In this document: positions 1 through 64,000 of the stretch, piece by piece | How the letters are laid out: each line of letters opens with the position of its first letter | How positions within the stretch are numbered: position 1 is the first letter of the stretch | Assembly: GCF_020510685.1 (NCBI RefSeq) | Contig: NZ_CP075185.1 | Coordinates: forward strand, 62,001 to 126,000 | Reading direction: 5' to 3' | Source of the DNA: Dechloromonas denitrificans | GTDB taxonomy: Bacteria > Pseudomonadota > Gammaproteobacteria > Burkholderiales > Rhodocyclaceae | DNA: 64,000 nt | Made by a program: the position numbers and the translations under genes | Notes under the pieces: model-generated | Database searches by the model: none | What the model was told of the DNA's origin: nothing | Seen by the model: the letters and a program-made list of their open reading frames with translations, nothing else

Positions 1-22
1 AAACCGGCCCTTTTCAAGCATT

Positions 23-37
23 GCTCGTGCGTGGTGC
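23..37 (+). promoter_or_regulatory. NtrC-like enhancer site 1 (half-conserved)
   Basis: The sequence reads GCTC-N6-GGTGC, one mismatch from the NtrC consensus GCAC-N6-GGTGC. It lies about 31 bp, roughly three helical turns, upstream of a better copy and about 100 bp upstream of a -24/-12 promoter. Assignment rests on motif and context only. Confidence 0.4.
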
Positions 38-53
38 GTGACGATCTGTAACC

Positions 54-68
54 GCACGATTTTGGTGC
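54..68 (+). promoter_or_regulatory. NtrC-like enhancer site 2
   Basis: GCAC-GATTTT-GGTGC matches the NtrC dyad (GCAC-N6-GGTGC) exactly. It sits about 65 bp upstream of the sigma-54 promoter, a normal enhancer distance. With the glnK-amtB genes downstream, nitrogen-limitation control is the natural reading. Confidence 0.55.
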
Positions 69-132
69 GTAAAGCTGGCGCAGCATCTACAGTAACAAGG
101 CAAAACATATGATTTCAATCAAAAATTCCATC

Positions 133-148
133 TGGCACGCCTTCTGCT
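133..148 (+). promoter_or_regulatory. sigma-54 (-24/-12) promoter
   Basis: TGGCACGCCTTCTGCT has the invariant GG (134-135) and GC (146-147) spaced by exactly 10 nt and matches TGGCACG-N4-TTGCW with one mismatch. Transcription would start near 158-160, leaving about 45 nt of leader before the porin gene at 206. It probably drives porin-glnK-amtB. Confidence 0.6.
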
Positions 149-205
149 ATTGCTGTCCTGCACAAATTAAGTTTTGCATTTGACCCGTTCTACAGGAGAT
201 AAACC

Positions 206-1063
206 ATGAAGAAATCCATTATTGCCCTGGCTCTGTTTGGCGCCTTTGCTGTTCCGGCTTTTGCCCAGACCGCCGCTCCCGCCGCCGAGGCCGAAGCCAG
301 CCCGCATACCCTGACCGCCAACGTCGGTGTGTTCTCCAGCTACCGTTTCCGTGGCATCGATCAAACCTTCGGCAAGCCGGCTGTGCAAGGTGGCTTTGAT
401 TACTCGCACTCCAGCGGCTTCTATGCCGGTAACTGGAACTCCAACGTTTCTTCCGGCGCCGGTTTCCCGGAAGGCAACATTGAAATGGACTTCTACGGTG
501 GCTACAAGTTCGCCGTCGGTGACTTCGGGATCGACGTTGGCGGCCTGTACTACTACTACCCGGGCTCAAACGCTTCGCCGCTTTCCCGTACCAATTCGAA
601 GAATCCGGGCAAGACCGTCAACGGCACCGTCGACAATGGCGAGATCTATGTCGGTTTGAGCTGGAAGTTCCTCTCCCTCAAGTACTCCTACGCCGTCACC
701 GACTATTTCTCTCTGCCCGACTCGAGCGGCACCAGCTACCTCGATTTCGGCGCCAACTATGATCTGGGCGGCGGCTGGGGTGTCAACGGCCACGTTGGTC
801 ATCTGTTCGCCAAGGACTATCGCTACTCGGGCACCACCGGGTCCGACAAGATCGATTACACCGACTGGAAGGTTGGCGTGACCAAGGACTTCAGCGGCTG
901 GGTGGTTGGCGCTTCGTACGTCGGTACCAGCGCCAAGGGCGATTGCGGATCGGCTGAGTTCTACTGCTTCTCGAACTCGCTGAATGCCAATGGCACCCTC
1001 GGCAGCAAGTCCAAGGATGCCGGTCGTGGCATCGCCGTCCTCTCGGTTTCCCGCTCTTTCTAA
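206..1063 (+). CDS. TorF-family putative outer-membrane porin
   Basis: The 285-residue product has a clear Sec signal peptide (about residues 1-21, cut after PAFA) and then alternating aromatic/polar stretches typical of beta-strands. It ends in SRSF, the C-terminal Phe recognised by the Bam machinery. The segment TLTANVGVFSSYRFRGIDQT after the signal is characteristic of the TorF/gcw_chp family of outer-membrane proteins of unknown substrate. AGGAG lies just before the ATG. It sits behind a sigma-54 promoter and ahead of glnK-amtB, so I infer a role in uptake of a nitrogenous solute. That substrate link is inference from position, not from the protein. Confidence 0.8.
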   Translation: MKKSIIALALFGAFAVPAFAQTAAPAAEAEASPHTLTANVGVFSSYRFRGIDQTFGKPAVQGGFDYSHSSGFYAGNWNSNVSSGAGFPEGNIEMDFYGGYKFAVGDFGIDVGGLYYYYPGSNASPLSRTNSKNPGKTVNGTVDNGEIYVGLSWKFLSLKYSYAVTDYFSLPDSSGTSYLDFGANYDLGGGWGVNGHVGHLFAKDYRYSGTTGSDKIDYTDWKVGVTKDFSGWVVGASYVGTSAKGDCGSAEFYCFSNSLNANGTLGSKSKDAGRGIAVLSVSRSF

Positions 1064-1074
1064 GCACTTTACCT

Positions 1075-1110
1075 TCCCCCGCCGGTGTCCCGGCCGGTGC
1101 CAGCGGGGGA
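1075..1110 (+). repeat. intergenic hairpin between porin and glnK
   Basis: TCCCCCGC (1075-1082) pairs with GCGGGGGA (1103-1110) around a GC-rich 20-nt loop. No U-tract follows, so it is not a standard terminator. It could stabilise the abundant porin mRNA or partly separate it from glnK-amtB. Confidence 0.45.
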
Positions 1111-1132
1111 ACCAAAAATTTCAATCTTGTGA

Positions 1133-1483
<351 letters not shown>

Positions 1484-1493
1484 GGAGCGCACC

Positions 1494-2999
1494 ATGAAAC
1501 GCTTGATCGCATTGCTGGCCGTCGTTGGTGCCGTCGCATTCGGCGCACCGGCCTGGGCCGAAGAAAAGGCTGCCGAACCGGTAGCGGCTGCCGCTGTCGT
1601 TGCCCCGGCAGCAACCGCTGATGCCGCCGCCGCTCCCGCCGCTGTTGCGGAGGCTGCTCCGGCCGCTGCCGCTCCTGCCGCAGCGCCGATTCCGCCCAAC
1701 AAGGGTGACAACGCCTGGGTCATGATCAGCGCTGCGCTGGTCATCCTGATGTCCATTCCCGGCCTCGCCCTGTTCTACGGCGGTTTGGTCCGCACCAAGA
1801 ACATGCTGTCGGTGCTGATGCAGGTCTTCGTCACCTTCTCGCTGATCTCGGTTCTCTGGGTGATCTACGGCTACTCCGCTGCCTTTACCGAAGGCAATGC
1901 CTTCTTCGGCGTGCTGGACAAGCTCTTCCTGAAGGGGGTCACGGTTGATTCCGTGGCGGCTACCTTCACCAAGGGTGTGAACATCTCCGAACTGGCTTAC
2001 GTCGTCTTCCAGGGCGCTTTTGCCGCCATCACCTGCGGCCTGATCGTCGGCTCCTTTGCCGAACGCGCCAAGTTTGCCGCGATTCTGGTCTTCATGGTGA
2101 TCTGGTTCACGCTGTCCTACATCCCGATGGCGCACATGGTCTGGTACTGGGCTGGTCCGGATGCCTACATCGATGCGGCAGCCGGTGAAGCGGCTGGCAA
2201 GACGGCCGGCTTCCTGTTCCAGAAGGGCGCGCTCGACTTCGCCGGCGGTACCGTGGTGCATATCAATGCCGCGATGGCCGGTCTGGTCGGTGCCTACATG
2301 ATCGGCAAGCGGACTGGCCTGGGCAATGTCTCGATGGCCCCGCACTCGCTGACCTTCACGATGATCGGTGCTTCGCTGCTGTGGTTCGGCTGGTTCGGCT
2401 TCAATGCCGGTTCCGCCCTCGAAGCTTCCGGCGGTGCTGCTCTGGCCATGGTCAACACCTGGGTGGCGACGTCCTGCGCCGCGCTCTCCTGGATGTTTGC
2501 CGAGTGGATCCTGAAGGGTAAGCCTTCGATGCTGGGTGCCGCTTCCGGCGCCGTTGCTGGTCTGGTGGCGATCACCCCGGCGGCTGGCTTCGTCGGTGTC
2601 ATGGGCGCCATCATCATCGGCCTGCTGGCTGGTGTGGTCTGCCTGTGGGGCGTCAATGGCCTGAAGAAGCTGCTCGGTGCCGACGACTCGCTCGACGTCT
2701 TCGGTGTGCATGGTGTCGGCGGCATCCTCGGTGCCATCCTGACCGGTGTCTTCGCCGATCCGGCCCTGGGCGGCACGGGCGTCTATGACTACGTCGCCAA
2801 CGCGGTTGGCGCCTACGACATGACTGCTCAGGTGATCAGCCAGATCTGGGGTGTCGGTACCGTGATCGTCTGGTCCGGTGTCGTCTCGATCGTCGCTTAC
2901 AAACTGGTGGATATCGTGATCGGTCTGCGGGTGCCGGAAGAGGAAGAGCGCGAAGGCCTCGACCTGACCTCGCACGGCGAAACCGCCTACCACCACTAA
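1494..2999 (+). CDS. amtB: ammonium transporter AmtB
   Basis: A 501-residue Amt/Mep/Rh channel. The ATG at 1494 is chosen because AAGGAG overlaps the glnK stop; the frame stays open further upstream, but that part overlaps glnK. Residues 1-22 are a signal peptide, followed by an unusual Ala/Pro-rich linker (about 23-65) and then the membrane core beginning NKGDNAWVMISAALV. Family signatures visible are PGLALFYGGLVRTKN, GGTVVHINAA and DVFGVHGVGGILGAI with the twin His of the pore. The C-terminal tail has the PEEEEREGLDLTSHGE motif that contacts GlnK. It imports NH4+/NH3 under nitrogen limitation. Confidence 0.95.
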   Translation: MKRLIALLAVVGAVAFGAPAWAEEKAAEPVAAAAVVAPAATADAAAAPAAVAEAAPAAAAPAAAPIPPNKGDNAWVMISAALVILMSIPGLALFYGGLVRTKNMLSVLMQVFVTFSLISVLWVIYGYSAAFTEGNAFFGVLDKLFLKGVTVDSVAATFTKGVNISELAYVVFQGAFAAITCGLIVGSFAERAKFAAILVFMVIWFTLSYIPMAHMVWYWAGPDAYIDAAAGEAAGKTAGFLFQKGALDFAGGTVVHINAAMAGLVGAYMIGKRTGLGNVSMAPHSLTFTMIGASLLWFGWFGFNAGSALEASGGAALAMVNTWVATSCAALSWMFAEWILKGKPSMLGAASGAVAGLVAITPAAGFVGVMGAIIIGLLAGVVCLWGVNGLKKLLGADDSLDVFGVHGVGGILGAILTGVFADPALGGTGVYDYVANAVGAYDMTAQVISQIWGVGTVIVWSGVVSIVAYKLVDIVIGLRVPEEEEREGLDLTSHGETAYHH

Positions 3000-3023
3000 G
3001 CAACACCGCAGTCTCTCTCCTTT

Positions 3024-3049
3024 CGGGCACCTTCGGGTGCCCGTTTTTT
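3024..3049 (+). terminator. intrinsic terminator after amtB
   Basis: An 8-bp stem, CGGGCACC pairing with GGTGCCCG around a short TTCG-type loop, is followed by TTTTTT. It ends the porin-glnK-amtB unit and faces the convergent gene ending at 3058. Confidence 0.85.
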
Positions 3050-3057
3050 ATTGGGAG

Positions 3058-3600
3058 TTACTTGATCAGCGGGAGCAGGGCCCGGAACTCGTCGGTACCG
3101 GCCTGCTGCAGCCACTCGAAGAGGACCATCTCGGTGGTGACGATATGGACGCCGCCGGCCTGCATCCGCTCGATGGCGGCCGAGCGGTTTTCCGCTGTGC
3201 GCGACGACGCGGCGTCAGCGACGAGAAAAACGGTAAAGCCGGCCTCAATCAGGCCGAAGGCGCTTTGCAGCACGCAGACGTGAGTTTCCATGCCGGTCAG
3301 GATGACCTGCCGGCGGCCGGTGGCGCGCAGCATCTCGATGACCCCGGGTTCGCCGGTGCAGGAAAAATGCATTTTTTCAAAAAACCGGGCATCGCCCGCC
3401 GCATCGCGGATCGCCGCGACGCTGGCGCCGAGTCCGCGCACATACTGTTCGGAGACGAAGCGCGGTATGCCCAGTTGCCGGGCGCCGGCAAGCAGGCGGA
3501 CATTGTTGGCAATCGCTGCATCGCCGGCGAAGATCGCCGGAGCCAGCTTTTGCTGGATATCGACGAGCAGTAGCAGCGATCTGTCGCGGCGGATCAGCAT
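3058..3600 (-). CDS. isochorismatase-family (cysteine) hydrolase
   Basis: A 180-residue hydrolase of the isochorismatase/nicotinamidase superfamily. The catalytic triad is readable: Asp14 (LLLVDIQQ), Lys76 (FEKMHF) and Cys109 (GMETHVCVLQSA), with the family cis-peptide region just before the Cys. It resembles the YcaC-like branch, whose substrates are mostly unknown, so no substrate is assigned. It is encoded directly downstream of purU on the same strand (3 nt apart) and may be co-transcribed. The start MLIRRDRSLLLLVDIQ fits the usual short N-terminus of the family. Confidence 0.8.
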   Translation of the reverse strand: MLIRRDRSLLLLVDIQQKLAPAIFAGDAAIANNVRLLAGARQLGIPRFVSEQYVRGLGASVAAIRDAAGDARFFEKMHFSCTGEPGVIEMLRATGRRQVILTGMETHVCVLQSAFGLIEAGFTVFLVADAASSRTAENRSAAIERMQAGGVHIVTTEMVLFEWLQQAGTDEFRALLPLIK

Positions 3601-3603
3601 GGT

Positions 3604-4467
3604 CTAGCGGAAGACTATGGTTTTATTGCCATGGACCAGCACCCGGTCTTCCAGGTGATAGCGCAAGCCACGGGCCAGCACGGTCTTTTCGATGTCCTTG
3701 CCGTAGCGCACCATGTCTTCCGGCGAATCGGAATGGTCGATGCGGATGACGTTCTGCTCGATGATCGGCCCGGCATCGAGTTCGCTGGTCACGTAATGGC
3801 AGGTTGCGCCGATCAGTTTGACGCCGCGCTCGTAGGCCTGGTGGTAAGGCCGGGCGCCGGCAAAGCTGGGCAGGAAGGAGTGGTGGATATTGATGATCTT
3901 GCCGGGCAGCGCATCGCACAGTTCCGGCGAGAGGATCTGCATGTAGCGGGCGAGGACCATCGTATCGCCGCGCACATCATCGAAAATCCGCGCCATTTCG
4001 GCGTAGGACCCCTTCTTGTTGTCGGCGGTGACCGGCAGGTGATGGAAAGGGATGCCGTGCCATTCGACGAAACCGCGGAAGGTGTCGTGGTTGGAAATGA
4101 CGCAGGGGATTTCGATGTCCAGTTCCTTGGCTTGCCAGCGCGCCAGCAGGTCGTAGAGGCAGTGTTCCTGCTTGGACACCAGGATGACGACCCGTTTCTT
4201 GACCGCGCTATCGTTGATCTGCCAAGTCATTTGCAGCGGATCGGCGACTTCGTTGGCGAAGCGTTCGCGGAATTCGGCGAGCAGGAAAGGCAGTGAATCG
4301 GCCTTGATCTCGATGCGCATGAAATAGCGGCTGGTCAGCACATCCGAATGGAAACTCGATTCGAGAATCCAGCCGCCGTGTTCGGCGATGAAGCCGGATA
4401 CCCTGGCGATGATGCCCACCTGGTCGGGGCAGGAGGCGGATAGCGTGTAGAAACGGTTGCGTAGCAT
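3604..4467 (-). CDS. purU: formyltetrahydrofolate deformylase
   Basis: A 287-residue enzyme that hydrolyses 10-formyl-THF to formate and THF, balancing the one-carbon pool. The N-terminal ACT domain (about 1-85, beginning RFYTLSASCPDQVGIIARVSGF) senses Met/Gly in the family. The C-terminal formyltransferase fold carries the catalytic His in INIHHSFLPSF and the Asp in SELDAGPII. Length and both motifs match PurU rather than PurN, which lacks the ACT domain. It sits 3 nt upstream of the isochorismatase-family gene. Confidence 0.92.
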   Translation of the reverse strand: MLRNRFYTLSASCPDQVGIIARVSGFIAEHGGWILESSFHSDVLTSRYFMRIEIKADSLPFLLAEFRERFANEVADPLQMTWQINDSAVKKRVVILVSKQEHCLYDLLARWQAKELDIEIPCVISNHDTFRGFVEWHGIPFHHLPVTADNKKGSYAEMARIFDDVRGDTMVLARYMQILSPELCDALPGKIINIHHSFLPSFAGARPYHQAYERGVKLIGATCHYVTSELDAGPIIEQNVIRIDHSDSPEDMVRYGKDIEKTVLARGLRYHLEDRVLVHGNKTIVFR

Positions 4468-4496
4468 GGCTTTTCAGGATCGAGCTATTGGGATCG

Positions 4497-4536
4497 GGGA
4501 TCCAGTGGGTTTGGTCTTGCCAGGTAACTGGATCCC
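4497..4536. repeat. perfect inverted repeat between purU and thrH
   Basis: GGGATCCAGT (4497-4506) and ACTGGATCCC (4527-4536) form a perfect 10-bp dyad with a 20-nt loop and no U-tract. It lies just upstream of purU and downstream of thrH. It may be a REP-type palindrome or an mRNA-processing hairpin. Confidence 0.45.
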
Positions 4537-4542
4537 GGGCAA

Positions 4543-5151
4543 CTAGGCAGCTAAAAAAGCCTTGTCGATTTCACTGCGCAGGTCGTCGTAGTTCAGCACG
4601 ACCGGGTACTGCGGGAATTCGCGGATGACGTTTTCCGGCGGGTGGAACAGGATGCCGCCGTGGGCTTCGCCGAGCATCGCCGTGTCGTTGTAGCTGTCGC
4701 CGGCGGCGACGATGGTGAATTTCAGTTCCTTGAAGCGCTTGACCGCTTCGCGCTTCTGGTCCGGCATGCGCAGGTGGTAGGCGACCAGCATGCCTTCCGT
4801 GTCGGCTTCCAGCGAATGGCAGAACAGCGTCGGCCAGCCGAGCTGACGCATCAGCGGATGGGCGAATTCGTAGAAGGTGTCGGACAGGATGACGACCTGG
4901 TAATCCTCGCGCAGCTTGTCGAGGAAGGCGCGGGCACCCGGCATCGGGCCCATTTCGCCAATCACCTTCTGGATGTCCGGCAGGCCGAGCTTGTGCTGGC
5001 GCAGGATGTCCAGGCGGTAGGTCATCAGCTTGTCGTAGTCCGGCTCGTCGCGCGTCGTGCGCATCAGCTCGGGAATGCCCGTCCGCTTGGAGAATTCGAT
5101 CCAGATTTCAGGGACGAGGACCCCTTCGAGGTCAAGGCAGACGATTTGCAC
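4543..5151 (-). CDS. thrH: ThrH phosphoserine phosphatase / homoserine phosphotransferase
   Basis: A 202-residue HAD-superfamily enzyme. The nucleophile motif is near the N-terminus (CLDLEGVLVPE, Asp7), motif II is in VILSDTF, and motif IV is AAGDSYNDTAML. The DLEGVL form and the overall length match ThrH of Pseudomonas, which dephosphorylates phosphoserine and can transfer the phosphate to homoserine, rather than the longer SerB. Role: serine/threonine biosynthesis. It stands alone, with 91 nt upstream to the methyltransferase gene and the inverted repeat behind it. Confidence 0.88.
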   Translation of the reverse strand: MQIVCLDLEGVLVPEIWIEFSKRTGIPELMRTTRDEPDYDKLMTYRLDILRQHKLGLPDIQKVIGEMGPMPGARAFLDKLREDYQVVILSDTFYEFAHPLMRQLGWPTLFCHSLEADTEGMLVAYHLRMPDQKREAVKRFKELKFTIVAAGDSYNDTAMLGEAHGGILFHPPENVIREFPQYPVVLNYDDLRSEIDKAFLAA

Positions 5152-5243
5152 GGTGAGGCTCCTGCGGAGGTGTTCGGAAAGACGAAATTTTACCTGATGC
5201 GGCGTGGATTTCGCCTGCTTTGCCGCGGCTTCCGGGCATTAAG

Positions 5244-6278
5244 TTAGCGTCGGGCGAGGATCAGCGAACCCTTTTCCAGCGGGTCGAGATCGATCCGCTC
5301 GATTGCCGTGAAACCGGCCGCCGTCAGCCATTCGGTGTAGTCGTCGTAATGATAGGTGCGGGTCCCGGTCTCGTAGAGCAGCGTCAGACGGAAAGCGGCC
5401 TGGAAGGCGCTGGGCGTCTCGTCGTGCAGGTATTCGTGAATGACCAGCAAACCGCCGGGGCGCAGCGTCTCGCCGATTTTGGCGATGACCTGGCGGTTGT
5501 CGTCGGCGCTCTGGTTGTGGGCGACCGACAGGTAGAAGACGACATCGTGCTGACCGCCCCAGTCCCAATGCAGGACGTCGCCCGGGCGCAGGCGGACGCG
5601 GTCGGAGAGCTGCTCCTGTTCGATGGTGGTGGCGGTGTCGGCCAAAGCCGTCGGCAGATCGACGATCAGCGCTTCGAGCTGCGGATAGCGCTGGCAGAAG
5701 CGGATCGAATGCAGGCCGTGCGAGCCGCCGAGGTCGAGCAGGCGTTGGTGGCCGTCGGCAATCGGCACGTGCTTGAGCAGGTCGGGGCCGAGATCGTGCG
5801 AAAAAGCCCGCATGTAGGACGAGAATAGCGGGCCGAGCTCCGGTTGTTCGAGCATATTGTCCCACAGCGTCTTTTCCGGCATGCCGGCTTTCACCGCTTC
5901 GGCCAGGTTGCCCATCATCGACCAGGCGGCATGCGTCCACAGCACGCCCGGCGTGTAGTCGATCTGGCCGGCGCTGGTGAACCAGCGCTGGGTACTGGCC
6001 GAATTGGCGACGCAGTCATCCTGTTCCTCGAGATAACCGATGCTGACCAGGAAATCGACCAGGCGGGCCGTACCTTCCAGGCTGGCGTGGATTTTCGCGG
6101 CCAGCGTGACGATGGCCAGCGGGCCGCCGGCCAGGGCTTCGAACAGGCCGAGGCGGCTGGCCGAGATGATCGCCGCCGACTTCATCATCGGCATGTAGAC
6201 GTCGAGCATGGCCAGTTCAGCCGAGCCGTTCGGCAGGCAGACGTCGGGTTTGGGCGGGCGGGGCGGGGGCGTGGTCAT
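5244..6278 (-). CDS. SAM-dependent methyltransferase with N-terminal dimerisation domain
   Basis: A 344-residue protein with the layout of the plant-type O-methyltransferase family (Methyltransf_2). Residues about 35-110 form a helical dimerisation/winged-helix segment (AAIISASRLGLFEALAGGPL). The SAM-binding glycine motif LLDLGGSHGLHSI lies near residue 195, and acidic motif II follows in ALIVDLPT. The C-terminal catalytic part includes LLVIHEYLHDE. The substrate cannot be read from sequence; relatives act on quinone-like or isoprenoid-linked compounds and on bacteriochlorophyll or spheroidene precursors. It is encoded 22 nt behind the ABC-F gene, possibly in one unit. Confidence 0.7.
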   Translation of the reverse strand: MTTPPPRPPKPDVCLPNGSAELAMLDVYMPMMKSAAIISASRLGLFEALAGGPLAIVTLAAKIHASLEGTARLVDFLVSIGYLEEQDDCVANSASTQRWFTSAGQIDYTPGVLWTHAAWSMMGNLAEAVKAGMPEKTLWDNMLEQPELGPLFSSYMRAFSHDLGPDLLKHVPIADGHQRLLDLGGSHGLHSIRFCQRYPQLEALIVDLPTALADTATTIEQEQLSDRVRLRPGDVLHWDWGGQHDVVFYLSVAHNQSADDNRQVIAKIGETLRPGGLLVIHEYLHDETPSAFQAAFRLTLLYETGTRTYHYDDYTEWLTAAGFTAIERIDLDPLEKGSLILARR

Positions 6279-6300
6279 GGTGGGCTAATGCTGGGTGCGG

Positions 6301-8208
<1,908 letters not shown>

Positions 8209-8249
8209 AAGGCCGCGAATTATAGCGGTGGGCTGCTAAAATCTTCTGC

Positions 8250-9455
8250 ATGATCAAGCAGATTCGCATCGACCAGCTCAAGCCCGGCATGTATGTCCAT
8301 GACCTGAATTGCGGCTGGCTCGATCACCCTTTCCTGTCGAATGCCTTCTACGTGCGCGATGCGGCAACCGTAGACAAGATTGCCGAGGTCGGCATCCGCG
8401 AGTTGTACATCGACACGGTCAAAGGCGCCGATGTCTGGGCGGCGCGCAGCCAGCGCGAAGTCAATGCCGATCTCGACCAGCGGCTGCAGGAAATCGCCCG
8501 GAAGCCGCCGGAAAAGCCGATTGCCACCGAGCTGACCGAGGAATCGGTGCGCGCTCGGCGCTTGCACGGCGAAGCCAACAAGATCGTTCGCCACATGATG
8601 GACGACATCCGCATGGGCCAGCAGATCCAGATCGACCGTATCGAGCCGCTGGTCGAGAACATGGTCGATTCGATCTTTCGCAACCAGGATGCGCTGCTGC
8701 CGCTGGCCCGTCTGAAGAATCACGACGATTACACCTTCGAGCATTCGGTCAGCGTCTGTGCCTTGCTGGTCGCTTTCGGCCGGGGCATGAAGCTGTCCAA
8801 GGAAGTCATCAAGGAGATGGCGCTGGGCGGGTTGCTGCACGACGTCGGCAAGGCGCGGATACCGGACGAGATTCTCAACAAGCCGGCCAAGCTGACCGAC
8901 GATGAATATGTCCGGATCCAGTCGCACGTCGCGCAGGGCAGGCTGCTGCTCGAACAGACGCCGGGTATCGGCGAAATTGCCCGGCAGGTCACCTGCCAGC
9001 ACCATGAGCGTTTCGATGGCAGCGGTTATCCGGACAAGCTGGCCGGCGGGGGTATTTCGCTCTACGGGCAGATGGCGGCCATCGTCGATGTGTACGATGC
9101 GATTTCCTCCGAGCGCGTCTATCACAAGGGCATGTCGCCGACGCAAGCGCTGAAGAAGCTGCTCGAATGGAGCGCCCACCACTTCGATCCGCAGCTGGTC
9201 CAGGCTTTCATCCGGGCCATCGGCATTTACCCGACCGGCACGCTGGTCCAGCTCGACAGCAAGCGGATGGGCGTGGTCGTCGAACAAAACGAGAAAAGCC
9301 TGCTCGAACCGGTGGTGCGGATTTTTTACCACGCCGGTCAGCAGCACTACATTCCGCCGGAGATCGTCGATCTCGCCAAGGTGCAGGACCGCATCGCCAG
9401 TTTTGAGAATTACGAAAAATGGAAAATCGATCCCTATCACTGGCTGCCCGCCTGA
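8250..9455 (+). CDS. HD-GYP cyclic-di-GMP phosphodiesterase (DUF3391 + HD-GYP)
   Basis: A 401-residue protein. The N-terminal about 130 residues resemble DUF3391 (IDQLKPGMYVHDLNCGW). The HD-GYP domain follows with all metal-site elements: EHSVSVCALL, the HD pair at His197-Asp198 (LLHDVGKARIPDEIL), QSHVAQGR, CQHHERFDGSGYP and DVYDAISSERVYH. It is therefore predicted to hydrolyse c-di-GMP to pGpG/GMP. It overlaps the next gene by 37 nt, and a second HD-GYP copy follows at 10040, so the three genes are probably one operon. Confidence 0.9.
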   Translation: MIKQIRIDQLKPGMYVHDLNCGWLDHPFLSNAFYVRDAATVDKIAEVGIRELYIDTVKGADVWAARSQREVNADLDQRLQEIARKPPEKPIATELTEESVRARRLHGEANKIVRHMMDDIRMGQQIQIDRIEPLVENMVDSIFRNQDALLPLARLKNHDDYTFEHSVSVCALLVAFGRGMKLSKEVIKEMALGGLLHDVGKARIPDEILNKPAKLTDDEYVRIQSHVAQGRLLLEQTPGIGEIARQVTCQHHERFDGSGYPDKLAGGGISLYGQMAAIVDVYDAISSERVYHKGMSPTQALKKLLEWSAHHFDPQLVQAFIRAIGIYPTGTLVQLDSKRMGVVVEQNEKSLLEPVVRIFYHAGQQHYIPPEIVDLAKVQDRIASFENYEKWKIDPYHWLPA

Positions 9456-10024
9456 TCCTGCTGCTTGCCTTCAGTTGTCCGGCGCTGGCCGCCGATAGCG
9501 GGCCGAGCCCGGAGCTGGAGGCCGATTGGCAGCTGCGCCTCGACAAGGCAGAAGCGCTGCAGAGCGAAAGCCGGGCGCGCAAGGAAGAGGCGGAGCGGAT
9601 TTTCGAGCAAAAAAGTGCGCAATGTCGGAAGAATTTTCTGGTGAACCAATGCCTCGATCAGGCACGCCACGAGCACATGCTTTCCGGCCGTGCGGCGAGC
9701 AAACTGGAGATCGAGGGCAAGGCGCAGGAACGCGCGGTCAAGAAAGAACAGCTGGCCGATAAGGACCGGCGCCAGGCCGAGGCGGCGCCGCAACGGGCTG
9801 TCGAACGTGAGAACCGGGCCGTGGAAACCGGCGAGGCGCGGCAGGCGGCCGAGGCCGAGGCGGCAGCGACCCGGGCCAACAAGGCGCGGCAAGCCGAGGA
9901 AGGCGCCCGGCGCAAGGCAGCCGAGGCGGAACAGCAGCGCAAGAAGCGCGAGGACCACGAGGCCCGCGTTGCCCGGAAAATGCAACAGGCCGAACGGCAC
10001 GAAGCCGAAGCGGCGAAGAAATAG
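9419..10024 (+). CDS. exported Ala/Glu/Lys-rich coiled-coil protein, unknown function
   Basis: A 201-residue protein not assigned to a named family. The ATG at 9419 lies inside the end of the HD-GYP gene (37-nt overlap, different frame). It is supported because it yields a good signal peptide (SLAARLILLLAFSCPALAA, cut near residue 25). The mature part is almost entirely charged helix rich in Ala, Glu, Arg and Lys (about 40-201), predicted to form a long coiled coil, with two Cys (SAQCRKNFLVNQCLDQA) that could form a disulfide in the periplasm. It is sandwiched between two HD-GYP genes, which hints at a role in the same signalling or envelope process. That link is inference. Confidence 0.7.
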   Translation: MENRSLSLAARLILLLAFSCPALAADSGPSPELEADWQLRLDKAEALQSESRARKEEAERIFEQKSAQCRKNFLVNQCLDQARHEHMLSGRAASKLEIEGKAQERAVKKEQLADKDRRQAEAAPQRAVERENRAVETGEARQAAEAEAAATRANKARQAEEGARRKAAEAEQQRKKREDHEARVARKMQQAERHEAEAAKK

Positions 10025-10039
10025 GGCGGGATAGCCAGC

Positions 10040-11260
10040 GTGATCCGCCAGATTCCGATTCGGCAGCTGCTGCCCGGCATGTATGTGGTGGATCTGCATC
10101 GGCACTGGCTGGAGCACTCGTTCTGGCGGCGGCGCTTTTTCGTCCGCGACGAAGCGCAGATCGGCCGGCTGCTCGAGGAAGGCATCGTCCAGGTCAGCAT
10201 CGACACCGCCAAGGGCATCGATCTACCGCCGCCACCGCCGCCGCGGTTGGTTCCGGACAATCTGCTGGTGCGCACCTTCATGTCGCGGGCCGAGCGCCTC
10301 AAGGCCAGCCCGGCGACGATTTCACTGGGCGAGGAGCGCCGGCGGGCCAGCCGCCTGATCACCGAAGCCAGCGCGACGGTGAGCGATCTGATGCTCGCCG
10401 CGCGGGCCGGCCGCGAAGTCGATGCCGCCCGTCTCGAACCGGTGGTAAGCAAGATGATCGAATCGGTCAGCCGCAACCCGGATGCATTGGCCCCGCTGGC
10501 CCGCCTCAAGCAAGCCGCGACCTATGCCACCGAACACGCCGTGGCGACTGCGGCGCTGATCATTGCCTTTGGCCAGAAACAAGGCATGGCGCAGCCGGAA
10601 ATCGAAAAGCTGGCGCTCGGCACCATGCTCAAGGACATCGGTCAGGCGGCCCTCGATGCCCGCCTGATCACCAAGCCCGGCATGCTCTCGCAGGCCGAAT
10701 ATTCGGTGGTCCAGAGCCATGTCGAGGAAGGGCTGAGCGTTCTCGAAGCGACCTCGCACCTGTCGGAAACCTCGGTGGCCGTCGTTCTCGAACATCACGA
10801 GCGCTATAACGGCTGCGGCTACCCTTACCGCATGGCCGGCGACGGAATTTCAGTGGCCGGCCGGATGGCGGCGATTGTCGACAGTTACGACGCGATGACT
10901 TCGGATCGCCCCTACCGGCCGGCCATTTCGCCCTCGGATGCCTTGCGCCAGCTGTACGACCAGGGTGGCACCCAGTTCGACCCGTCGCTGGTCACCGCCT
11001 TTGTCCGCACCGTCGGGATCTATCCGGTCGGCACCCTGGTTTTGCTGGAAAGCGGCCATCTGGCGGTGGTTGAGGAACTGCACCACGACAATCTGCTCAG
11101 CCCGATCGTCCGGGTCATTTACCACGCCGCCCGCCACCAGTACGTGACGCCGGTCGAGATCGACCTGACCCGGAAAGTCGGCAATCACTACGGCCAGATC
11201 GTCCGCGCCGAGAGCTACGAGCGCTGGGGGCTCAGTCCCTTGCGCTGGCTACCAGCCTGA
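10040..11260 (+). CDS. second HD-GYP paralogue with degenerate HD pair
   Basis: A 406-residue paralogue of the protein at 8250 (same start style IRQIPIRQLLPGMYVVDLHRHW, same C-terminus SYERWGLSPLRWLPA), beginning with GTG at 10040. In the HD-GYP domain the key HD pair is Lys198-Asp199 (LKDIGQAAL) instead of His-Asp, and the GYP loop reads HHERYNGCGYP. Other elements (TEHAVATAALI, QSHVEEG, DSYDAMTSDRPYRP) remain. Loss of a metal-ligand His suggests reduced or absent phosphodiesterase activity, perhaps a c-di-GMP binder or regulator of its neighbour. Its 3-prime end overlaps convergent mutY by 29 nt. Confidence 0.88.
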   Translation: MIRQIPIRQLLPGMYVVDLHRHWLEHSFWRRRFFVRDEAQIGRLLEEGIVQVSIDTAKGIDLPPPPPPRLVPDNLLVRTFMSRAERLKASPATISLGEERRRASRLITEASATVSDLMLAARAGREVDAARLEPVVSKMIESVSRNPDALAPLARLKQAATYATEHAVATAALIIAFGQKQGMAQPEIEKLALGTMLKDIGQAALDARLITKPGMLSQAEYSVVQSHVEEGLSVLEATSHLSETSVAVVLEHHERYNGCGYPYRMAGDGISVAGRMAAIVDSYDAMTSDRPYRPAISPSDALRQLYDQGGTQFDPSLVTAFVRTVGIYPVGTLVLLESGHLAVVEELHHDNLLSPIVRVIYHAARHQYVTPVEIDLTRKVGNHYGQIVRAESYERWGLSPLRWLPA

Positions 11261-12269
11261 TCAGTTTCTTGATCGGCGCCGGCACGCCGGCCTCGGCCGC
11301 CTTGTCGAGATCGACCCATTCGAGGCCTGGTTCGGCAATCCTCGGGTTTGCCACGACGCGGCAGAGTACCGGCTGCAAGGTCAGGCGAAAGTGCGTGAAG
11401 GCATGTTTCAGCGGCGGCAATGGCTGCTGCTGCGCGGCGTTCAGGCCGAGCCGGGCGAGGATGCTGTCAACGTCGCCCTCCGGCGGCACCAGCAGGCCGC
11501 CCCACAAGCCGCTCGGCGGTCGCCGCTGGAGCAGCAGGCGCGACCCGTCGACAATCAAGGCGAAGCTCGCCGTGCGTTCCGGCACCGCCGCCCGTGGCCG
11601 CGCCTCGGGCAATTCACCCTGGCGTCCATCGCGCCGGGCGACGCAGCTGCCGGCCACCGGGCAATCGGCGCAGCGCGGCCGACTGCGCGTGCACAGCGTT
11701 GCACCGAGATCCATCAGGCCCTGCGTATAGGTTTCGATGCCGCTATCCGGCAGCAGTTCTTCCGCCAGCTCCCATAACTTGCTATGGACGGCCGCTGCAC
11801 CGGGAAAGCCGGCGATCCCGAAGTGCCGGCAGAGGACGCGTTTGACATTACCATCGAGAATTGCCGCGCGCTGGCCAAAGGCAAAAGCGGCAACGGCCGC
11901 CGCTGTGGACCGTCCGATGCCGGGTAGTTCGCTCAGCTGTTCGGCGGATTCGGGGAATTTGCCGCCGTGCAGCGCAACAATCTGCCCGGCGCAATGGTGC
12001 AGATTGCGCGCCCGGGCGTAGTAGCCGAGGCCGGCCCAGTGTTCGCTGACCTTATCGATCGACGCCGCCGCCAGCGCCTGGACATCGGGAAAACTGGCGA
12101 GGAAGCGCTGGTAATACGGGATCACCGTCGTCACCTGCGTTTGCTGCAACATGATCTCGGAAAGCCAGATGCGGTAAGGATCGCGGGTTTTCTGCCAGGG
12201 CAGGTCGTGGCGCCCGGCGACTTGCTGCCAGGCGATCAGATGTGCGGTAAATGCATTGGGAACGGCCAA
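11232..12269 (-). CDS. mutY: A/G-specific adenine glycosylase MutY
   Basis: A 345-residue DNA repair enzyme that removes adenine mispaired with 8-oxoguanine. It has the HhH-GPD core (MLQQTQVTTVIPYYQRF; helix-hairpin-helix LPGIGRSTAAAVAAFAFG; catalytic Asp in ILDGNVKRVL). The 4Fe-4S motif C-X6-C-X2-C-X5-C is in CTRSRPRCADCPVAGSC. The C-terminal about 110 residues form the NUDIX-like 8-oxoG recognition domain. The start is a TTG at 12269 with GAGG just upstream; an in-frame ATG is not available nearby. It is divergent from the flavin reductase gene and overlaps the convergent HD-GYP gene by 29 nt. Confidence 0.92.
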   Translation of the reverse strand: MAVPNAFTAHLIAWQQVAGRHDLPWQKTRDPYRIWLSEIMLQQTQVTTVIPYYQRFLASFPDVQALAAASIDKVSEHWAGLGYYARARNLHHCAGQIVALHGGKFPESAEQLSELPGIGRSTAAAVAAFAFGQRAAILDGNVKRVLCRHFGIAGFPGAAAVHSKLWELAEELLPDSGIETYTQGLMDLGATLCTRSRPRCADCPVAGSCVARRDGRQGELPEARPRAAVPERTASFALIVDGSRLLLQRRPPSGLWGGLLVPPEGDVDSILARLGLNAAQQQPLPPLKHAFTHFRLTLQPVLCRVVANPRIAEPGLEWVDLDKAAEAGVPAPIKKLIRLVASARD

Positions 12270-12341
12270 TTCTGCCTCGACGTCGGCTACGGGAGCACGG
12301 ATAATACGGCCTTTTCGCCGGCCCTAGCCTGATCGACCCCG

Positions 12342-12833
12342 ATGACCCAAGCCCAAACTGATACCCGTGCACTGCGTAATGCCCTCGGCCGTTTTGCCAC
12401 CGGCATTGCCGTCGTCACGGCCATCGATCCGGATGGGCATCCGATCGGCCTGACCGTCAATTCCTTCTCCGCCGTATCGCTCGAGCCGCCGCTTGTCCTG
12501 TGGTGCCTCGACAACGGCTCGCACAATCTCGAAGCCTTCCGCCGGGCCAGCCACCACGCGATCAACATCCTGTCGGTTGCCCAACAGGATCTCTCGAACC
12601 GTTTCGCCACCTGGCCGACCGACCGTTTCGTCGGCCTGCCCTGGCACCCGGGTGCCGGCGGGGCGCCGGTCTTCCCGGCCTGCTGCTCGAGCTTCGAAGT
12701 CGCCAACGAAACGACGCATGTCGCCGGCGACCACACCGTTTTCATCGGCCGCATCGAAAAATTCAGCGAGACGCCGGATCTCGCGCCGCTGCTTTTCCAC
12801 GCCGGCCAGTACCGGAAACTGGCCGACCTCTGA
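12342..12833 (+). CDS. flavin reductase-like (FMN-binding split-barrel) protein
   Basis: A 163-residue member of the flavin reductase-like domain family. The typical opening is ALRNALGRFATGIAVVTA, followed by GLTVNSFSAVSLEPPLVLWCL, and the C-terminal AGDHTVFIGRIEKF supplies the conserved His/Asp-like flavin site. Relatives are the small NAD(P)H:FMN reductase components of two-component monooxygenases, or stand-alone FMN reductases. No oxygenase partner is adjacent, so the partner is unknown. It is encoded divergently from mutY and just upstream of the tRNA-Gly gene. Confidence 0.85.
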   Translation: MTQAQTDTRALRNALGRFATGIAVVTAIDPDGHPIGLTVNSFSAVSLEPPLVLWCLDNGSHNLEAFRRASHHAINILSVAQQDLSNRFATWPTDRFVGLPWHPGAGGAPVFPACCSSFEVANETTHVAGDHTVFIGRIEKFSETPDLAPLLFHAGQYRKLADL

Positions 12834-12884
12834 CAAGGTTGTTCGCGGCGGCTTCTCCGCTTAGAATGCGGCCTTCTGCCCAGA

Positions 12885-12958
12885 GCGGGCGTCGTATAAT
12901 GGTAATACCCTAGCTTCCCAAGCTAGAGCCGTGAGTTCGATTCTCATCGCCCGCTCCA
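12885..12958 (+). tRNA. tRNA-Gly (anticodon CCC)
   Basis: A 74-nt cloverleaf with encoded CCA. The acceptor GCGGGCG (12885-12891) pairs with CGCCCGC (12948-12954). The D-arm contains TAATGGTAAT. The anticodon stem CTAGC/GCTAG encloses loop TTCCCAA with anticodon CCC at 12917-12919, and the T-arm is GTGAGTTCGATTCTCAT. It reads GGG glycine codons. An IS scar and the B12-controlled peptide cassette follow immediately, consistent with tRNA-associated insertion. Confidence 0.95.
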
Positions 12959-13087
12959 CTTTCCTCCGGCAGTTTTCCTGTTTGTAACTGACCTACGTCG
13001 GTGCCGTGCTCTTTGCAGCCCTTTGGGCTTTCAGAAGGCAGATTTCAACGTACCAGCTAACAGATATACCTGCGGCACGCGTGGGGC

Positions 13088-13240
13088 CGAATGCTACCCA
13101 GTGGCATCAGCAAGGAAGCATTCAAAGTTGGCCATGCCATTGAAGACCTTTTCCGTGTCCACACTCAAATCGCCAAACGAAGCGAACTACACAGCATTGC
13201 CGTGATACCCCAGCACTGGGTGGCGGAGCGATCATTCCTC
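13088..13240 (+). pseudogene. scar of an IS5-family transposase gene
   Basis: In one frame the sequence encodes LPSGISKEAFKV, resembling the N-terminal part of IS5-type transposases, and soon after AKRSELHSIAVIPQHWVAERSF, resembling their C-terminal (V/I)LPxRWVVERTFxW block. The whole DDE core between them is missing, so this is an internally deleted relic of about 150 nt, not an active element. No terminal inverted repeats were identified. The family assignment is from memory of IS5 motifs. Confidence 0.5.
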
Positions 13241-13321
13241 CCGCCTCTCTCGCGCTCTTGCTCGGAAGGCCGTGAACCGGTTCTAAGACACTTGACTGTT
13301 TTCGTGGCGCTTTGAGAGAAT

Positions 13322-13495
13322 CCGCGCTCCTATCGGTATCGAGATACGGAACACGGTGCGAATCCGTGGCGGGCCCGCCGCTGTAACCGGGGACGAAGAC
13401 TGCATGGTCGCCAGACCAGCCACTTGCGGGGCATACCGCGCAGGGAAGGCGCAGTGCTTCGGCTGATCCGGAAGCCAGAAGACGAATCGATACCA
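13322..13495 (+). ncRNA. cobalamin (adenosylcobalamin-type) riboswitch
   Basis: The conserved core is readable: GGTGCGAATCC near 13355, GCGGGCCCGCCGCTGTAACC near 13369-13388 running on into CGGGGACGAA, GCCACT at 13429-13434, GGGAAGGCGC at 13443-13452, and the B12 box GATCCGGAAGCCAGAAGAC at 13465-13483. The P1 stem closes it: GGTATCG (13335-13341) pairs with CGATACC (13488-13494). It precedes an intrinsic terminator and the peptide/radical SAM genes, so ligand binding should switch those genes off. Unlike most copies, it does not precede a cobalamin synthesis or transport gene. Confidence 0.93.
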
Positions 13496-13511
13496 ATCAG
13501 GAGCCAAGGCA

Positions 13512-13570
13512 AGGGCTCCGGCTGACTGCATGCGAGAAGCGTGCAGTCAGCCGGAGCCCTTTTTGTTTTT
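13512..13570 (+). terminator. riboswitch expression-platform terminator
   Basis: A 22-bp stem with one G-U pair: 13512-13533 pairs with 13539-13560 around a GAGAA loop, followed by TTTTTGTTTTT. GGAGCC (13500-13505), at the edge of the aptamer, can pair instead with GGCTCC (13514-13519). That gives a plausible antiterminator that would form when the aptamer is unoccupied. The peptide gene starts 21 nt after the T-tract. Confidence 0.92.
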
Positions 13571-13590
13571 GCATTCCCGAGGAGTGGAAC

Positions 13591-13746
13591 ATGACCAAAA
13601 CTGTGACTTCAACCGTTAAACACCCGCAAACGCCGATCAGTCAGACTGCGTCGGTCGCCCCGACCATCGCCGTGCGTAAGAGCTGCAACCCGGAAGGCAT
13701 GGGCCTGTCGCACTACGTGCTGATGGACAAGAAGGCGGCCAAATGA
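13591..13746 (+). CDS. cbpA: 51-residue precursor peptide of a radical SAM RiPP-like cassette (CbpA-like)
   Basis: A short gene with GAGGAG 7 nt before its ATG, directly behind the B12 riboswitch terminator. The product has a Thr/Pro/Ser/Val-rich N-terminal leader-like half (residues 1-28), then a distinctive segment AVRKSCNPEGMGLSHYVLMD with a single Cys32 and a basic tail (KKAAK). Its stop overlaps the maturase start as ATGA, so translation is coupled. Size, position and coupling are those of a ribosomally made peptide modified by the neighbouring radical SAM/SPASM enzyme. I recall a TIGRFAM pair named CbpA (modified peptide precursor) and CbpB fitting this arrangement; not checked here. 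The mature product and its function are unknown. Confidence 0.75.
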   Translation: MTKTVTSTVKHPQTPISQTASVAPTIAVRKSCNPEGMGLSHYVLMDKKAAK

Positions 13747-15113
13747 CCGCAGCGCTTCCTGAGGGAGCGCTGCGCGACCCGCATTTTCTGCCTGTCGACA
13801 TCGGCCATGATGTCTACGCCGCGTTGACCGACCCGGATACCGCCTTCTGGGCCCTGGTCGACAAGCGCAAGGTCGGCGAGGGGCTCGACTCGGCGACGCT
13901 TGCCGCCTATCGCGAGAAGGCAGATGGGTTCCGGCAGGAGTTGCATGCCCTGCGCTTCGAACTGAAGCCCTCCGGCGTCTATCTCAACCCGACCGAGCGC
14001 TGCAATCTCAACTGCACCTACTGCTATCTGCCCGATACCCAGCGCAGCAGCGGTACGCACATGTCGGCCGAACTGTTGCACGCCTCGCTCGGTAAGCTGC
14101 GCGACTATTTCCGCTCGGTGATGCCGGACGGCCGCAAGCCGCGCGCCATCTTCCACGGCGCCGAGCCGCTGATGAACCAGGCCGCTGTCTTCGAAGCGAT
14201 CGATGCCTTTGGCGACGATTTCATCTTCGGCCTGCAGACCAACGGCACACTGCTCGACGATGCGGCGCTCGACTTCCTGACCTCGCGCAATGTCAGCATC
14301 GGCCTCTCGCTCGACGGCCCGCTGGCCGAAATTACCGATGCAACGCGCCGGACCTGGGGCGGCAAGAGCGTCCACGACAAGGTGCTGCGTACCATGGAGA
14401 AGCTGCGCGGCTACGGTTCATGGAGCGTCATCACGACCTGCACGACCGAGAACCTGCCCTACCTGACGCGCATGGTCGAGCTGTTCCACGCCCATGAAGT
14501 GCCGACCTGCATGCTCAACACCGTGCGCTGCACCCTGCCCGGGGCGCGCGGCGTCAAGCCGGCCGACGGCGACATGGCCAAGGCCTTCTTCGCCGCCATG
14601 GACCGCACCCACGAGCTGTACCGGGAGACCGGCCGCAAGCTGATGGTCGCCAATTTCGCCAATATCCTGATTGGCATCCTGGCCCCGACGGCGCGCCGGT
14701 TGATGTGCGACATTTCGCCCTGCGGCGGCGGTCGCGCCTTCTTCGCGCTGGCCGCCGACGGCGGCCTCTACCCGTGCAGCGAGTTCATCGGCCTGCCCAA
14801 CTTCCGAGGCGGCAACCTGCTGGTCGATGGCGTCGAGGCGGCCCTGGCCTCACCGGCCTTCCAGACCGTTACGACGCGGGATGTGGACAAGTTCAGCCCG
14901 TGCGGCGACTGTGCGATCCGCCATTTCTGCGGCTCACCGTGTCCGGCCGAAGCCTTCGAGATGAACGGCGGCATGGACAAGATCGGTGCCTTCTGCGATT
15001 TCTACAAGGAACAGGTCAATTACGCCCTGCGCCTGATCGCCGACGGCAAGGCCAACGACTACCTGTGGGACGGCTGGGACGAGGGAACGGAAACCGTTTT
15101 TGCGCTGAGTTGA
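13743..15113 (+). CDS. cbpB: peptide-modifying radical SAM/SPASM enzyme (CbpB-like)
   Basis: A 456-residue enzyme. The radical SAM cluster motif CX3CX2C is Cys87-Cys91-Cys94 in ERCNLNCTYCYLP. The TIM-barrel core follows, with FHGAEPLMN and GLQTNGTLL. The C-terminal SPASM domain has many Cys: MCDISPCGGG, LYPCSEFIGL, SPCGDCAIRHFCGSPC and GAFCDFYKEQ, enough for auxiliary 4Fe-4S clusters. It also has about 75 residues before the SAM motif. It overlaps the 51-residue peptide gene by 4 nt and shares its B12 riboswitch. By family, SPASM enzymes adjacent to short ORFs install crosslinks or other changes in that peptide. The radical SAM/SPASM call is firm; the CbpB name is recalled. Confidence 0.85.
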   Translation: MTAALPEGALRDPHFLPVDIGHDVYAALTDPDTAFWALVDKRKVGEGLDSATLAAYREKADGFRQELHALRFELKPSGVYLNPTERCNLNCTYCYLPDTQRSSGTHMSAELLHASLGKLRDYFRSVMPDGRKPRAIFHGAEPLMNQAAVFEAIDAFGDDFIFGLQTNGTLLDDAALDFLTSRNVSIGLSLDGPLAEITDATRRTWGGKSVHDKVLRTMEKLRGYGSWSVITTCTTENLPYLTRMVELFHAHEVPTCMLNTVRCTLPGARGVKPADGDMAKAFFAAMDRTHELYRETGRKLMVANFANILIGILAPTARRLMCDISPCGGGRAFFALAADGGLYPCSEFIGLPNFRGGNLLVDGVEAALASPAFQTVTTRDVDKFSPCGDCAIRHFCGSPCPAEAFEMNGGMDKIGAFCDFYKEQVNYALRLIADGKANDYLWDGWDEGTETVFALS

Positions 15114-15123
15114 GGAATTGCCG

Positions 15124-15148
15124 GAGGGCGCCGTAACATGGCGCCCTC
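15124..15148 (+). terminator. hairpin after the radical SAM gene
   Basis: GAGGGCGCC (15124-15132) and GGCGCCCTC (15140-15148) form a perfect 9-bp stem with loop GTAACAT, beginning 11 nt after the stop codon. The downstream GGTCATTTCT is only weakly T-rich, so termination may be partial. It closes the riboswitch-peptide-maturase unit. The remaining 15149-15381 holds nothing I recognise. Confidence 0.6.
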
Positions 15149-15381
15149 GGTCATTTCTCCAGCGATATCCACCATGGCCTCCTGCCTGTTCGCTTCTGGC
15201 TGACCTGAGCCGGTTGCCGACGTCGAGTAGCTGCTCAAGCAATGTCGGTTTTACACTGAGTTTCAGAAACCCACGGCTGTGCCAATTTCCGGTAACTGGT
15301 CAGAAGCGCACTTGGAACTTCTCTGCTCGTCCCAGCTCTATTGCTGGCATTTCCCATCAGATACGCTCCCGGAGTTAAGCA

Positions 15382-16017
15382 GTGCAAAAGGTGATTGAAG
15401 GTTTCTTGAAGTTTCAAAAGGATGTTTTTCCGGAAAGAACCCAGCTGTTCAAGCAATTGGCGCAGCGGCAGAACCCCAAGGTGCTGTTTGTGACTTGCTC
15501 GGATAGCCGGGTGGTGCCGGAACTGTTTACGCAGCAGGAGCCGGGCGATCTGTTCGTCATTCGCAACGCGGGCAACATCGTGCCGTCCTACGGGCCGGAA
15601 CCGGGCGGTGTTTCGGCAACGGTCGAGTACGCGGTATCGGTCCTTCAGGTCAGCGATATCGTGATATGCGGTCATTCGAATTGTGGCGCGATGGCGGCAA
15701 TTTCCAGCTGCCAATGCCTCGACCACCTGCCGGCGGTCGCCCACTGGTTGCGCCACGCGGATTCCGCCAAGGCCATCGTCGCCTCGCAGGAGTACGCGAC
15801 CCAGCAGGAGAAAGCTGATGCGCTGGTTCGCCAGAACGTGATCGCCCAGCTCGCCAATATCCGTACCCATCCCTCGGTCGCGCTAGCCCTCGCGCAGCGC
15901 CGCCTGAACCTGCACGGTTGGGTGTACGACATCGAGAAAGGGGTGATCGATGCACTCGACGGCGCAAGTTCGAGTTTCGTGCCGCTATCAGCCAATCATC
16001 AGGTTGTTGCCACCTAG
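15382..16017 (+). CDS. beta-class carbonic anhydrase
   Basis: A 211-residue CO2/bicarbonate interconverting enzyme of the CynT/Can type. The zinc ligands and catalytic dyad are visible: CSDSRVVPE (Cys plus Asp-Arg) and CGHSNCGAM (His and second Cys), with the family segment [18 protein letters not shown] between them. The start is GTG at 15382 with GGAG upstream. It stands between the radical SAM cassette and the TPR gene with no evident operon. A second, fused carbonic anhydrase of a different subfamily is encoded at 35926-37074. Confidence 0.9.
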
Positions 16018-16090
16018 AGTCGGTAACAGAGGTGATCTTATGTTTTCGTAGATACTGAGCAACTTTGGTGATCATGGTCTTCACTGCCCG

Positions 16091-17665
16091 ATGGATAACC
16101 CGTTTGTAGAGCTCGCGGAGTTGCAGTTCCTGCGTGGCTCTTCCGCCGAGGCGTTGCGCACGGCCCGGATGGGCCTGACGCTGTTTCCCGATGATGGGGC
16201 GTTGCTCGAGCTTGCCGCGACTTGCGCGGGCAGCGAGGGCGATGACGAATATGCGGTGACCTGCTGGCGACGTCTGCTCGAACTTGATCCGTCGCTGGTT
16301 ACGGCCCACAACAGTCTGGGCCTTGCCTTGCATCGCCGGGGGCTGGGTGGCGAGGCCGAAACGGCCTATCGGCAGGCGTTGACAGCCTTTCCCGATGATC
16401 CGGCGCTGCCCGCCAATCTTGCCTTGTTGCTGGAGGATCTTGGCCGGCTGGACGAGGCAGAAATTCAGCAGCGGCAAGCCCTGGCACTGGCGCCCGACTC
16501 GGCGGAGATTTGTTCCAATCTGGCCGGCCTGCTGCTCAAGGCGGGGCAGGAGGTGGAAGCGGAAAAGTTGTACCGGGAAGCGATCCGGCTCAAGCCCGAG
16601 TTTGCCAAAGCGCATTCCAATCTGGCTATTTTGCTCGTCGACCAGGGGCGGGCGGCCGAGGCGGAAGCCTGTTTTCGCGCGGCGCTGGCACTTCAGCCGG
16701 ACGCCCAGCAGGCGCGGATGAATTTTGCCCAGTTGTTGCTGCAGCAGGGCCGTCTGGCCGAGGGCTGGCCGCTCTACGAGGCGCGCCAGCACGTTCGCGC
16801 CGGGGCCGGCAGCGGGGCGCTGGGCCGGCCGCCATCTTGCCTGCAATGGCAGGGCGAGGCGCTGGCTGGCAAGTCGATCGTCGTCATCGCCGAGCAGGGG
16901 CTGGGCGATGAAATCCAGTTCGTGCGCTATCTTGCCTGGCTGAAGGCGCAGGGGCCGCGGCAATTGACGCTGCTTGGCCGGCCCTGCCAGCAGGCCTTGC
17001 TGAAGACGCTGGCCGGCCCCGATCTGGTGGTCAGCCTGAACGACGCCGAGCCGTACCTGGACAGCCACGATTACTGGGTTTTCCTGCTCAGTCTGCCACT
17101 GCATGCCGGCACGGTGCTGAGCACGATTCCGTCGGCGACCCCCTACCTGTTTGTCGATCCCGTGCGGGTGGCCCGGCATGTCGCGCTGCTGGCCGGCGAT
17201 GGCCTGCGGGTCGGGCTGGTCTGGCGCGGCAATCCGCAACACGCCAACGATGCCGACCGGTCGTTGCCCGGGCTGGAAGTGCTGGCGCCCTTGTGGCGGC
17301 TGGCCGGGGTGCGTTTCTTCAGCGTCCAGCAAGGCGAGCAGGGAGCCGCGCCAGTGCCGTCAGGATTACCGCTGACCGCACTCGGCCCGGCCATTGAGGA
17401 CATGGCCGATACGGCGGCCATGCTCAGCCAGCTCGATCTGCTGATTGCCGTCGATACCGCGGTTGCCCATCTGGCCGGGGCGCTCGGCCTGCCGTGCTGG
17501 TTGCTGCTGCCCGCTTACAAGACCGACTGGCGGTGGTTGCAGCAGCGCCGCGACAGCCCGTGGTACCCGACCATGCGGCTGTTCCGGCAGGCGCAGCGCG
17601 GTGATTGGACGGCAACGGTGGCCGAGTTGGCCGAGGCCTTGCGGCACTTCAGGGACGGCGTTTAG
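16091..17665 (+). CDS. TPR protein with C-terminal glycosyltransferase-9-like domain
   Basis: A 524-residue protein. Residues 1-220 are tandem tetratricopeptide repeats (motifs such as NSLGLALHRRGLGGEAETAYRQAL, repeated about every 34 residues). The C-terminal about 260 residues resemble the GT-B-fold, heptosyltransferase-like domain often joined to TPRs: SIVVIAEQGLGDEIQFVRYL, RVGLVWRGNPQHANDADRS, and near the end DLLIAVDTAVAHLAGALGLPCW with the conserved DTxxAHLAGA motif. It probably acts in protein or polysaccharide glycosylation; acceptor and donor are unknown. Its end overlaps the convergent Lon-domain gene by 4 nt. Confidence 0.82.
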   Translation: MDNPFVELAELQFLRGSSAEALRTARMGLTLFPDDGALLELAATCAGSEGDDEYAVTCWRRLLELDPSLVTAHNSLGLALHRRGLGGEAETAYRQALTAFPDDPALPANLALLLEDLGRLDEAEIQQRQALALAPDSAEICSNLAGLLLKAGQEVEAEKLYREAIRLKPEFAKAHSNLAILLVDQGRAAEAEACFRAALALQPDAQQARMNFAQLLLQQGRLAEGWPLYEARQHVRAGAGSGALGRPPSCLQWQGEALAGKSIVVIAEQGLGDEIQFVRYLAWLKAQGPRQLTLLGRPCQQALLKTLAGPDLVVSLNDAEPYLDSHDYWVFLLSLPLHAGTVLSTIPSATPYLFVDPVRVARHVALLAGDGLRVGLVWRGNPQHANDADRSLPGLEVLAPLWRLAGVRFFSVQQGEQGAAPVPSGLPLTALGPAIEDMADTAAMLSQLDLLIAVDTAVAHLAGALGLPCWLLLPAYKTDWRWLQQRRDSPWYPTMRLFRQAQRGDWTATVAELAEALRHFRDGV

Positions 17666-18297
17666 CCGAGCAGTTTGCGCTGGTCGAGAAACTTCTCAAG
17701 GATTTCCAGCCGGGCCAGCGGGTCTTCCAGTTCGAGCAGCTTCTGCTTGGCCAGGTTCTGGATCGGCAGGACTTCGGTAATCCGGTAGCCGACCCATTCC
17801 GCGTCATCGTAGCGATGCGGTTCGGGAATGCGTTCGTTGCCGAGGTCGTTGACCACCCGGCGGAGCAGCGGCAGCAGGCGTCCGCGTTCGCCCGGCAGGG
17901 TAGCCGGCAGCGTATCGGCGAGCAGTTCGACGGAGGCTTCAAGCAGGTTGTCCGGGCCGACCTGCGTTTCGATGATGCGAAACCGCCGGCCGCCGTGGGC
18001 GGTGATCATCAGGATGCCGAGCTGCTCCATTTCCCAGTTGCCGATGGTGGCCAGCGTACCGACCGGGTGCGGCTGGGCGGCGGTGCCAGTTTCGCCGCCG
18101 CTGGCGATCAGGCAGACGCCGAAGGGCTTGTCGCCCTTCAGGCAGGCGGCGGCCATGTCGAGATAGCGTTGCTCGAAAATTTTCAGCGGCAGGACGCCGC
18201 CGGGAAAGAGCACGGCGTTCAGCGGAAACAGCGGGATGCGCAGGGTATCGACCGAGGCCCCGGTTGGCGAGCGGACGAAATCGAACCAGCCCATCAT
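17662..18297 (-). CDS. Lon N-terminal (substrate-binding) domain protein
   Basis: A 211-residue stand-alone LON-N (PUA-like) domain protein without the ATPase or protease parts of Lon. The diagnostic opening is [28 protein letters not shown], followed by [13 protein letters not shown] and an IGNWEM strand. The function of these small proteins is not established; they may bind unfolded peptides. It starts 4 nt inside ubiX (ATGA), so it is co-translated with ubiX. Its tail overlaps the TPR gene by 4 nt. Confidence 0.85.
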
Positions 18298-18899
18298 TCG
18301 CCCCAGCGCTGCATCAGCGTATGGCCGACGGCAATCTGGTCGAGGACGCGGGCGACGACGAAATCGACGATGTCCTGGACGCTTTGCGGATGGTGGTAGA
18401 AGCCGGGGCTGGGCGGCAGGATGACGGCGCCGGCTCGCGCCAGGCGCAGCATGTTTTCCAGGTGGATGGCCGAGAACGGCGTTTCACGTGGAACCAGCAC
18501 CAGCTTGCGGCCTTCCTTGAGCACCACGTCGGCGGCGCGTTCGATCAGGTTGTCGGCCAGCCCCTGGGCAATCGCCGCCAGCGTGCCCATCGAGCACGGG
18601 CAGACGACCATCGCATCGGGCGGGTTGGAGCCGGAGGCGACCGGGGCGAACCATTCTTCGCGGCCGAAAACCTGCAGCTTGTCCGGATCGGCGGCCGGGA
18701 AACGGGCGAGCAGGGCGGCCTTGGTTTCGGCCGGGCGCGACGGCAGTTCGAAATCCATTTCCTGGCGGGCAACGACCTGGGCGGCCTGCGAGTAGAGCAG
18801 CTGGACCTGGCAGCCGGCGTCGAGCAGGCATTCCAGCAGGCGCAGGCCGTAGGGCATCCCGGAAGCGCCGGTCAGGGCAAGGCAGATGGTCTTAGGCAT
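18294..18899 (-). CDS. ubiX: flavin prenyltransferase UbiX
   Basis: A 201-residue enzyme that attaches a dimethylallyl group to FMN, making the prenyl-FMN cofactor of UbiD decarboxylases (ubiquinone and aromatic acid metabolism). It has the flavoprotein-family start [21 protein letters not shown], the phosphate-binding [28 protein letters not shown], and the conserved [18 protein letters not shown] near the C-terminus. Length is normal. It overlaps the Lon-domain gene by 4 nt and the Gx transporter gene end by 8 nt. No ubiD is in the window. Confidence 0.92.
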
Positions 18900-19428
18900 G
18901 GCGGGTTTCCGATGGCGCGGGTTCAGCCAGCAGTTTAGCGGCGATCAGGCCGTTGATGGTGCCGAATACCAGCGCTGCGCCGGCAAAGACCGGGGTCAGC
19001 AGGAAAATGCCGTCGTGCGGAATCAGCCAGACCCTGGCCAGCAACAATTGCCCGCCGATGTGGGCAAAGGCGGCCAGGATGCTCAGGCTGACCGGCCCGA
19101 ACCAGCGCTGCGGCAGGTGGCGGGCCAGACCCAGCGTGAGCAGGCTGAGCGTCGTGCCGGTCAGCGACAGGAAGAAGCCGGGGGCGAGAAAGAAACCGAG
19201 GAGCAGGCTGCCGGCCAGGACGCGCAGGCCGCTGACCCAGACCGCCGTGCCCCAGCCATAGCGGGCGAGGACGACCAGCGTCACGATATTGGCCAGGCCG
19301 GGCTTGACGCCGGGCAGCGGCGACGGAATGGCGGCATCGACCAGCGACAGCGCGACGGCGGCGGTGGCCAGCCAGGCGACGCGGCGGTCTTCGCTGGTCA
19401 CCGTGAGTTCAGTAATTGATCGAGTCAT
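18892..19428 (-). CDS. Gx transporter family membrane protein (HepT component I-like)
   Basis: A roughly 178-residue integral membrane protein with about five hydrophobic helices and many paired glycines. The segment [40 protein letters not shown] is typical of the Gx transporter family (Pfam Hpre_diP_synt_I), small S-component-like transporters. I choose ATG 19428, preceded by AAGG; a GTG at 19458 would add 10 residues. It overlaps the NusG-II gene upstream by 20 nt. These two genes are commonly paired in bacteria, often near redox or flavin functions. The transported compound is unknown. Confidence 0.75.
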
Positions 19429-19783
19429 AGACCTTGGTGCGCCCGGTGATCTGGACACTGACGCGATTGGGGGCGCAGATGGCGATTTCGCCGGGACGCA
19501 TCAACCAACCCTGGCGCACGCAGTACTGGCGCGGCCCGGGGTCGGAGACGACGCGGACCCGCCCGGGTTCGACGGCGATCAGCGTGGTGCCGAGCGGCCC
19601 GCTGATTTCAAACTGGCGCTTGCTGCGCAGGTCGACCTCGGCAAAAACTTTGCCTTCCTGGCGGATGATCGCCCGGTCGGCCATGCCGCCCTGCCAGAAC
19701 AGCGGAATGCTGGTGCCGACCAGCAGCGTGCCGGCCAGGATGACCAGCCAGTCGCCCGGTCGGATCAGGCTTAGCCAGGGCAC
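19409..19783 (-). CDS. NusG domain II-containing protein
   Basis: A small protein of about 124 residues: one N-terminal transmembrane helix (GDWLVILAGTLLVGTSIPLFW) followed by an extracytoplasmic NusG-II (KOW-like) domain with RQYCVRQGWLMRPGEIAICAPNRVSVQI. It is not the transcription factor NusG. The GTG at 19783 gives the usual N-terminus just before IRPGDW. A longer reading from a TTG at 19834 adds 17 residues and cannot be excluded. It is followed by and overlaps the Gx transporter gene, the usual partner of this family. Confidence 0.75.
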   Translation of the reverse strand: MPWLSLIRPGDWLVILAGTLLVGTSIPLFWQGGMADRAIIRQEGKVFAEVDLRSKRQFEISGPLGTTLIAVEPGRVRVVSDPGPRQYCVRQGWLMRPGEIAICAPNRVSVQITGRTKVYDSINY

Positions 19784-19861
19784 TATGGCCAGCGCCGTAG
19801 CAGACTGGCCGGAATGGGCGTGCCGGGCGGGCAAATCGGGGAATCGGCCATGGCGGGTCGG

Positions 19862-20707
19862 TCAGCCGCCGGCCAGGGTGCGGTGGCGGACCAGTACGCG
19901 GGCGCGATCGGCGAATTCGCGGGCCAGCCATTCGGCGATGTAGACCGAACGATGCTGGCCGCCGGTGCAGCCGATCGCTACCGTCAGATAGCTGCGGTTG
20001 TCGCGGATGTAGGCCGGCAGCCAGGTGGCGACGAAATGGCTGATGTCGTCGCGCATCCGGCGAACCTCTTCCTCGGCTTCGAGGAAGTCGATGACCGGTT
20101 GGTCGCGGCCGGTCAGCGGGCGCAATGCGACGTCGTAATGCGGGTTGGGCAGGCAACGGACGTCGAAGACGAGGTCGGCATCGAGCGGCAGGCCGTGCTT
20201 GAAGCCGAAGGATTCGAACATCAGCGTCAGGCCCTGGCCGGGCTCGGCTTCGATGAACTGGCGCACCCACTCGCGCAGCGCATTGGCTTTCATGCCGCTG
20301 GTGTCGATGCGATGGCCGAGGCCGGCGATCGGTTCGAGCATTTTCCGTTCGCTGCGGATCGCTTCTTCCAGCGTCTTGCCGTTGCTGGCCAGCGGATGGC
20401 GGCGGCGCGATTCGGAATAGCGCTTGAGCAGCGTTTCTTCGTTCGAGTAGAGGAAGAGAAAGCTCGGGCGCACGCCGTATTCGACGAGTTTCGCCAGTTT
20501 TTCCGGCAGCATTTCGATGCCGTGGCCGGAGCGGGCATCGATGGCGATCGCCACCTTGCGGATTTCGTCCTCCATCAGCATCGGGACGAGTATCGTCAGC
20601 ATGACCACCGGCAGGTTGTCCACGCAGTAATAGCCCGAGTCTTCGAGAAGGTTGAGGGCGACCGACTTGCCCGAGCCGGAGAGGCCGCTGATGAGAACGA
20701 GTTCCAT
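19862..20707 (-). CDS. rapZ: RNase adapter protein RapZ
   Basis: An approximately 281-residue nucleotide-binding protein that in enterobacteria presents the sRNA GlmZ to RNase E and controls glucosamine-6-phosphate synthase. The N-terminal Walker A is GLSGSGKS and the C-terminal domain has the conserved IGCTGGQHRSVYIAEWLA and RHRTL motifs. I choose ATG 20707 (MELVLISGLSGSGKS, the standard family start); in-frame starts 4 and 12 codons upstream exist without a better ribosome-binding site. In many proteobacteria rapZ lies with PTS or LPS-transport genes; here it is next to the NusG-II/Gx pair instead. Confidence 0.92.
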   Translation of the reverse strand: MELVLISGLSGSGKSVALNLLEDSGYYCVDNLPVVMLTILVPMLMEDEIRKVAIAIDARSGHGIEMLPEKLAKLVEYGVRPSFLFLYSNEETLLKRYSESRRRHPLASNGKTLEEAIRSERKMLEPIAGLGHRIDTSGMKANALREWVRQFIEAEPGQGLTLMFESFGFKHGLPLDADLVFDVRCLPNPHYDVALRPLTGRDQPVIDFLEAEEEVRRMRDDISHFVATWLPAYIRDNRSYLTVAIGCTGGQHRSVYIAEWLAREFADRARVLVRHRTLAGG

Positions 20708-20778
20708 TTGTCGCAGCATAATCAAGGCGGCGCGGCGGGGCAAGCCGCGGCATAATGGAAACCGATAAGGAGACGACC

Positions 20779-21954
20779 ATGCCCCCGACCCTTCCCCTGC
20801 TTGATTTACCCTTCCTCGCCGAGCTGACCGCGCAACGGCGCGACATCCACGCCCATCCCGAACTTGCCTTCGCCGAGGCGCGCACGGCCGATCTGGTGGC
20901 CGGCGAACTTGAACGCTACGGCCTCGAAGTGCATCGCGGCATTGCCAAAACCGGTGTCGTCGGCGTACTGCGGGCCGGCACTTCGTCCAAAATGATCGGC
21001 CTGCGGGCCGACATGGATGCCCTGCCGCTCGCCGAGATGAACGAGTTTCCGCACCACTCGCGGCATGCCGGCAAGATGCACGCCTGCGGCCATGACGGCC
21101 ATACCGCGATGCTGCTCGGTGCGGCGCGCCACCTGGCCGGCAATCCGGATTTCGACGGCGTCGCAGTGTTCATTTTCCAGCCGGCCGAGGAATCGGAAGG
21201 CGGCGCCGCGGTGATGATCGAAGACGGCCTGTTCGAGCGTTTTCCCGTCGAGTCGGTATACGGCCTGCACAACTGGCCGGGCATTCCGGTCGGCGAAATG
21301 GCGGCGATGCCGGGGCCGGTGATGGCCGGCACCTGCGCTTTCGAAATCTTCGTGCGCGGCCACGGTTGCCACGCGGCGATGCCGCATCAGGGCGTCGATT
21401 CCATCGTCGCCGGCGCGCAACTGGTGCAGGCCCTGCAAACGGTGGTCAGCCGCACGCTGCATCCGTGCGAGTCGGCGGTGGTTAGCGTCACCCAGTTCCA
21501 TGCCGGCGAAGCGTGGAACATCATTCCGGAAGAGGTGGTGCTGCGCGGCACGATCCGCAGTTTCAAGGCGGACGTCCAGGAGAACATCGAGCGGGCCATC
21601 GAGCGGCTGTGTAGCGGCATTGCGGCGGCGAACGGGGCACAGATCAGCGTGCATTTCGACCACCGCTATCCGCCGACGGTCAACAGCGTCGCTGAGGCAA
21701 AATTCTGCCAGGCCGTGGCGGCCGAGGTTTTTGGTCCGGAACGGGTACTCACCGATATTCTGCCGTCGATGGGCGCCGAGGATTTCGCCTATATGCTGCG
21801 CGAAAAGCCGGGCTGCTATGTCTGGCTCGGCAACGGCCCGGGCACCGGCGGCTGCACGCTGCACAATCCGCACTACGACTTCAATGACGAGTTGCTGACC
21901 CTGGGAGTCAGCTACTGGGTGCAACTCGTCCGGCGGGCCTTGCCGAAAGCCTGA
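20779..21954 (+). CDS. M20-family amidohydrolase (hippurate hydrolase / N-acyl amino acid deacylase type)
   Basis: A 391-residue zinc peptidase of the M20D group. ATG 20779 is preferred because AAGGAG precedes it; the upstream in-frame ATG at 20755 lacks one. Metal-site motifs are HACGHDGHTAM (Cys/His), PAEESEGGAAVM (catalytic Glu pair), YGLHNWPG and SMGAEDFAYML. The lid/dimerisation domain lies near residues 185-300. Relatives hydrolyse N-acyl or N-benzoyl amino acids or indole-3-acetyl conjugates; the exact substrate cannot be told. It is divergent from rapZ and convergent with the chemoreceptor gene. Confidence 0.85.
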   Translation: MPPTLPLLDLPFLAELTAQRRDIHAHPELAFAEARTADLVAGELERYGLEVHRGIAKTGVVGVLRAGTSSKMIGLRADMDALPLAEMNEFPHHSRHAGKMHACGHDGHTAMLLGAARHLAGNPDFDGVAVFIFQPAEESEGGAAVMIEDGLFERFPVESVYGLHNWPGIPVGEMAAMPGPVMAGTCAFEIFVRGHGCHAAMPHQGVDSIVAGAQLVQALQTVVSRTLHPCESAVVSVTQFHAGEAWNIIPEEVVLRGTIRSFKADVQENIERAIERLCSGIAAANGAQISVHFDHRYPPTVNSVAEAKFCQAVAAEVFGPERVLTDILPSMGAEDFAYMLREKPGCYVWLGNGPGTGGCTLHNPHYDFNDELLTLGVSYWVQLVRRALPKA

Positions 21955-21957
21955 GGC

Positions 21958-23571
21958 TCAGACCTTGAAGCGGGCGATGGCCTGACTCAAGGCGGTCGAC
22001 GTCGAATTCAGACGGCCGGCCGAGCCGACCACATTCTGCATCGCCTGGTCGTTCTGTTCGATCAGGTTGCGGACCTGTTCGACATGCGACTGCAGGGCTT
22101 TCTCGTTGCCGTTCTCGACGCTGATCGCCGTGGCAATCTGCTGGACCACCTGGGTGACCTGCAACGAGCTGGCATTCATCTGGTCGAAGGCTTCGCGGGC
22201 CTGATGCGACAGGTCGACGCTGTCGCCGACCTGCAGCAAACCCGATTCCATGCCGGCGACGGCGCGTTTGGTGCCGGACTGGATGCTTTCGACCATGGCC
22301 GAAATTTCGGCGGTCGATTGCGTCGTCCGTTCGGCCAGCTTGCGCACCTCGTCGGCGACCACCGCGAAGCCGCGCCCTTGTTCGCCGGCCCGGGCCGCTT
22401 CGATGGCCGCATTGAGCGCCAGCAGGTTGGTCTGGCCGGCAATCTCGGAAATGACGCCGAGGATGGAACTGATTTGCGCCGAGAGGGCGCCGAGTTCCTG
22501 GACGTGGCCGGCCGTGGCGCGAACCGAATTGGCCATTGCCTCGGTTTCGCTCGCCGCCTTGCTGGCCAGCGCGGCACCGCTGCCGGAAATATTGCTTGAA
22601 GCGCCGACAATCTGCTCGGCCTCGGTGACGGCCGACATCACGGCACGCAGGCTGGTCGCCAGGCTTTGCACATTGCCGACCATTTCGCCGGCTCGGTCGA
22701 GCTGCTGGCGACTGCCGGCGGCGACTTGCTCGGTTGCTTCGCCAACCTGGCGAGCCGTCTGCTCGACATCGCGGGCATGGCTGGCCAGCGTCCCGACCAG
22801 CTGGCGCAGTTGCTGCTGCATGCTGGCCAGCGCGGCGAGCAGGCTGTTGCTGTCGCCGCTGCTCAGGGCGATCGGCTGGGTCAGGTCGCCAATCGCCACG
22901 GCATTGGCCACCTGGCGGGCGTAAGCCGGCTCGCCGCCGAGTTCGCGGCGGACGTAAGCAAGCGTGGTGAGGGCACTGGCGATCCCGATCAGCACTGCCA
23001 GTATCGACAAGCCGAGAATGATTCCTTGCAGGCGTTCGACCTGCGTGGCGACGGCGCTGCGCTGCGCATCGGCAATTTTCTGCAGGGCCCCGATATCGTC
23101 CAGCAAGGCCTGTTTCAGCGCCCGCCAGGCGGGCGTTTCGCGGCTGTTGATCAGGGTCTTTCCTTCGTCGATCTGGCCCGCCTTGAGGGCTGCCATGACC
23201 TGCGTCTGGGCTTCGGTCTGGGCGGCGGCGAGCGGTTCGAGGCGGCCGATGCTGCTGGCGAAGCCATCGACCGTCGCGCTGGCCGCGATGGCGCTGGCGC
23301 GCGCGGCGGCGAAATCCTTGCGGGCCTTTTCGAGATTCTGGTAGGCCTTGGGATTGCCCGGGTCGAGCACGATGTTGCGCAGGGCCTGGCCCATCTGCAA
23401 ACCTTGGGCGTACATTTCCCGGTAATTCTGATTGAGTGCTCCGACCCCGTCGAGGAAGGTGCCGAATTGCGCCGAGGTGGAGCGCAGGCCGCTGTAGGAG
23501 ACGACGATTGCCGCGATAAAGGCGGCCATGATCAGGGCCATGCCGAGCAGCAGTCGATTACGGAAACTCAT
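21958..23571 (-). CDS. methyl-accepting chemotaxis protein
   Basis: A 537-residue transmembrane chemoreceptor. TM1 is at about 8-30 ([20 protein letters not shown]), a periplasmic four-helix-bundle-type sensor spans about 31-185, and TM2 is at about 187-210 ([20 protein letters not shown]). A HAMP region and the signalling domain follow, with the highly conserved hairpin [20 protein letters not shown]. There is no C-terminal CheR-docking pentapeptide; the protein ends AIARFKV. The ligand is unknown. No che genes are nearby, so it is an orphan receptor. Confidence 0.9.
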
Positions 23572-23578
23572 GTTGATT

Positions 23579-23601
23579 AAACCCTTTGCATATAAGGGTT
23601 T
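23579..23601. repeat. short inverted repeat upstream of the chemoreceptor gene
   Basis: AAACCCTT (23579-23586) and AAGGGTTT (23594-23601) form an 8-bp dyad with loop TGCATAT. It lies between the MBL gene end and the chemoreceptor start on the minus strand. It may be a weak terminator of the long liu-side transcript or part of the chemoreceptor promoter region. Confidence 0.35.
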
Positions 23602-23638
23602 GATTGTACGTTATCGGTCTGCCTCGATCCAGCGAGAA

Positions 23639-24553
23639 TCAGCCTGCGACCAGATCTCCGGCCTCGCGGCGCAAGGCGTTGACCAGCAGCAGATCGCGTT
23701 CGACCCGGGCCGCCAGCATCTCTTCGTCAAGCCCCAGGTAGCGGCGATTGACGTCGATGGCAAATGGCAGGCTGAGGATGAAACGGGGGAAATCGGCAGC
23801 GGCGATGCACCGCCGTTCCATCATGGCGAACGAGACGATGACCTTGATCGCGTGCCAGGCCAGTTTGTCGATTTCGGCGGTAAACATCTCGAGACGCCGG
23901 AAAGCCCGCGCAAAAGCCGCATCCACCGTGGCAAACGGCTTGCCGTGTCCGGGAATCACCGTGTCGATGGGCAGCCGGGCGAGCATTTCCAGCGTTGCCC
24001 GGGTACTGGCCAGGCCGTCGGCCTCGCCGAGCAGTTCCGGGAAAATCACGCCGAAACCGTTTTCCCACAGCGCATCGCCGGAAATCAGGATGCGCTGTTC
24101 GGCGTTGTAGAAGGCGAGCGCTTCCATGTCGTGGCCGGGCACGGCCAGCAACTGCCAGTTCAGGCCGGCCATTTCGACTTCGCTGCCGGCGGCGAGCAGG
24201 CTGTCGTGCTGGAAGCGCGCCGATTGCTGGCCGAGCGGCGAAAGGAGCAGGGCGTTTTCGTCCCATTCGGCAATCACCGCATGCAGGCCGGCCGGCACGC
24301 TGATTGAACAACCAAACCGGGCCTGCAAGGCGGCGTTGCCGCCGATATGGTCGGAATGCGAATGGGTGTTGAACAGCCGCTTCAACTGCCGGCCATCCAG
24401 CGCATGGCCGACCAGCTCGACGGTCTGGGCGGCATGCGCGACGTAGCCGCTATCGACCAGCGTGGCGTTTTCGCCTTCCAGGCAAAGAATGTTGTTGGCC
24501 GAGAGCCAGCCGCGTTCGAGAACGACCAGCGACTCGGGCAGATGCACGCTCAT
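23639..24553 (-). CDS. metallo-beta-lactamase-fold hydrolase
   Basis: A 304-residue MBL-fold protein. The zinc-binding motif HSHSDHIGG (HxHxDH) follows LFNT, a second His sits in VPGHDMEAL, and Asp/His ligands sit in LISGDALWENG and VIPGHGKPF. It resembles the glyoxalase II-like group. The substrate is unknown. Its ATG overlaps the stop of the small DUF1289-like gene upstream (ATGA), so it is likely the last gene of the long liu-side run. Confidence 0.8.
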   Translation of the reverse strand: MSVHLPESLVVLERGWLSANNILCLEGENATLVDSGYVAHAAQTVELVGHALDGRQLKRLFNTHSHSDHIGGNAALQARFGCSISVPAGLHAVIAEWDENALLLSPLGQQSARFQHDSLLAAGSEVEMAGLNWQLLAVPGHDMEALAFYNAEQRILISGDALWENGFGVIFPELLGEADGLASTRATLEMLARLPIDTVIPGHGKPFATVDAAFARAFRRLEMFTAEIDKLAWHAIKVIVSFAMMERRCIAAADFPRFILSLPFAIDVNRRYLGLDEEMLAARVERDLLLVNALRREAGDLVAG

Positions 24554-24729
24554 TCCGGGTGGTCCGGGTCGGTGCTGATATTGGCCGGCTGGATCGATGG
24601 CCAGGCCACCTCAGCGACGATTTGCGGTGCGCCGAGCGGCGGCCGGCCACAACCCAGGCAGTAGCCGGAATCGGGATCGGCCATGCAGACCCCGACGCAG
24701 AGATATTGGTCTTCTTCGTAGTTTTCCAT
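24550..24729 (-). CDS. small four-Cys DUF1289-like protein (copy 2)
   Basis: A 59-residue protein beginning MENYEEDQYLCVGVCMADPDSG and containing CxxxC...CLGCGRPP, the same four-Cys layout as its neighbour at 24737. This is the DUF1289 pattern (probable Fe-S or zinc binding). The C-terminal half is unlike the neighbour. It is bounded by ATGA overlap with the MBL gene downstream and an 8-nt gap to the other DUF1289 gene. Function unknown. Confidence 0.65.
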   Translation of the reverse strand: MENYEEDQYLCVGVCMADPDSGYCLGCGRPPLGAPQIVAEVAWPSIQPANISTDPDHPE

Positions 24730-24736
24730 GATCGGC

Positions 24737-24928
24737 TCAGCGCTTGCCGTCGCCCGGCAATGCGTCGTGTTCGGCTCGGCGCCGGGCGATGGCGGCGAGG
24801 ATGCGGGCCCGGTGGGAATCGTCGGTCCGCGACCAGACGGTGATTTCTTCGATGGTCCGGAAACAGCCGAGACACAGGCCGTTGTCGGCATCCATCCGAC
24901 AGATGTTGATACAGGGTGAGGGGAGCAT
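24737..24928 (-). CDS. DUF1289 domain protein (copy 1)
   Basis: A 63-residue protein: [29 protein letters not shown] is a clear DUF1289 sequence (CxxxC, then CxxC, then the R(T)xxEI.W block). These small proteins are widespread in proteobacteria and of unknown function; the four Cys suggest metal binding. Its ATG immediately follows the stop of the 329-residue gene upstream. Confidence 0.82.
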
Positions 24929-25918
24929 TTAGATGAGCATGAACCGGTGTTGCTGATCGCGCACCATCTCAACGGCTTCGAGTGCTTCGTCGCGGCTTAT
25001 TTTGGCGAGCATGACCAGATGAAGACGCTTGTCGCGGGCAGATAGTTCCGGAAAGTTGAGGGTGTGCACGTCGATATCCTGGCTCGCCTCCTCGCGGACG
25101 ATGCCCAGGCGGTCAACGGTAACGCTGACCGGGGTGAGGCTGAGCGCCGGTTCCGGCGAACGGAGAAACTCGGCCAGCGAGGCGAGCAACTGTTCAGGCA
25201 TCAAGGATTCGACATTCTGGCGCAGGCGGGCGTCGAGGTCGGCGAGATGTCGGGTGCGCACTGCGTATTCCGAACCTGGTGTGCTGCCGCGCAGCACCGT
25301 CAGGTGGGAGCGCCCGACCGAGACATCGGCGCGCAAGCCTTCGCGCTCCTGGCGCAGCGCCTCGACGTGGGCGCTGAAGGTGCGGAGCAGGCTTTCCAGC
25401 GCCTGGCAGCGCAGTTTCTGCAAGGTGACGGCAAGATCGCAGCACGGCGCGATCAGCAGATGGTCGGAAAAGAACAGGACCTGCTGCGGCACATCGTTCT
25501 GAATCAGGTCGCCCTGCTGCACCATGCCGAATTGTTTCTTTTGCTGGCGGCGCGCCGCGAACATCGCGTAAAAATGCTCGTTCTCCCAGCAGCCCGGCTC
25601 GGCCAGGAAATCCCGTACGGCCTCGCTGCGACCGAGCATCTGGTCGATGTCGCCGGCCGTGGCGAACAGCGCATGGATCAGTGGATCGGTGGCAAAGGCC
25701 TGGCGGTTGATCTCGATCGGTCCGGGCAGCGCCGCGACCAGTCCGTCGCAATAGCCCAGCGCGTGCTGTACCGGAAAAGCCAGCTGTTTCTCGAAATTCG
25801 GCGCCACCCGGAGTAGCGGATCGACCAGTTCGGCCACCCGTTCGAGCGCCTTGAGGACAGCCGGTTCCGGCCGCGGCGTAGGCTTCAGAAAATCGGCAAC
25901 AGCGGAAATCAGACTCAC
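24929..25918 (-). CDS. uncharacterised protein translationally coupled to HMG-CoA lyase
   Basis: A 329-residue protein I do not recognise. The chosen start is GTG 25918, which overlaps the liuE stop as GTGA; a longer in-frame reading would lie inside liuE. It has no signal peptide or membrane helix. It is largely helical, with a central basic/hydrophobic part ([29 protein letters not shown], probably a coiled coil near residue 200) and a C-terminal stretch [45 protein letters not shown]. Position at the end of the liu genes suggests co-expression with leucine catabolism; a direct role is not shown. Confidence 0.7.
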
Positions 25919-26823
25919 ACAGTAGCTTTGGCACAAAGTGCCCGGCCAGCCTTGGCGCCGTTCGGGCGATTGAGGGAGGTGGAAATCCATTCCCCGATAG
26001 CTGCCAGTTTAGCCAGATCGATGCCGGTTTCAATGCCCAGGCCCTGCAATAAATAAACAACATCCTCGGTCGCCACGTTGCCCGAGGCGCCTTTGGCGTA
26101 GGGGCAACCACCCAGACCGGCGATGGAACTGTCGAAAACGGCCATGCCGAGTTGCAGCGAGGCGTGGATGTTGGCAATCGCCATGCCGTAGGTGTCGTGG
26201 TAATGGCCGGCCAGCTTTTCGATGGGCACGAGGCGGGCGCAGGCTTCGATCATGCGCTGGATCGAGGCCGGGTTGCCGACGCCGATGGTGTCGCCGAGCG
26301 ACACTTCATAGCAGCCCATGGCAAACAGCCGGCTGGCGACACTGGCCGCCTGCGCCGGTGCAATGGCCCCTTCGTAGGGACAGCCGACGACGCAGGAAAC
26401 ATAGCCGCGGACCGGGATTTCCAGCGCGCTGGCGGCCGAAACGATGGGTTCGAAGCGTTTCAGGCTCTCGGCAATCGAGCAATTGATGTTTTTTTGCGAG
26501 AAAGACTCGGAAGCGGCGCCAAAAATAGCCACTTCCGTGGCTCCCGCCTGCACCGCCGCATCGAAACCCTGCAAATTCGGCGTCAAGACCGGGTACGCCG
26601 TCGCCGGGTGGCGTTTGATGCCCTGCATGACTGCCGTGTTGTCGCCCATCTGCGGCACCCACTTCGGCGAGACGAAAGAGGTCGCCTCGATGACGCGCAG
26701 GCCGGCCTCGGCCAGACGTTCGATCAGTTCGATCTTGATCGCTGTCGGCACGACCTGCTTTTCATTCTGCAAGCCGTCGCGCGGGCCGACTTCGACAATT
26801 TTTACCTGGCTGGGAAGGGACAT
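25915..26823 (-). CDS. liuE: hydroxymethylglutaryl-CoA lyase (LiuE)
   Basis: A 302-residue TIM-barrel lyase that splits HMG-CoA into acetyl-CoA and acetoacetate, the last step of leucine degradation. It shows [18 protein letters not shown] (catalytic Arg-Asp), the metal-site [13 protein letters not shown], and the flexible-loop Cys motif [20 protein letters not shown]. Length matches bacterial HMG-CoA lyases. It lies 18 nt downstream of liuD, so it belongs to the same transcript. Confidence 0.94.
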
Positions 26824-26841
26824 GGACTGACCTCGTAGGGA

Positions 26842-28893
26842 TTACTGGCTTTCGAACTCGACCAGCGCTGCGCCGTCGCTGACCTGCTCGCCGGCGGCAT
26901 AGCAGAAGGCTTTGACGGTGCCGGCGGCGGGGGCGGTGATGGTGTGTTCCATTTTCATCGCTTCGAGGATGAGCAGCGGCGTGCCTTTGTCGACCTTCTG
27001 GCCGGGTTGGGCGAGCAGGGCGACGACCTTGCCGGGCATCGGCGCGGTCAGTCCGCCGCCGTGGCTGTCGCCGGCGTCGACACGATGCAGCGGGTCATCG
27101 CGGAGAAGTGAGTACGTGCTCCCGTTCAAGAACAGGCTGCGCTTGTCGTCGGCGGCGACGACGCTGGCCATCAAGCGGCGGTCGTCGAGTTCGACGGCAA
27201 AGCGGTCGCCGTCCAGCTTCTTGCCGCGGGCCAGGGTCGTTATGCCGGCGATGGTGATTTCCCAGTGATCGCGCCGGTAGCGGACGTGCGCATCGATCAG
27301 CGCTTCGCCATCTTCCCCCAAGGGGACTTCCTGCGCCGCGAAGCAAGTCCCCTTGGGGGCGGGGGCGCGGAAGCTGATGGTGCGGGCCGACGACAGGTTC
27401 ATCCGCCAGCCGTCGCGGGCGTGCCAGGGCGACCAGGGGTCGCCGCTGGCCTTCGCCGCCTGTTTGGCGGCATGCTGTTCCCAGAGCAGTTCGCCGACCG
27501 TCGCGACGAGCAGCGCATCGCGCGGCACGGCCTGAGCGGCCGGGAAGAGGAAGTCTTTCTGCCGTTCGATCAGGCCGGTATCGAGATCGGCACCGGCGAA
27601 GGCCGGGCAGGCGACAAGGCGCGACAGGAAGTCGATGTTGGTGGTGACGCCGGCTACCTGGTAGTCGGCCAGGGCTTTCCGCATGCGGGCCAGCGCCGCA
27701 TCGCGGTGTTCGTCCCAGACAATCAGCTTGGCGATCATCGGGTCGTAGAAGGGGGTGATCTCGTCGCCTTCCTCGACGCCGGTATCGACGCGCACATTGA
27801 GGCTTTCGGCCGGCGGCGACAGGCGGATCAGGTGGCCGGTCGAGGGCAGGAAGCCCTTGTTGGCATCTTCGGCATAAATCCGTGCTTCCAGCGCGTGGCC
27901 GCGAATCTGCAGCTGTTCCTGGGCGAGCGGCAGCGGCTGGCCGGCGGCAACGCGCAATTGCCATTCGACCAGATCCTGGCCGGTGATCATTTCGGTCACC
28001 GGGTGCTCGACCTGCAGGCGGGTGTTCATTTCCATGAAATAGAACGAGCCGTCCTGATTGGCGATGAACTCGACCGTGCCGGCGCCGACATAGCCGACCG
28101 CCTGGGCCGCGGCGACGGCCGCTTCGCCCATCTGGCGGCGGCGCTCCGGCGTCATGCCGGGCGCCGGGGCTTCTTCCAGCACCTTCTGGTGGCGGCGCTG
28201 CACCGAGCAGTCGCGCTCGAACAGGTAAACGCAATTGCCCTGGCTGTCGGCAAAGACCTGGATTTCGATGTGCCGGGGGCGGGTGATGTACTTCTCGATC
28301 AGCACATGCTCGTTGCCGAAGCTGGACGCCGCTTCACGCTTGCACGAGGCGAGCGAATCGGGGAAATCGTCGCTTTTTTCGACCAGCCGCATGCCCTTGC
28401 CGCCACCGCCGGCCGCCGCTTTGATCAGGACCGGATAACCGATCTGGTCGGCTTCGCGGTGCAGCAGCTCGGGGCTCTGGTCATCGCCGTGGTAGCCCGG
28501 GGTCAGCGGCACGGCGGCCTTGCCCATCAGCTTCTTGGCTTCCGATTTCGAGCCCATGGCGCGGATCGCCGAAGCCGGCGGGCCGATGAAGGTGATGCCG
28601 CTGGCGGCGCAGGCCTCGGCAAAGTCGGCATTTTCGGAAAGAAAACCGTAGCCGGGATGGACGGCCTGGGCGCCGGTGCGCTTGGCGGCGTCGAGAATCT
28701 TGTCGGCGACCAGATAGGACTCGCGAGCCGCGGCCGGGCCGAGCAGCACCGCCTCGTCGGCCAGCCGGACATGGCGGGCGTTGGCGTCGGCTGCGGAATA
28801 GACGGCGACGGTGCGGATGCCCATGCGGCGGGCCGTCTTGATCACCCGGCAGGCGATTTCGCCACGGTTGGCAATCAGAATTTTGTTGAACAT
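26842..28893 (-). CDS. liuD: methylcrotonyl-CoA carboxylase biotin-containing subunit (LiuD)
   Basis: A 683-residue alpha subunit. The N-terminal biotin carboxylase/ATP-grasp part spans about 1-445 (MFNKILIANRGEIACRVIKTARRMG; AAGGGGKGMRLV; MEMNTRLQVEHPVTEM). A linker/BT domain follows, then the C-terminal biotinyl domain with the biotin Lys in LEAMKMEHTI near residue 645. With LiuB it carboxylates 3-methylcrotonyl-CoA to 3-methylglutaconyl-CoA. The linker carries an odd segment around residues 512-527 encoded by a perfect 15-bp inverted repeat (see 27315-27359). Confidence 0.94.
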   Translation of the reverse strand: MFNKILIANRGEIACRVIKTARRMGIRTVAVYSAADANARHVRLADEAVLLGPAAARESYLVADKILDAAKRTGAQAVHPGYGFLSENADFAEACAASGITFIGPPASAIRAMGSKSEAKKLMGKAAVPLTPGYHGDDQSPELLHREADQIGYPVLIKAAAGGGGKGMRLVEKSDDFPDSLASCKREAASSFGNEHVLIEKYITRPRHIEIQVFADSQGNCVYLFERDCSVQRRHQKVLEEAPAPGMTPERRRQMGEAAVAAAQAVGYVGAGTVEFIANQDGSFYFMEMNTRLQVEHPVTEMITGQDLVEWQLRVAAGQPLPLAQEQLQIRGHALEARIYAEDANKGFLPSTGHLIRLSPPAESLNVRVDTGVEEGDEITPFYDPMIAKLIVWDEHRDAALARMRKALADYQVAGVTTNIDFLSRLVACPAFAGADLDTGLIERQKDFLFPAAQAVPRDALLVATVGELLWEQHAAKQAAKASGDPWSPWHARDGWRMNLSSARTISFRAPAPKGTCFAAQEVPLGEDGEALIDAHVRYRRDHWEITIAGITTLARGKKLDGDRFAVELDDRRLMASVVAADDKRSLFLNGSTYSLLRDDPLHRVDAGDSHGGGLTAPMPGKVVALLAQPGQKVDKGTPLLILEAMKMEHTITAPAAGTVKAFCYAAGEQVSDGAALVEFESQ
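27315..27359. repeat. 15-bp perfect inverted repeat inside liuD
   Basis: CCCCCAAGGGGACTT (27315-27329) and AAGTCCCCTTGGGGG (27345-27359) are exact reverse complements separated by 15 nt. The dyad lies within the coding sequence, encoding about PKGTCFAAQEVPLG between the carboxylase and biotinyl domains. It has the form of a small palindromic (REP-like) element inserted in frame. Confidence 0.75.
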
Positions 28894-28896
28894 GGT

Positions 28897-29682
28897 CTAT
28901 TCCCCAATCCAGGCGGGCGGGCGTTTGTCGAGGAAGGCGGCGATCCCGTCGCGGGCTTCCGGCGTCGCCCGCAGGTGAGCGATGCGGTGGGCGGTGTCTT
29001 CGACCAGCGTGTGGTTGATCGGCTGGTTATCGACGGCGCGGATCAGGTCCTTGGCCGCGGCCTGGGCGAGCGGCCCGCCGAGAATCAGGGCGGCGACGAT
29101 TTCCTGCACCTTGGCGTCGAGTTGCTCCGGTTCGACCATTTCGTGGACCAGTCCGAGCTCGCGGGCGCGGGCGGCGTTGATCCGTTCGGCCGACTGGAAG
29201 TAGCGGTAGGCCTGGCGGGCACCGATGGCGCGCACAACATAAGGGCTGATGGCCGACGGGATGATGCCGAACTTGACTTCCGAGGTGGCGAAGAAGGCCT
29301 TGCTCGACGCGACGGCGATATCGCAGGCGGCGGTCAGGCCAGTGCCGCCACCCAGGGCGGCGCCCTGGACGCGGGCGATGGTCGGCTTCTTCATCTCGGC
29401 CAGCGTGCGCAGCATGCCGGCCAGGCCGCGTGCGTCGTTGAGGTTGTCGTCGAGGCCGTTGTTGGCGGCGCGCTTCATCCAATTAAGGTCGGCGCCGGCC
29501 GAGAAGCTCTTGCCGCGACCGGCGAGCACGACGACGCGGACGTCGGGGTCAGCGTCGAGGGCGATGCAGGCGGCGGTCAGTTCGGCGATCAGCGTTTCGT
29601 CAAAGGCGTTGTGCATGTCCGGACGGTTCATCCAGATCGTTGCGACCTTGCCCGAGAGTTCGATTTCCAGTGTGGTAAACAT
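28897..29682 (-). CDS. liuC: 3-methylglutaconyl-CoA hydratase (LiuC), enoyl-CoA hydratase family
   Basis: A 261-residue crotonase-fold protein: NRPDMHNAFDETL, the oxyanion-hole segment AGRGKSFSAGADLNWMK, and GAALGGGTGLTAACDIAVA. The DLNWMK variant is typical of LiuC/AUH-type hydratases. It hydrates 3-methylglutaconyl-CoA to HMG-CoA. Specificity is inferred from its place between liuB and liuD (9 nt and 3 nt gaps), which is the standard liuBCD order. Confidence 0.9.
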   Translation of the reverse strand: MFTTLEIELSGKVATIWMNRPDMHNAFDETLIAELTAACIALDADPDVRVVVLAGRGKSFSAGADLNWMKRAANNGLDDNLNDARGLAGMLRTLAEMKKPTIARVQGAALGGGTGLTAACDIAVASSKAFFATSEVKFGIIPSAISPYVVRAIGARQAYRYFQSAERINAARARELGLVHEMVEPEQLDAKVQEIVAALILGGPLAQAAAKDLIRAVDNQPINHTLVEDTAHRIAHLRATPEARDGIAAFLDKRPPAWIGE

Positions 29683-29691
29683 GTCTATTCC

Positions 29692-31299
29692 TTACATTCG
29701 GAAGATGCCGAACTTGGTTTCTTCGGCCGGGGCGTTCATTGCGGCGGACAGGCCGAGACCGAGCACGCGGCGGGTATCGGCCGGGTCGATGATGCCGTCG
29801 TCCCACAGGCGGGCGCTGGCGTAGTAGGGGTGGCCCTGGGTTTCGTACTGCTCGCGGATCGGCGCCTTGAAGGCGGTTTCCTCCTCTGCGCTCCAGGTCT
29901 TGCCGGCCGCCTCGATGCCGTCGCGCTTGACGGTGGCCAGCACGCCGGCCGCCTGGTCGCCGCCCATCACCGAAATTCGGGCATTCGGCCACATCCACAG
30001 GAAGCGCGGCGAGTAGGCCCGGCCGCACATGCCGTAATTGCCGGCGCCGAACGAGCCGCCGATGACCACGGTGAATTTTGGCACCTTGGCGGTCGCCACT
30101 GCGGTGACCATCTTGGCGCCGTCGCGGGCGATGCCGCCGTTTTCATACTTGCGGCCGACCATGAAGCCGGTGATGTTCTGCAGGAAAACCAGCGGAATGC
30201 CGCGCTGGGCGCACAGTTCGATGAAATGGGCGCCTTTCAGGGCCGATTCGCTGAACAGGATGCCGTTGTTGGCGACGATACCGACCGGGTAGCCGTAAAT
30301 CCGGGCAAAGCCGCAGACCAGTGTGGTGCCGTAGCGCGCCTTGAATTCGTCGAAATCCGAGTCATCCACGACGCGGGCGATGATTTCACGGACATCGAAG
30401 GGTTTCTTGCTGTCGGTCGGAATGACGCCGTACAGCTCCTGGGTCGGGTAGCGCGGCTCGCTGGGGGCGGTCAAGGTGACCGGCGGCGCCTTCTGCCAGT
30501 TCAGATCCTTGACGATGCGTCGGGCAATGGCCAGCGCATGCGCGTCGTTCTCGGCCAGATGATCGACGACGCCGGAAACGCGGGTATGCACGTCGGCCCC
30601 GCCGAGGTCTTCGGCGGTCACCACCTCGCCGGTCGCCGCCTTGACCAGCGGCGGGCCGCCCAGGAAGATCGTGCCCTGGTTCTTGACGATGATCGACTCG
30701 TCGCACATTGCTGGCACGTAGGCGCCGCCGGCCGTGCATGAGCCCATCACGGCGGCGATCTGCGGAATGCCCTGGGCCGACAGGTTGGCCTGGTTGAAGA
30801 AAATGCGACCGAAGTGTTCCTTGTCCGGAAAGACCTCGTCCTGCATCGGCAAAAAGGCGCCGCCGGAATCGACTAGATAGACGCAGGGCAGCCGGTTTTC
30901 CAGGGCGATTTCCTGGGCCCGCAGGTGTTTCTTGACGGTCAGCGGGTAGTAGGTGCCGCCCTTCACCGTGGCGTCGTTGGCGACGATCATGCATTCGACG
31001 CCATGCACCCGGCCGATGCCGGCAATCACCGAAGCGGCCGGCACATCGCCGCCGTACATGCCATAGGCGGCGAACTGGCCGATTTCAAGGAATGGCGTGC
31101 CGGGATCGAGCAGGCCGCTGACCCGTTCGCGCGGCAACAGCTTGCCCCGCGCCAGGTGTTTCTGGCGGGCGGCTTCCGGGCCGCCGAGCGCGATCTTTTC
31201 GACTTTTTCGTGCAAGTCGGCAACCACGCTATCCATCGCTGCCGCATTGGCCTGAAAGTCGGCCGAGCGCGGGTTGAGTTGGGTTTTTAGTACAGTCAT
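29692..31299 (-). CDS. liuB: methylcrotonyl-CoA carboxylase carboxyltransferase subunit (LiuB)
   Basis: A 535-residue beta subunit of the acyl-CoA carboxyltransferase type. Acyl-CoA/biotin-site motifs include [39 protein letters not shown] and [20 protein letters not shown] followed by [10 protein letters not shown], all typical of the MCC beta subunit rather than the PCC beta subunit. It transfers the carboxyl group from biotin on LiuD. It is followed closely by liuC. A 75-nt spacer with an imperfect inverted repeat separates it from the LOG-family gene upstream. Confidence 0.94.
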
Positions 31300-31374
31300 G
31301 TCTCCTCTTTTCTAGTAGTTGGCCGTTAGTCTTTAGTTATTAGCCAAACCGCGCTTTTGCTAATGACCAACAAC

Positions 31375-31974
31375 TCATAACTCATAACTGCTTTTCAGCC
31401 ACTTGCTGACCGGCTCTGGCCGGTAGCTCGCCATCTGGTCGAGCAGGCGCCCGATGTCGGTGTCGGCCAGTGCCATCGCCCGGTTCTGCTCGCGCAGGAA
31501 ACCTTCGCCGACGGCATGGTCGAACAGTGCGAGCAGCGGGTCGTAAAAGCCATTGACGTTGAGCAGGCCCATCGGTTTCACGTGGAACCCGAGCTGGCCC
31601 CAGGTCAGGATTTCGCAGAATTCCTCGAATGTCCCGAAACCGCCGGGCAGGGCGATGAAGCCGTCGGCCAGTTCGGCCATCCGCGCCTTGCGGGTATGCA
31701 TCGAATCGACTACTTCGAGGCGGGTCAGCGCCCGGTGCTCGACATGGCGACCGGCCACTTCCTTGCCCATCAGCGCTTCCGGAATGACGCCGATGGCCGC
31801 GCCGCCGGCCGCCAGGCAGGCATCGGCGACGGCACCCATGAGGCCGACATTGCCGCCGCCATAGACCAGTTCGATGCCGCGCGCCGCGAGCAGCCGGCCG
31901 AGCTTTTCAGCCTCGCTACGGTATAGCGGGTTGTGGCCGGGGTTGGAGCCGCAGAAGACGCAGATTCGTTGCAT
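31375..31974 (-). CDS. LOG-family (TIGR00730) Rossmann-fold protein
   Basis: A 199-residue protein; start ATG 31974 (MQRICVFCGSNPGHNP). The signature pair SMHTRKARM and PGGFGTFEEFCE defines the LOG family. LOG family members include cytokinin riboside 5'-monophosphate phosphoribohydrolases, and related bacterial proteins cleave nucleoside monophosphates such as AMP. The last codons and the stop lie in a tandem CTCATAA repeat (31373-31388). Its role inside a leucine-degradation cluster is unclear. Confidence 0.85.
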   Translation of the reverse strand: MQRICVFCGSNPGHNPLYRSEAEKLGRLLAARGIELVYGGGNVGLMGAVADACLAAGGAAIGVIPEALMGKEVAGRHVEHRALTRLEVVDSMHTRKARMAELADGFIALPGGFGTFEEFCEILTWGQLGFHVKPMGLLNVNGFYDPLLALFDHAVGEGFLREQNRAMALADTDIGRLLDQMASYRPEPVSKWLKSSYEL

Positions 31975-31981
31975 GTCGGTC

Positions 31982-32599
31982 TCAGAAGCCACCGCTGGCC
32001 AGCCATTGCTCGATCTGCGGCAGGCGGTCGGCGCCAAAGAAAGCTTCGCCGTCGATGATCACGTGCGGCGAGCCGAAGACGCCGATGGCCAATGCCTTGT
32101 CGCATTCATCCTTGAGGCGGGCCTTGATTTCCGGGCTTTGCAGCGCAGAACCCAGTTCGCCACGGTCGATGCCCAGACCGGCAGCGATGTCGAGCACGGT
32201 GTCGGGCGAGGAAATGTCGCGGTCGTCGACGAAGAAGGCGCGGTAGACGGCATGGGCAAATTGCCGGGCCAGTCCGCAGTCCTGGCCGTGCAGCCAGTAA
32301 TAGGCGCGGGCGGCATTCTGCGTCGGCAGCGGGAAGCGGCTCGGCGGGTTGTAGGGGATTTCCATGAAGCGGGCGGAGCGGTGGAAATCCCGCTCAATGT
32401 ATTTGCCCTTGCTGCTCACCCCATCGGCCGGCGGCCGCGAGCCGACGGCCTGGAAAATGACGCCGAGCAGGACCGGGTGCCATCTGACCTTGCGGCCATG
32501 CCGGGCGGCGAGGGCATCGATCTTCTCGCTCATCAGGTAGCCGTAGGGGCTGGAAAAATCGAAGTAGAACTCGATGGGCGCGGTGCCGGAATCAGGCAT
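31982..32599 (-). CDS. 2-hydroxychromene-2-carboxylate isomerase-like (DsbA-fold) protein
   Basis: A 205-residue thioredoxin-fold protein of the HCCA isomerase/kappa GST type. It opens IEFYFDFSSPYGYLMSEKID, where the Ser of SSPYGY replaces the Cys of DsbA and binds glutathione in relatives, and closes with GVFGSPHVIIDGEAFFGADRLPQIEQWL. Start ATG 32599 has GAGGAG upstream. True HCCA isomerases act in naphthalene degradation; here the setting is branched-chain amino acid or acyl-CoA catabolism, so a different isomerase or detoxifying role is likely. Confidence 0.82.
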   Translation of the reverse strand: MPDSGTAPIEFYFDFSSPYGYLMSEKIDALAARHGRKVRWHPVLLGVIFQAVGSRPPADGVSSKGKYIERDFHRSARFMEIPYNPPSRFPLPTQNAARAYYWLHGQDCGLARQFAHAVYRAFFVDDRDISSPDTVLDIAAGLGIDRGELGSALQSPEIKARLKDECDKALAIGVFGSPHVIIDGEAFFGADRLPQIEQWLASGGF

Positions 32600-32668
32600 G
32601 GTTTGTCTCCTCGTTGGGGCGGTCGCGGGCATTTTTTGTTTTTTGCCCGTCGACCGCGGTAGTGCGGT

Positions 32669-33805
32669 TTATTCGGCGGCGATGCTGCGCCCGATGACCA
32701 GTCGCTGGATGTCGTTCGCCCCTTCGTAGATCTGGCAGATGCGCACGTCGCGGTAGATCCGCTCGACCGGGAAATCGCTGGTGTAACCGACGCCGCCGTG
32801 GATCTGGATGGCGTCCGAAGCAATCTTCTCGGCGGCTTCGGAGGCGAACATCTTGGCCATCGAGGCTTCCTTCAGGCAGGGCTTGCCGGCATCCTTCAAC
32901 TGGGCGGCGCGCCAGACCATCAGGCGGGCGGCGTCGAGCAGGGTGTTCATGTCGGCCAGTTTGAAGTTGACCGCCTGGTGGTCGATGATCGGCACGCCGA
33001 AGGTGACGCGTTCCTTGGCGTAGCGGATGGCGGCTTCGAAAGCGGCGCGGGCCATGCCGATGCTCTGGGCGGCGATGCCGATGCGGCCGGCTTCGAGGTT
33101 GGAGAGGGCGATCTTGTAGCCTTCGCCTTCCTTGCCGAGCAGGGCCGAGGCCGGCACACGGCAGTTTTCCAGGATGATCTGCACGGTATCGGAGGCGTGC
33201 TGGCCCATCTTGTCTTCGGTACGGCCGACGATGAAGCCCGGCGTCGCGGTCGGGATCAGGAAGCAGGAAATGCCCTTCTTGCCCGCCGCCTTGTCGGTGA
33301 CGGCAAAGACGATGGCCATGTGGGCATGCTTGCCGGTGGTGATGAATTGCTTGACGCCGTTCAGCACGAAATGGTCGCCGTCACGGTCGGCCTTGGTGGT
33401 GATGGCGGCGGCGTCGGAACCGGTGTGCGGTTCGGTCAGGCAGAAGCAACCGAGTTTCGCGCCGCGGGCGAGCGGCTTCAGCCATTCTTCCTTCTGCGCG
33501 TCGGTGCCGTATTTCATCGTGATGCCGCAGGCCAGCGAGTTCTGTACCGAGACGATGGTCGACGTGGCGCCGTCGCCGGCAGCGATTTCTTCCAGGGTCA
33601 GGACCAGCGACATGTAGTCCATGCCGGCACCGTCCCATTCCTCGGGCACGACCATGCCCATGGCGCCGAGTTCGCCGAGTTCCTTCAGCGCTTCGGCCGG
33701 GAAGGTGTGGTTCTTGTCCCAGTCGGCGGCGAAGGGGGCGAGGCGCTCCTGCGCGAAACTGCGCATCGAGTCGCGGATCATTTCCTGTTCTTGCGTGAGA
33801 ATCAT
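32669..33805 (-). CDS. acyl-CoA dehydrogenase (short/branched-chain type)
   Basis: A 378-residue FAD enzyme. It shows CFCLTEPHTGSDAAAITTKA (FAD/substrate loop), the mid-domain, and the C-terminal IYEGANDIQRLVIGR, which carries the catalytic Glu in the SCAD/MCAD position, unlike the isovaleryl enzyme at 37129. It dehydrogenates short or branched acyl-CoAs, with electrons passing to ETF. Its start overlaps the DMT transporter end by 4 nt. It probably extends the cluster to other acyl-CoAs (for example 2-methylbutyryl- or butyryl-CoA). Confidence 0.9.
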   Translation of the reverse strand: MILTQEQEMIRDSMRSFAQERLAPFAADWDKNHTFPAEALKELGELGAMGMVVPEEWDGAGMDYMSLVLTLEEIAAGDGATSTIVSVQNSLACGITMKYGTDAQKEEWLKPLARGAKLGCFCLTEPHTGSDAAAITTKADRDGDHFVLNGVKQFITTGKHAHMAIVFAVTDKAAGKKGISCFLIPTATPGFIVGRTEDKMGQHASDTVQIILENCRVPASALLGKEGEGYKIALSNLEAGRIGIAAQSIGMARAAFEAAIRYAKERVTFGVPIIDHQAVNFKLADMNTLLDAARLMVWRAAQLKDAGKPCLKEASMAKMFASEAAEKIASDAIQIHGGVGYTSDFPVERIYRDVRICQIYEGANDIQRLVIGRSIAAE

Positions 33806-34704
33806 GCTGTTTCCTTGCTGTAGCTTGTTAGCCAGACCCCGGCGATGACCAGCAGGCCACCGGCCAGCACGGCCAGGCCGAGGTGTTCATTGAGTAGTAC
33901 CGCCGCTTGCAACACGGCAAAGACCGGTACCAGATTGACGAAGATCGAAGCCCGCGCCGCCCCCAGCTGTTTGACGCCATCGGCGAACCAGGTGAAGGCG
34001 AGGGCGGTGCCGCCGATGGCGAGAAAAAGGACGCTGGTCCATACCCGCCACGACCACTCGGCCAATTCGTTGCCGCCCTGCAGCAGCGCCGTGACGCCGA
34101 GCAGCAGCGCCCCGAGCAGGCTGGCCCACAAGGTCGCGGCGAGCGGCGACAAGGTTTTTGTCGCACGGCGACCGATGAAGGTGTAGGCCGTCCAGCACAG
34201 CGCGCAGCCGAGAATCAGCCACTCGCCGGTGCCGACCGCGCCCTGCAGCAGGGCCAGCGGATCGCCGTTACCGACCACGGTCAGGCAGCCGGCCATGGCG
34301 ACGATGACACCGGCCAGCTTGCGCGGCGTCATCCTTTCCTGGCCGAGAAACCAGGCGGCCAGTGCGACAAGGACCGGGTTGAGGGCGACGACCAGCGCGC
34401 CGCGTCCGGCGGTGATGTATTTCAGGCCGTAGAAGAAGCACAGGGCGTAGATGAAAATCCCCGTGACGGCCAGGCCGGTGACGATGCCCCATTCGCTGCC
34501 GGTCTGTGGCCGCGGGATGCGGCCTTCGCTGGCCAGCGCAACGCCGGCCAGGACCAGCCCAGCGAGCAGGAAGCGGAAAGCCGGCACGGCCAGCGGCGCA
34601 GTCAGTTCCTGCGCCACGACCCGCCCGGCAATCCAGGTTCCACCCCACATGAACATGGTCGCGATCAGCTTGAAATAGGTAATCGACCCGGCCCGCTGCG
34701 GCAC
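33802..34704 (-). CDS. DMT-superfamily permease (EamA family)
   Basis: A 300-residue inner-membrane protein with ten hydrophobic helices in two EamA repeats (about 10-145 and 160-295; repeat ends GRGALVVALNPVLVALAAWFLGQE and GAARASIFVNLVPVFAVLQAAVLLNEHL). The substrate is unknown; family members export amino acids or metabolites. It is wedged between thiolase (1 nt away) and acyl-CoA dehydrogenase (4-nt overlap), so it belongs to the same transcript. Confidence 0.85.
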   Translation of the reverse strand: MPQRAGSITYFKLIATMFMWGGTWIAGRVVAQELTAPLAVPAFRFLLAGLVLAGVALASEGRIPRPQTGSEWGIVTGLAVTGIFIYALCFFYGLKYITAGRGALVVALNPVLVALAAWFLGQERMTPRKLAGVIVAMAGCLTVVGNGDPLALLQGAVGTGEWLILGCALCWTAYTFIGRRATKTLSPLAATLWASLLGALLLGVTALLQGGNELAEWSWRVWTSVLFLAIGGTALAFTWFADGVKQLGAARASIFVNLVPVFAVLQAAVLLNEHLGLAVLAGGLLVIAGVWLTSYSKETA

Positions 34705-35895
34705 TTACAGCAGTTCCACCGCCAGCGCCGTCGCTTCGCCGCCGCCGATGCACAGCGAGGCAACGCCGCGCTTCAGGCCGTACTTCTTCAGCGCGCCGAG
34801 CAGCGTGACGACGATGCGGGCGCCGGAGGCGCCGATCGGGTGGCCGAGCGCACAGGCGCCGCCGTGGATGTTGACCTTGGCCGGATCGAGCTTGAGGTCG
34901 TGCAGCGCGGCCATGGTGACGACGGCGAAGGCTTCGTTGATTTCATACAGATCGACGCTTTCGGCCGTCCATCCGGTCTTGGCGAACAGCTTCTGCATGG
35001 CGCCGACCGGGGCGCTCGGGAACAGCGCCGGCACGCCGGCATTGGTGGTGTGACCGACGATGCGGGCGAGCGGCTGCAGTCCGAGCTTGGCGGCTTGCGA
35101 GGCGCGCATCAGGACCAGGGCGGCGGCGCCGTCGGAAATCGACGAGGAGTTGGCGGCGGTGACCGTGCCATCCTTCCGGAAAGCCGGCTTCAACGTTGGA
35201 ATTTTTTCGACATTGACGGCAAACGGGCCTTCATCCTTGTCGACGACGACATCGCCCTTGCGACCGGCGACGGTGACCGGGGCAATTTCCCAGGCGAAGG
35301 AACCGTTGTTGCTGGCTTCGATCGCGCGAGTCGTCGAACGGACGGCGAACTCGTCCTGTGCTTCACGGGTGAAACCGTAAGTGGTCGCACACTCTTCGGC
35401 AAAAGTGCCCATCAGGCGGCCGCGCGTTTCCTTGCCGTAGGAGTCTTCCAGACCGTCGAGGAACATGTGGTCCATCAACTGGCCGTGACCGAGACGATAG
35501 CCGCCGCGCGCCTTGGGCAGCAGGTAGGGGGCGTTGGTCATCGACTCCATGCCGCCGACTACGGCGACGTTGTACGAACCGGCGAGGATGCCGTCGTGGC
35601 CGAGCATGGTGGCTTTCATCGCCGAGCCGCAGACCTTGTGGATGGTGGCGCAGCCGGCGGTGATCGGCAGGCCGGCCTGCAGCGCCGCCTGGCGGGCCGG
35701 GGCCTGGCCCTGGCCGGCTTGCAGCACGCAGCCCATCAGCACTTCTTCGACCAGGTTGGCGTCGAGGCCGGCGCGCTCGACCGCCGCCTTGATGGCGACG
35801 GCGCCGAGGTTGGCGGCGGTCAGGCTGGCAAAGCCGCCCTGGAAGGCGCCCATCGCGGTACGGGCGGCGGAAACGATAACGATCGGATCATTCAT
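34705..35895 (-). CDS. acetyl-CoA C-acetyltransferase (thiolase)
   Basis: A 396-residue thiolase. The acyl-carrier Cys is in [15 protein letters not shown] near residue 88, the His motif is [19 protein letters not shown], and the proton-shuttling Cys is in [12 protein letters not shown]. It condenses or cleaves acetoacetyl-CoA, linking the acetoacetate from LiuE to acetyl-CoA and PHB metabolism. It lies 30 nt after the GNAT-carbonic anhydrase gene and 1 nt before the DMT permease gene. Confidence 0.92.
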
Positions 35896-35925
35896 GCTGT
35901 TTTCTCCTGCGTGCTTGTTATGAAA

Positions 35926-37074
35926 TCAGACTTCCAACGCCTTCAGGGCGGCGTCGTAACGGGTAAGTAAATCTTCCGGGCAATCGATGGTGATGCCGAG
36001 GTCGTGCACCAGGCCGTCCTTCAGGCCGTAGACCCAGCCGTGGATGGTCAGCTTCTGGCCGCGCATCCAGGCATCCTTGACGACCGGCGTGTGGCACAGG
36101 TTCACCACCTGTTCGAGAACGTTCAGCTCGCACAGCCGGTCGTGCCGTTCGCCCTCGGGCAGGGCATTGAGGTGGGCGAGATGCTTGTTGTGCACTTCGG
36201 TGACGTTGTGCAGCCAGAAATCGACGATCCCGACGCGGTCGCGGCGCAGTGCGGCCCCGACGCCGCCGCAGCCGTAGTGGCCGACGACCATGATGTGCTT
36301 GACCTTCAGGACATCGACGGCGTACTGGATCACCGACAGGCAGTTCATGTCGGTATGCATCACCAGATTGGCGACGTTGCGATGGACGAAGACCTCGCCC
36401 GGCAGCAGGCCGACGATCTGGTTGGCCGGCACCCGCGAATCGGAGCAGCCGATCCACAGGAATTCCGGGGCCTGCAACTCGGCCAGCTTCTTGAAATAGG
36501 TCGGGTCGACTTCACGCATCTGGCTCGCCCAGGCGCGGTTGAAGTCGAACAGGTGGGAGAGGTTCTCGCTGCGGATTTCCTCTTCCGACCAGTTGTCGAG
36601 GTCGAGGGCGAGGAACATCGTGCCTTCGACCGGCGTCTGGTAATAGTTAGGCGCTTCGGTGAAACCGAGTTCGCGGTAGAGTTTTACCGCCATCCGCATG
36701 TTGGGTAGGGTGTCGATCATCAGCTTGCGATAGCCGATTTCCTTGGCCGCCTTGATCGCCGCCAGCGCCAACTTGGCCCCGACGCCGTGGCCGCGTTCCT
36801 CGGGCGTCACATAAAGACGCTTCATTTCGCAGACGCCATCGCTGCCCGGTAGCGGGCGGACGCCGACGCAGCCGGCCGGGCGGCCCTCGACTTCGGCGAA
36901 AAATAGCCTGCCCTGCGGTGCGACGTAGGCACCGGGCAGCGAGGCCATTTCCTGATCGAAGTTCTGATAGGACAGGTCGACGCCGAGCCAGGCCGCGTAG
37001 TTGCGGAAGAACTGGCGGACGTCCTCGAGGGCGTCGGTATCGTTGGCGGTGAGAGTGCGCAGGGTGGCGGGCAT
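35926..37074 (-). CDS. GNAT acetyltransferase - beta-carbonic anhydrase fusion protein
   Basis: An approximately 382-residue two-domain protein. ATG 37074 is chosen because GGAG precedes it by 9 nt; an ATG at 37089 adds 5 residues. Residues about 1-155 are a GNAT domain (CVGVRPLPGSDGVCEMKRLYVTPEERGHGVGAKLALAAIKAAKEIG, the acetyl-CoA loop, then LYRELGF). Residues about 170-382 are a beta-carbonic anhydrase: FLWIGCSDSRVPANQIV, HRNVANLV, VVGHYGCGGVGAAL and KLTIHGWVYGLKDG, with all zinc ligands present. Fusion is direct, with no stop or frameshift. The bicarbonate it makes could feed the biotin carboxylase LiuD/LiuB; the GNAT target is unknown. Confidence 0.9.
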   Translation of the reverse strand: MPATLRTLTANDTDALEDVRQFFRNYAAWLGVDLSYQNFDQEMASLPGAYVAPQGRLFFAEVEGRPAGCVGVRPLPGSDGVCEMKRLYVTPEERGHGVGAKLALAAIKAAKEIGYRKLMIDTLPNMRMAVKLYRELGFTEAPNYYQTPVEGTMFLALDLDNWSEEEIRSENLSHLFDFNRAWASQMREVDPTYFKKLAELQAPEFLWIGCSDSRVPANQIVGLLPGEVFVHRNVANLVMHTDMNCLSVIQYAVDVLKVKHIMVVGHYGCGGVGAALRRDRVGIVDFWLHNVTEVHNKHLAHLNALPEGERHDRLCELNVLEQVVNLCHTPVVKDAWMRGQKLTIHGWVYGLKDGLVHDLGITIDCPEDLLTRYDAALKALEV

Positions 37075-37128
37075 GCTGTTCGGCTCCATGTAGCGGCGCC
37101 CCGTTCCGGGGACGCCGGCGGGAGCTTG

Positions 37129-38301
37129 TTAGGCGGTTTCGGCGAAAAGTTCGCGACCGATCAGCATTCTACGGATTTCGGAGGTGCCTGCCCCGATCTC
37201 GTAAAGCTTCGCATCGCGCCACAAACGGCCGGTCGGGTACTCGTTGGTATAGCCGACGCCGCCCAGTGTCTGAATCGCCTCGCCAGCCATCCAGGTAGCC
37301 TTTTCGGCCGAATAAAGGATGGCGCCGGCGGCGTCCTTGCGCAGCGTGCGCGAATGGTCGGTCGTGTCGCAGGCCCGGCCGACGGCATAGACATAGGCGC
37401 GGGTGGCCTGCCAGGTCGAATAGAGATCGGCGACCTTGCCCTGCATCAGCTGGAATTCGCCGATCGCCTGGCCGAACTGCTTGCGTTCATGGACGAAGGG
37501 CACGACAACGTCCATGCACGCCGCCATGATGCCGAGCGGGCCGCCGCATAGCACGGCGCGTTCGTAGTCGAGGCCGGACATCAGGACCTTGGTGCCGTTG
37601 CCGATGCCGCCGAGGACGTTTTCTTCCGGCACTTCACAATCGTCGAAGAACAGCGGGAAAGTGTTGGAGCCGCGCATCCCCAGTTTGTCGAGGTGGCTGC
37701 CGTGGGTAAAACCTTGCATGCCCTTCTCGACAATGAAAGCGGTCATTCCCTTGGCCCCGGCGGTCGGGTCGGTCTTGGCGTAGACCACCAGGGTGTCGGC
37801 GTCGCCGCCGTTGGTGATCCACATCTTGGAACCGTTCAGCACGTAACGGTCGCCTTTTTTCTCGGCTTTCAATTTCATCGACACGACGTCGGAGCCGGCG
37901 TTTGGCTCGGACATCGCCAGTGCGCCGACATGCTCGCCCGAAATCAGCTTGGGCAGATATTTCTGGCGCTGCGCGGCGCTGCCGTTGCGGCGAATCTGGT
38001 TGACGCACAGATTCGAGTGGGCGCCATAGGACAGGCCGACCGACGCCGAGGCGCGGGAGATTTCCTCGAGCGCGACGATATGGGCCAGATAACCCATGTT
38101 GGTGCCGCCGTACTCCTCGCCGGCGGTCATGCCGAGCAGGCCCATGTCGCCGAATTTCTTCCACAGATCGGCCGGGAATTCATTTGCGCGGTCGATTTCC
38201 GCGGCGCGCGGCGCGATTTCGGCGTCGGCGAAGGCTTTCACCGCATCGCGCAGCATATTGATGTCTTCGCCGAGGGCGAAGTCGAGGCTGGGAATGTTCA
38301 T
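37129..38301 (-). CDS. liuA: isovaleryl-CoA dehydrogenase (LiuA)
   Basis: A 390-residue FAD enzyme oxidising isovaleryl-CoA to 3-methylcrotonyl-CoA, the first committed step of the pathway. It shows [20 protein letters not shown]. The catalytic Glu is in the isovaleryl-specific position ([19 protein letters not shown]), while the usual SCAD site reads [17 protein letters not shown] without the Glu. That pattern distinguishes IVD from other acyl-CoA dehydrogenases. GGAG precedes the ATG. It is the first structural gene behind liuR and the palindromic operator at 38381. Confidence 0.95.
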
Positions 38302-38330
38302 GGGTTTGTCTCCGTTCTAGGTTTGTTTTT

Positions 38331-38349
38331 CAATCCCCAATGGGGATTG
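38331..38349. repeat. hairpin in the liuA leader
   Basis: CAATCCCC and GGGGATTG form an 8-bp dyad around AAT, lying between the operator and the liuA ribosome-binding site. There is no U-tract on the minus strand, so a terminator is unlikely; it may affect mRNA stability or translation. Confidence 0.4.
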
Positions 38350-38369
38350 GATATTCCGGGCATGGCGTG

Positions 38370-38400
38370 ATTGTATTTACGTTGACGTTAACGTCAACTG
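38370..38400 (-). promoter_or_regulatory. LiuR-type operator and liuA promoter
   Basis: GTTGACGTTAACGTCAAC (38381-38398) is a perfect 18-bp palindrome, close to the TT-ACGT-AA-type dyads described for MerR-family LiuR regulators. On the minus strand it supplies a -35 box, TTGACG, with TACAAT 16 nt further down, about 70 nt before the liuA start. The operator overlaps the -35 region, as expected for a liu promoter controlled by the adjacent liuR. Confidence 0.75.
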
Positions 38401-38413
38401 ATTGCCCAAGTTT

Positions 38414-38833
38414 TTATGCGGCATCCCGGCGAGCCAACTCCAATTGGCACTGCTCTTCGAACTGGGCAATTTCGGCCAGCATGGCTTCGATATCCTCGCG
38501 CTGCTGTTCCAGGGCCTCCCGCCGTTTCGACATGACGCGCAGACATTCCATCAGCTGTGGCGTCTCGTCCTCGGTCGAGTTGTACATGCCGATCAGGTCC
38601 TTGATCTCGGCCAGCGACAGACCGAGCCGTTTACCGCGCAGGGCCATCTTCAGCCGCGCCCGGTCGCGCCGGGTGAATACCCGCTTACTGCCCTCGCGGT
38701 GCGGCGCCAGAATGCCCTGATCTTCCCAGAAACGAATGGTGCGCGGCGTGATGCCGAACTCGCGGGCGAGGTCGGAAATGGCGAAGATGATGGCCGGCTG
38801 GTTCACTTGGCTGTCCTTGAAGAAGTCGGCCAA
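38414..38833 (-). CDS. liuR: MerR-family regulator of the liu genes (LiuR)
   Basis: A 139-residue MerR-type protein. The N-terminal winged helix is FAISDLAREFGITPRTIRFWEDQGILAPHREGSKRVFTRRDRARL. A helical dimerisation tail follows (about 90-135), containing only a single Cys (MECLRV) apart from ECQCQ-like sequence near the end (EEQCQLE), so it is not a metal sensor of the MerR/CueR kind. It is immediately upstream of liuA on the same strand, with the palindromic operator between. By analogy with LiuR in other proteobacteria it controls branched-chain acyl-CoA degradation; the effector is probably an acyl-CoA intermediate. Confidence 0.88.
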   Translation of the reverse strand: MADFFKDSQVNQPAIIFAISDLAREFGITPRTIRFWEDQGILAPHREGSKRVFTRRDRARLKMALRGKRLGLSLAEIKDLIGMYNSTEDETPQLMECLRVMSKRREALEQQREDIEAMLAEIAQFEEQCQLELARRDAA

Positions 38834-38908
38834 GTAAATCAGAAGAAAGAGGTTTTTTCAATCCGCTACCGTATGGTAATTTGCAGTTCCCGATTCCCGA
38901 GTTTGGCC

Positions 38909-39949
38909 ATGTCCCTGCACTACCCGCACGCTGTTCCGCCGTCTGCCGGCGAGTTGATCGAGGTCGCTCGCGGTGTCTTCTGGTTGCGCATGCCGCTGCC
39001 GTTTCAGCTCAATCACATCAACCTCTGGCTGCTGCGCGATGGCGATGGGTGGACGATAGTCGATACCGGTTTTCCCGATGACGCGGTGCGGGCGACCTGG
39101 CAGCAGATCATCGAACGGCTCGACGGGCCGGTGAAACGCTTGATCGTGACCCACTTCCACCCCGACCACCTTGGTCTGGCGACCTGGTTGATGGAACTGA
39201 CCGGTGCACCGCTGTGGATGACCAGCGGCGAATTTCTCACTGCTCATGTCGTCTGGCACGAGGTCGCCGGACACGGCGCGCGTTTCATGGTCGAGCAGTT
39301 CCGTCAGCACGGGCTGGATACCGATCACCTGGCCAAATTCGAGAAACGCGGTTCGGGCTATCGCAAGGCCGTGCCGGCCTTGCCCGAGTACTATCACCGG
39401 CTGAAGGCCGGCGATGTGGCGACCGTCGATGGCAAGGAGTGGCAGATTCTGATTGGCCACGGGCATGCCCCGGAGCATATGGCGCTTTACTGCGCGGAAC
39501 TTGACGTGTTAATTTCAGGTGACATGCTATTGCCAAAAATTTCCACTAATATCAGTGTGTTCGCGGCAACGCCAGATGCAAACGCCTTGTCGTGGTTTCT
39601 CGATTCGCTGGATGAACTGGCTGGTCAAATGCCAGCCAATACCTTGGTGTTACCGTCGCACGGACTGCCGTTTTTTGGCGTACAGCCCCGGGTGGCGGCT
39701 TTGCGCGCGCACCATGAAGAACGTCTGCGCGCTCTGGAGATCAGTTGTGAACATGCGCCGAAGAGCGCAGCCGAGTTGCTTGATGTCCTTTTTCAGCGGG
39801 CGCTCGATACGCACCAAACGATGTTTGCGATGGGCGAAGCAATTGCTCATCTGAATTACCTTGAACAAGCCGGACGGTTGTCGCGCAGCACAGGCTCCGA
39901 CGGTGTAATTCGATTCTTGCGGTTGCAGCATCAACCTACCGCGCACTGA
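38909..39949 (+). CDS. metallo-beta-lactamase-fold hydrolase next to phaC
   Basis: A 346-residue MBL-fold protein. ATG 38909 (MSLHYPHAVPPSAGELIEVARGVFWLRMPLP) is chosen; the open frame upstream overlaps liuR antisense and is not coding. Zinc motifs are VTHFHPDHLGLATWL (HxHxDH), IGHGHAPEHMAL and VLISGDMLLPKIS. The C-terminal about 80 residues form a helical region. The substrate is unknown; a CoA-thioester or lactone hydrolase would suit the neighbourhood. It is divergent from liuR and 17 nt upstream of phaC, probably sharing its transcript. Confidence 0.82.
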   Translation: MSLHYPHAVPPSAGELIEVARGVFWLRMPLPFQLNHINLWLLRDGDGWTIVDTGFPDDAVRATWQQIIERLDGPVKRLIVTHFHPDHLGLATWLMELTGAPLWMTSGEFLTAHVVWHEVAGHGARFMVEQFRQHGLDTDHLAKFEKRGSGYRKAVPALPEYYHRLKAGDVATVDGKEWQILIGHGHAPEHMALYCAELDVLISGDMLLPKISTNISVFAATPDANALSWFLDSLDELAGQMPANTLVLPSHGLPFFGVQPRVAALRAHHEERLRALEISCEHAPKSAAELLDVLFQRALDTHQTMFAMGEAIAHLNYLEQAGRLSRSTGSDGVIRFLRLQHQPTAH

Positions 39950-39966
39950 CAGAGGGAGTTTCAAGT

Positions 39967-41802
39967 ATGTCGCAGCAATCCGAAGAACAGGGCCTGAACC
40001 AGCCCAATCCGGCTGAAATAGCCAAAACCTATGCCGAGGTCGCCCAGCGCGCTTCGCGCCTGATCACCCAGTTCATGGAAAAGAAGGCCAAGGACGGCGT
40101 CAGTGCCCCGACTGACGAACTTGGCGTCGCCAAGGCCTTCATGGACCTCTCGTCGCGTCTGATGGCCAATCCGTACAAGATGGCGCAGACCCAGATGAAC
40201 ATGATGTGGGACTACTTCTCGCTGTGGCAAAACACCTCGATGAAGATGCTCGGGATGCCGGTACATAATCCGGTGGCGACGCCCAGCAAGGGCGACAAGC
40301 GGTTCAAGGATGAAGAATGGGAGCAGCATTTCCTGTTCGATTTCGTCAAGCAGTCCTATTTGATCACGGCCCGTCATCTGCATGACACGGTGGCCGGCAC
40401 CGACGGTCTGGACGAAGCAACCCAGCAGAAGGTCAACTTCTTTACCCGCCAGTACATCGACGCGTTGTCGCCGTCCAACTTCGCGCTGACCAATCCGGAA
40501 GTTTTCCGCGAAACGGTCAAGAGCCATGGCCAGAATCTGATCAAGGGTCTGAACAACCTGTTGCATGACGTCGAGTCCGGCGATGGCCAGCTGCGCATCC
40601 GGATGACCGACACCTCGGCCTTCGAAATGGGCAAGAATGTCGCGACGACGCCGGGCAAGGTGATTTTCCAGAACGAACTGTTCCAGCTCATCCAGTACAA
40701 CCCGAGCACGCCGGAACAGAACAAGAAGCCGCTGCTGATCGTGCCGCCCTGGATCAACAAGTACTATGTGCTCGATCTGCGCGAAAAGAACTCCCTGGTC
40801 AAATGGGCGACCGATCAAGGGCACACCACCTTCATCATTTCCTGGGTGAATCCCGACGAGCGGCTGGCCAAGAAGTCGTTTGAAGACTACATGCTCGACG
40901 GCTCACTCGAGGCCATCAACCAGGTTTGCGCCCAGACCGGCGAAGACAGCATCAACGTCGCCGCCTACTGCATTGGCGGCACCCTGCTGATGTCCACGCT
41001 GGCCTACATGACCGCCAAGAAGGACAAGCGCGTCAGTTCCGCCACCTTCTTCACCACCATGCTCGACTTCTCCGAGCCGGGCGAACTCTCGGTCTTCCTC
41101 GACGAAGGCGCCATCGAAGGCCTGGAGAAGAAGATGAGCCAGCGCGGCTTCCTCGAAGGTTCGGAAATGGCCGGCACCTTCAACATGCTGCGTGCCAACG
41201 ACCTGATCTGGTCCTTTGTGGTCAATAACTACCTGATGGGCAAGGATCCGTTCCCGTTCGACCTGCTCTACTGGAATTCCGATTCGACGCGCATGCCGGC
41301 CGCGATGCACAGCTTCTACCTGCGCAACATGTATCTCGAGAACAAGCTGGTCGAGCCGGGCGGCATTACGCTGGGCGGCGTCAAGATCGACATCAGCAAG
41401 GTCAAGACCCCGTGCTACTTCATCTCGACCATCGAAGACCACATTGCCCCGTGGAAGAGCACCTACATGGGGGCGCGTCTGCCCTCCGGCCCGACCAAGT
41501 TCGTCCTGGGTGGCTCCGGCCACATCGCCGGCATCGTCAATCCGCCGGCCGCCAACAAGTACGGCTTCTGGACCAATGAGGCGACCGACGGCAATCTGCC
41601 GGCCAGTCCGGAAGATTTCCTGGCTGGCGCGACCCAGAACGCCGGTTCGTGGTGGACGCACTGGGACAAGTGGGTGACCAGCCTGCCGGGCGGCGCGGCC
41701 AAGGTCAAGGCCCGCAAGCCGGAAGACGGCACGCTGAAGGTCATCGAAGAGGCGCCGGGCAGCTATGTCAAGTTCCGTCTGGATACCCAGAAGAACGACT
41801 GA
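39967..41802 (+). CDS. phaC: class I poly(3-hydroxyalkanoate) synthase
   Basis: A 611-residue PHA synthase of class I size. The catalytic nucleophile is Cys335 in the lipase-like box VAAYCIGGTLL. The Asp and His partners lie in STIEDHIAPWKSTY and GGSGHIAGIVNPP. The N-terminal domain (about 1-230) is the typical class I extension. It polymerises 3-hydroxybutyryl-CoA to PHB granules. No phaA/phaB/phaR is adjacent, though a thiolase is encoded in the liu cluster 4 kb away. GGGAG precedes the ATG and a strong terminator follows. Confidence 0.95.
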   Translation: MSQQSEEQGLNQPNPAEIAKTYAEVAQRASRLITQFMEKKAKDGVSAPTDELGVAKAFMDLSSRLMANPYKMAQTQMNMMWDYFSLWQNTSMKMLGMPVHNPVATPSKGDKRFKDEEWEQHFLFDFVKQSYLITARHLHDTVAGTDGLDEATQQKVNFFTRQYIDALSPSNFALTNPEVFRETVKSHGQNLIKGLNNLLHDVESGDGQLRIRMTDTSAFEMGKNVATTPGKVIFQNELFQLIQYNPSTPEQNKKPLLIVPPWINKYYVLDLREKNSLVKWATDQGHTTFIISWVNPDERLAKKSFEDYMLDGSLEAINQVCAQTGEDSINVAAYCIGGTLLMSTLAYMTAKKDKRVSSATFFTTMLDFSEPGELSVFLDEGAIEGLEKKMSQRGFLEGSEMAGTFNMLRANDLIWSFVVNNYLMGKDPFPFDLLYWNSDSTRMPAAMHSFYLRNMYLENKLVEPGGITLGGVKIDISKVKTPCYFISTIEDHIAPWKSTYMGARLPSGPTKFVLGGSGHIAGIVNPPAANKYGFWTNEATDGNLPASPEDFLAGATQNAGSWWTHWDKWVTSLPGGAAKVKARKPEDGTLKVIEEAPGSYVKFRLDTQKND

Positions 41803-41831
41803 ACAGGCTTGTTCGCCTGAAACGATGAAGA

Positions 41832-41856
41832 CGGGAGGCTGCGGCCTCCCGTTTTT
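41832..41856 (+). terminator. intrinsic terminator after phaC
   Basis: CGGGAGGC and GCCTCCCG form an 8-bp GC-rich stem with a TGCG-like loop, followed by TTTTTT. It lies 29 nt beyond the phaC stop. Confidence 0.88.
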
Positions 41857-41912
41857 TCGAACTCGATTTGAGCCAGGGTGTCTGACCGGTAACATCCCTG
41901 AGGAGAACGATC

Positions 41913-42452
41913 ATGCTTTCCGAGTTCCCTGTGGTTACCGTACACATTCCGCCCATCTTGCGTCAGTTTGCCGATGGGCATGAAGAGGTCATGGCCAGCG
42001 GCGAAACGGTCGGCGACATTCTGCAGGCGATCGGTCGCGAATATCCGGCTTTCCATTCGCGCTTGATCGGGAACGACGGTCGCCTGGCGGCCGGCTTGAA
42101 CGTCTATCTTGGGTCGACCAGCATCGGCCGGTTGCAGGGTTTGGCGACCCCTGTCCTGCAGGAGGAACTGGTCAGCATTGTGCCGACCGGTGAGCTTCCC
42201 GCCGGCTTAGCGGCTGGTCAGGGGCAAACGTGGCAGGCTGGGCCACTCGACGGCGTCGAGCATGTTCTTGACGACCAGTCCCAGTTCGGTATCGCCAGTA
42301 ATCTCCAACTCCCGGTTGAAGAACAGCGTGTCGGGGTCCTCCTGGCGGGCGAGCAATTGCAGGTAGGCGGAGAGGTTTGCGGCAAAGGCGAGGTCGGGCT
42401 CGCGGTCGGGGTGGAAAACCGGCCGGAACATGCCATTTCTATAGGTGTATGA
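41913..42452 (+). CDS. MoaD/ThiS-like (ubiquitin-fold) protein with abnormal C-terminus
   Basis: GAGGAG precedes the ATG. The first about 93 residues are a recognisable MoaD/ThiS-like beta-grasp domain: VTVHIPPILRQFADGHEEVMASGETVGDILQAIGREYPAF, then GLNVYLGSTSIGRLQGLATPVLQEELVSIVP. Family members end here in Gly-Gly, which carries the sulfur. This frame instead continues [18 protein letters not shown] and stays open to 42452 (179 codons), its last 246 nt being antisense to ubiT. Either the gene has lost its proper end through a small indel or mutation, or it is read through into an unusual tail. Sulfur-carrier function is doubtful. Confidence 0.6.
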   Translation: MLSEFPVVTVHIPPILRQFADGHEEVMASGETVGDILQAIGREYPAFHSRLIGNDGRLAAGLNVYLGSTSIGRLQGLATPVLQEELVSIVPTGELPAGLAAGQGQTWQAGPLDGVEHVLDDQSQFGIASNLQLPVEEQRVGVLLAGEQLQVGGEVCGKGEVGLAVGVENRPEHAISIGV

Positions 42453-42665
42453 AGCCTCGCCGCCGGTATCGTTGATGCGCACCCGGAAGAGCTTGTCTTC
42501 GAGCAGGCTCAAGCCGTCTTCCGCCAACAGTTTCATCTTCAGCGCGGCATTCAGCCCGGCGACCAACACGATGACGTGCGGCCATTGCGGTAGGCGCTGA
42601 CCGAGGCTGGCGACGAAGGTCGGCAGGCGAAATTTCGGGATGGTGAAACTCGGATTCATGGTCAT
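42207..42665 (-). CDS. ubiT: UbiT, SCP2-domain accessory factor for anaerobic ubiquinone synthesis
   Basis: A 152-residue SCP2 sterol-carrier-like protein ([72 protein letters not shown]). In E. coli UbiT acts with UbiU and UbiV in oxygen-independent ubiquinone formation and binds prenylated quinone intermediates. Its start overlaps ubiV by 4 nt, giving the operon order ubiU-ubiV-ubiT. Its 3-prime half is overlapped in antisense by the tail of the MoaD-like frame. Confidence 0.9.
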
Positions 42666-43564
42666 GCTCCCGGTTGGGCGAGGGCTCGCGTGTGGTGCTG
42701 GACGATCCCGGCATCACCGAACCAGTAGCCATCGACCAGACCGCTGGCGTTCCAGGATGTGCTGTCGACGCTGACCGGTTCGCCGCGACGGGCGGTATCG
42801 AAGGCGCCGATGATGGCATCGATGTGTTGCTTCTGCGGGCTGATCCGGACGATATCGATGCCCATGCCGAGCATCTCGGGAATTTCGTGCAGCAGGTTGT
42901 AGCACTGGGCCGACATCGTCTGGATGCCGTTGATGGTCAGGAAATCCTGTCCGTCGCGGGTTTTCAGGGTCAGTCCGTCGGCATGATCGAGGCACTTGAA
43001 CTGGCAGTCGTCCTTGTTCAGGTCGTAATGCCGGGCGGTAAAGCAGCGGGCCGAGAAGGCGAGCGGGATCTTGCCGAAGACGAAAACCTCGGTTTCGACA
43101 CCGTCCGCTTTGCTCCGGTGCAGAGTTTCGACCAGCGTCCGGGTCGCTTCCAGCGGCGGCACCCAGCGCTTCAGGCCGTAACGGGCGAAGGTGGCGAGCG
43201 TCGTTTCGTTGTAGATGTTGAGGTGCGGGCCGGCGACGAAATCCTGGCCATGTGCCAGATTGACCGCCCCGAGGTCATTGGCTTCGAGCATGCAGCCGGC
43301 GTCGTCGATCAGCCGGCGCAGCGCCTTGAGGTCGCTCTCCGATTCGAGTAAGGCCTGGGCCGAGACGACGACCTGTTTGCCGGCGTCGGTCAGGTCGCGG
43401 GCCAGGCCGATCCAGTCGGCCGTGCGCAGTTGCTGGCGGCGCGAGCAGACGACCTCGCCGACGTAGATGATGTCGAGAGCCGGGTTCTGCGCCATTTCGG
43501 CGTAAAACTCCATGACTTCCGCCTTGGACCAGAAGTAGAGCAGGGGACCTAAAGATAATTTCAT
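42662..43564 (-). CDS. ubiV: UbiV, U32-family Fe-S protein for O2-independent hydroxylation of ubiquinone precursors
   Basis: A 300-residue U32-peptidase-like protein opening [44 protein letters not shown]. Cys residues suited to a 4Fe-4S cluster are Cys40 (GEVVCS) and the cluster [22 protein letters not shown] near residues 174-192. It forms a heterodimer with UbiU that hydroxylates the ring without oxygen, using prephenate as oxygen donor in E. coli. It is encoded 11 nt after ubiU and overlaps ubiT by 4 nt. Confidence 0.92.
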
Positions 43565-43575
43565 CGGGGGTTTCC

Positions 43576-44583
43576 TCAGCGCCAGGGCCGGTTGTAGGCG
43601 CCCAGCGTCGCCTGGCTGCCTTCGGAGACCTTGGCCAGTTCGGCTTGCCAGGCGGGTTTCACGTGGAACCGCTCACTGCCATCGGCCAGCGAATCGAGTG
43701 CGGCGCGCAGGGTGCGGGTAACCTGGGTGACGTAGGCCGGGCTGCGTTGGCGGCCCTCGACCTTGATCGCCCGGACGCCGATCTTGATGATTTCCGGAAG
43801 GATCGGCAGCACGTTCAGACTGGTCGGTTCTTCCAGTGCGTAATAGGTTTCGCCCTCGACCTCGAAGCGGCCCTTGCACAGGGTCGGGTAACCGGCCGGT
43901 TCGTCATCGCCGAAGCGGTCGATCAGGATGCCGTTGAGGCGGGTTTCCATGGCGCCCGGTTTCTTGTCCCACTTGACGTACTTGGCCGGCGAACAGGCCC
44001 CGACGGTGTTGGGCGATTCGCCACAGGCGTAGGAGGAAAGCCAGCAGCGGCCTTCGTTCATGACGCACAGGCTGCCGAAACCGAAGACTTCGATTTCCAC
44101 CGTGGTGTTTTTGATGACGTTCTCGACCTGCGCCAGCGTCAGGACGCGCGGCAGGACGGCGCGCTTGATGGCGAATTCGCGCTGGCAGAAATTGATCGCT
44201 TCGTAGCTGGTCGCCGAACCCTGAACGGAAAGGTGCAGGCGTTGCTGCGGATGGCGGTTGCGCGCGTAGTCGAGCAGCCCGACATCGGCCAGGATCAGGG
44301 CGTCGACGCCGTGGTCAACCGCCGCGTCGACGGCCTTCTGCCAGTCGGCGACGCGGCCGGCCTGGGGGAAGGTATTGATGGCCAGCAGTACTTCGCGGCC
44401 CTTGGCATGGGCGTAACGGATGCCGTCGGCCATACTCTTCGGGTCGAAATTGAGGCCGGCGAAATTGCGGGCGTTGGTATCATTCTTGAAGCCGAGATAG
44501 ACGGCATCGGCGCCGTTATCTACCGCAGCTTTGAGGGCCGGCAGGCTGCCGGCCGGACAGATGAGATCGGGCAGCGAGCTCAT
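43576..44583 (-). CDS. ubiU: UbiU, U32-family Fe-S partner of UbiV
   Basis: A 335-residue protein; ATG 44583 with AGGA upstream gives the family start [43 protein letters not shown]. Cys ligands are in [34 protein letters not shown], the characteristic U32 block. With UbiV it makes ubiquinone under anoxia, which fits a facultatively anaerobic (for example denitrifying) lifestyle. It is the first gene of ubiUVT. Confidence 0.93.
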
Positions 44584-44666
44584 GGGAGATATCCTGAAAG
44601 GCAAGCAGGGCAGTATAGCCAGCGACTACGTCAGGCCATTGATCCTGGTCAAACGGAGACGCTGAA

Positions 44667-45641
44667 TTAGCGGCTGACGACCGTCGGCTTGTAACCGAGG
44701 GCGGTGCGGATCTTGTCGGCGATCCGGTCGGCATCGTCGCGACTGGCGTAAGGACCGAGCTGCAGGCGATGGATGCTGCCGCCCGGCTGGACGCGCATCG
44801 GTTCGGTCAGCCAGTCGAGTTCGCGGGTCAGGTGATTCTTCAGGTTTTCGGCATTGTCGGCATTGGCGAACGCGCCGAGTTGCAGATAGATCCCCGTCTG
44901 CTTTGTATTCTGGACGGGCTGCTGCTCAACCGACATGCGCGCCGCCAGACGTTCGATTTCGTCGTTTTCAGCCGTTGCCGTTTTTGCCGGCGGCGTCAGT
45001 TGCGCATAGGAGGTCGTGCCCAGTTCGCCGGGGATAACGGCTTCGACCTCGACCTGACCGCTGCCGCCGTTGACCAGCCCGAGTTTGTAAGCGGCGGTAT
45101 AGGAAAGGTCGATGACGCGGTCGGCATGGAAGGGGCCGCGATCGGTCACGCGCACGACGACGGCCTTGCCGCTCTGGGTATTGGTGACCCGGACATAGGA
45201 CGGCAGCGCCAGCGTCGGATGCGCGGCGGTCATGGCGAACATGTCGTAAGGCTCGCCGATAGAGGTTTTCTGGCCATGGAATTTCTTGCCATACCAGCTG
45301 GCGATGCCGCGCGCTCGGTAGGGCTTGAGCGCGGTATTCGGGACGTATTCCTTGCCGAGAACCACATAGGGTTTGGTGGCCGGTTTGTGCAACGGCTCCC
45401 ATTTCGGTTCGGCATCCGGAATGTCATCGAGGCCATCCGGGATGTCGTCGGCCGGACCATCGTCCTTGTAGAAGCCGCCACCTTTCTTCAAGGTCACTCC
45501 CGGCTTCCGGGTCGGCGTTGGCGTTTTCGACGATGCCGTTTTCTGACCATTCGCCGCGACATCGTCAGGCGTCCTCGGCGAACTGCCGCAACCGGCCAGC
45601 AGCAGTAGCCCGATGGCAAAGGGGGTCAGGCGCAAGATCAT
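44667..45641 (-). CDS. rlpA: septal ring lytic transglycosylase RlpA (lipoprotein)
   Basis: A 324-residue lipoprotein. Signal peptide and lipobox LLLLAGCGSS (Cys about 18) are followed by a Thr/Lys/Pro-rich linker. The double-psi beta-barrel domain has RGIASWYGKKFHGQKTSIGEPYD, VTDRGPFHADRVIDLSYTAA with the catalytic Asp, and QVEVEAVIPGE. A C-terminal SPOR domain (about 250-322, IYLQLGAFANADNAENLKNHL) binds denuded septal glycan. It overlaps rodA by 4 nt, the common rodA-rlpA order. Confidence 0.93.
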   Translation of the reverse strand: MILRLTPFAIGLLLLAGCGSSPRTPDDVAANGQKTASSKTPTPTRKPGVTLKKGGGFYKDDGPADDIPDGLDDIPDAEPKWEPLHKPATKPYVVLGKEYVPNTALKPYRARGIASWYGKKFHGQKTSIGEPYDMFAMTAAHPTLALPSYVRVTNTQSGKAVVVRVTDRGPFHADRVIDLSYTAAYKLGLVNGGSGQVEVEAVIPGELGTTSYAQLTPPAKTATAENDEIERLAARMSVEQQPVQNTKQTGIYLQLGAFANADNAENLKNHLTRELDWLTEPMRVQPGGSIHRLQLGPYASRDDADRIADKIRTALGYKPTVVSR

Positions 45642-46750
45642 TTCTTGACCAGCATCCGATGAGTGTGAATGGACATCAGCATACCGATGCCGAGGAACAG
45701 TGTCACCAATGCTGTGCCGCCATAACTGATAAAAGGCAGCGGGACGCCAACCACCGGCAGGATGCCGCTGACCATGCCCATGTTGATGAAGGCGTAGCTA
45801 AAGAAATTCAGTGTGATCGCCGCGGCCAGCAGGCGGGAGAAAATGGTTGGCGCGGCGGAGGCGATGATCATGCAGCGTCCGATGAGCAGCGTGTAGAGAA
45901 AGACCAGCAGGAGATTGCCGAGCAGGCCCCACTCTTCCGAATAGACGGCAAAAATGAAGTCGGTGTGTTTTTCCGGGATGAATTCGAGATGGGTCTGGGT
46001 GCCGTTCAGGTAACCCTTGCCGGACAGCCCGCCGGAGCCGATGGCGATGGTGGACTGGATGATGTGGTAGCCGGAGCCGAGTGGGTCGGTGGTCGGGTCG
46101 ATTAGGGTCATGATCCGGCGCTGCTGATAGTCATGCAGGGCATTCCACAGCAGGGGGGCGGCACCGGCCGCGGCGGCGGCGAGGCCAAGGATTATTTTCC
46201 ACGGCAGGCCGGCAAAGAAAATGACGAAAAATCCGGCCCCGCCGACCAGGATGGCGGTACCGAGATCGGGCTGCTTGGCGATCAGGCCGAACGGTATCAG
46301 CAGGAGCAGGGCCGCGACGGCGAAATGCTTCAATTTCAGCGTCGCTTCGTATTTCTGGAAATACCAGGCGAGCATCAGCGGCATCGCAATCTTCAGGATT
46401 TCCGATGGCTGGATACGGGTGATGCCGATCGACAACCAGCGCCGAGCGCCATTGACCTTGATACCGAAGAGAAAGACCGCGATGAGCAGCAGAACCCCGA
46501 TGATGTAGAGGGGAACGGCAAAATTCATCAGTTTCTGCGGCGGCATGCGCGAGACGATCCACATGATGACCAGGGCAATACCCATGTTGCCGGCCTGGGA
46601 GAGCATCCGGTGGGCGCTGTCGATGGTTGCCGAATTGACCGTGGCCAGCCCGACCAGCATGATCGCAGCGGTAATCAGCAGCAGCGGAAAGTCGATGTGG
46701 GCCGTGGCGTTGAGCCACCAACGCTTGAGGGTGCCAGTGATGTCCATCAT
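45638..46750 (-). CDS. rodA: rod-shape peptidoglycan glycosyltransferase RodA
   Basis: A 370-residue SEDS polymerase with about ten membrane helices. ATG 46750 overlaps the mrdA stop (ATGATGG); the frame is open further upstream but lies inside mrdA. Family motifs are NGARRWLSIGITRIQPSEILKIAMPL, the catalytic-Asp region AKQPDLGTAILVG, GSGYHIIQSTIAIGSGGLSGKGY and GILPVVGVPLPFISYGGTALV. With PBP2 (mrdA) it synthesises the lateral wall glycan. Confidence 0.94.
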   Translation of the reverse strand: MMDITGTLKRWWLNATAHIDFPLLLITAAIMLVGLATVNSATIDSAHRMLSQAGNMGIALVIMWIVSRMPPQKLMNFAVPLYIIGVLLLIAVFLFGIKVNGARRWLSIGITRIQPSEILKIAMPLMLAWYFQKYEATLKLKHFAVAALLLLIPFGLIAKQPDLGTAILVGGAGFFVIFFAGLPWKIILGLAAAAAGAAPLLWNALHDYQQRRIMTLIDPTTDPLGSGYHIIQSTIAIGSGGLSGKGYLNGTQTHLEFIPEKHTDFIFAVYSEEWGLLGNLLLVFLYTLLIGRCMIIASAAPTIFSRLLAAAITLNFFSYAFINMGMVSGILPVVGVPLPFISYGGTALVTLFLGIGMLMSIHTHRMLVKK

Positions 46751-48657
46751 TCGACCGGGTCCTCTTCGAGCGCCTCGGCATCCTCGGGCGCCGCGCCGGC
46801 CGGCAGTTTGCCGAGCAGGTAGTAGTCGAGCACCATGCGGGCAATCGGCGCCGCCGACTGGGCGCCGAAACCGCCGTTTTCGACCAGGACGGCAAGGGCG
46901 ATCGTCGGTTTTTCGATCGGGGCGTAAGCGATGAACAAGGCATGGTCGCGCAAGTGCTGTTTGACCGAGGATGTCTTGTAGTCCGAGCCTTTCAGCGAAA
47001 AGACCTGGGCCGTCCCGGTCTTGCCGCCAGCCAGGTAAGGCGCGCCGGCAAAGGCACGGGTGCCGGTACCTTCCTTGATGACACCGAGCATGGCGCGATG
47101 AATCACCTCGAGGTTTTTCTCCTTCCATTGCAGGTCACGGACGGGCTTGGACTCGACCGGACGCTTTTCGGAAGTGCGCGTATCGATGATGTGACGAACC
47201 AGATGGGGGCGGAACATCACGCCATTGTTGGCTAGTGTCGCCGTGGCGTGGGCAAGCTGCATCGGGGTGTAGGCGTTGTAGCCTTGACCGATGCCGATGG
47301 AGATCGTTTCGCCGGCATACCATTTCTGCTGTTCCGGCCGCTTGAAGCGCTGCTTCTTCCACTCCTGCGAGGGTAGCACCCCTTTCGATTCGGCCAGCTC
47401 ATCCTTGCCGAGGTCGATTCCGGTGCGCTGGCCGAAGCCCATCTGGCCCATGAAACGGGCGATGGTGTCGATGCCCATGTCGTTGGCCAGCGAGTAATAA
47501 TAGGTATCGCAGGAATGGACGATGGATTTGTACATGTCCACCATGCCGTGGCCCCCCTTCTTGTCGTCGCGGAAGGTGTGGTTGCCAAAGGTGAAGAACC
47601 CGGGGTCGCTAATCGCCTGCTGCGCCGTGCGCTTGCCGGTCTCCAGCGCGGCCAGTGCCATGAAGGGCTTGAAGGTCGAGCCGGGCGGATAGGCACCGTT
47701 GATCGCCCGGTTGATCATCGGCTTGTCGGGATGGTCGTTCAGTTCCTTCCAGTTTTCCGGCGAAATGCCATCGACGAAAAGATTCGGATCGTAGGTCGGA
47801 TTCGAAACCAGGGCGAGAACACCGCCACTGGCCGGGTCGATGGCGACGAGCGCCCCCTTGCGATCACCGAAGGCCTTTTCGGTGATTTCCTGCAGTTTGA
47901 TATCGAGCGTCAGCTGCAGATTGTTGCCGGAGACCGGGGGGATCCGCTTCAGGCTGCGTACGGCGTGGCCGCCGGCGTCGATTTCGACCTGCTCGTAGCC
48001 GGTTTCCCCGTGCAATTCGAATTCGTAACGCTGCTCGAGGCCTGTTTTGCCGATATGGTCACTGCCTTTGTAGTTGGCCTGTTGTTCAGCTTCCTCGATC
48101 CATTTGAGGTCGCGGTCGGTAATCCGTCCGATATAGCCAAGCGCATGCGAAGCCACCGTGCCCATCGGATACTGACGGAACAGCCGGGCCTTGACCTCGA
48201 TGCCAGGGAAGCGGTAACGCTGGGCGGCGAAGATCGCTACTTCGGCGTCGGACAAGCGGGTTCGGATGGGAATCGATTCGAAATTCTTCGCTTCTTCAAG
48301 CAGGCGCTTGAAACGCTTGCGATCCTTGGGCTGGATTTCGATGATCTCGGCCAGCGAGTCGATCGTTTCTTCCAGGTTGGCGGTCAGCGAGGGGGTGATT
48401 TCGAGCGTGAAGGCCGAATAATTGTGGGCCAGCACGATACCGTTGCGGTCGGTGATGACGCCGCGGTTGGGGACTATCGGAATCAGCGCGATTCGGTTGT
48501 CTTCGGCACGGGTCTGGTAAAAGTCGTGCTGAATGACCTGCAACCAGAAAAAGCGGGTGATGAGCAGGCCAAAGGCGAGCAGTACGACAAACACCGCGAT
48601 GCCGAGGCGAAAGCGGAAACGCTCGACATCGCCTTCAGGATTGTGAAAGTTGCCCAC
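46747..48657 (-). CDS. mrdA: penicillin-binding protein 2 (peptidoglycan transpeptidase)
   Basis: A 636-residue class B PBP: one N-terminal TM helix (about 16-38, FGLLITRFFWLQV), a dimerisation/PBP-dimer domain, then the transpeptidase domain with catalytic Ser in PPGSTFKPFMAL, SxN-type motif HSCDTYYYS (SCD in place of SxN, as in other PBP2s) and KTGTAQVFS. It crosslinks elongation peptidoglycan together with RodA. It is encoded 12 nt after mreD and overlaps rodA by 4 nt, the conserved mreBCD-mrdA-rodA order. Confidence 0.95.
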   Translation of the reverse strand: MGNFHNPEGDVERFRFRLGIAVFVVLLAFGLLITRFFWLQVIQHDFYQTRAEDNRIALIPIVPNRGVITDRNGIVLAHNYSAFTLEITPSLTANLEETIDSLAEIIEIQPKDRKRFKRLLEEAKNFESIPIRTRLSDAEVAIFAAQRYRFPGIEVKARLFRQYPMGTVASHALGYIGRITDRDLKWIEEAEQQANYKGSDHIGKTGLEQRYEFELHGETGYEQVEIDAGGHAVRSLKRIPPVSGNNLQLTLDIKLQEITEKAFGDRKGALVAIDPASGGVLALVSNPTYDPNLFVDGISPENWKELNDHPDKPMINRAINGAYPPGSTFKPFMALAALETGKRTAQQAISDPGFFTFGNHTFRDDKKGGHGMVDMYKSIVHSCDTYYYSLANDMGIDTIARFMGQMGFGQRTGIDLGKDELAESKGVLPSQEWKKQRFKRPEQQKWYAGETISIGIGQGYNAYTPMQLAHATATLANNGVMFRPHLVRHIIDTRTSEKRPVESKPVRDLQWKEKNLEVIHRAMLGVIKEGTGTRAFAGAPYLAGGKTGTAQVFSLKGSDYKTSSVKQHLRDHALFIAYAPIEKPTIALAVLVENGGFGAQSAAPIARMVLDYYLLGKLPAGAAPEDAEALEEDPVE

Positions 48658-48669
48658 TGACCGCTCGGC

Positions 48670-49191
48670 TTAAATCGGTCGATTCGGATCCTGGTGAACC
48701 GGCCGGTATTGCGGCAGGAGCAGGATGAAGGTGGCGGGAATCCAGAGCAGGGTGGCGATCAACGGGCCGATGAAATAGCCCCAGCCCGGAAAGTCGGCAC
48801 CCACGGCAAGGCGCATCAAAGCCTGAATGACCTGGGCGGCAACGAGCAGCGGCATGACCTGCAGGGCCTGCTGGAACAGGGGAAACCAGAGCAGGCGCCG
48901 GGACAGCGAGGCGGAAACGTAGGCGAGCAGGACATAGGCGAAGCAGTGCTGGCCGAGTACGGCACCATCGGCGACATCCATCACCAAACCGAGCACAAAG
49001 GCCCAGCCCATGCCGACCCGCCGGAATTCGCGGACGCTCCAGAAACACAGCACCAGCGCCACCCAGTCCGGCATGCCGGGCCAGTGTGCGGTCGGCAGGA
49101 AGTTCAGCAGGGCCGCGCCGATCAGGCTGAAAAAAATGAACCAGGGCCGGACCGGCAGCAGGATGCGAGAGGAAGAAAAAGTCGGTTGCAT
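48670..49191 (-). CDS. mreD: rod shape-determining protein MreD
   Basis: A 173-residue inner-membrane protein with five to six hydrophobic helices (LPVRPWFIFFSLIGAALLNFLP; WVALVLCFWSVREFRRVGMGWAFVLGLVMDVADGAVLGQHCFAYVLLAYV). The VLGLVMDVxxGxxLGQHxxxY pattern is the MreD hallmark. It is part of the elongasome that links MreB filaments to wall synthesis. Its start touches the mreC stop (TGATG). Confidence 0.92.
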   Translation of the reverse strand: MQPTFSSSRILLPVRPWFIFFSLIGAALLNFLPTAHWPGMPDWVALVLCFWSVREFRRVGMGWAFVLGLVMDVADGAVLGQHCFAYVLLAYVSASLSRRLLWFPLFQQALQVMPLLVAAQVIQALMRLAVGADFPGWGYFIGPLIATLLWIPATFILLLPQYRPVHQDPNRPI

Positions 49192-50123
49192 CAGTTTGCG
49201 TTCATCGCCCGTCGTTTGTTCAGGCGGCTGCCTTCGCCACCGACTGTGCCGCGGCTGGCGGCCGCCGGCGGAGCGGGTGGAAGCGGCTGGCGCCGGTCAA
49301 GTACCATGACTTCGCCAAAGTTTTCAACGCCGGCTACCGGTAGGCAGAAGATGCGAGCGAAAGAGTAGGCGCTGTCCCGTTCGATATTGACCACTTTGGC
49401 GACCGGGAAGCCCGGCAGGTAGACGCCGTCAAGACCCGAGGTGACCAGTACGTCGCCGACTTGAATATCGGCGTTGGTCGGCATGTAGCGCAGTTCGAGC
49501 TGGCCGTTGCCGAGGCCGAAGACAACGGAACGCTGGCCGCTGCGGACAATCTGCACGGGGACCGCCTGATCCTTGTCGGTGATCAGTGTAATTTCAGCCG
49601 AGAAGGCAAAAACGCGGGTCACCTGACCGACGACACCCGCTTCATCGATCGTCGGTTGACCGGCAATAATCCCGGACTGCTGCCCCTTGTCCACAATCAC
49701 CTTGCGGGAGAAGGGGTCGCGCGCCGTATAGAGAATCTGGGCAACCTGTCCCTTGGCCTTTTCGCGCTCCTTGACCTCGAGCAATTTGCGCAGACGCCCG
49801 TTTTCCGATTCGAGTTGGGCCACGCGCTCCAAGTCGGGAGCGCTCGTCAGCTTGGCATGCTTCAATTCGTTGTTTTCGCTTTGCAGCGCCCGCATGCCCT
49901 GCAGGTAGGTCGCTGCATAGTCGACCAGGCTGCCCGGGGTCTGGGCGATGCGCTGGACCGGGTCGACGATGAGGGCGATGCTCTGGCGCAACAGATCGAG
50001 GCTGCGGAAACGCAGGTCGACGACAAAGATCGCCAGGGAAATGGCGATGTAGAAAGTCAGAAGAGCCAGCGGTGCTGGCCCTTGCTTGAAGAACGGCGGT
50101 GGTGCGTGGTCGATTCCGGCCAT
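49191..50123 (-). CDS. mreC: rod shape-determining protein MreC
   Basis: A 310-residue bitopic protein. ATG 50123 with AGGA 9 nt upstream is preferred over the in-frame TTG at 50132. TM helix at about 15-35 (LALLTFYIAISLAIFVVDL), periplasmic coiled coil at about 65-110 (LQSENNELKHAKLTSAPDLERVAQLESENGRLRKLL), then two beta-barrel domains (DPFSRKVIVDKGQQSGIIAGQPTIDEAGVVGQVTRV). It links MreB to the PBPs. Confidence 0.93.
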   Translation of the reverse strand: MAGIDHAPPPFFKQGPAPLALLTFYIAISLAIFVVDLRFRSLDLLRQSIALIVDPVQRIAQTPGSLVDYAATYLQGMRALQSENNELKHAKLTSAPDLERVAQLESENGRLRKLLEVKEREKAKGQVAQILYTARDPFSRKVIVDKGQQSGIIAGQPTIDEAGVVGQVTRVFAFSAEITLITDKDQAVPVQIVRSGQRSVVFGLGNGQLELRYMPTNADIQVGDVLVTSGLDGVYLPGFPVAKVVNIERDSAYSFARIFCLPVAGVENFGEVMVLDRRQPLPPAPPAAASRGTVGGEGSRLNKRRAMNAN

Positions 50124-50156
50124 CGCAATCAATCCTGCTCGGCTGCGGTCGATGGG

Positions 50157-51248
<1,092 letters not shown>

Positions 51249-51267
51249 TTATAACGCTTTCCATTTT

Positions 51268-51295
51268 AAGACTTTGTGCACTGCAATAAAGTCTT
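51268..51295. repeat. inverted repeat in the mreB-gatC divergent spacer
   Basis: AAGACTTT (51268-51275) and AAAGTCTT (51288-51295) form an 8-bp dyad with a 12-nt loop, ending 8 nt before the gatC ATG. It could be a regulator site or a hairpin over the gatC leader; no clear Shine-Dalgarno is visible there. Confidence 0.4.
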
Positions 51296-51303
51296 TGGGT
51301 CCC

Positions 51304-51591
51304 ATGTCGCTCACATTAGAACAGGTTCAGCGTATCGCTCATCTCGCCCGTATCGAGGTCAGCGAATCCGAGGCTCTCAGCACGCAGGGCCATCTCAACG
51401 GTATCTTCCAGCTTATCGAACAAATGCAGGCCGTTGATACGGCGGGCATCGAGCCGATGGCACACGCTCAGGATCTCAGTCAGCGTCTGCGCGACGATGT
51501 GGTCAGCGAAGGCGATCGCCGCGCCGCCTATTTGGCTGTCGCGCCGGAAACCGAGGCCGGTCTCTATCTCGTGCCGAAGGTAATCGAATGA
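51304..51591 (+). CDS. gatC: Asp-tRNA(Asn)/Glu-tRNA(Gln) amidotransferase subunit C
   Basis: A 95-residue Gat[25 protein letters not shown] and the tail [34 protein letters not shown], both typical. It bridges GatA and GatB in the amidotransferase that converts misacylated Glu-tRNA(Gln) or Asp-tRNA(Asn). ATG 51304; its stop overlaps gatA by 4 nt. Confidence 0.95.
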
Positions 51592-53045
51592 TCAACGCCA
51601 GTCTCAAACAACTGTCGCAGGCGCTGGCCGCGAAACAGATTTCCAGTGTCGAACTGACCCAATTATTCCTTGATCGGATCAGCCGCCTCAATCCGTCGCT
51701 GAACGCTTTTGTCACGATTGATGCCGAAAAAAGCCTGAATTCGGCACGTGCCGCTGATGCCCGTCTGGCGGCCGGGACTGCCGGCGCCCTGACCGGTATT
51801 CCGATTGCCCAGAAGGACATTTTCTGTGCCGAGGGTTGGCGCACCACCTGTGGCTCGAAAATGCTCGCCAATTTTGTCTCGCCGTACGATGCGACGGTGA
51901 TCCGCAAAATGGAAGCGGGAGCCGGACTGGTGTCGCTCGGCAAGACGAACATGGACGAATTCGCGATGGGCTCGTCCAATGAAACTTCATTCTTCGGCCC
52001 GGTGCGCAACCCTTGGGATCAGGCCCGCGTGCCCGGCGGCTCGTCGGGCGGTTCGGCGGCGGCGGTCGCAGCCCGTCTGGCCCCGGCGGCGACCGGTACC
52101 GATACCGGCGGTTCGATTCGCCAGCCGGCGGCGCTGTGTAATCTGACCGGTCTGAAGCCGACTTATGGCGTGGTCTCCCGCTACGGCATGATTGCCTTTG
52201 CTTCATCGCTTGACCAGGCGGGGCCGATGGCGGCGAGCGCAGAGGACTGCGCCCTGTTGCTCAATAGCATGGCCGGGTTTGACGAGCGCGATTCGACCTC
52301 GCTCGACCGCCCGACCGAAGATTACGCTCGCGATCTCGACAAGCCGCTGGCCGGCCTGCGCATTGGCCTGCCGAAAGAGTTTTTCGGCGATGGTTGCGAC
52401 GCCCAGGTGATGGCTGCGGTGCGCGCGGCGATTGCCGAGTACGAAAAGCTCGGCGCGACCATCGTCGACGTCTCGTTGCCCAATTCGCACCTGTCGGTGC
52501 CGGCCTATTATGTGATCGCGCCGGCCGAGGCCAGTTCCAACCTGTCGCGGTTCGATGGCGTGCGTTACGGTTATCGGGCGCCGGATTATGACAGCCTGGA
52601 CGACATGTACCTGAAGAGCCGCGCCCAAGGTTTCGGCGCCGAGGTCAAACGGCGCATCATGATTGGTGCCTACGTGTTGTCGCACGGCTATTACGATGCC
52701 TATTATTTGCAGGCGCAGCGCATCCGCCGGCTGATCGCTAACGATTTTGTCGAAGCATTCAAGGTGTGCGACGTGATCATGGGGCCGACCTCGCCGTCCA
52801 CCGCGTTCAAGCTGGGCGAGAAGGCGGCCGATCCGGTGCAGATGTATCTTTCCGATATTTACACCATCGCCGTGAACCTGGCTGGTCTGCCCGGCATGTC
52901 GGTACCCTGCGGTTTTGTCGGCGGCCTGCCGGTCGGACTGCAACTGATCGGCAATTATTTCGCCGAGGCGCAACTGCTCAACGTCGCCCATCGTTACCAG
53001 TTGGCGACGGACTGGCATCAACGTCGGCCGGCCGGCCTCGAGTAA
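51588..53045 (+). CDS. gatA: Asp-tRNA(Asn)/Glu-tRNA(Gln) amidotransferase subunit A
   Basis: A 485-residue amidase-signature protein that releases ammonia from glutamine. The Ser-cisSer-Lys triad is readable: Lys in [10 protein letters not shown] and the two Ser in the block [17 protein letters not shown] / [25 protein letters not shown]. Normal length. It follows gatC with ATGA overlap and is followed by a lipoprotein gene before gatB. Confidence 0.96.
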
Positions 53046-53046
53046 A

Positions 53047-53580
53047 ATGCGGCGGTCTTGGGCGCTTCTGGCGGTGCTGCTCGCGGCGGGGTGTGCCGAG
53101 GTCGAGAAGCAGCCGGAAGCCACCCCGGAAGTCGAATCGAATGCCGAAAGGTCGCCGGCCGCAAGCCGCGAGCCGAAACTCAAGAATTCGACGCTGAAAT
53201 ATCTGGCCAACCGCAAGCTGAAGCCGCAGCCGACCCGGCCACTCAACGTCAAGTCGCGCTGTGCGCACAAGGATGCGATCGGGACGACGACGAAGCTCGA
53301 TCTGCTGGTCAAGGAAGCGGTCGTCAAAACCTTCGACGCGCGGGTAACCATGAAGGGCTATGGTTCCTGCCACTTTGATCTGAAGGATTTCGAGCAGACC
53401 GAGCAGTTGCCGCAGGCCTTGCTCCGGCACAAGCGCGATGCCGGCTGTCTGGTCCGCATGTGGGAAGAGGGCCCCCGGGTGACGGTGGCGTTCAACAGTT
53501 GCCCCAAGTCCTGCGAAGGGGACGCTTTCAGTTACCTCTGGCCAATCATGGTCGAGGCGAAATCAGGACGTTGTTTCTGA
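53047..53580 (+). CDS. small lipoprotein of unknown function between gatA and gatB
   Basis: A 177-residue protein not assigned to a family. It has a signal peptide with lipobox LLAAGCAEV (lipidated Cys16), a Glu/Pro/Ser-rich linker (about 20-60), and a C-terminal domain with five Cys: CAHKDAIGTTTKLDLLVKEA, GSCHFDLKDF, AGCLVRMWEEG, FNSCPKSCEGDAFSYLWPI and a terminal GRCF. The spacing suggests disulfides in the periplasm. It starts 1 nt after the gatA stop and ends 12 nt before gatB, so it is co-transcribed with the amidotransferase genes although unrelated in cell location. Confidence 0.8.
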   Translation: MRRSWALLAVLLAAGCAEVEKQPEATPEVESNAERSPAASREPKLKNSTLKYLANRKLKPQPTRPLNVKSRCAHKDAIGTTTKLDLLVKEAVVKTFDARVTMKGYGSCHFDLKDFEQTEQLPQALLRHKRDAGCLVRMWEEGPRVTVAFNSCPKSCEGDAFSYLWPIMVEAKSGRCF

Positions 53581-53592
53581 ACGGATGAAACT

Positions 53593-55047
53593 ATGAATCA
53601 GTGGGAAGTAGTGATCGGCATCGAAACGCACGCGCAACTGGCGACCGTTTCGAAAATTTTCTCCGGTGCTTCGACGGCTTTTGGCGCCGCGCCAAATACG
53701 CAAGCCTGCGCAGTCGACCTGGCTTTGCCCGGTGTTTTGCCGGTGCTAAACAAGAAGGCCGTCGATTGCGCCATCCGCTTCGGGCTGGCGATCGGTGCCG
53801 AGGTGGCGCAGAAATCGGTATTCGCCCGCAAGAATTATTTCTATCCCGATTTGCCCAAGGGTTACCAGATCAGCCAGATGGACCTGCCGGTAGTCGTTGG
53901 CGGCACCATCACGTTGCAGGTCGGCCAGGGCGACAAGGCTTATGAAAAGCTGGTTCGCCTGACCCGCGCCCACCTGGAAGAGGACGCCGGCAAGTCGCTG
54001 CACGAAGATTTCCACGGCAAATCCGGTATCGACCTCAATCGGGCCGGTACGCCGCTGCTCGAAATCGTTTCCGAACCCGACATGCGGTCCTCCGACGAGG
54101 CCGTCGCCTACGCCAAATCGTTGCACGCGCTGGTCCGCTGGATCGGTATATGCGACGGCAACATGCAGGAAGGCTCATTCCGCTGCGACGCCAACGTCTC
54201 GGTTCGCCCCAAGGGCCAGGCCGAATTCGGTACCCGGCGCGAAATCAAGAACCTCAACTCCTTCCGTTTTCTCAAGGAGGCGATCGACTTCGAGGTCCAG
54301 TGGCAGATCAACGAAATCGAAGAAGGCCGCCGGATTCAGCAGGCCACCGTACTGTTCGATCCGGATACTGGCGAAACGCGGATGATGCGGAGCAAGGAAG
54401 ATGCGCATGACTACCGCTACTTCCCCGATCCGGATCTGTTGCCACTGGTCATTTCCAGCGACTGGATCGATCGCGTCAAGGGCGAGCTGCCGGAGTTGCC
54501 GGGCCAGATGCGCGAGCGCTTTATCAACGATCTCGGGCTGTCGGCCTATGATGCCCGGACGCTGACCGCCAGCCAGGAAATGGCCGATTATTTCGAGGCC
54601 ACCGTCGCGCTTGCCGGCAAGGCCAACGCCAAGCCCTGTGCCAACTGGGTAATGGTCGATCTGGCCGCCCGCCTGAACAAAGAAGGCAAGGATCTCACCG
54701 AGTCGCCCGTTGGCGCTGCGCAATTGGCCGGGTTGGTGCTGCGCATTGCCGACAACACCATTTCAAACAACATCGCCAAAAAGATTTTCGAGGCTTTGTG
54801 GAATGGTGAAGGGGCGACGGCCGACGAGGTTATCGAAAAGCAGGGGTTGAAGCAGATCACCGATACCGGCGCCATCGAGGCGCTGGTTGATGAGGTCCTC
54901 GCCGCCAATGCGGCCAATGTCGCTGAATTCAAGGCTGGCAAGGAGAAAGCCTTCAACGCATTGGTCGGTCAGGTGATGAAGGCGGCGAAGGGCAAGGCCA
55001 ATCCGCAACAGGTCAATGATCTGTTGCGCCTGAAACTGACGGCCTGA
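53593..55047 (+). CDS. gatB: Asp-tRNA(Asn)/Glu-tRNA(Gln) amidotransferase subunit B
   Basis: A 484-residue GatB: start [31 protein letters not shown], the zinc/kinase-like core ([68 protein letters not shown]), and the C-terminal YqeY-like tRNA-binding domain ending [17 protein letters not shown]. It activates the tRNA-bound Glu/Asp for amidation. It ends exactly where the convergent DUF4124-like gene ends. Confidence 0.96.
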
Positions 55048-55710
55048 TCAGCGTCGCTCGGGTGTCGCCGGCGCCGCGCCGCCAGTCGGCGCGGGGGCCG
55101 GCGAGCGTCCGGTCAGCTCGAAGTAGCGCTTGCGATCGGCGTCGTATTTTGCCTTGATCGCGGCGAAATCGTGTTTTTTGACGTCCATCAGTTCCTGCTG
55201 GACCTTGATTTCGTGGTCGAGCGCTCGCAACTCCTTGGCAAGTTCGGGCGGCATGGCTTTTTTCTTGTAAAACTCGGCCTCTTGCTCAAATTTCTTGCGC
55301 TTGTTAACCGCCGCATCAATGCGGCCTTGCGTATCCCGCATTGCCAGATTGACGTCGGCCTCGGCCTTGCGCTGGGCCAAGTCGATATCCTGCGGTGTGG
55401 CGTAGGTATCGAGCAAGGCTTGATCCCTGCGCCGCAATTCCCGGGCGGCTTCTTCGAGTTGCTTTTTGCGCCGGTTTTCGGCGGCGAGTTCGATTTTCTG
55501 CTCGGCCGTCATCGGCGGGCCGACTTCCTTGACGATGTTGCCCCCGCTGTCGAGGACACGATAGGCGCGCCCCCGGCACTGTTCGGGCAGTGTGTCGCCA
55601 CAGATCCGGCGTCCGCTGGCCGGGTCCGGGCAGCAATAAAACTCGCCGGCGGCCTGGGTCGAACTGGCTGCAACAAAAAGCAAAAGAGGCACGAGCAGGC
55701 ATTTAGGCAT
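55048..55710 (-). CDS. DUF4124-like exported coiled-coil protein
   Basis: An approximately 220-residue protein. ATG 55710 overlaps the pyrE stop by 8 nt and opens a signal peptide ([20 protein letters not shown]). The N-terminal mature part [40 protein letters not shown] resembles the DUF4124 domain, with four Cys. A long Glu/Lys/Arg-rich helix follows (about 80-190), predicted to be a coiled coil, then a Pro/Ala tail. Periplasmic; function unknown. Confidence 0.75.
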
Positions 55711-56344
55711 TGATGCCGTATTGCTCCCGGTAATTGGCAACTGCCGCGCGGTATGCGGCAAATTCAGGGTGGTGTTCGAGGTAGGCCATCAGGTCGCCGA
55801 GACCAGCCACGGCAACGACTGGAATGCCATAGTCGCGTTGCACCTCCTGGACGGCGGAAAGTTCGCCCTGTCCGCGCTCCTGCCGATCCAGCGCGATCAG
55901 TACCCCGGCCGGCGTGGCGCCGGCGGCACGAATCAGTTCGACTGATTCACGCACCGAGGTGCCGGCTGAAATCACGTCGTCCACGATCAGGACGCGACCG
56001 GTGAGCGGGGCGCCGACGATGCTGCCGCCTTCCCCATGGTCCTTGGCTTCCTTGCGGTTGTAAGCGAACGGGAAATTCTGTCCGCGCTGAGCGAGGGCGA
56101 TGGCAATCGCCGCGACCAGCGGGATACCTTTGTAGGCGGGGCCGAACAGCATATCAAAGCGGATGCCGCCAGCCTCGGTGGCTTTGGCGTAAAATTCGGC
56201 CAGGCGACCAAGAGAGTTGCCGTCATTGAACAGGCCGGCATTGAAGAAATAAGGCGAAAGCCGCCCCGCCTTGGTCTTGAACTCGCCAAAACGCAGCACT
56301 TGGTTGGCGAGGGCAAACTCGATGAAATCCTGACGAAAATCCAT
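55703..56344 (-). CDS. pyrE: orotate phosphoribosyltransferase
   Basis: A 213-residue enzyme converting orotate and PRPP to OMP in pyrimidine synthesis. ATG 56344 ([40 protein letters not shown]) matches the family start. Features are the [10 protein letters not shown] loop, [19 protein letters not shown] (catalytic flexible loop) and the PRPP motif [16 protein letters not shown]. It is divergent from xth (47 nt apart). Confidence 0.95.
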
Positions 56345-56391
56345 ATTTTCCCAATTAACGTGTCCGGCAAAACAAGGCCAATACTCGCGCA

Positions 56392-57171
56392 ATGTTACGC
56401 ATCATCTCCCTCAATCTCAATGGAATCCGTTCCGCCTGGAGCAAAAAATTGCTGCCCTGGGCGGTTGCCCAGCAGGCTGACGTCATTTGCCTGCAGGAAT
56501 TAAAAGCCCAATTGCCGGACCTTACGCCGGAAATGCTTGGGCCGGACGGCATGCATGCCTTTTATCACTGCGCCGAAAAGAAAGGTTACAGCGGTGTCGG
56601 CATCTGGAGCCGGCGGGAACCCGATCGGGTCGTCGAAGGTTTTGATGCCGGCGAATTCGATGCCGAAGGGCGTTATATCCGGGCCGATTTCGGCAATCTG
56701 TCGGTGATTTCGCTCTATCTGCCCTCGGGGTCATCATCGCCGGAACGGCAAGAGGCAAAGTTCCGTTTTCTCGACGCCTTTTTCCCGCAGATGCTTGCGC
56801 TGCGGGCAGAGGGCCGGGAGATCGTGCTCTGTGGCGACTGGAATATCGCGCATCAGCAAATCGATCTGAAAAACTGGAAGTCGAATCAGAAAAACTCCGG
56901 CTTCCTGCCCGAAGAGCGCGCCTGGTTGAGTCGGGTGTTCGACGAGATGGGTTGGGTCGATGTCTATCGCCGGCTACATCCGGATGCGACCGGCGATTCC
57001 TACACCTGGTGGAGCAATCGCGGCCAGGCCTGGGCCAAGAACGTCGGCTGGCGAATCGATTACCAGATCGCCACGCCGGGTCTCGCGGCGCTGGCCCAGC
57101 GAGCTGAAATATATAAGGCCGAGCGATTCTCCGACCACGCGCCGTTGATCATCGATTATGAAATTGCATAA
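56392..57171 (+). CDS. xth: exodeoxyribonuclease III (AP endonuclease)
   Basis: A 259-residue Xth/ExoA-type endonuclease: [23 protein letters not shown] (Asn and catalytic region), CLQELKAQ (metal-binding Glu), [30 protein letters not shown], and [12 protein letters not shown] (catalytic Asp-His). It nicks DNA at abasic sites in base excision repair. The pairing with divergent pyrE is seen in several proteobacteria. Confidence 0.93.
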
Positions 57172-57185
57172 ATGCCGGATGCGAA

Positions 57186-57214
57186 TTGATTTCGCTGCAC
57201 GGACGGGCTAACCT
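57186..57214 (+). promoter_or_regulatory. possible promoter of the DUF883/YqjE/YqjK-like set
   Basis: TTGATT (57186-57191) and TAACCT (57209-57214) are separated by 17 nt, 37 nt before the ATG at 57251. The boxes are imperfect. By analogy with yqjDEK-like genes, stress (sigma-S) control is possible. Confidence 0.35.
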
Positions 57215-57250
57215 GTAGTCCTTGTTTAACTGACTCCGACGAGGTTCAAA

Positions 57251-57565
57251 ATGGCTGAACAATTCACCACTGCAAATAAAGACAAGCTGGTTTCCGACTT
57301 GCGTGTCGTTATTTCCGATACCGAAGAGTTGCTGCGTGCTACGGCTGGTGCTGCCGGTGAGAAGGTTGGCGATCTGCGCGAGCGTCTTAGCCTGCGTCTG
57401 CGCGATGCCAAGGAGCGCCTGATTGATCTCGAAGCGGCCGTGGTCGAAAAAACCAAGGCAGCGGCTCGTGCCACCGATGATTTCGTCCATGAAGAGCCGT
57501 GGAAAGCGGTCGGCGTTGCCGCTGCTCTGGGTCTTGCCCTTGGCGTGTTGATCGGCCGTCGCTAA
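57251..57565 (+). CDS. DUF883 (ElaB/YqjD-like) membrane-anchored protein
   Basis: A 104-residue protein: a long amphipathic, charged helix (about 1-80, LVSDLRVVISDTEELLRATAGAAGEKVGDLRERL) and a C-terminal TM anchor VGVAAALGLALGVLIGRR. This is the YqjD/ElaB family, which in E. coli binds ribosomes at the inner membrane in stationary phase. GAGG precedes the ATG. It is first of a four-gene run. Confidence 0.88.
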   Translation: MAEQFTTANKDKLVSDLRVVISDTEELLRATAGAAGEKVGDLRERLSLRLRDAKERLIDLEAAVVEKTKAAARATDDFVHEEPWKAVGVAAALGLALGVLIGRR

Positions 57566-57569
57566 GCGA

Positions 57570-57977
57570 ATGACTGATCAGGCAGGTGGCGAAGGAAGCC
57601 GGGAGGGGCTTTTCGCCGCCTTGAAAAATATCGTCGCGACACTGATCGCGATCGGCCGGACGCGTGCCGAATTGCTGGTGACCGAGCTGGAAGAGGAGAA
57701 GTATCGCCTCATGTCGCTCTGGTCGAAGGCCATCGGCGCAGCGTTCATGCTCTGTCTCGGCATCATCATGGCGGTATTTTGTCTGGCGCTGGCTTTCTGG
57801 GAGCAGCGTGTATTTCTCTTTGGTGCCTTCGCCGTCATGTTCATTGGCGGCGGGTTGCTCCTGATCGGCTCGCTGAAAAGCCAGGCCAGTCAGCCGAGCA
57901 AACTTTTCCGGACAAGTCTGTCCGAGCTCGAAGCAGACATGGCGCAACTGCGCCGGCGGGCCAAAGAGGCCGAATGA
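57570..57977 (+). CDS. YqjE-like (phage holin superfamily) membrane protein
   Basis: A 135-residue protein with two TM helices (about 48-70, KAIGAAFMLCLGIIMAVFCLALAFW, and about 78-97, LFGAFAVMFIGGGLLLIGSL), flanked by charged helices. This matches the YqjE/holin III-like family found next to YqjD. Function is not established. It overlaps the next gene by 4 nt. Confidence 0.82.
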   Translation: MTDQAGGEGSREGLFAALKNIVATLIAIGRTRAELLVTELEEEKYRLMSLWSKAIGAAFMLCLGIIMAVFCLALAFWEQRVFLFGAFAVMFIGGGLLLIGSLKSQASQPSKLFRTSLSELEADMAQLRRRAKEAE

Positions 57978-58267
57978 ACAGCAAGCAGCTTGATCTGGCG
58001 ACCCGGCGGGGTATGCTCAAGGCGCGCATCGACGAGCAGCGGCGTGCTCTGGGCCAGCACGCCGTGCCTTTGCAGGCTGCTCTGGCCCGGGGGGATAGCG
58101 TGCTCAAGGGCGTGGACTGGTTCAAACATCATCCGCTGGCAATTGGCGCAGCTGTAGCGGCCGTCGTGGTGGCGCGCCCGAAACAGGCCTGGCGCTGGGC
58201 AAAACGCGGATTTTTGATCTGGCGCGGCTGGCAGGTTGTCCGCAGTTCGCTCGCTGCAATACGCTGA
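57974..58267 (+). CDS. YqjK-like protein
   Basis: A 97-residue basic protein (MNSKQLDLATRRGMLKARIDEQRRALGQHAVPLQAALARGDSVLKGVDWFKHHPLAIGAAVAAVVV). ATG 57974 overlaps the YqjE-like stop; a longer in-frame reading would lie inside that gene. The charged N-terminal helix plus a short hydrophobic segment (about 65-78) followed by a basic Trp/Arg-rich tail matches the YqjK pattern. Function unknown. Confidence 0.78.
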   Translation: MNSKQLDLATRRGMLKARIDEQRRALGQHAVPLQAALARGDSVLKGVDWFKHHPLAIGAAVAAVVVARPKQAWRWAKRGFLIWRGWQVVRSSLAAIR

Positions 58268-58269
58268 CC

Positions 58270-58578
58270 GTGGCTGAAGCGGAACGCGTTGCCGCGGAAC
58301 TGCCGGGCTGGTGGCGGCAGATGTGGTCCGCGCAACGTCGCGAAGCGCGACGGGTTTTGGCCGAATTGATGGTGACGCGCGGCATGATGCCTTTGCTGAT
58401 GAAGGCGCGTAACGGCGAACAGTGGACCGCCGAAGAAAAAGAGGAACTCCTCAGCCATCTACGCCGGATGGTTCATCTTTCGCCTTACCTGATTGCCTTG
58501 CTGATGCCCGGTTCGGTATTGCTTCTGCCAGCCTATGCCTGGTGGCTGGATCGACGTCGACTCAGGCGCGGTGAGTGA
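58270..58578 (+). CDS. small membrane-associated protein, LETM1-like tail
   Basis: A 102-residue protein starting at GTG 58270, 2 nt after the YqjK-like stop. The segment WTAEEKEELLSHLRRMVHLSPYLIALLMPGSVLLLPAYAWWLDRRR contains one TM helix and resembles the LETM1-like motif found in some bacterial proteins. The N-terminal half is amphipathic and Arg-rich. It overlaps the convergent permease gene by 17 nt. Function unknown. Confidence 0.7.
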   Translation: MAEAERVAAELPGWWRQMWSAQRREARRVLAELMVTRGMMPLLMKARNGEQWTAEEKEELLSHLRRMVHLSPYLIALLMPGSVLLLPAYAWWLDRRRLRRGE

Positions 58579-59830
58579 TTGCCTCGGCACGCTTGTGCCA
58601 GGGCGCCACTTTCAGCAGCAGGAGCATGCCCGGTACGGCTAGCGCGGCGCATAACCAGAAAAAGCTGTACCAACCGAGCATCTCAACCAGCCAGCCGGCC
58701 GAAGCATTGATGAAGGTGCGCGGGACTGCCGCCAGGCTGGTGAACAGGGCCATCTGCGTCGCGGTATAGGCGGGATGTGTGGAGCGGGCGATGAAGGCGA
58801 CAAAGGCCGCCGTGCCCAGCCCGACGCCGAGCGCTTCGAGGCCGATGACGAAGGCCAGGGCCAGGCGTTCGCTGCCCCCGATGCTGTCGTAGTGGCCTTG
58901 GGCGGCGAGCCAGGCAAAGCCGAAGATCGACACCAGTTGAACCACGCCGAATAGCCACAGGGCTCGGTTGATGCCCAGGCGGACCATCCACAGGCCGCCC
59001 AGCAAGGCACCGATAACCGCCGGCCATAGCCCGGCGTGTTTGGCGATCAGGCCGATATCGGTCTTCGTGAAACCCATGTCGAGGTAGAACGGGGTGGCCA
59101 GGGCGGTGCACAGGCTGTCGCCGACCTTGTAGAGGAAGATGAAGCCGAGCACCATCAGGGCGCCGCGCCAGCCCTGCCGGCCGATGAATTCGTGGAAAGG
59201 CTCGGTCACCGCCTGGCGCAGGGTTTTTGGCGCACCCTTGACCAGCGGTTCGCTGACCAGCCAGGCCATGGCCATGCCGGGCAGCATGAAGGCGCTGGTG
59301 ATCCAGAACACTTCATTCCACGGCAGGCGGTCGGCCAGGATCAGCGACAGCGAGCCGGGTATCAGTCCGGCGATCCGGTAGGCGTTGACGTGCACCGCGT
59401 TGCCTAGGCCGAGTTCCTCATCGTTCAGGATTTCCCGGCGGTAGGCATCGACGGCAATATCCTGGGTTCCCGAGAGGAAGGCAAGCAGCGCGGCCAGCCA
59501 CAGGATGGGCCAGATGTTTTCCTGCGGATTCAATCCGCCAAGCGAGCCGATGGTGAACAGCAGGCCGCCTTGGGTGAGCAGCATCCAGCCCCTCCGGCGG
59601 CCGAAGCCGGGGACGCTGAAACGGTCGAGCAGCGGCGACCAGAGGAATTTCCAGGTATAGGGAAACTGGATCAGGGCGAAGAAGCCGATCGTTTTCAGAT
59701 CGACGCCCTCACTGCGCAGCCAGGCCGGCAGCAGGTTGAGCAGCAGATAGAGCGGCAGCCCGGAACTGAAGCCGGTGAAGATGCAGATCAGCATCTTCCG
59801 GGTGAGCAGTGCTGCGAGCCAGGCCGGCAT
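58562..59830 (-). CDS. AmpG-like MFS permease (muropeptide transporter family)
   Basis: A 422-residue MFS protein with about twelve TM helices. AmpG-type motifs are FTGFSSGLPLYLLLNLLPAWLRSEGVDLKTIGFFALIQFPYTWKFLWSPLLDR and FLSGTQDIAVDAYRREIL. AmpG imports GlcNAc-anhydroMurNAc-peptides for wall recycling. Several betaproteobacterial paralogues have unproven substrates, so the ampG symbol is not assigned. It touches metW (1-nt overlap). Confidence 0.85.
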   Translation of the reverse strand: MPAWLAALLTRKMLICIFTGFSSGLPLYLLLNLLPAWLRSEGVDLKTIGFFALIQFPYTWKFLWSPLLDRFSVPGFGRRRGWMLLTQGGLLFTIGSLGGLNPQENIWPILWLAALLAFLSGTQDIAVDAYRREILNDEELGLGNAVHVNAYRIAGLIPGSLSLILADRLPWNEVFWITSAFMLPGMAMAWLVSEPLVKGAPKTLRQAVTEPFHEFIGRQGWRGALMVLGFIFLYKVGDSLCTALATPFYLDMGFTKTDIGLIAKHAGLWPAVIGALLGGLWMVRLGINRALWLFGVVQLVSIFGFAWLAAQGHYDSIGGSERLALAFVIGLEALGVGLGTAAFVAFIARSTHPAYTATQMALFTSLAAVPRTFINASAGWLVEMLGWYSFFWLCAALAVPGMLLLLKVAPWHKRAEAITHRA

Positions 59831-60429
59831 CAGCGGGCGCGCGTCAGGCGATAGACGGCGAGACTGCCGAGGAAATTGACTTCATTCTCGACCGGGTTGC
59901 CGGCTTCATCGAGGACGCTCCGCTCGCGGACGATCAGGCCCATTTGCGCGCACAACGCCTCGAAATCGAGCAAAGTGAAAAAGCGCACGTTGGGCGAGTC
60001 GTACCACTGATAGGGGAGGTCTTCGGACACCGGCATGCGGCCATCAAGCACCGAGCGCAGATTCTTCCAGTAAGCGAAATTGGGGAAGGAGACCACCGCC
60101 TCGCGGCCGACGCGCAGCATTTCGCGGAGGATTCCTTCGGTGTGCCGGACGGTCTGCAAGGTGCGCGACAGAACAACGTGATCGACAGCCTGGTCGGCAA
60201 ATACGTCGAGGCCACGCTCCAGGTTGCCCTGGATGACGTTGATTCCGTTGCGGATGGCGGCCAGGATGTTGGCATCGTCGATTTCGACGCCCCAGCCCTG
60301 CACGCCACGGGTGTCGATCAGGTGGCGGAGCAGTGTGCCATCGCCGCAACCGAGGTCGAGGACGCGGTGGCCCGGCTCGATCCAGCCGGCGATGACGTCG
60401 AAGTCGGGGCGGCCCAGGGTATGCGTCAT
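59830..60429 (-). CDS. metW: methionine biosynthesis protein MetW
   Basis: A 199-residue class I methyltransferase-fold protein: [30 protein letters not shown], then [40 protein letters not shown], and [14 protein letters not shown]. MetW partners MetX in proteobacteria and boosts homoserine acyltransferase activity. It overlaps metX by 4 nt. Confidence 0.94.
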
Positions 60430-61550
60430 AGCTTGATGTTCCGCAGATAGGCATCGACCACGCCGTGATAGTGCGCGTCATCCATCAGGAATGAATCATG
60501 GCCGAAGTTGAGATCGATTTCCGCATAGGAGACGTTGCGGCCGTTGGCCAGCAGGGCGGCGACGATTTCCTTGGAGCGGGCCGGCGTAAAGCGCCAGTCG
60601 GTGGTGAAGGACGCAATCAGGAAACCCGCCTTGGTGCGGGCCATGGTGGCCTTCAGATCACCGTTGTTTTCCCGCGACGGATCGAAATAATCGAGTGCCT
60701 TGGTCATCAACAGGTAGGTGTTCGCATCGAAATAGCCGGCGAACTTGTCGCCCTGGTAGCGCAGATAGGATTCCACTTCGAATTCGACGTCGAAATCGAA
60801 GGAGAACGAGCCATTGCGCAGCTCGCGGCCGAATTTTTCACCCATCTGATCGTCCGACAGGTAGGTTATGTGGCCGAGCATTCGGGCCAGGCGCAAGCCA
60901 CGTAGCGGTCGGGTGTTGTGCTCGTAATAATGGCCGCCGTGAAAATCGGGGTCGGTCAGGATGGCCTGCCGGGCGACGTCGTTGAAGGCGATATTCTGTG
61001 CAGAGAGTTTGGGCGCCGCCGCGATCACAATGGCGTGGCGCACCCGCTCCGGATAGGTGATGGTCCAGCGCAAGGCCTGCATGCCGCCAAGACTGCCGCC
61101 CATGACCGCCGCCCAGCTGTCGATGCCGAGCAGATCAGCCAGTCGGGCCTGGGCATGCACCCAGTCATTTACCGCAACGATCGGGAAGTCGGCACCCCAT
61201 GGCTTGCCGGTGGCTGGATTCAGCGAGGACGGCCCGGTAGAGCCATGGCAGCCGCCGAGATTGTTCAGGCCAACGATGAAGAACCTGTCGGTATCGAGCG
61301 GGCGGCCGGGGCCGACGATGTTGTCCCACCAGCCAATGTTCTCCGGCTGTTCGGCGTAATGCCCGGCCACGTGGTGATGGCCGGAAAGCGCGTGACAGAC
61401 CAGGATGGCATTCGACTTGGAGGCATTCAGCGAGCCATACGTCTCATAGACCAGATCGTAGGCCGGGAGAACCCCGCCGCTGCGCAGGTGCAGCGGCTGA
61501 TCAAAGTGGGCGTGCTGCGAATGGACGACGCCGACGGATTGTCCTGACAT
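60426..61550 (-). CDS. metX: homoserine O-acyltransferase MetX
   Basis: A 374-residue alpha/beta-hydrolase-fold acyltransferase, first step of methionine synthesis from homoserine. The nucleophile Ser is in [14 protein letters not shown]; Asp and His lie in the C-terminal part ([28 protein letters not shown]). N-terminal motifs are [30 protein letters not shown] and [17 protein letters not shown]. It may use succinyl- or acetyl-CoA; proteobacterial MetX with MetW is often the succinyl type. It is led by a SAM-II riboswitch and terminator (61561-61658). Confidence 0.94.
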
Positions 61551-61560
61551 GTGCTTCCTG

Positions 61561-61599
61561 AAAACAAAAAACCCAGTTGGCCAAAAACGCGAACTGGGT
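61561..61599 (-). terminator. attenuator hairpin in the metX leader
   Basis: On the minus strand ACCCAGTT (61599-61592) pairs with AACTGGGT (61578-61571), followed by a run of six T, 16 nt before the metX ATG. An alternative pairing of GGG (61606-61604) with CCC (61598-61596) would break it. It is placed exactly as the expression platform of the SAM-II element upstream. Confidence 0.75.
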
Positions 61600-61658
61600 G
61601 GTTCCCGTTTTAGCAGTATTTATGTAGCGCCCGCAATCAGAGCTCAAATCGGCGCGGC
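61600..61658 (-). ncRNA. SAM-II riboswitch
   Basis: Minus-strand elements match SAM-II in order: P1 strand GCGCC (61655-61651), GATTTG (61650-61645), P1 partner GGCGC (61631-61627), ATAAAT (61623-61618), and GCTAAAA (61614-61608) followed by CGGGAA. The spacing agrees with published metX-type SAM-II aptamers as I remember them. It lies in the leader of metX, the usual SAM-II target, with a terminator following, so S-adenosylmethionine should repress metX-metW. The pseudoknot pairing was not fully resolved by hand. Confidence 0.8.
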
Positions 61659-61805
61659 TGGCCTAATGCCAGTGTGTGAAAGACAATACCCAGCGAGCTG
61701 CGAAAAGTCAATGAAACAAGATCCCTGCGGCAAGGTGGTTGGAGTGTTAGATTTTGTTAAACTGCCGAAAACGACAATTTTCGATGAGCGAGGAGTAGCC
61801 GACCA

Positions 61806-62399
61806 ATGCTGGATCAAAGACGGCACCAGAGAATTCGTTTTAGTGTGCCGCCCTTGGTCAGAATCGGCCACGGCGGAGCCATCGGTGAGGGGTGGATCGA
61901 GAATCTCTCGGTATCGGGACTGATGGCGCGGACCAACCTCGCCCTTGAGGTTGGTCACACGGCGGGTTGCGAGTTCTCGCTGTTCGGATCGCCGATCATC
62001 GATGTGCCGGCAATGGTCGTCAGTCGGGTTGGCGACCTGTTTGGCGCCCGCTTCCAGACCGGGCCGATCAACCAGGTCCTGATCGACGATGCGATCAACG
62101 CGGCACTGGCCAGCGGCCAGGCCTCGATTCTCGCTGTCCGCGAACTTGCCGGGCGCCGGGTCATGCGCATTTCCGGCGGTCTGAACGGTGCATTGCGCAA
62201 TGACTTCATGCATGCCCTGACCCGGGTTGGCGTTGATGAGATTGATCTTGAGGCCGTTACGGCCGTCGATCAGAGCGGTCTGGCCCTATGCCTGGTGGCG
62301 ACTGGTCGCCATGGGGTGGTTATCGGAGCTCAGTCGGAATGCTTCGCCGGTGCGTGGAAATTGGCGCTGGCGATACCGGGTGCAACGGGGAATATTTGA
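61806..62399 (+). CDS. PilZ-type domain protein with STAS-like C-terminus
   Basis: A 197-residue protein. The N-terminal RRHQRIRF and WIENLSVSGLMA pair has the RxxxR...(D/N)xSxxG layout of PilZ c-di-GMP-binding domains (about 5-95). The C-terminal part (about 105-197, SGGLNGALRNDFMHALTRVGVDEIDLEAVTAVDQSGLALCLVAT) looks like a STAS-type anti-anti-sigma fold with a central Ser-containing loop. The stop is immediately followed by the TonB receptor start. Gene order and domains suggest c-di-GMP input; the partner is unknown. Confidence 0.75.
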   Translation: MLDQRRHQRIRFSVPPLVRIGHGGAIGEGWIENLSVSGLMARTNLALEVGHTAGCEFSLFGSPIIDVPAMVVSRVGDLFGARFQTGPINQVLIDDAINAALASGQASILAVRELAGRRVMRISGGLNGALRNDFMHALTRVGVDEIDLEAVTAVDQSGLALCLVATGRHGVVIGAQSECFAGAWKLALAIPGATGNI

Positions 62400-64000
62400 A
62401 TGGTGCTGGTACAACAATCGTTTCGTCGGCGATGCAACCCCCTGGTTCTGGCCCTGGCTGGTGTCTGGCTGGCGGGAACCGCCGCCGCCGCAGAGGACGA
62501 TGAAAATCTCTACTTCAGCGATCTGCCGATTGTCGCCTCGGTCAGCCGCTTGCCGCAGCGGCTCTCCGAGGTGCCTGCATCGGTGACGGTAATCGATCGG
62601 GACATGATCCGGGCTTCTGGTGCCCGCAATTTTGCCGATCTGTTGCGTCTGGTGCCCGGTTTTCAGGTTACACCGCCGAATCAGGAGAGCGCCGTTGTTG
62701 CCTACCATGGCTTGAGCAACGAGGAATACACGCCACGAGTCCAAGTGTTGATTGATGGTCGTTCGCAGTATTCGCCGCTATTCAACTCCGGGGTGAACTG
62801 GAACTTGTTGCCGGTGGTGCTTGAGAATATCGAGCGGATCGAAGTGATTCGTGGCTCCAATACGGTTTCCTACGGCTCGAATGCCTTTCTCGGTGTGGTC
62901 AACATCATTACTCAGGATACATCGCAAACTCAGGGCTGGATGATTGCGGCGAATCATGGGAACGCCTCGATTCGCGATGAAACAGTCCGCTGGGGTGGAC
63001 GGAGCGGCCCGGTCGATGTCCGCATGACCTATCACCAACTGGGCGACTCCGGATTCCGGAAAATGTTCGATGCCAACCGTTGGTTCGATCCGCATGACAG
63101 TCGCCACTCCAAGGTTTTTGATTTGCGCGTCGATGCGCCTCTGGGTGATCGGGACGAACTGCAATTTACCCTCAGCCATGCGTCTGATATCTCGCAATAC
63201 GGCCGTCCGAACAGTCTGACCGATCCGTTTCGCGATCTGAGTCAGAGCAGTACGGCGCTGAGTGGTCAGTGGCGTCGCGTTCTCGGCGAAGGCTCAGAAG
63301 TGAAAATCCGTTATTCCCATGTCGAAGACTGGGCATCTGGGGCCTATCAGGAGCGTCTTTCCTACGCCGACAAGAACAGCGTGACGCAGACTTATTATTA
63401 CCCCGCTAATCCAGGGGGTGAGTCGCGGATCGACGAAATCGACTTTGAACACCTGTTTTCCCCTTCGGCAAAAACCCGTTTCGTCTGGGGAATGAGTGGA
63501 AAATGGACTGCGCTTTCCTCGTATCAGCAGTTCTCCACCAAGGACTGGCAGCAGCGTTCGTCGCACCGTATTTTCGGCAATCTGGAATGGCGGCCAGATA
63601 AGGAGTGGTTGTTCAACCTGGGGGGGAGCTTCGAAAACGATTCGGTGGTCGGTGAACTGTTCGATCCGCGGGCCAGTGTCAGCTACCATCTTTTCCAGGA
63701 TCACACGTTGCGTTTCGTGGCGTCCCGTGCCCATCGTACTCCCAGCCTTTACGAAGCCTATGGCAATACCTCGAAAGCAGCGGCCGGAACGGTTTCCCCG
63801 GTTGACCGTACGTTCTACGCGAAGCCCGGCCTCAAGGCCGAACGGATTGACACGCTGGAGCTGGGCTATCTTGGCCAGTACAAACCCTGGCGAGCGAGTT
63901 TCGATTTTCGGGCCTTTCATGAGCGTAGTCCGAACCGGATCACCATCATTCCCTATGCTCCGCCGGCGACTGCGGCCGACGACAAGTTTGAGGACTCAGC
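62400..64000 (+). CDS. TonB-dependent outer-membrane receptor (partial, 3-prime end outside window)
   Basis: The frame opens with ATG at 62400 directly after the PilZ-type stop (TGAATG) and stays open to the window end (533 full codons). It begins with an Arg-rich N-region and signal peptide (LVLALAGVWLAGTAAAA), a TonB-box-like DLPIVASVSR, and a plug domain: LSEVPASVTVIDRDMIRASGARNFADLLRLVPGF, VQVLIDGRSQYSPL, NIERIEVIRGSNTVSYGSNAFLGVVNIIT. The beta-barrel then starts. The missing C-terminus and lack of neighbours leave the ligand (siderophore, vitamin or other) open. Confidence 0.88.
   Translation, partial: MVLVQQSFRRRCNPLVLALAGVWLAGTAAAAEDDENLYFSDLPIVASVSRLPQRLSEVPASVTVIDRDMIRASGARNFADLLRLVPGFQVTPPNQESAVVAYHGLSNEEYTPRVQVLIDGRSQYSPLFNSGVNWNLLPVVLENIERIEVIRGSNTVSYGSNAFLGVVNIITQDTSQTQGWMIAANHGNASIRDETVRWGGRSGPVDVRMTYHQLGDSGFRKMFDANRWFDPHDSRHSKVFDLRVDAPLGDRDELQFTLSHASDISQYGRPNSLTDPFRDLSQSSTALSGQWRRVLGEGSEVKIRYSHVEDWASGAYQERLSYADKNSVTQTYYYPANPGGESRIDEIDFEHLFSPSAKTRFVWGMSGKWTALSSYQQFSTKDWQQRSSHRIFGNLEWRPDKEWLFNLGGSFENDSVVGELFDPRASVSYHLFQDHTLRFVASRAHRTPSLYEAYGNTSKAAAGTVSPVDRTFYAKPGLKAERIDTLELGYLGQYKPWRASFDFRAFHERSPNRITIIPYAPPATAADDKFEDS

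Follow-up and report, generated by a model that had tools for sequence, protein, structure and literature searches.

What would a short peptide and its probable modifying enzyme do under the control of a cobalamin riboswitch? The question is raised by a compact locus in the 64,000-nucleotide stretch of Dechloromonas denitrificans DNA analysed here (the window), whose features are collected in Table 1. The preliminary description of this locus had recognized a complete cobalamin riboswitch, a 22-bp intrinsic terminator, a 51-residue peptide gene with a distinctive segment and a SPASM-domain radical SAM enzyme sharing ATGA with it, and each of these elements was recovered. The aptamer match spans the whole RF00174 model, at 81.6 bits against a gathering score of 31.5 bits. 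The terminator-like stem (13513-13559, 20 counted pairs) is followed by the T run TTTTTGTTTT and forms a 22-bp hairpin in the RNA fold. The distinctive segment corresponds to peptide residues 31-46, SCNPEGMGLSHYVLMD, and the overlap of the cbpA stop with the cbpB start is indeed ATGA. The names CbpA and CbpB, given in that description, were also right, as the peptide (54.6 bits, curated cut-off 35) and the enzyme (736.8 bits, curated cut-off 375) pass the equivalog cut-offs of NCBIfam TIGR04164 (cobo_pep) and TIGR04163 (rSAM_cobopep), respectively; the pair is thus a member of this named family. Because CbpA/CbpB are already named in NCBIfam, the pair itself is not new. The short names suggest that the curators saw a cobalamin link; the models carry names without a described product and make no mention of the riboswitch, of corrinoid operons, of tandem cores or of carriers lacking corrin-ring synthesis. 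No description of the product or function of CbpA/CbpB was found in the open-licence literature. The two occurrences of 'cbpa' found in PMC5682303 are reference DOIs, and PMC9484694 holds no match to terms on this topic.

Table 1. Features of the cbpAB locus (window coordinates).
Feature	Position	Strand	Basis
Promoter-like TTGACT-18-GAGAAT	13292..13321	+	Weak, low confidence; 1 found vs 0.6 expected by chance
Cobalamin riboswitch aptamer	13317..13505	+	RF00174, 81.6 bits, E 1.5e-18, whole model 1-189
Candidate switching element, GGAGCC at 13500-13505	13500..13519	+	Folds and sequence complementarity; inferred mechanism
Intrinsic terminator hairpin and T run	13513..13569	+	Terminator search; 22-bp hairpin in RNA fold
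RBS AGGAG of cbpA	13580..13584	+	Sequence
cbpA, 51-aa precursor peptide	13591..13746	+	TIGR04164, 54.6 bits
Conserved CbpA core, residues 29-44, RKSCNPEGMGLSHYVL	13675..13722	+	Invariant residues in 58 distinct cores
cbpB, 456-aa radical SAM/SPASM enzyme	13743..15113	+	TIGR04163, 736.8 bits; Pfam Radical_SAM and SPASM
Probable terminator hairpin after cbpB	15124..15148	+	Terminator search

The arrangement of the leader suggests how the cassette may be switched. If the candidate promoter is real, its -10 element would run into the 5′ end of the aptamer model. Around 2.4 terminator-like sites are expected by chance in the 2.8-kb stretch searched, and the stem at 13513-13559 greatly exceeds the minimal length of such a site; the fold of 13317-13570 has a z of -8.4. 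In the RNA folds GGAGC (13500-13504) pairs with the 5′ GCTCC of the aptamer (13326-13330), closing the outer helix, while GGAGCC (13500-13505), as read from the sequence, is also complementary to GGCTCC (13514-13519) in the 5′ arm of the terminator. Bound B12 would therefore hold the outer helix, leaving the terminator free and cbpA-cbpB off. When B12 is absent GGAGCC would pair with the terminator 5′ arm and weaken the hairpin, and through antitermination transcription would reach both genes. This design fits production of CbpA when B12 is scarce, and from it we infer a B12 OFF-switch. Of 76 related loci examined, 52 have a hairpin with a trailing T run no more than 220 nt from the start of cbpA; letter shuffles gave 0.3 of 76. 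The 24 loci devoid of it include all nine of the alphaproteobacterial clade in the CbpB tree, where control may be exerted at translation. At the other end of the locus the transcript may stop at the hairpin following cbpB, and owing to this hairpin the unit looks bicistronic in the host genome. Elsewhere in the window, two similar-looking tandem frames (8250-9455 and 10040-11260), both starting MI[KR]QI.I..L.PGMYV and presumably bearing HD-GYP-like motifs, are separated by a small Ala/Glu-rich frame.

The cassette is conserved well beyond its host. A scan of one genome per species returned 134 CbpB relatives, from which the best 80 loci were kept, many of them on MAG contigs whose bins are possibly mixed. 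cbpA lies directly upstream of cbpB in all 80 loci, with a stop/start overlap in 69 of them (L085 was entered as a miss owing to a wrong row), and in 41 carrier genomes searched whole every above-cut-off CbpA match adjoins cbpB (45/45). In 74 of the 80 loci an RF00174 match precedes the CbpB match on the same strand, at a distance of 141-434 nt. These comprise 39/40 loci of one subset (209-434 nt) and 33/38 of a second (141-359 nt), together with L068 (233 nt) and L080 (341 nt), which were placed into the count by hand. In three of the remaining loci (L070, L107 and L110) the contig ends less than 300 nt upstream; in L077 the riboswitch precedes a btuB-like gene that heads the run, and in L051 and L116 no cobalamin riboswitch was detectable in the RF00174 search. 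The anatomy of the cassette, the pairing of its genes and their linkage to the riboswitch are thus established by comparison of the loci, and the same gene order in 80/80 loci with the riboswitch directly upstream in 74/80 strongly supports the B12-controlled peptide and SPASM maturase first proposed. The description had listed two sequence-checkable findings that would tell against it, a missing riboswitch match and an unconserved pair; the match is present and the pair is conserved. Two genomes contain two cassettes, each with its own riboswitch (L067 and L068; L076 and L080), and the genome of L067/L068 has 10 cobalamin riboswitches. A plasmid copy from Methylovirgula sp. HY1 (L189), outside the 80 loci, has no detectable cobalamin riboswitch; in this plasmid (11831-16780) cbpAB lies a few genes from pqqA-pqqD-pqqE.

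Distribution of the pair is patchy, with CbpB over the cut-off in 1 of 369 genomes of the class, 4 of 300 of the order and 15 of 150 of the family, and one of the four genomes of the host genus in the family sample lacks CbpB. A protein search, from which the best 120 of 2004 proteins at E <=1e-60 were taken out of 8000 scored candidates, placed first among the matches listed a CbpB labelled Dechloromonas sp. A34, with 95% identity. Loci labelled Thermodesulfobacteriota, Omnitrophota, Melainabacteria, Myxococcota and Bacillota are mixed in the CbpB tree, and transfer or misbinning is therefore likely in places. Spread of cbpAB by plasmids was rejected, since only one of 72,556 plasmid records carries CbpB.

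The C-terminal part of CbpA is nearly fixed. The core R-x2-C-x3-G-x-G-L-S-H-Y-x-L persists in lineages as far apart as Betaproteobacteria and the bins labelled Omnitrophota and Melainabacteria, and none of its R, C, G, G, L, S, H, Y and L varies among the 58 distinct cores drawn from 79 of the 80 loci (L085, whose peptide was found separately, was left out). Of these positions C, G, G, S and R or K were fixed by the search pattern, which left L, H, Y and L free and which every locus matched. The N-terminal part drifts from Gln/Thr/Ala-rich to Lys/Glu-rich and would serve as an unconserved tether. Position +3 after the core Cys is occupied by D (37), E (13), K (3), N (2), Q, L or R (1 each), and position +2 by A (34), P (22) or T (2). 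An acid at +3 is thus common and, with 8 of the 58 cores devoid of it, dispensable as judged from the alignment. In three gammaproteobacterial genomes (G679, G680 and G682; loci L089, L090 and L093, of Neptunomonas and Sedimenticola) CbpA carries two tandem cores, of which only the second entered the core count, and this duplication suggests that the core is the processed unit. No solved protein resembling CbpA was found up to E 10. In L193 (minus strand, near 10203) the core is followed by an unusually long acidic C-terminal extension.

The genes around the pair point to corrinoid metabolism. Local BLAST with identified genes located at least one cob, cbi or bluB gene in the fetched flanks of 19 of the 80 loci (mean locus 16.3 kb), L054 and L118 being counted partly by choice because the reference genes came from these two loci and the host genome. 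The cobT of L104, cut by the contig end, brings the count to 20/80 against 0/40 controls (p 0.0002, kinship ignored; the controls are 40 evenly spaced stretches from two genomes only). Downstream of cbpA-cbpB in L118 (a locus labelled Omnitrophota) come genes for a histidine phosphatase (cobC-like), cobU, cobT, cobS, an aminotransferase (cobD-like), cobQ, cbiB, a Diphthami_syn_2 gene and a periplasmic binding protein gene. Similarly, cbpAB is located between a tetrapyrrole methylase gene and cbiX-cbiC in L077, cobT adjoins cbpB in L104 and L106, and in L081 and L087 cbiA precedes cbpAB and bluB follows it. None of the tested corrinoid genes occurs in the fetched flank of the other 60 loci. In the host genome the nearest ones, bluB and cobQ, lie ~58 kb from the cassette. 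The earlier statement that only a peptide and its modifier lie downstream of the riboswitch holds for the host genome and does not extend to relatives, where the pair often stands in or beside runs of corrinoid-synthesis genes. The other four cobalamin riboswitches of the host genome adjoin nrdA, a BtuB-type receptor gene, bluB (with cobQ on the other strand) and cobT-cobS.

Corrin-ring synthesis, in contrast, is dispensable for carriage of the cassette. CbiC is missing in 10 of the 41 carrier genomes, among them the complete host genome. Two of these ten have a CobJ/CbiH match over the cut-off and eight, including the host, do not; four of the eight contain weak, below-cut-off methylase matches only. 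Within the host family 11 of 15 carriers have CbiC, compared with 16 of 65 non-carriers (p 0.0006), a comparison confounded by kinship, which was not corrected for. Riboswitch and core are retained by the four family carriers that lack CbiC, whose genomes are 98-100% complete; three of them lie beyond the 41-carrier set and were judged by CbiC alone. A system supplying cobalt for corrin-ring synthesis would occur together with the ring pathway, and 8 of 41 carriers possess neither CbiC nor an over-cut-off CobJ/CbiH. The cassette tracks corrinoid metabolism without needing the ring pathway, and cobalt supply for ring synthesis is thus unlikely to be its general task. The suggestion, made at the outset, of cobalt scavenging loses ground as a general role for the same reason, intact riboswitch-cbpA-cbpB units being found in near-complete genomes without the corrin-ring markers tested. 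BluB is over the cut-off in 25/41 carriers and CobT is found in 35/41, at least one of the six misses being a contig-end effect (in G690 the contig of L104 ends inside CobT). These figures argue against cbpAB being strictly bound to the making or activation of the DMB lower ligand, and indicate that no single corrinoid step tracks cbpAB.

What favours a role in corrinoid metabolism is the association of the pair with B12 control and corrinoid genes, even though it needs no corrin-ring synthesis. The B12 response, product and function of the cassette are all deduced, and we put at about 0.5 the probability that it is B12-repressed and that its CbpA-derived factor serves corrinoid salvage or assembly. 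The near-fixed core would yield a single defined product, made from the peptide and having a conserved partner, cofactor-like or ligand-like, rather than a diversifying antibiotic. Its place in salvage or assembly would be either intracellular or at the uptake step. The wider proposal, that CbpA gives rise to a peptide-derived factor for acquiring, processing or assembling B12 and other cobamides, made on B12 shortage in genomes labelled with six phyla whether or not they build the ring, is tentatively put forward.

A related possibility is export of the mature peptide, which would bind corrinoids or cobalt outside the cell and be taken back up by a TonB receptor, in analogy to methanobactin for copper. 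As a modified peptide whose production is governed by shortage of its own nutrient, methanobactin would be a parallel. The presumed repression of the cassette by B12 would suit such a carrier, the invariant Cys and His of the core could act as ligands, and BtuB-type receptors are at hand, riboswitch-controlled in the host genome and encoded near cbpAB in L048 and L077. In contrast to methanobactin, however, cbpAB employs different enzymes and contains neither exporter nor receptor, and carriers do not generally need cobalt. No exporter or protease cluster recurs in the fetched flanks, among the clusters listed (at most 30) of ORFs present in at least four loci; bins labelled Melainabacteria and Bacillota, which may be mixed, also carry the cassette, and the cobalt version is further weakened by the carriers auxotrophic for the ring. 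Export and return of the peptide therefore appears rather unlikely.

The product could instead spare B12, as a peptide-derived cofactor or activator of a B12-independent enzyme that steps in under B12 shortage. Such replacements do form part of the host regulon, as one riboswitch (2098239-2098438 of the host chromosome; G000:C1, L001) stands ahead of nrdA, encoding the alpha chain of class I ribonucleotide reductase, a B12-independent isoenzyme. A fixed core is also what cofactor precursors display. PQQ and mycofactocin arise from a short precursor and a SPASM enzyme, and CbpA resembles these systems in its fixed C-terminal part and cofactor-like constancy, differing in the two-gene cassette, the B12 riboswitch and the lack of a PqqD-like Pfam match in 60 CbpB. 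The recurring neighbours are nevertheless corrinoid-synthesis genes and not isoenzymes, and no candidate client enzyme was found, making a B12-sparing factor improbable.

For a factor of corrinoid salvage or assembly, CbpB, coupled to CbpA through the overlapping codons, would modify the invariant C-terminal core of CbpA. The gene pair and its conserved core would suit a RiPP, in which a ribosomally made precursor undergoes enzymatic modification and release. Radical SAM and SPASM Pfam models match all 60 CbpB compared at E 0.5, and the CxxxCxxC cysteines C87, C91 and C94 are invariant, as in a radical SAM/SPASM maturase. At the same threshold the 60 proteins gave no Pfam match to the PqqD family (RRE), a type of domain that sequence profiles can miss. 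Eight cysteines of the SPASM region (322, 327, 345, 387, 390, 396, 400 and 418) are invariant as well, which suggests that the auxiliary clusters are fully ligated, like those of anSME, SuiB and PqqE, and do not have the open site of a thioether synthase. CbpB can be aligned with anSME (4k36, 4k37) over the radical SAM and SPASM domains, and C322 occupies the column of an anSME Cys and a CteB Lys. CbpB nonetheless scores only 103 bits with TIGR03942, the anSME model (cut-off 349). Sulfatases have a conserved Cys-x-Pro motif, which CbpA does not share, Pro being found at +2 in 22/58 cores. The most likely outcome would be either a C-C or C-N cross-link involving His41/Tyr42 or an oxidized Cys32, with a thioether at Cys32 less likely; by comparison with these enzymes CbpB is more likely a C-C type cross-linker or a Cys-oxidising enzyme than a thioether synthase.

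A thioether would be expected if CbpB were a ranthipeptide maturase of the PapB type, joining Cys32 to the acidic residue three places on. PapB (NF047865) is the best NCBIfam model after CbpB, at 120 bits, both systems combine a radical SAM/SPASM enzyme with a short precursor containing a Cys and a nearby acid, and the host core reads C-N-P-E. PapB accepts Cys-Xn-Asp with n of 0-6 and also Glu (PMC9413430). The score, however, is far under the cut-off of 340, the +3 acid is absent in 8/58 distinct cores so that Cys-Xn-Asp/Glu is not a conserved feature of CbpA, and the extra Cys C322 speaks against an open-site cluster; the predicted cluster ligation of CbpB thus differs from that of open-site enzymes. 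As neither the acid at +3 nor the Pro at +2 is conserved, the PapB and sulfatase motifs as such are disfavoured, and PapB-type chemistry is distinctly improbable. Small modified peptides are often signals or antimicrobials, and the patchy distribution (15/150 family genomes) would agree with a peptide deployed on B12 shortage, for example against corrinoid competitors, yet the core does not diversify, no immunity or export genes recur among the neighbour clusters listed and the pair is found near corrinoid genes, rendering this the least credible explanation, with very little chance of being correct.

A CbpA-derived factor of corrinoid salvage or assembly would join a small company, as known peptide-derived cofactors and metallophores are few. 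Being a two-gene system in culturable environmental bacteria, the cassette is directly open to experimental test. If the proposal is true, an unknown component would be added to one of the best-mapped vitamin pathways, and the ways in which bacteria that salvage or make corrinoids get by when B12 is short could become easier to understand.
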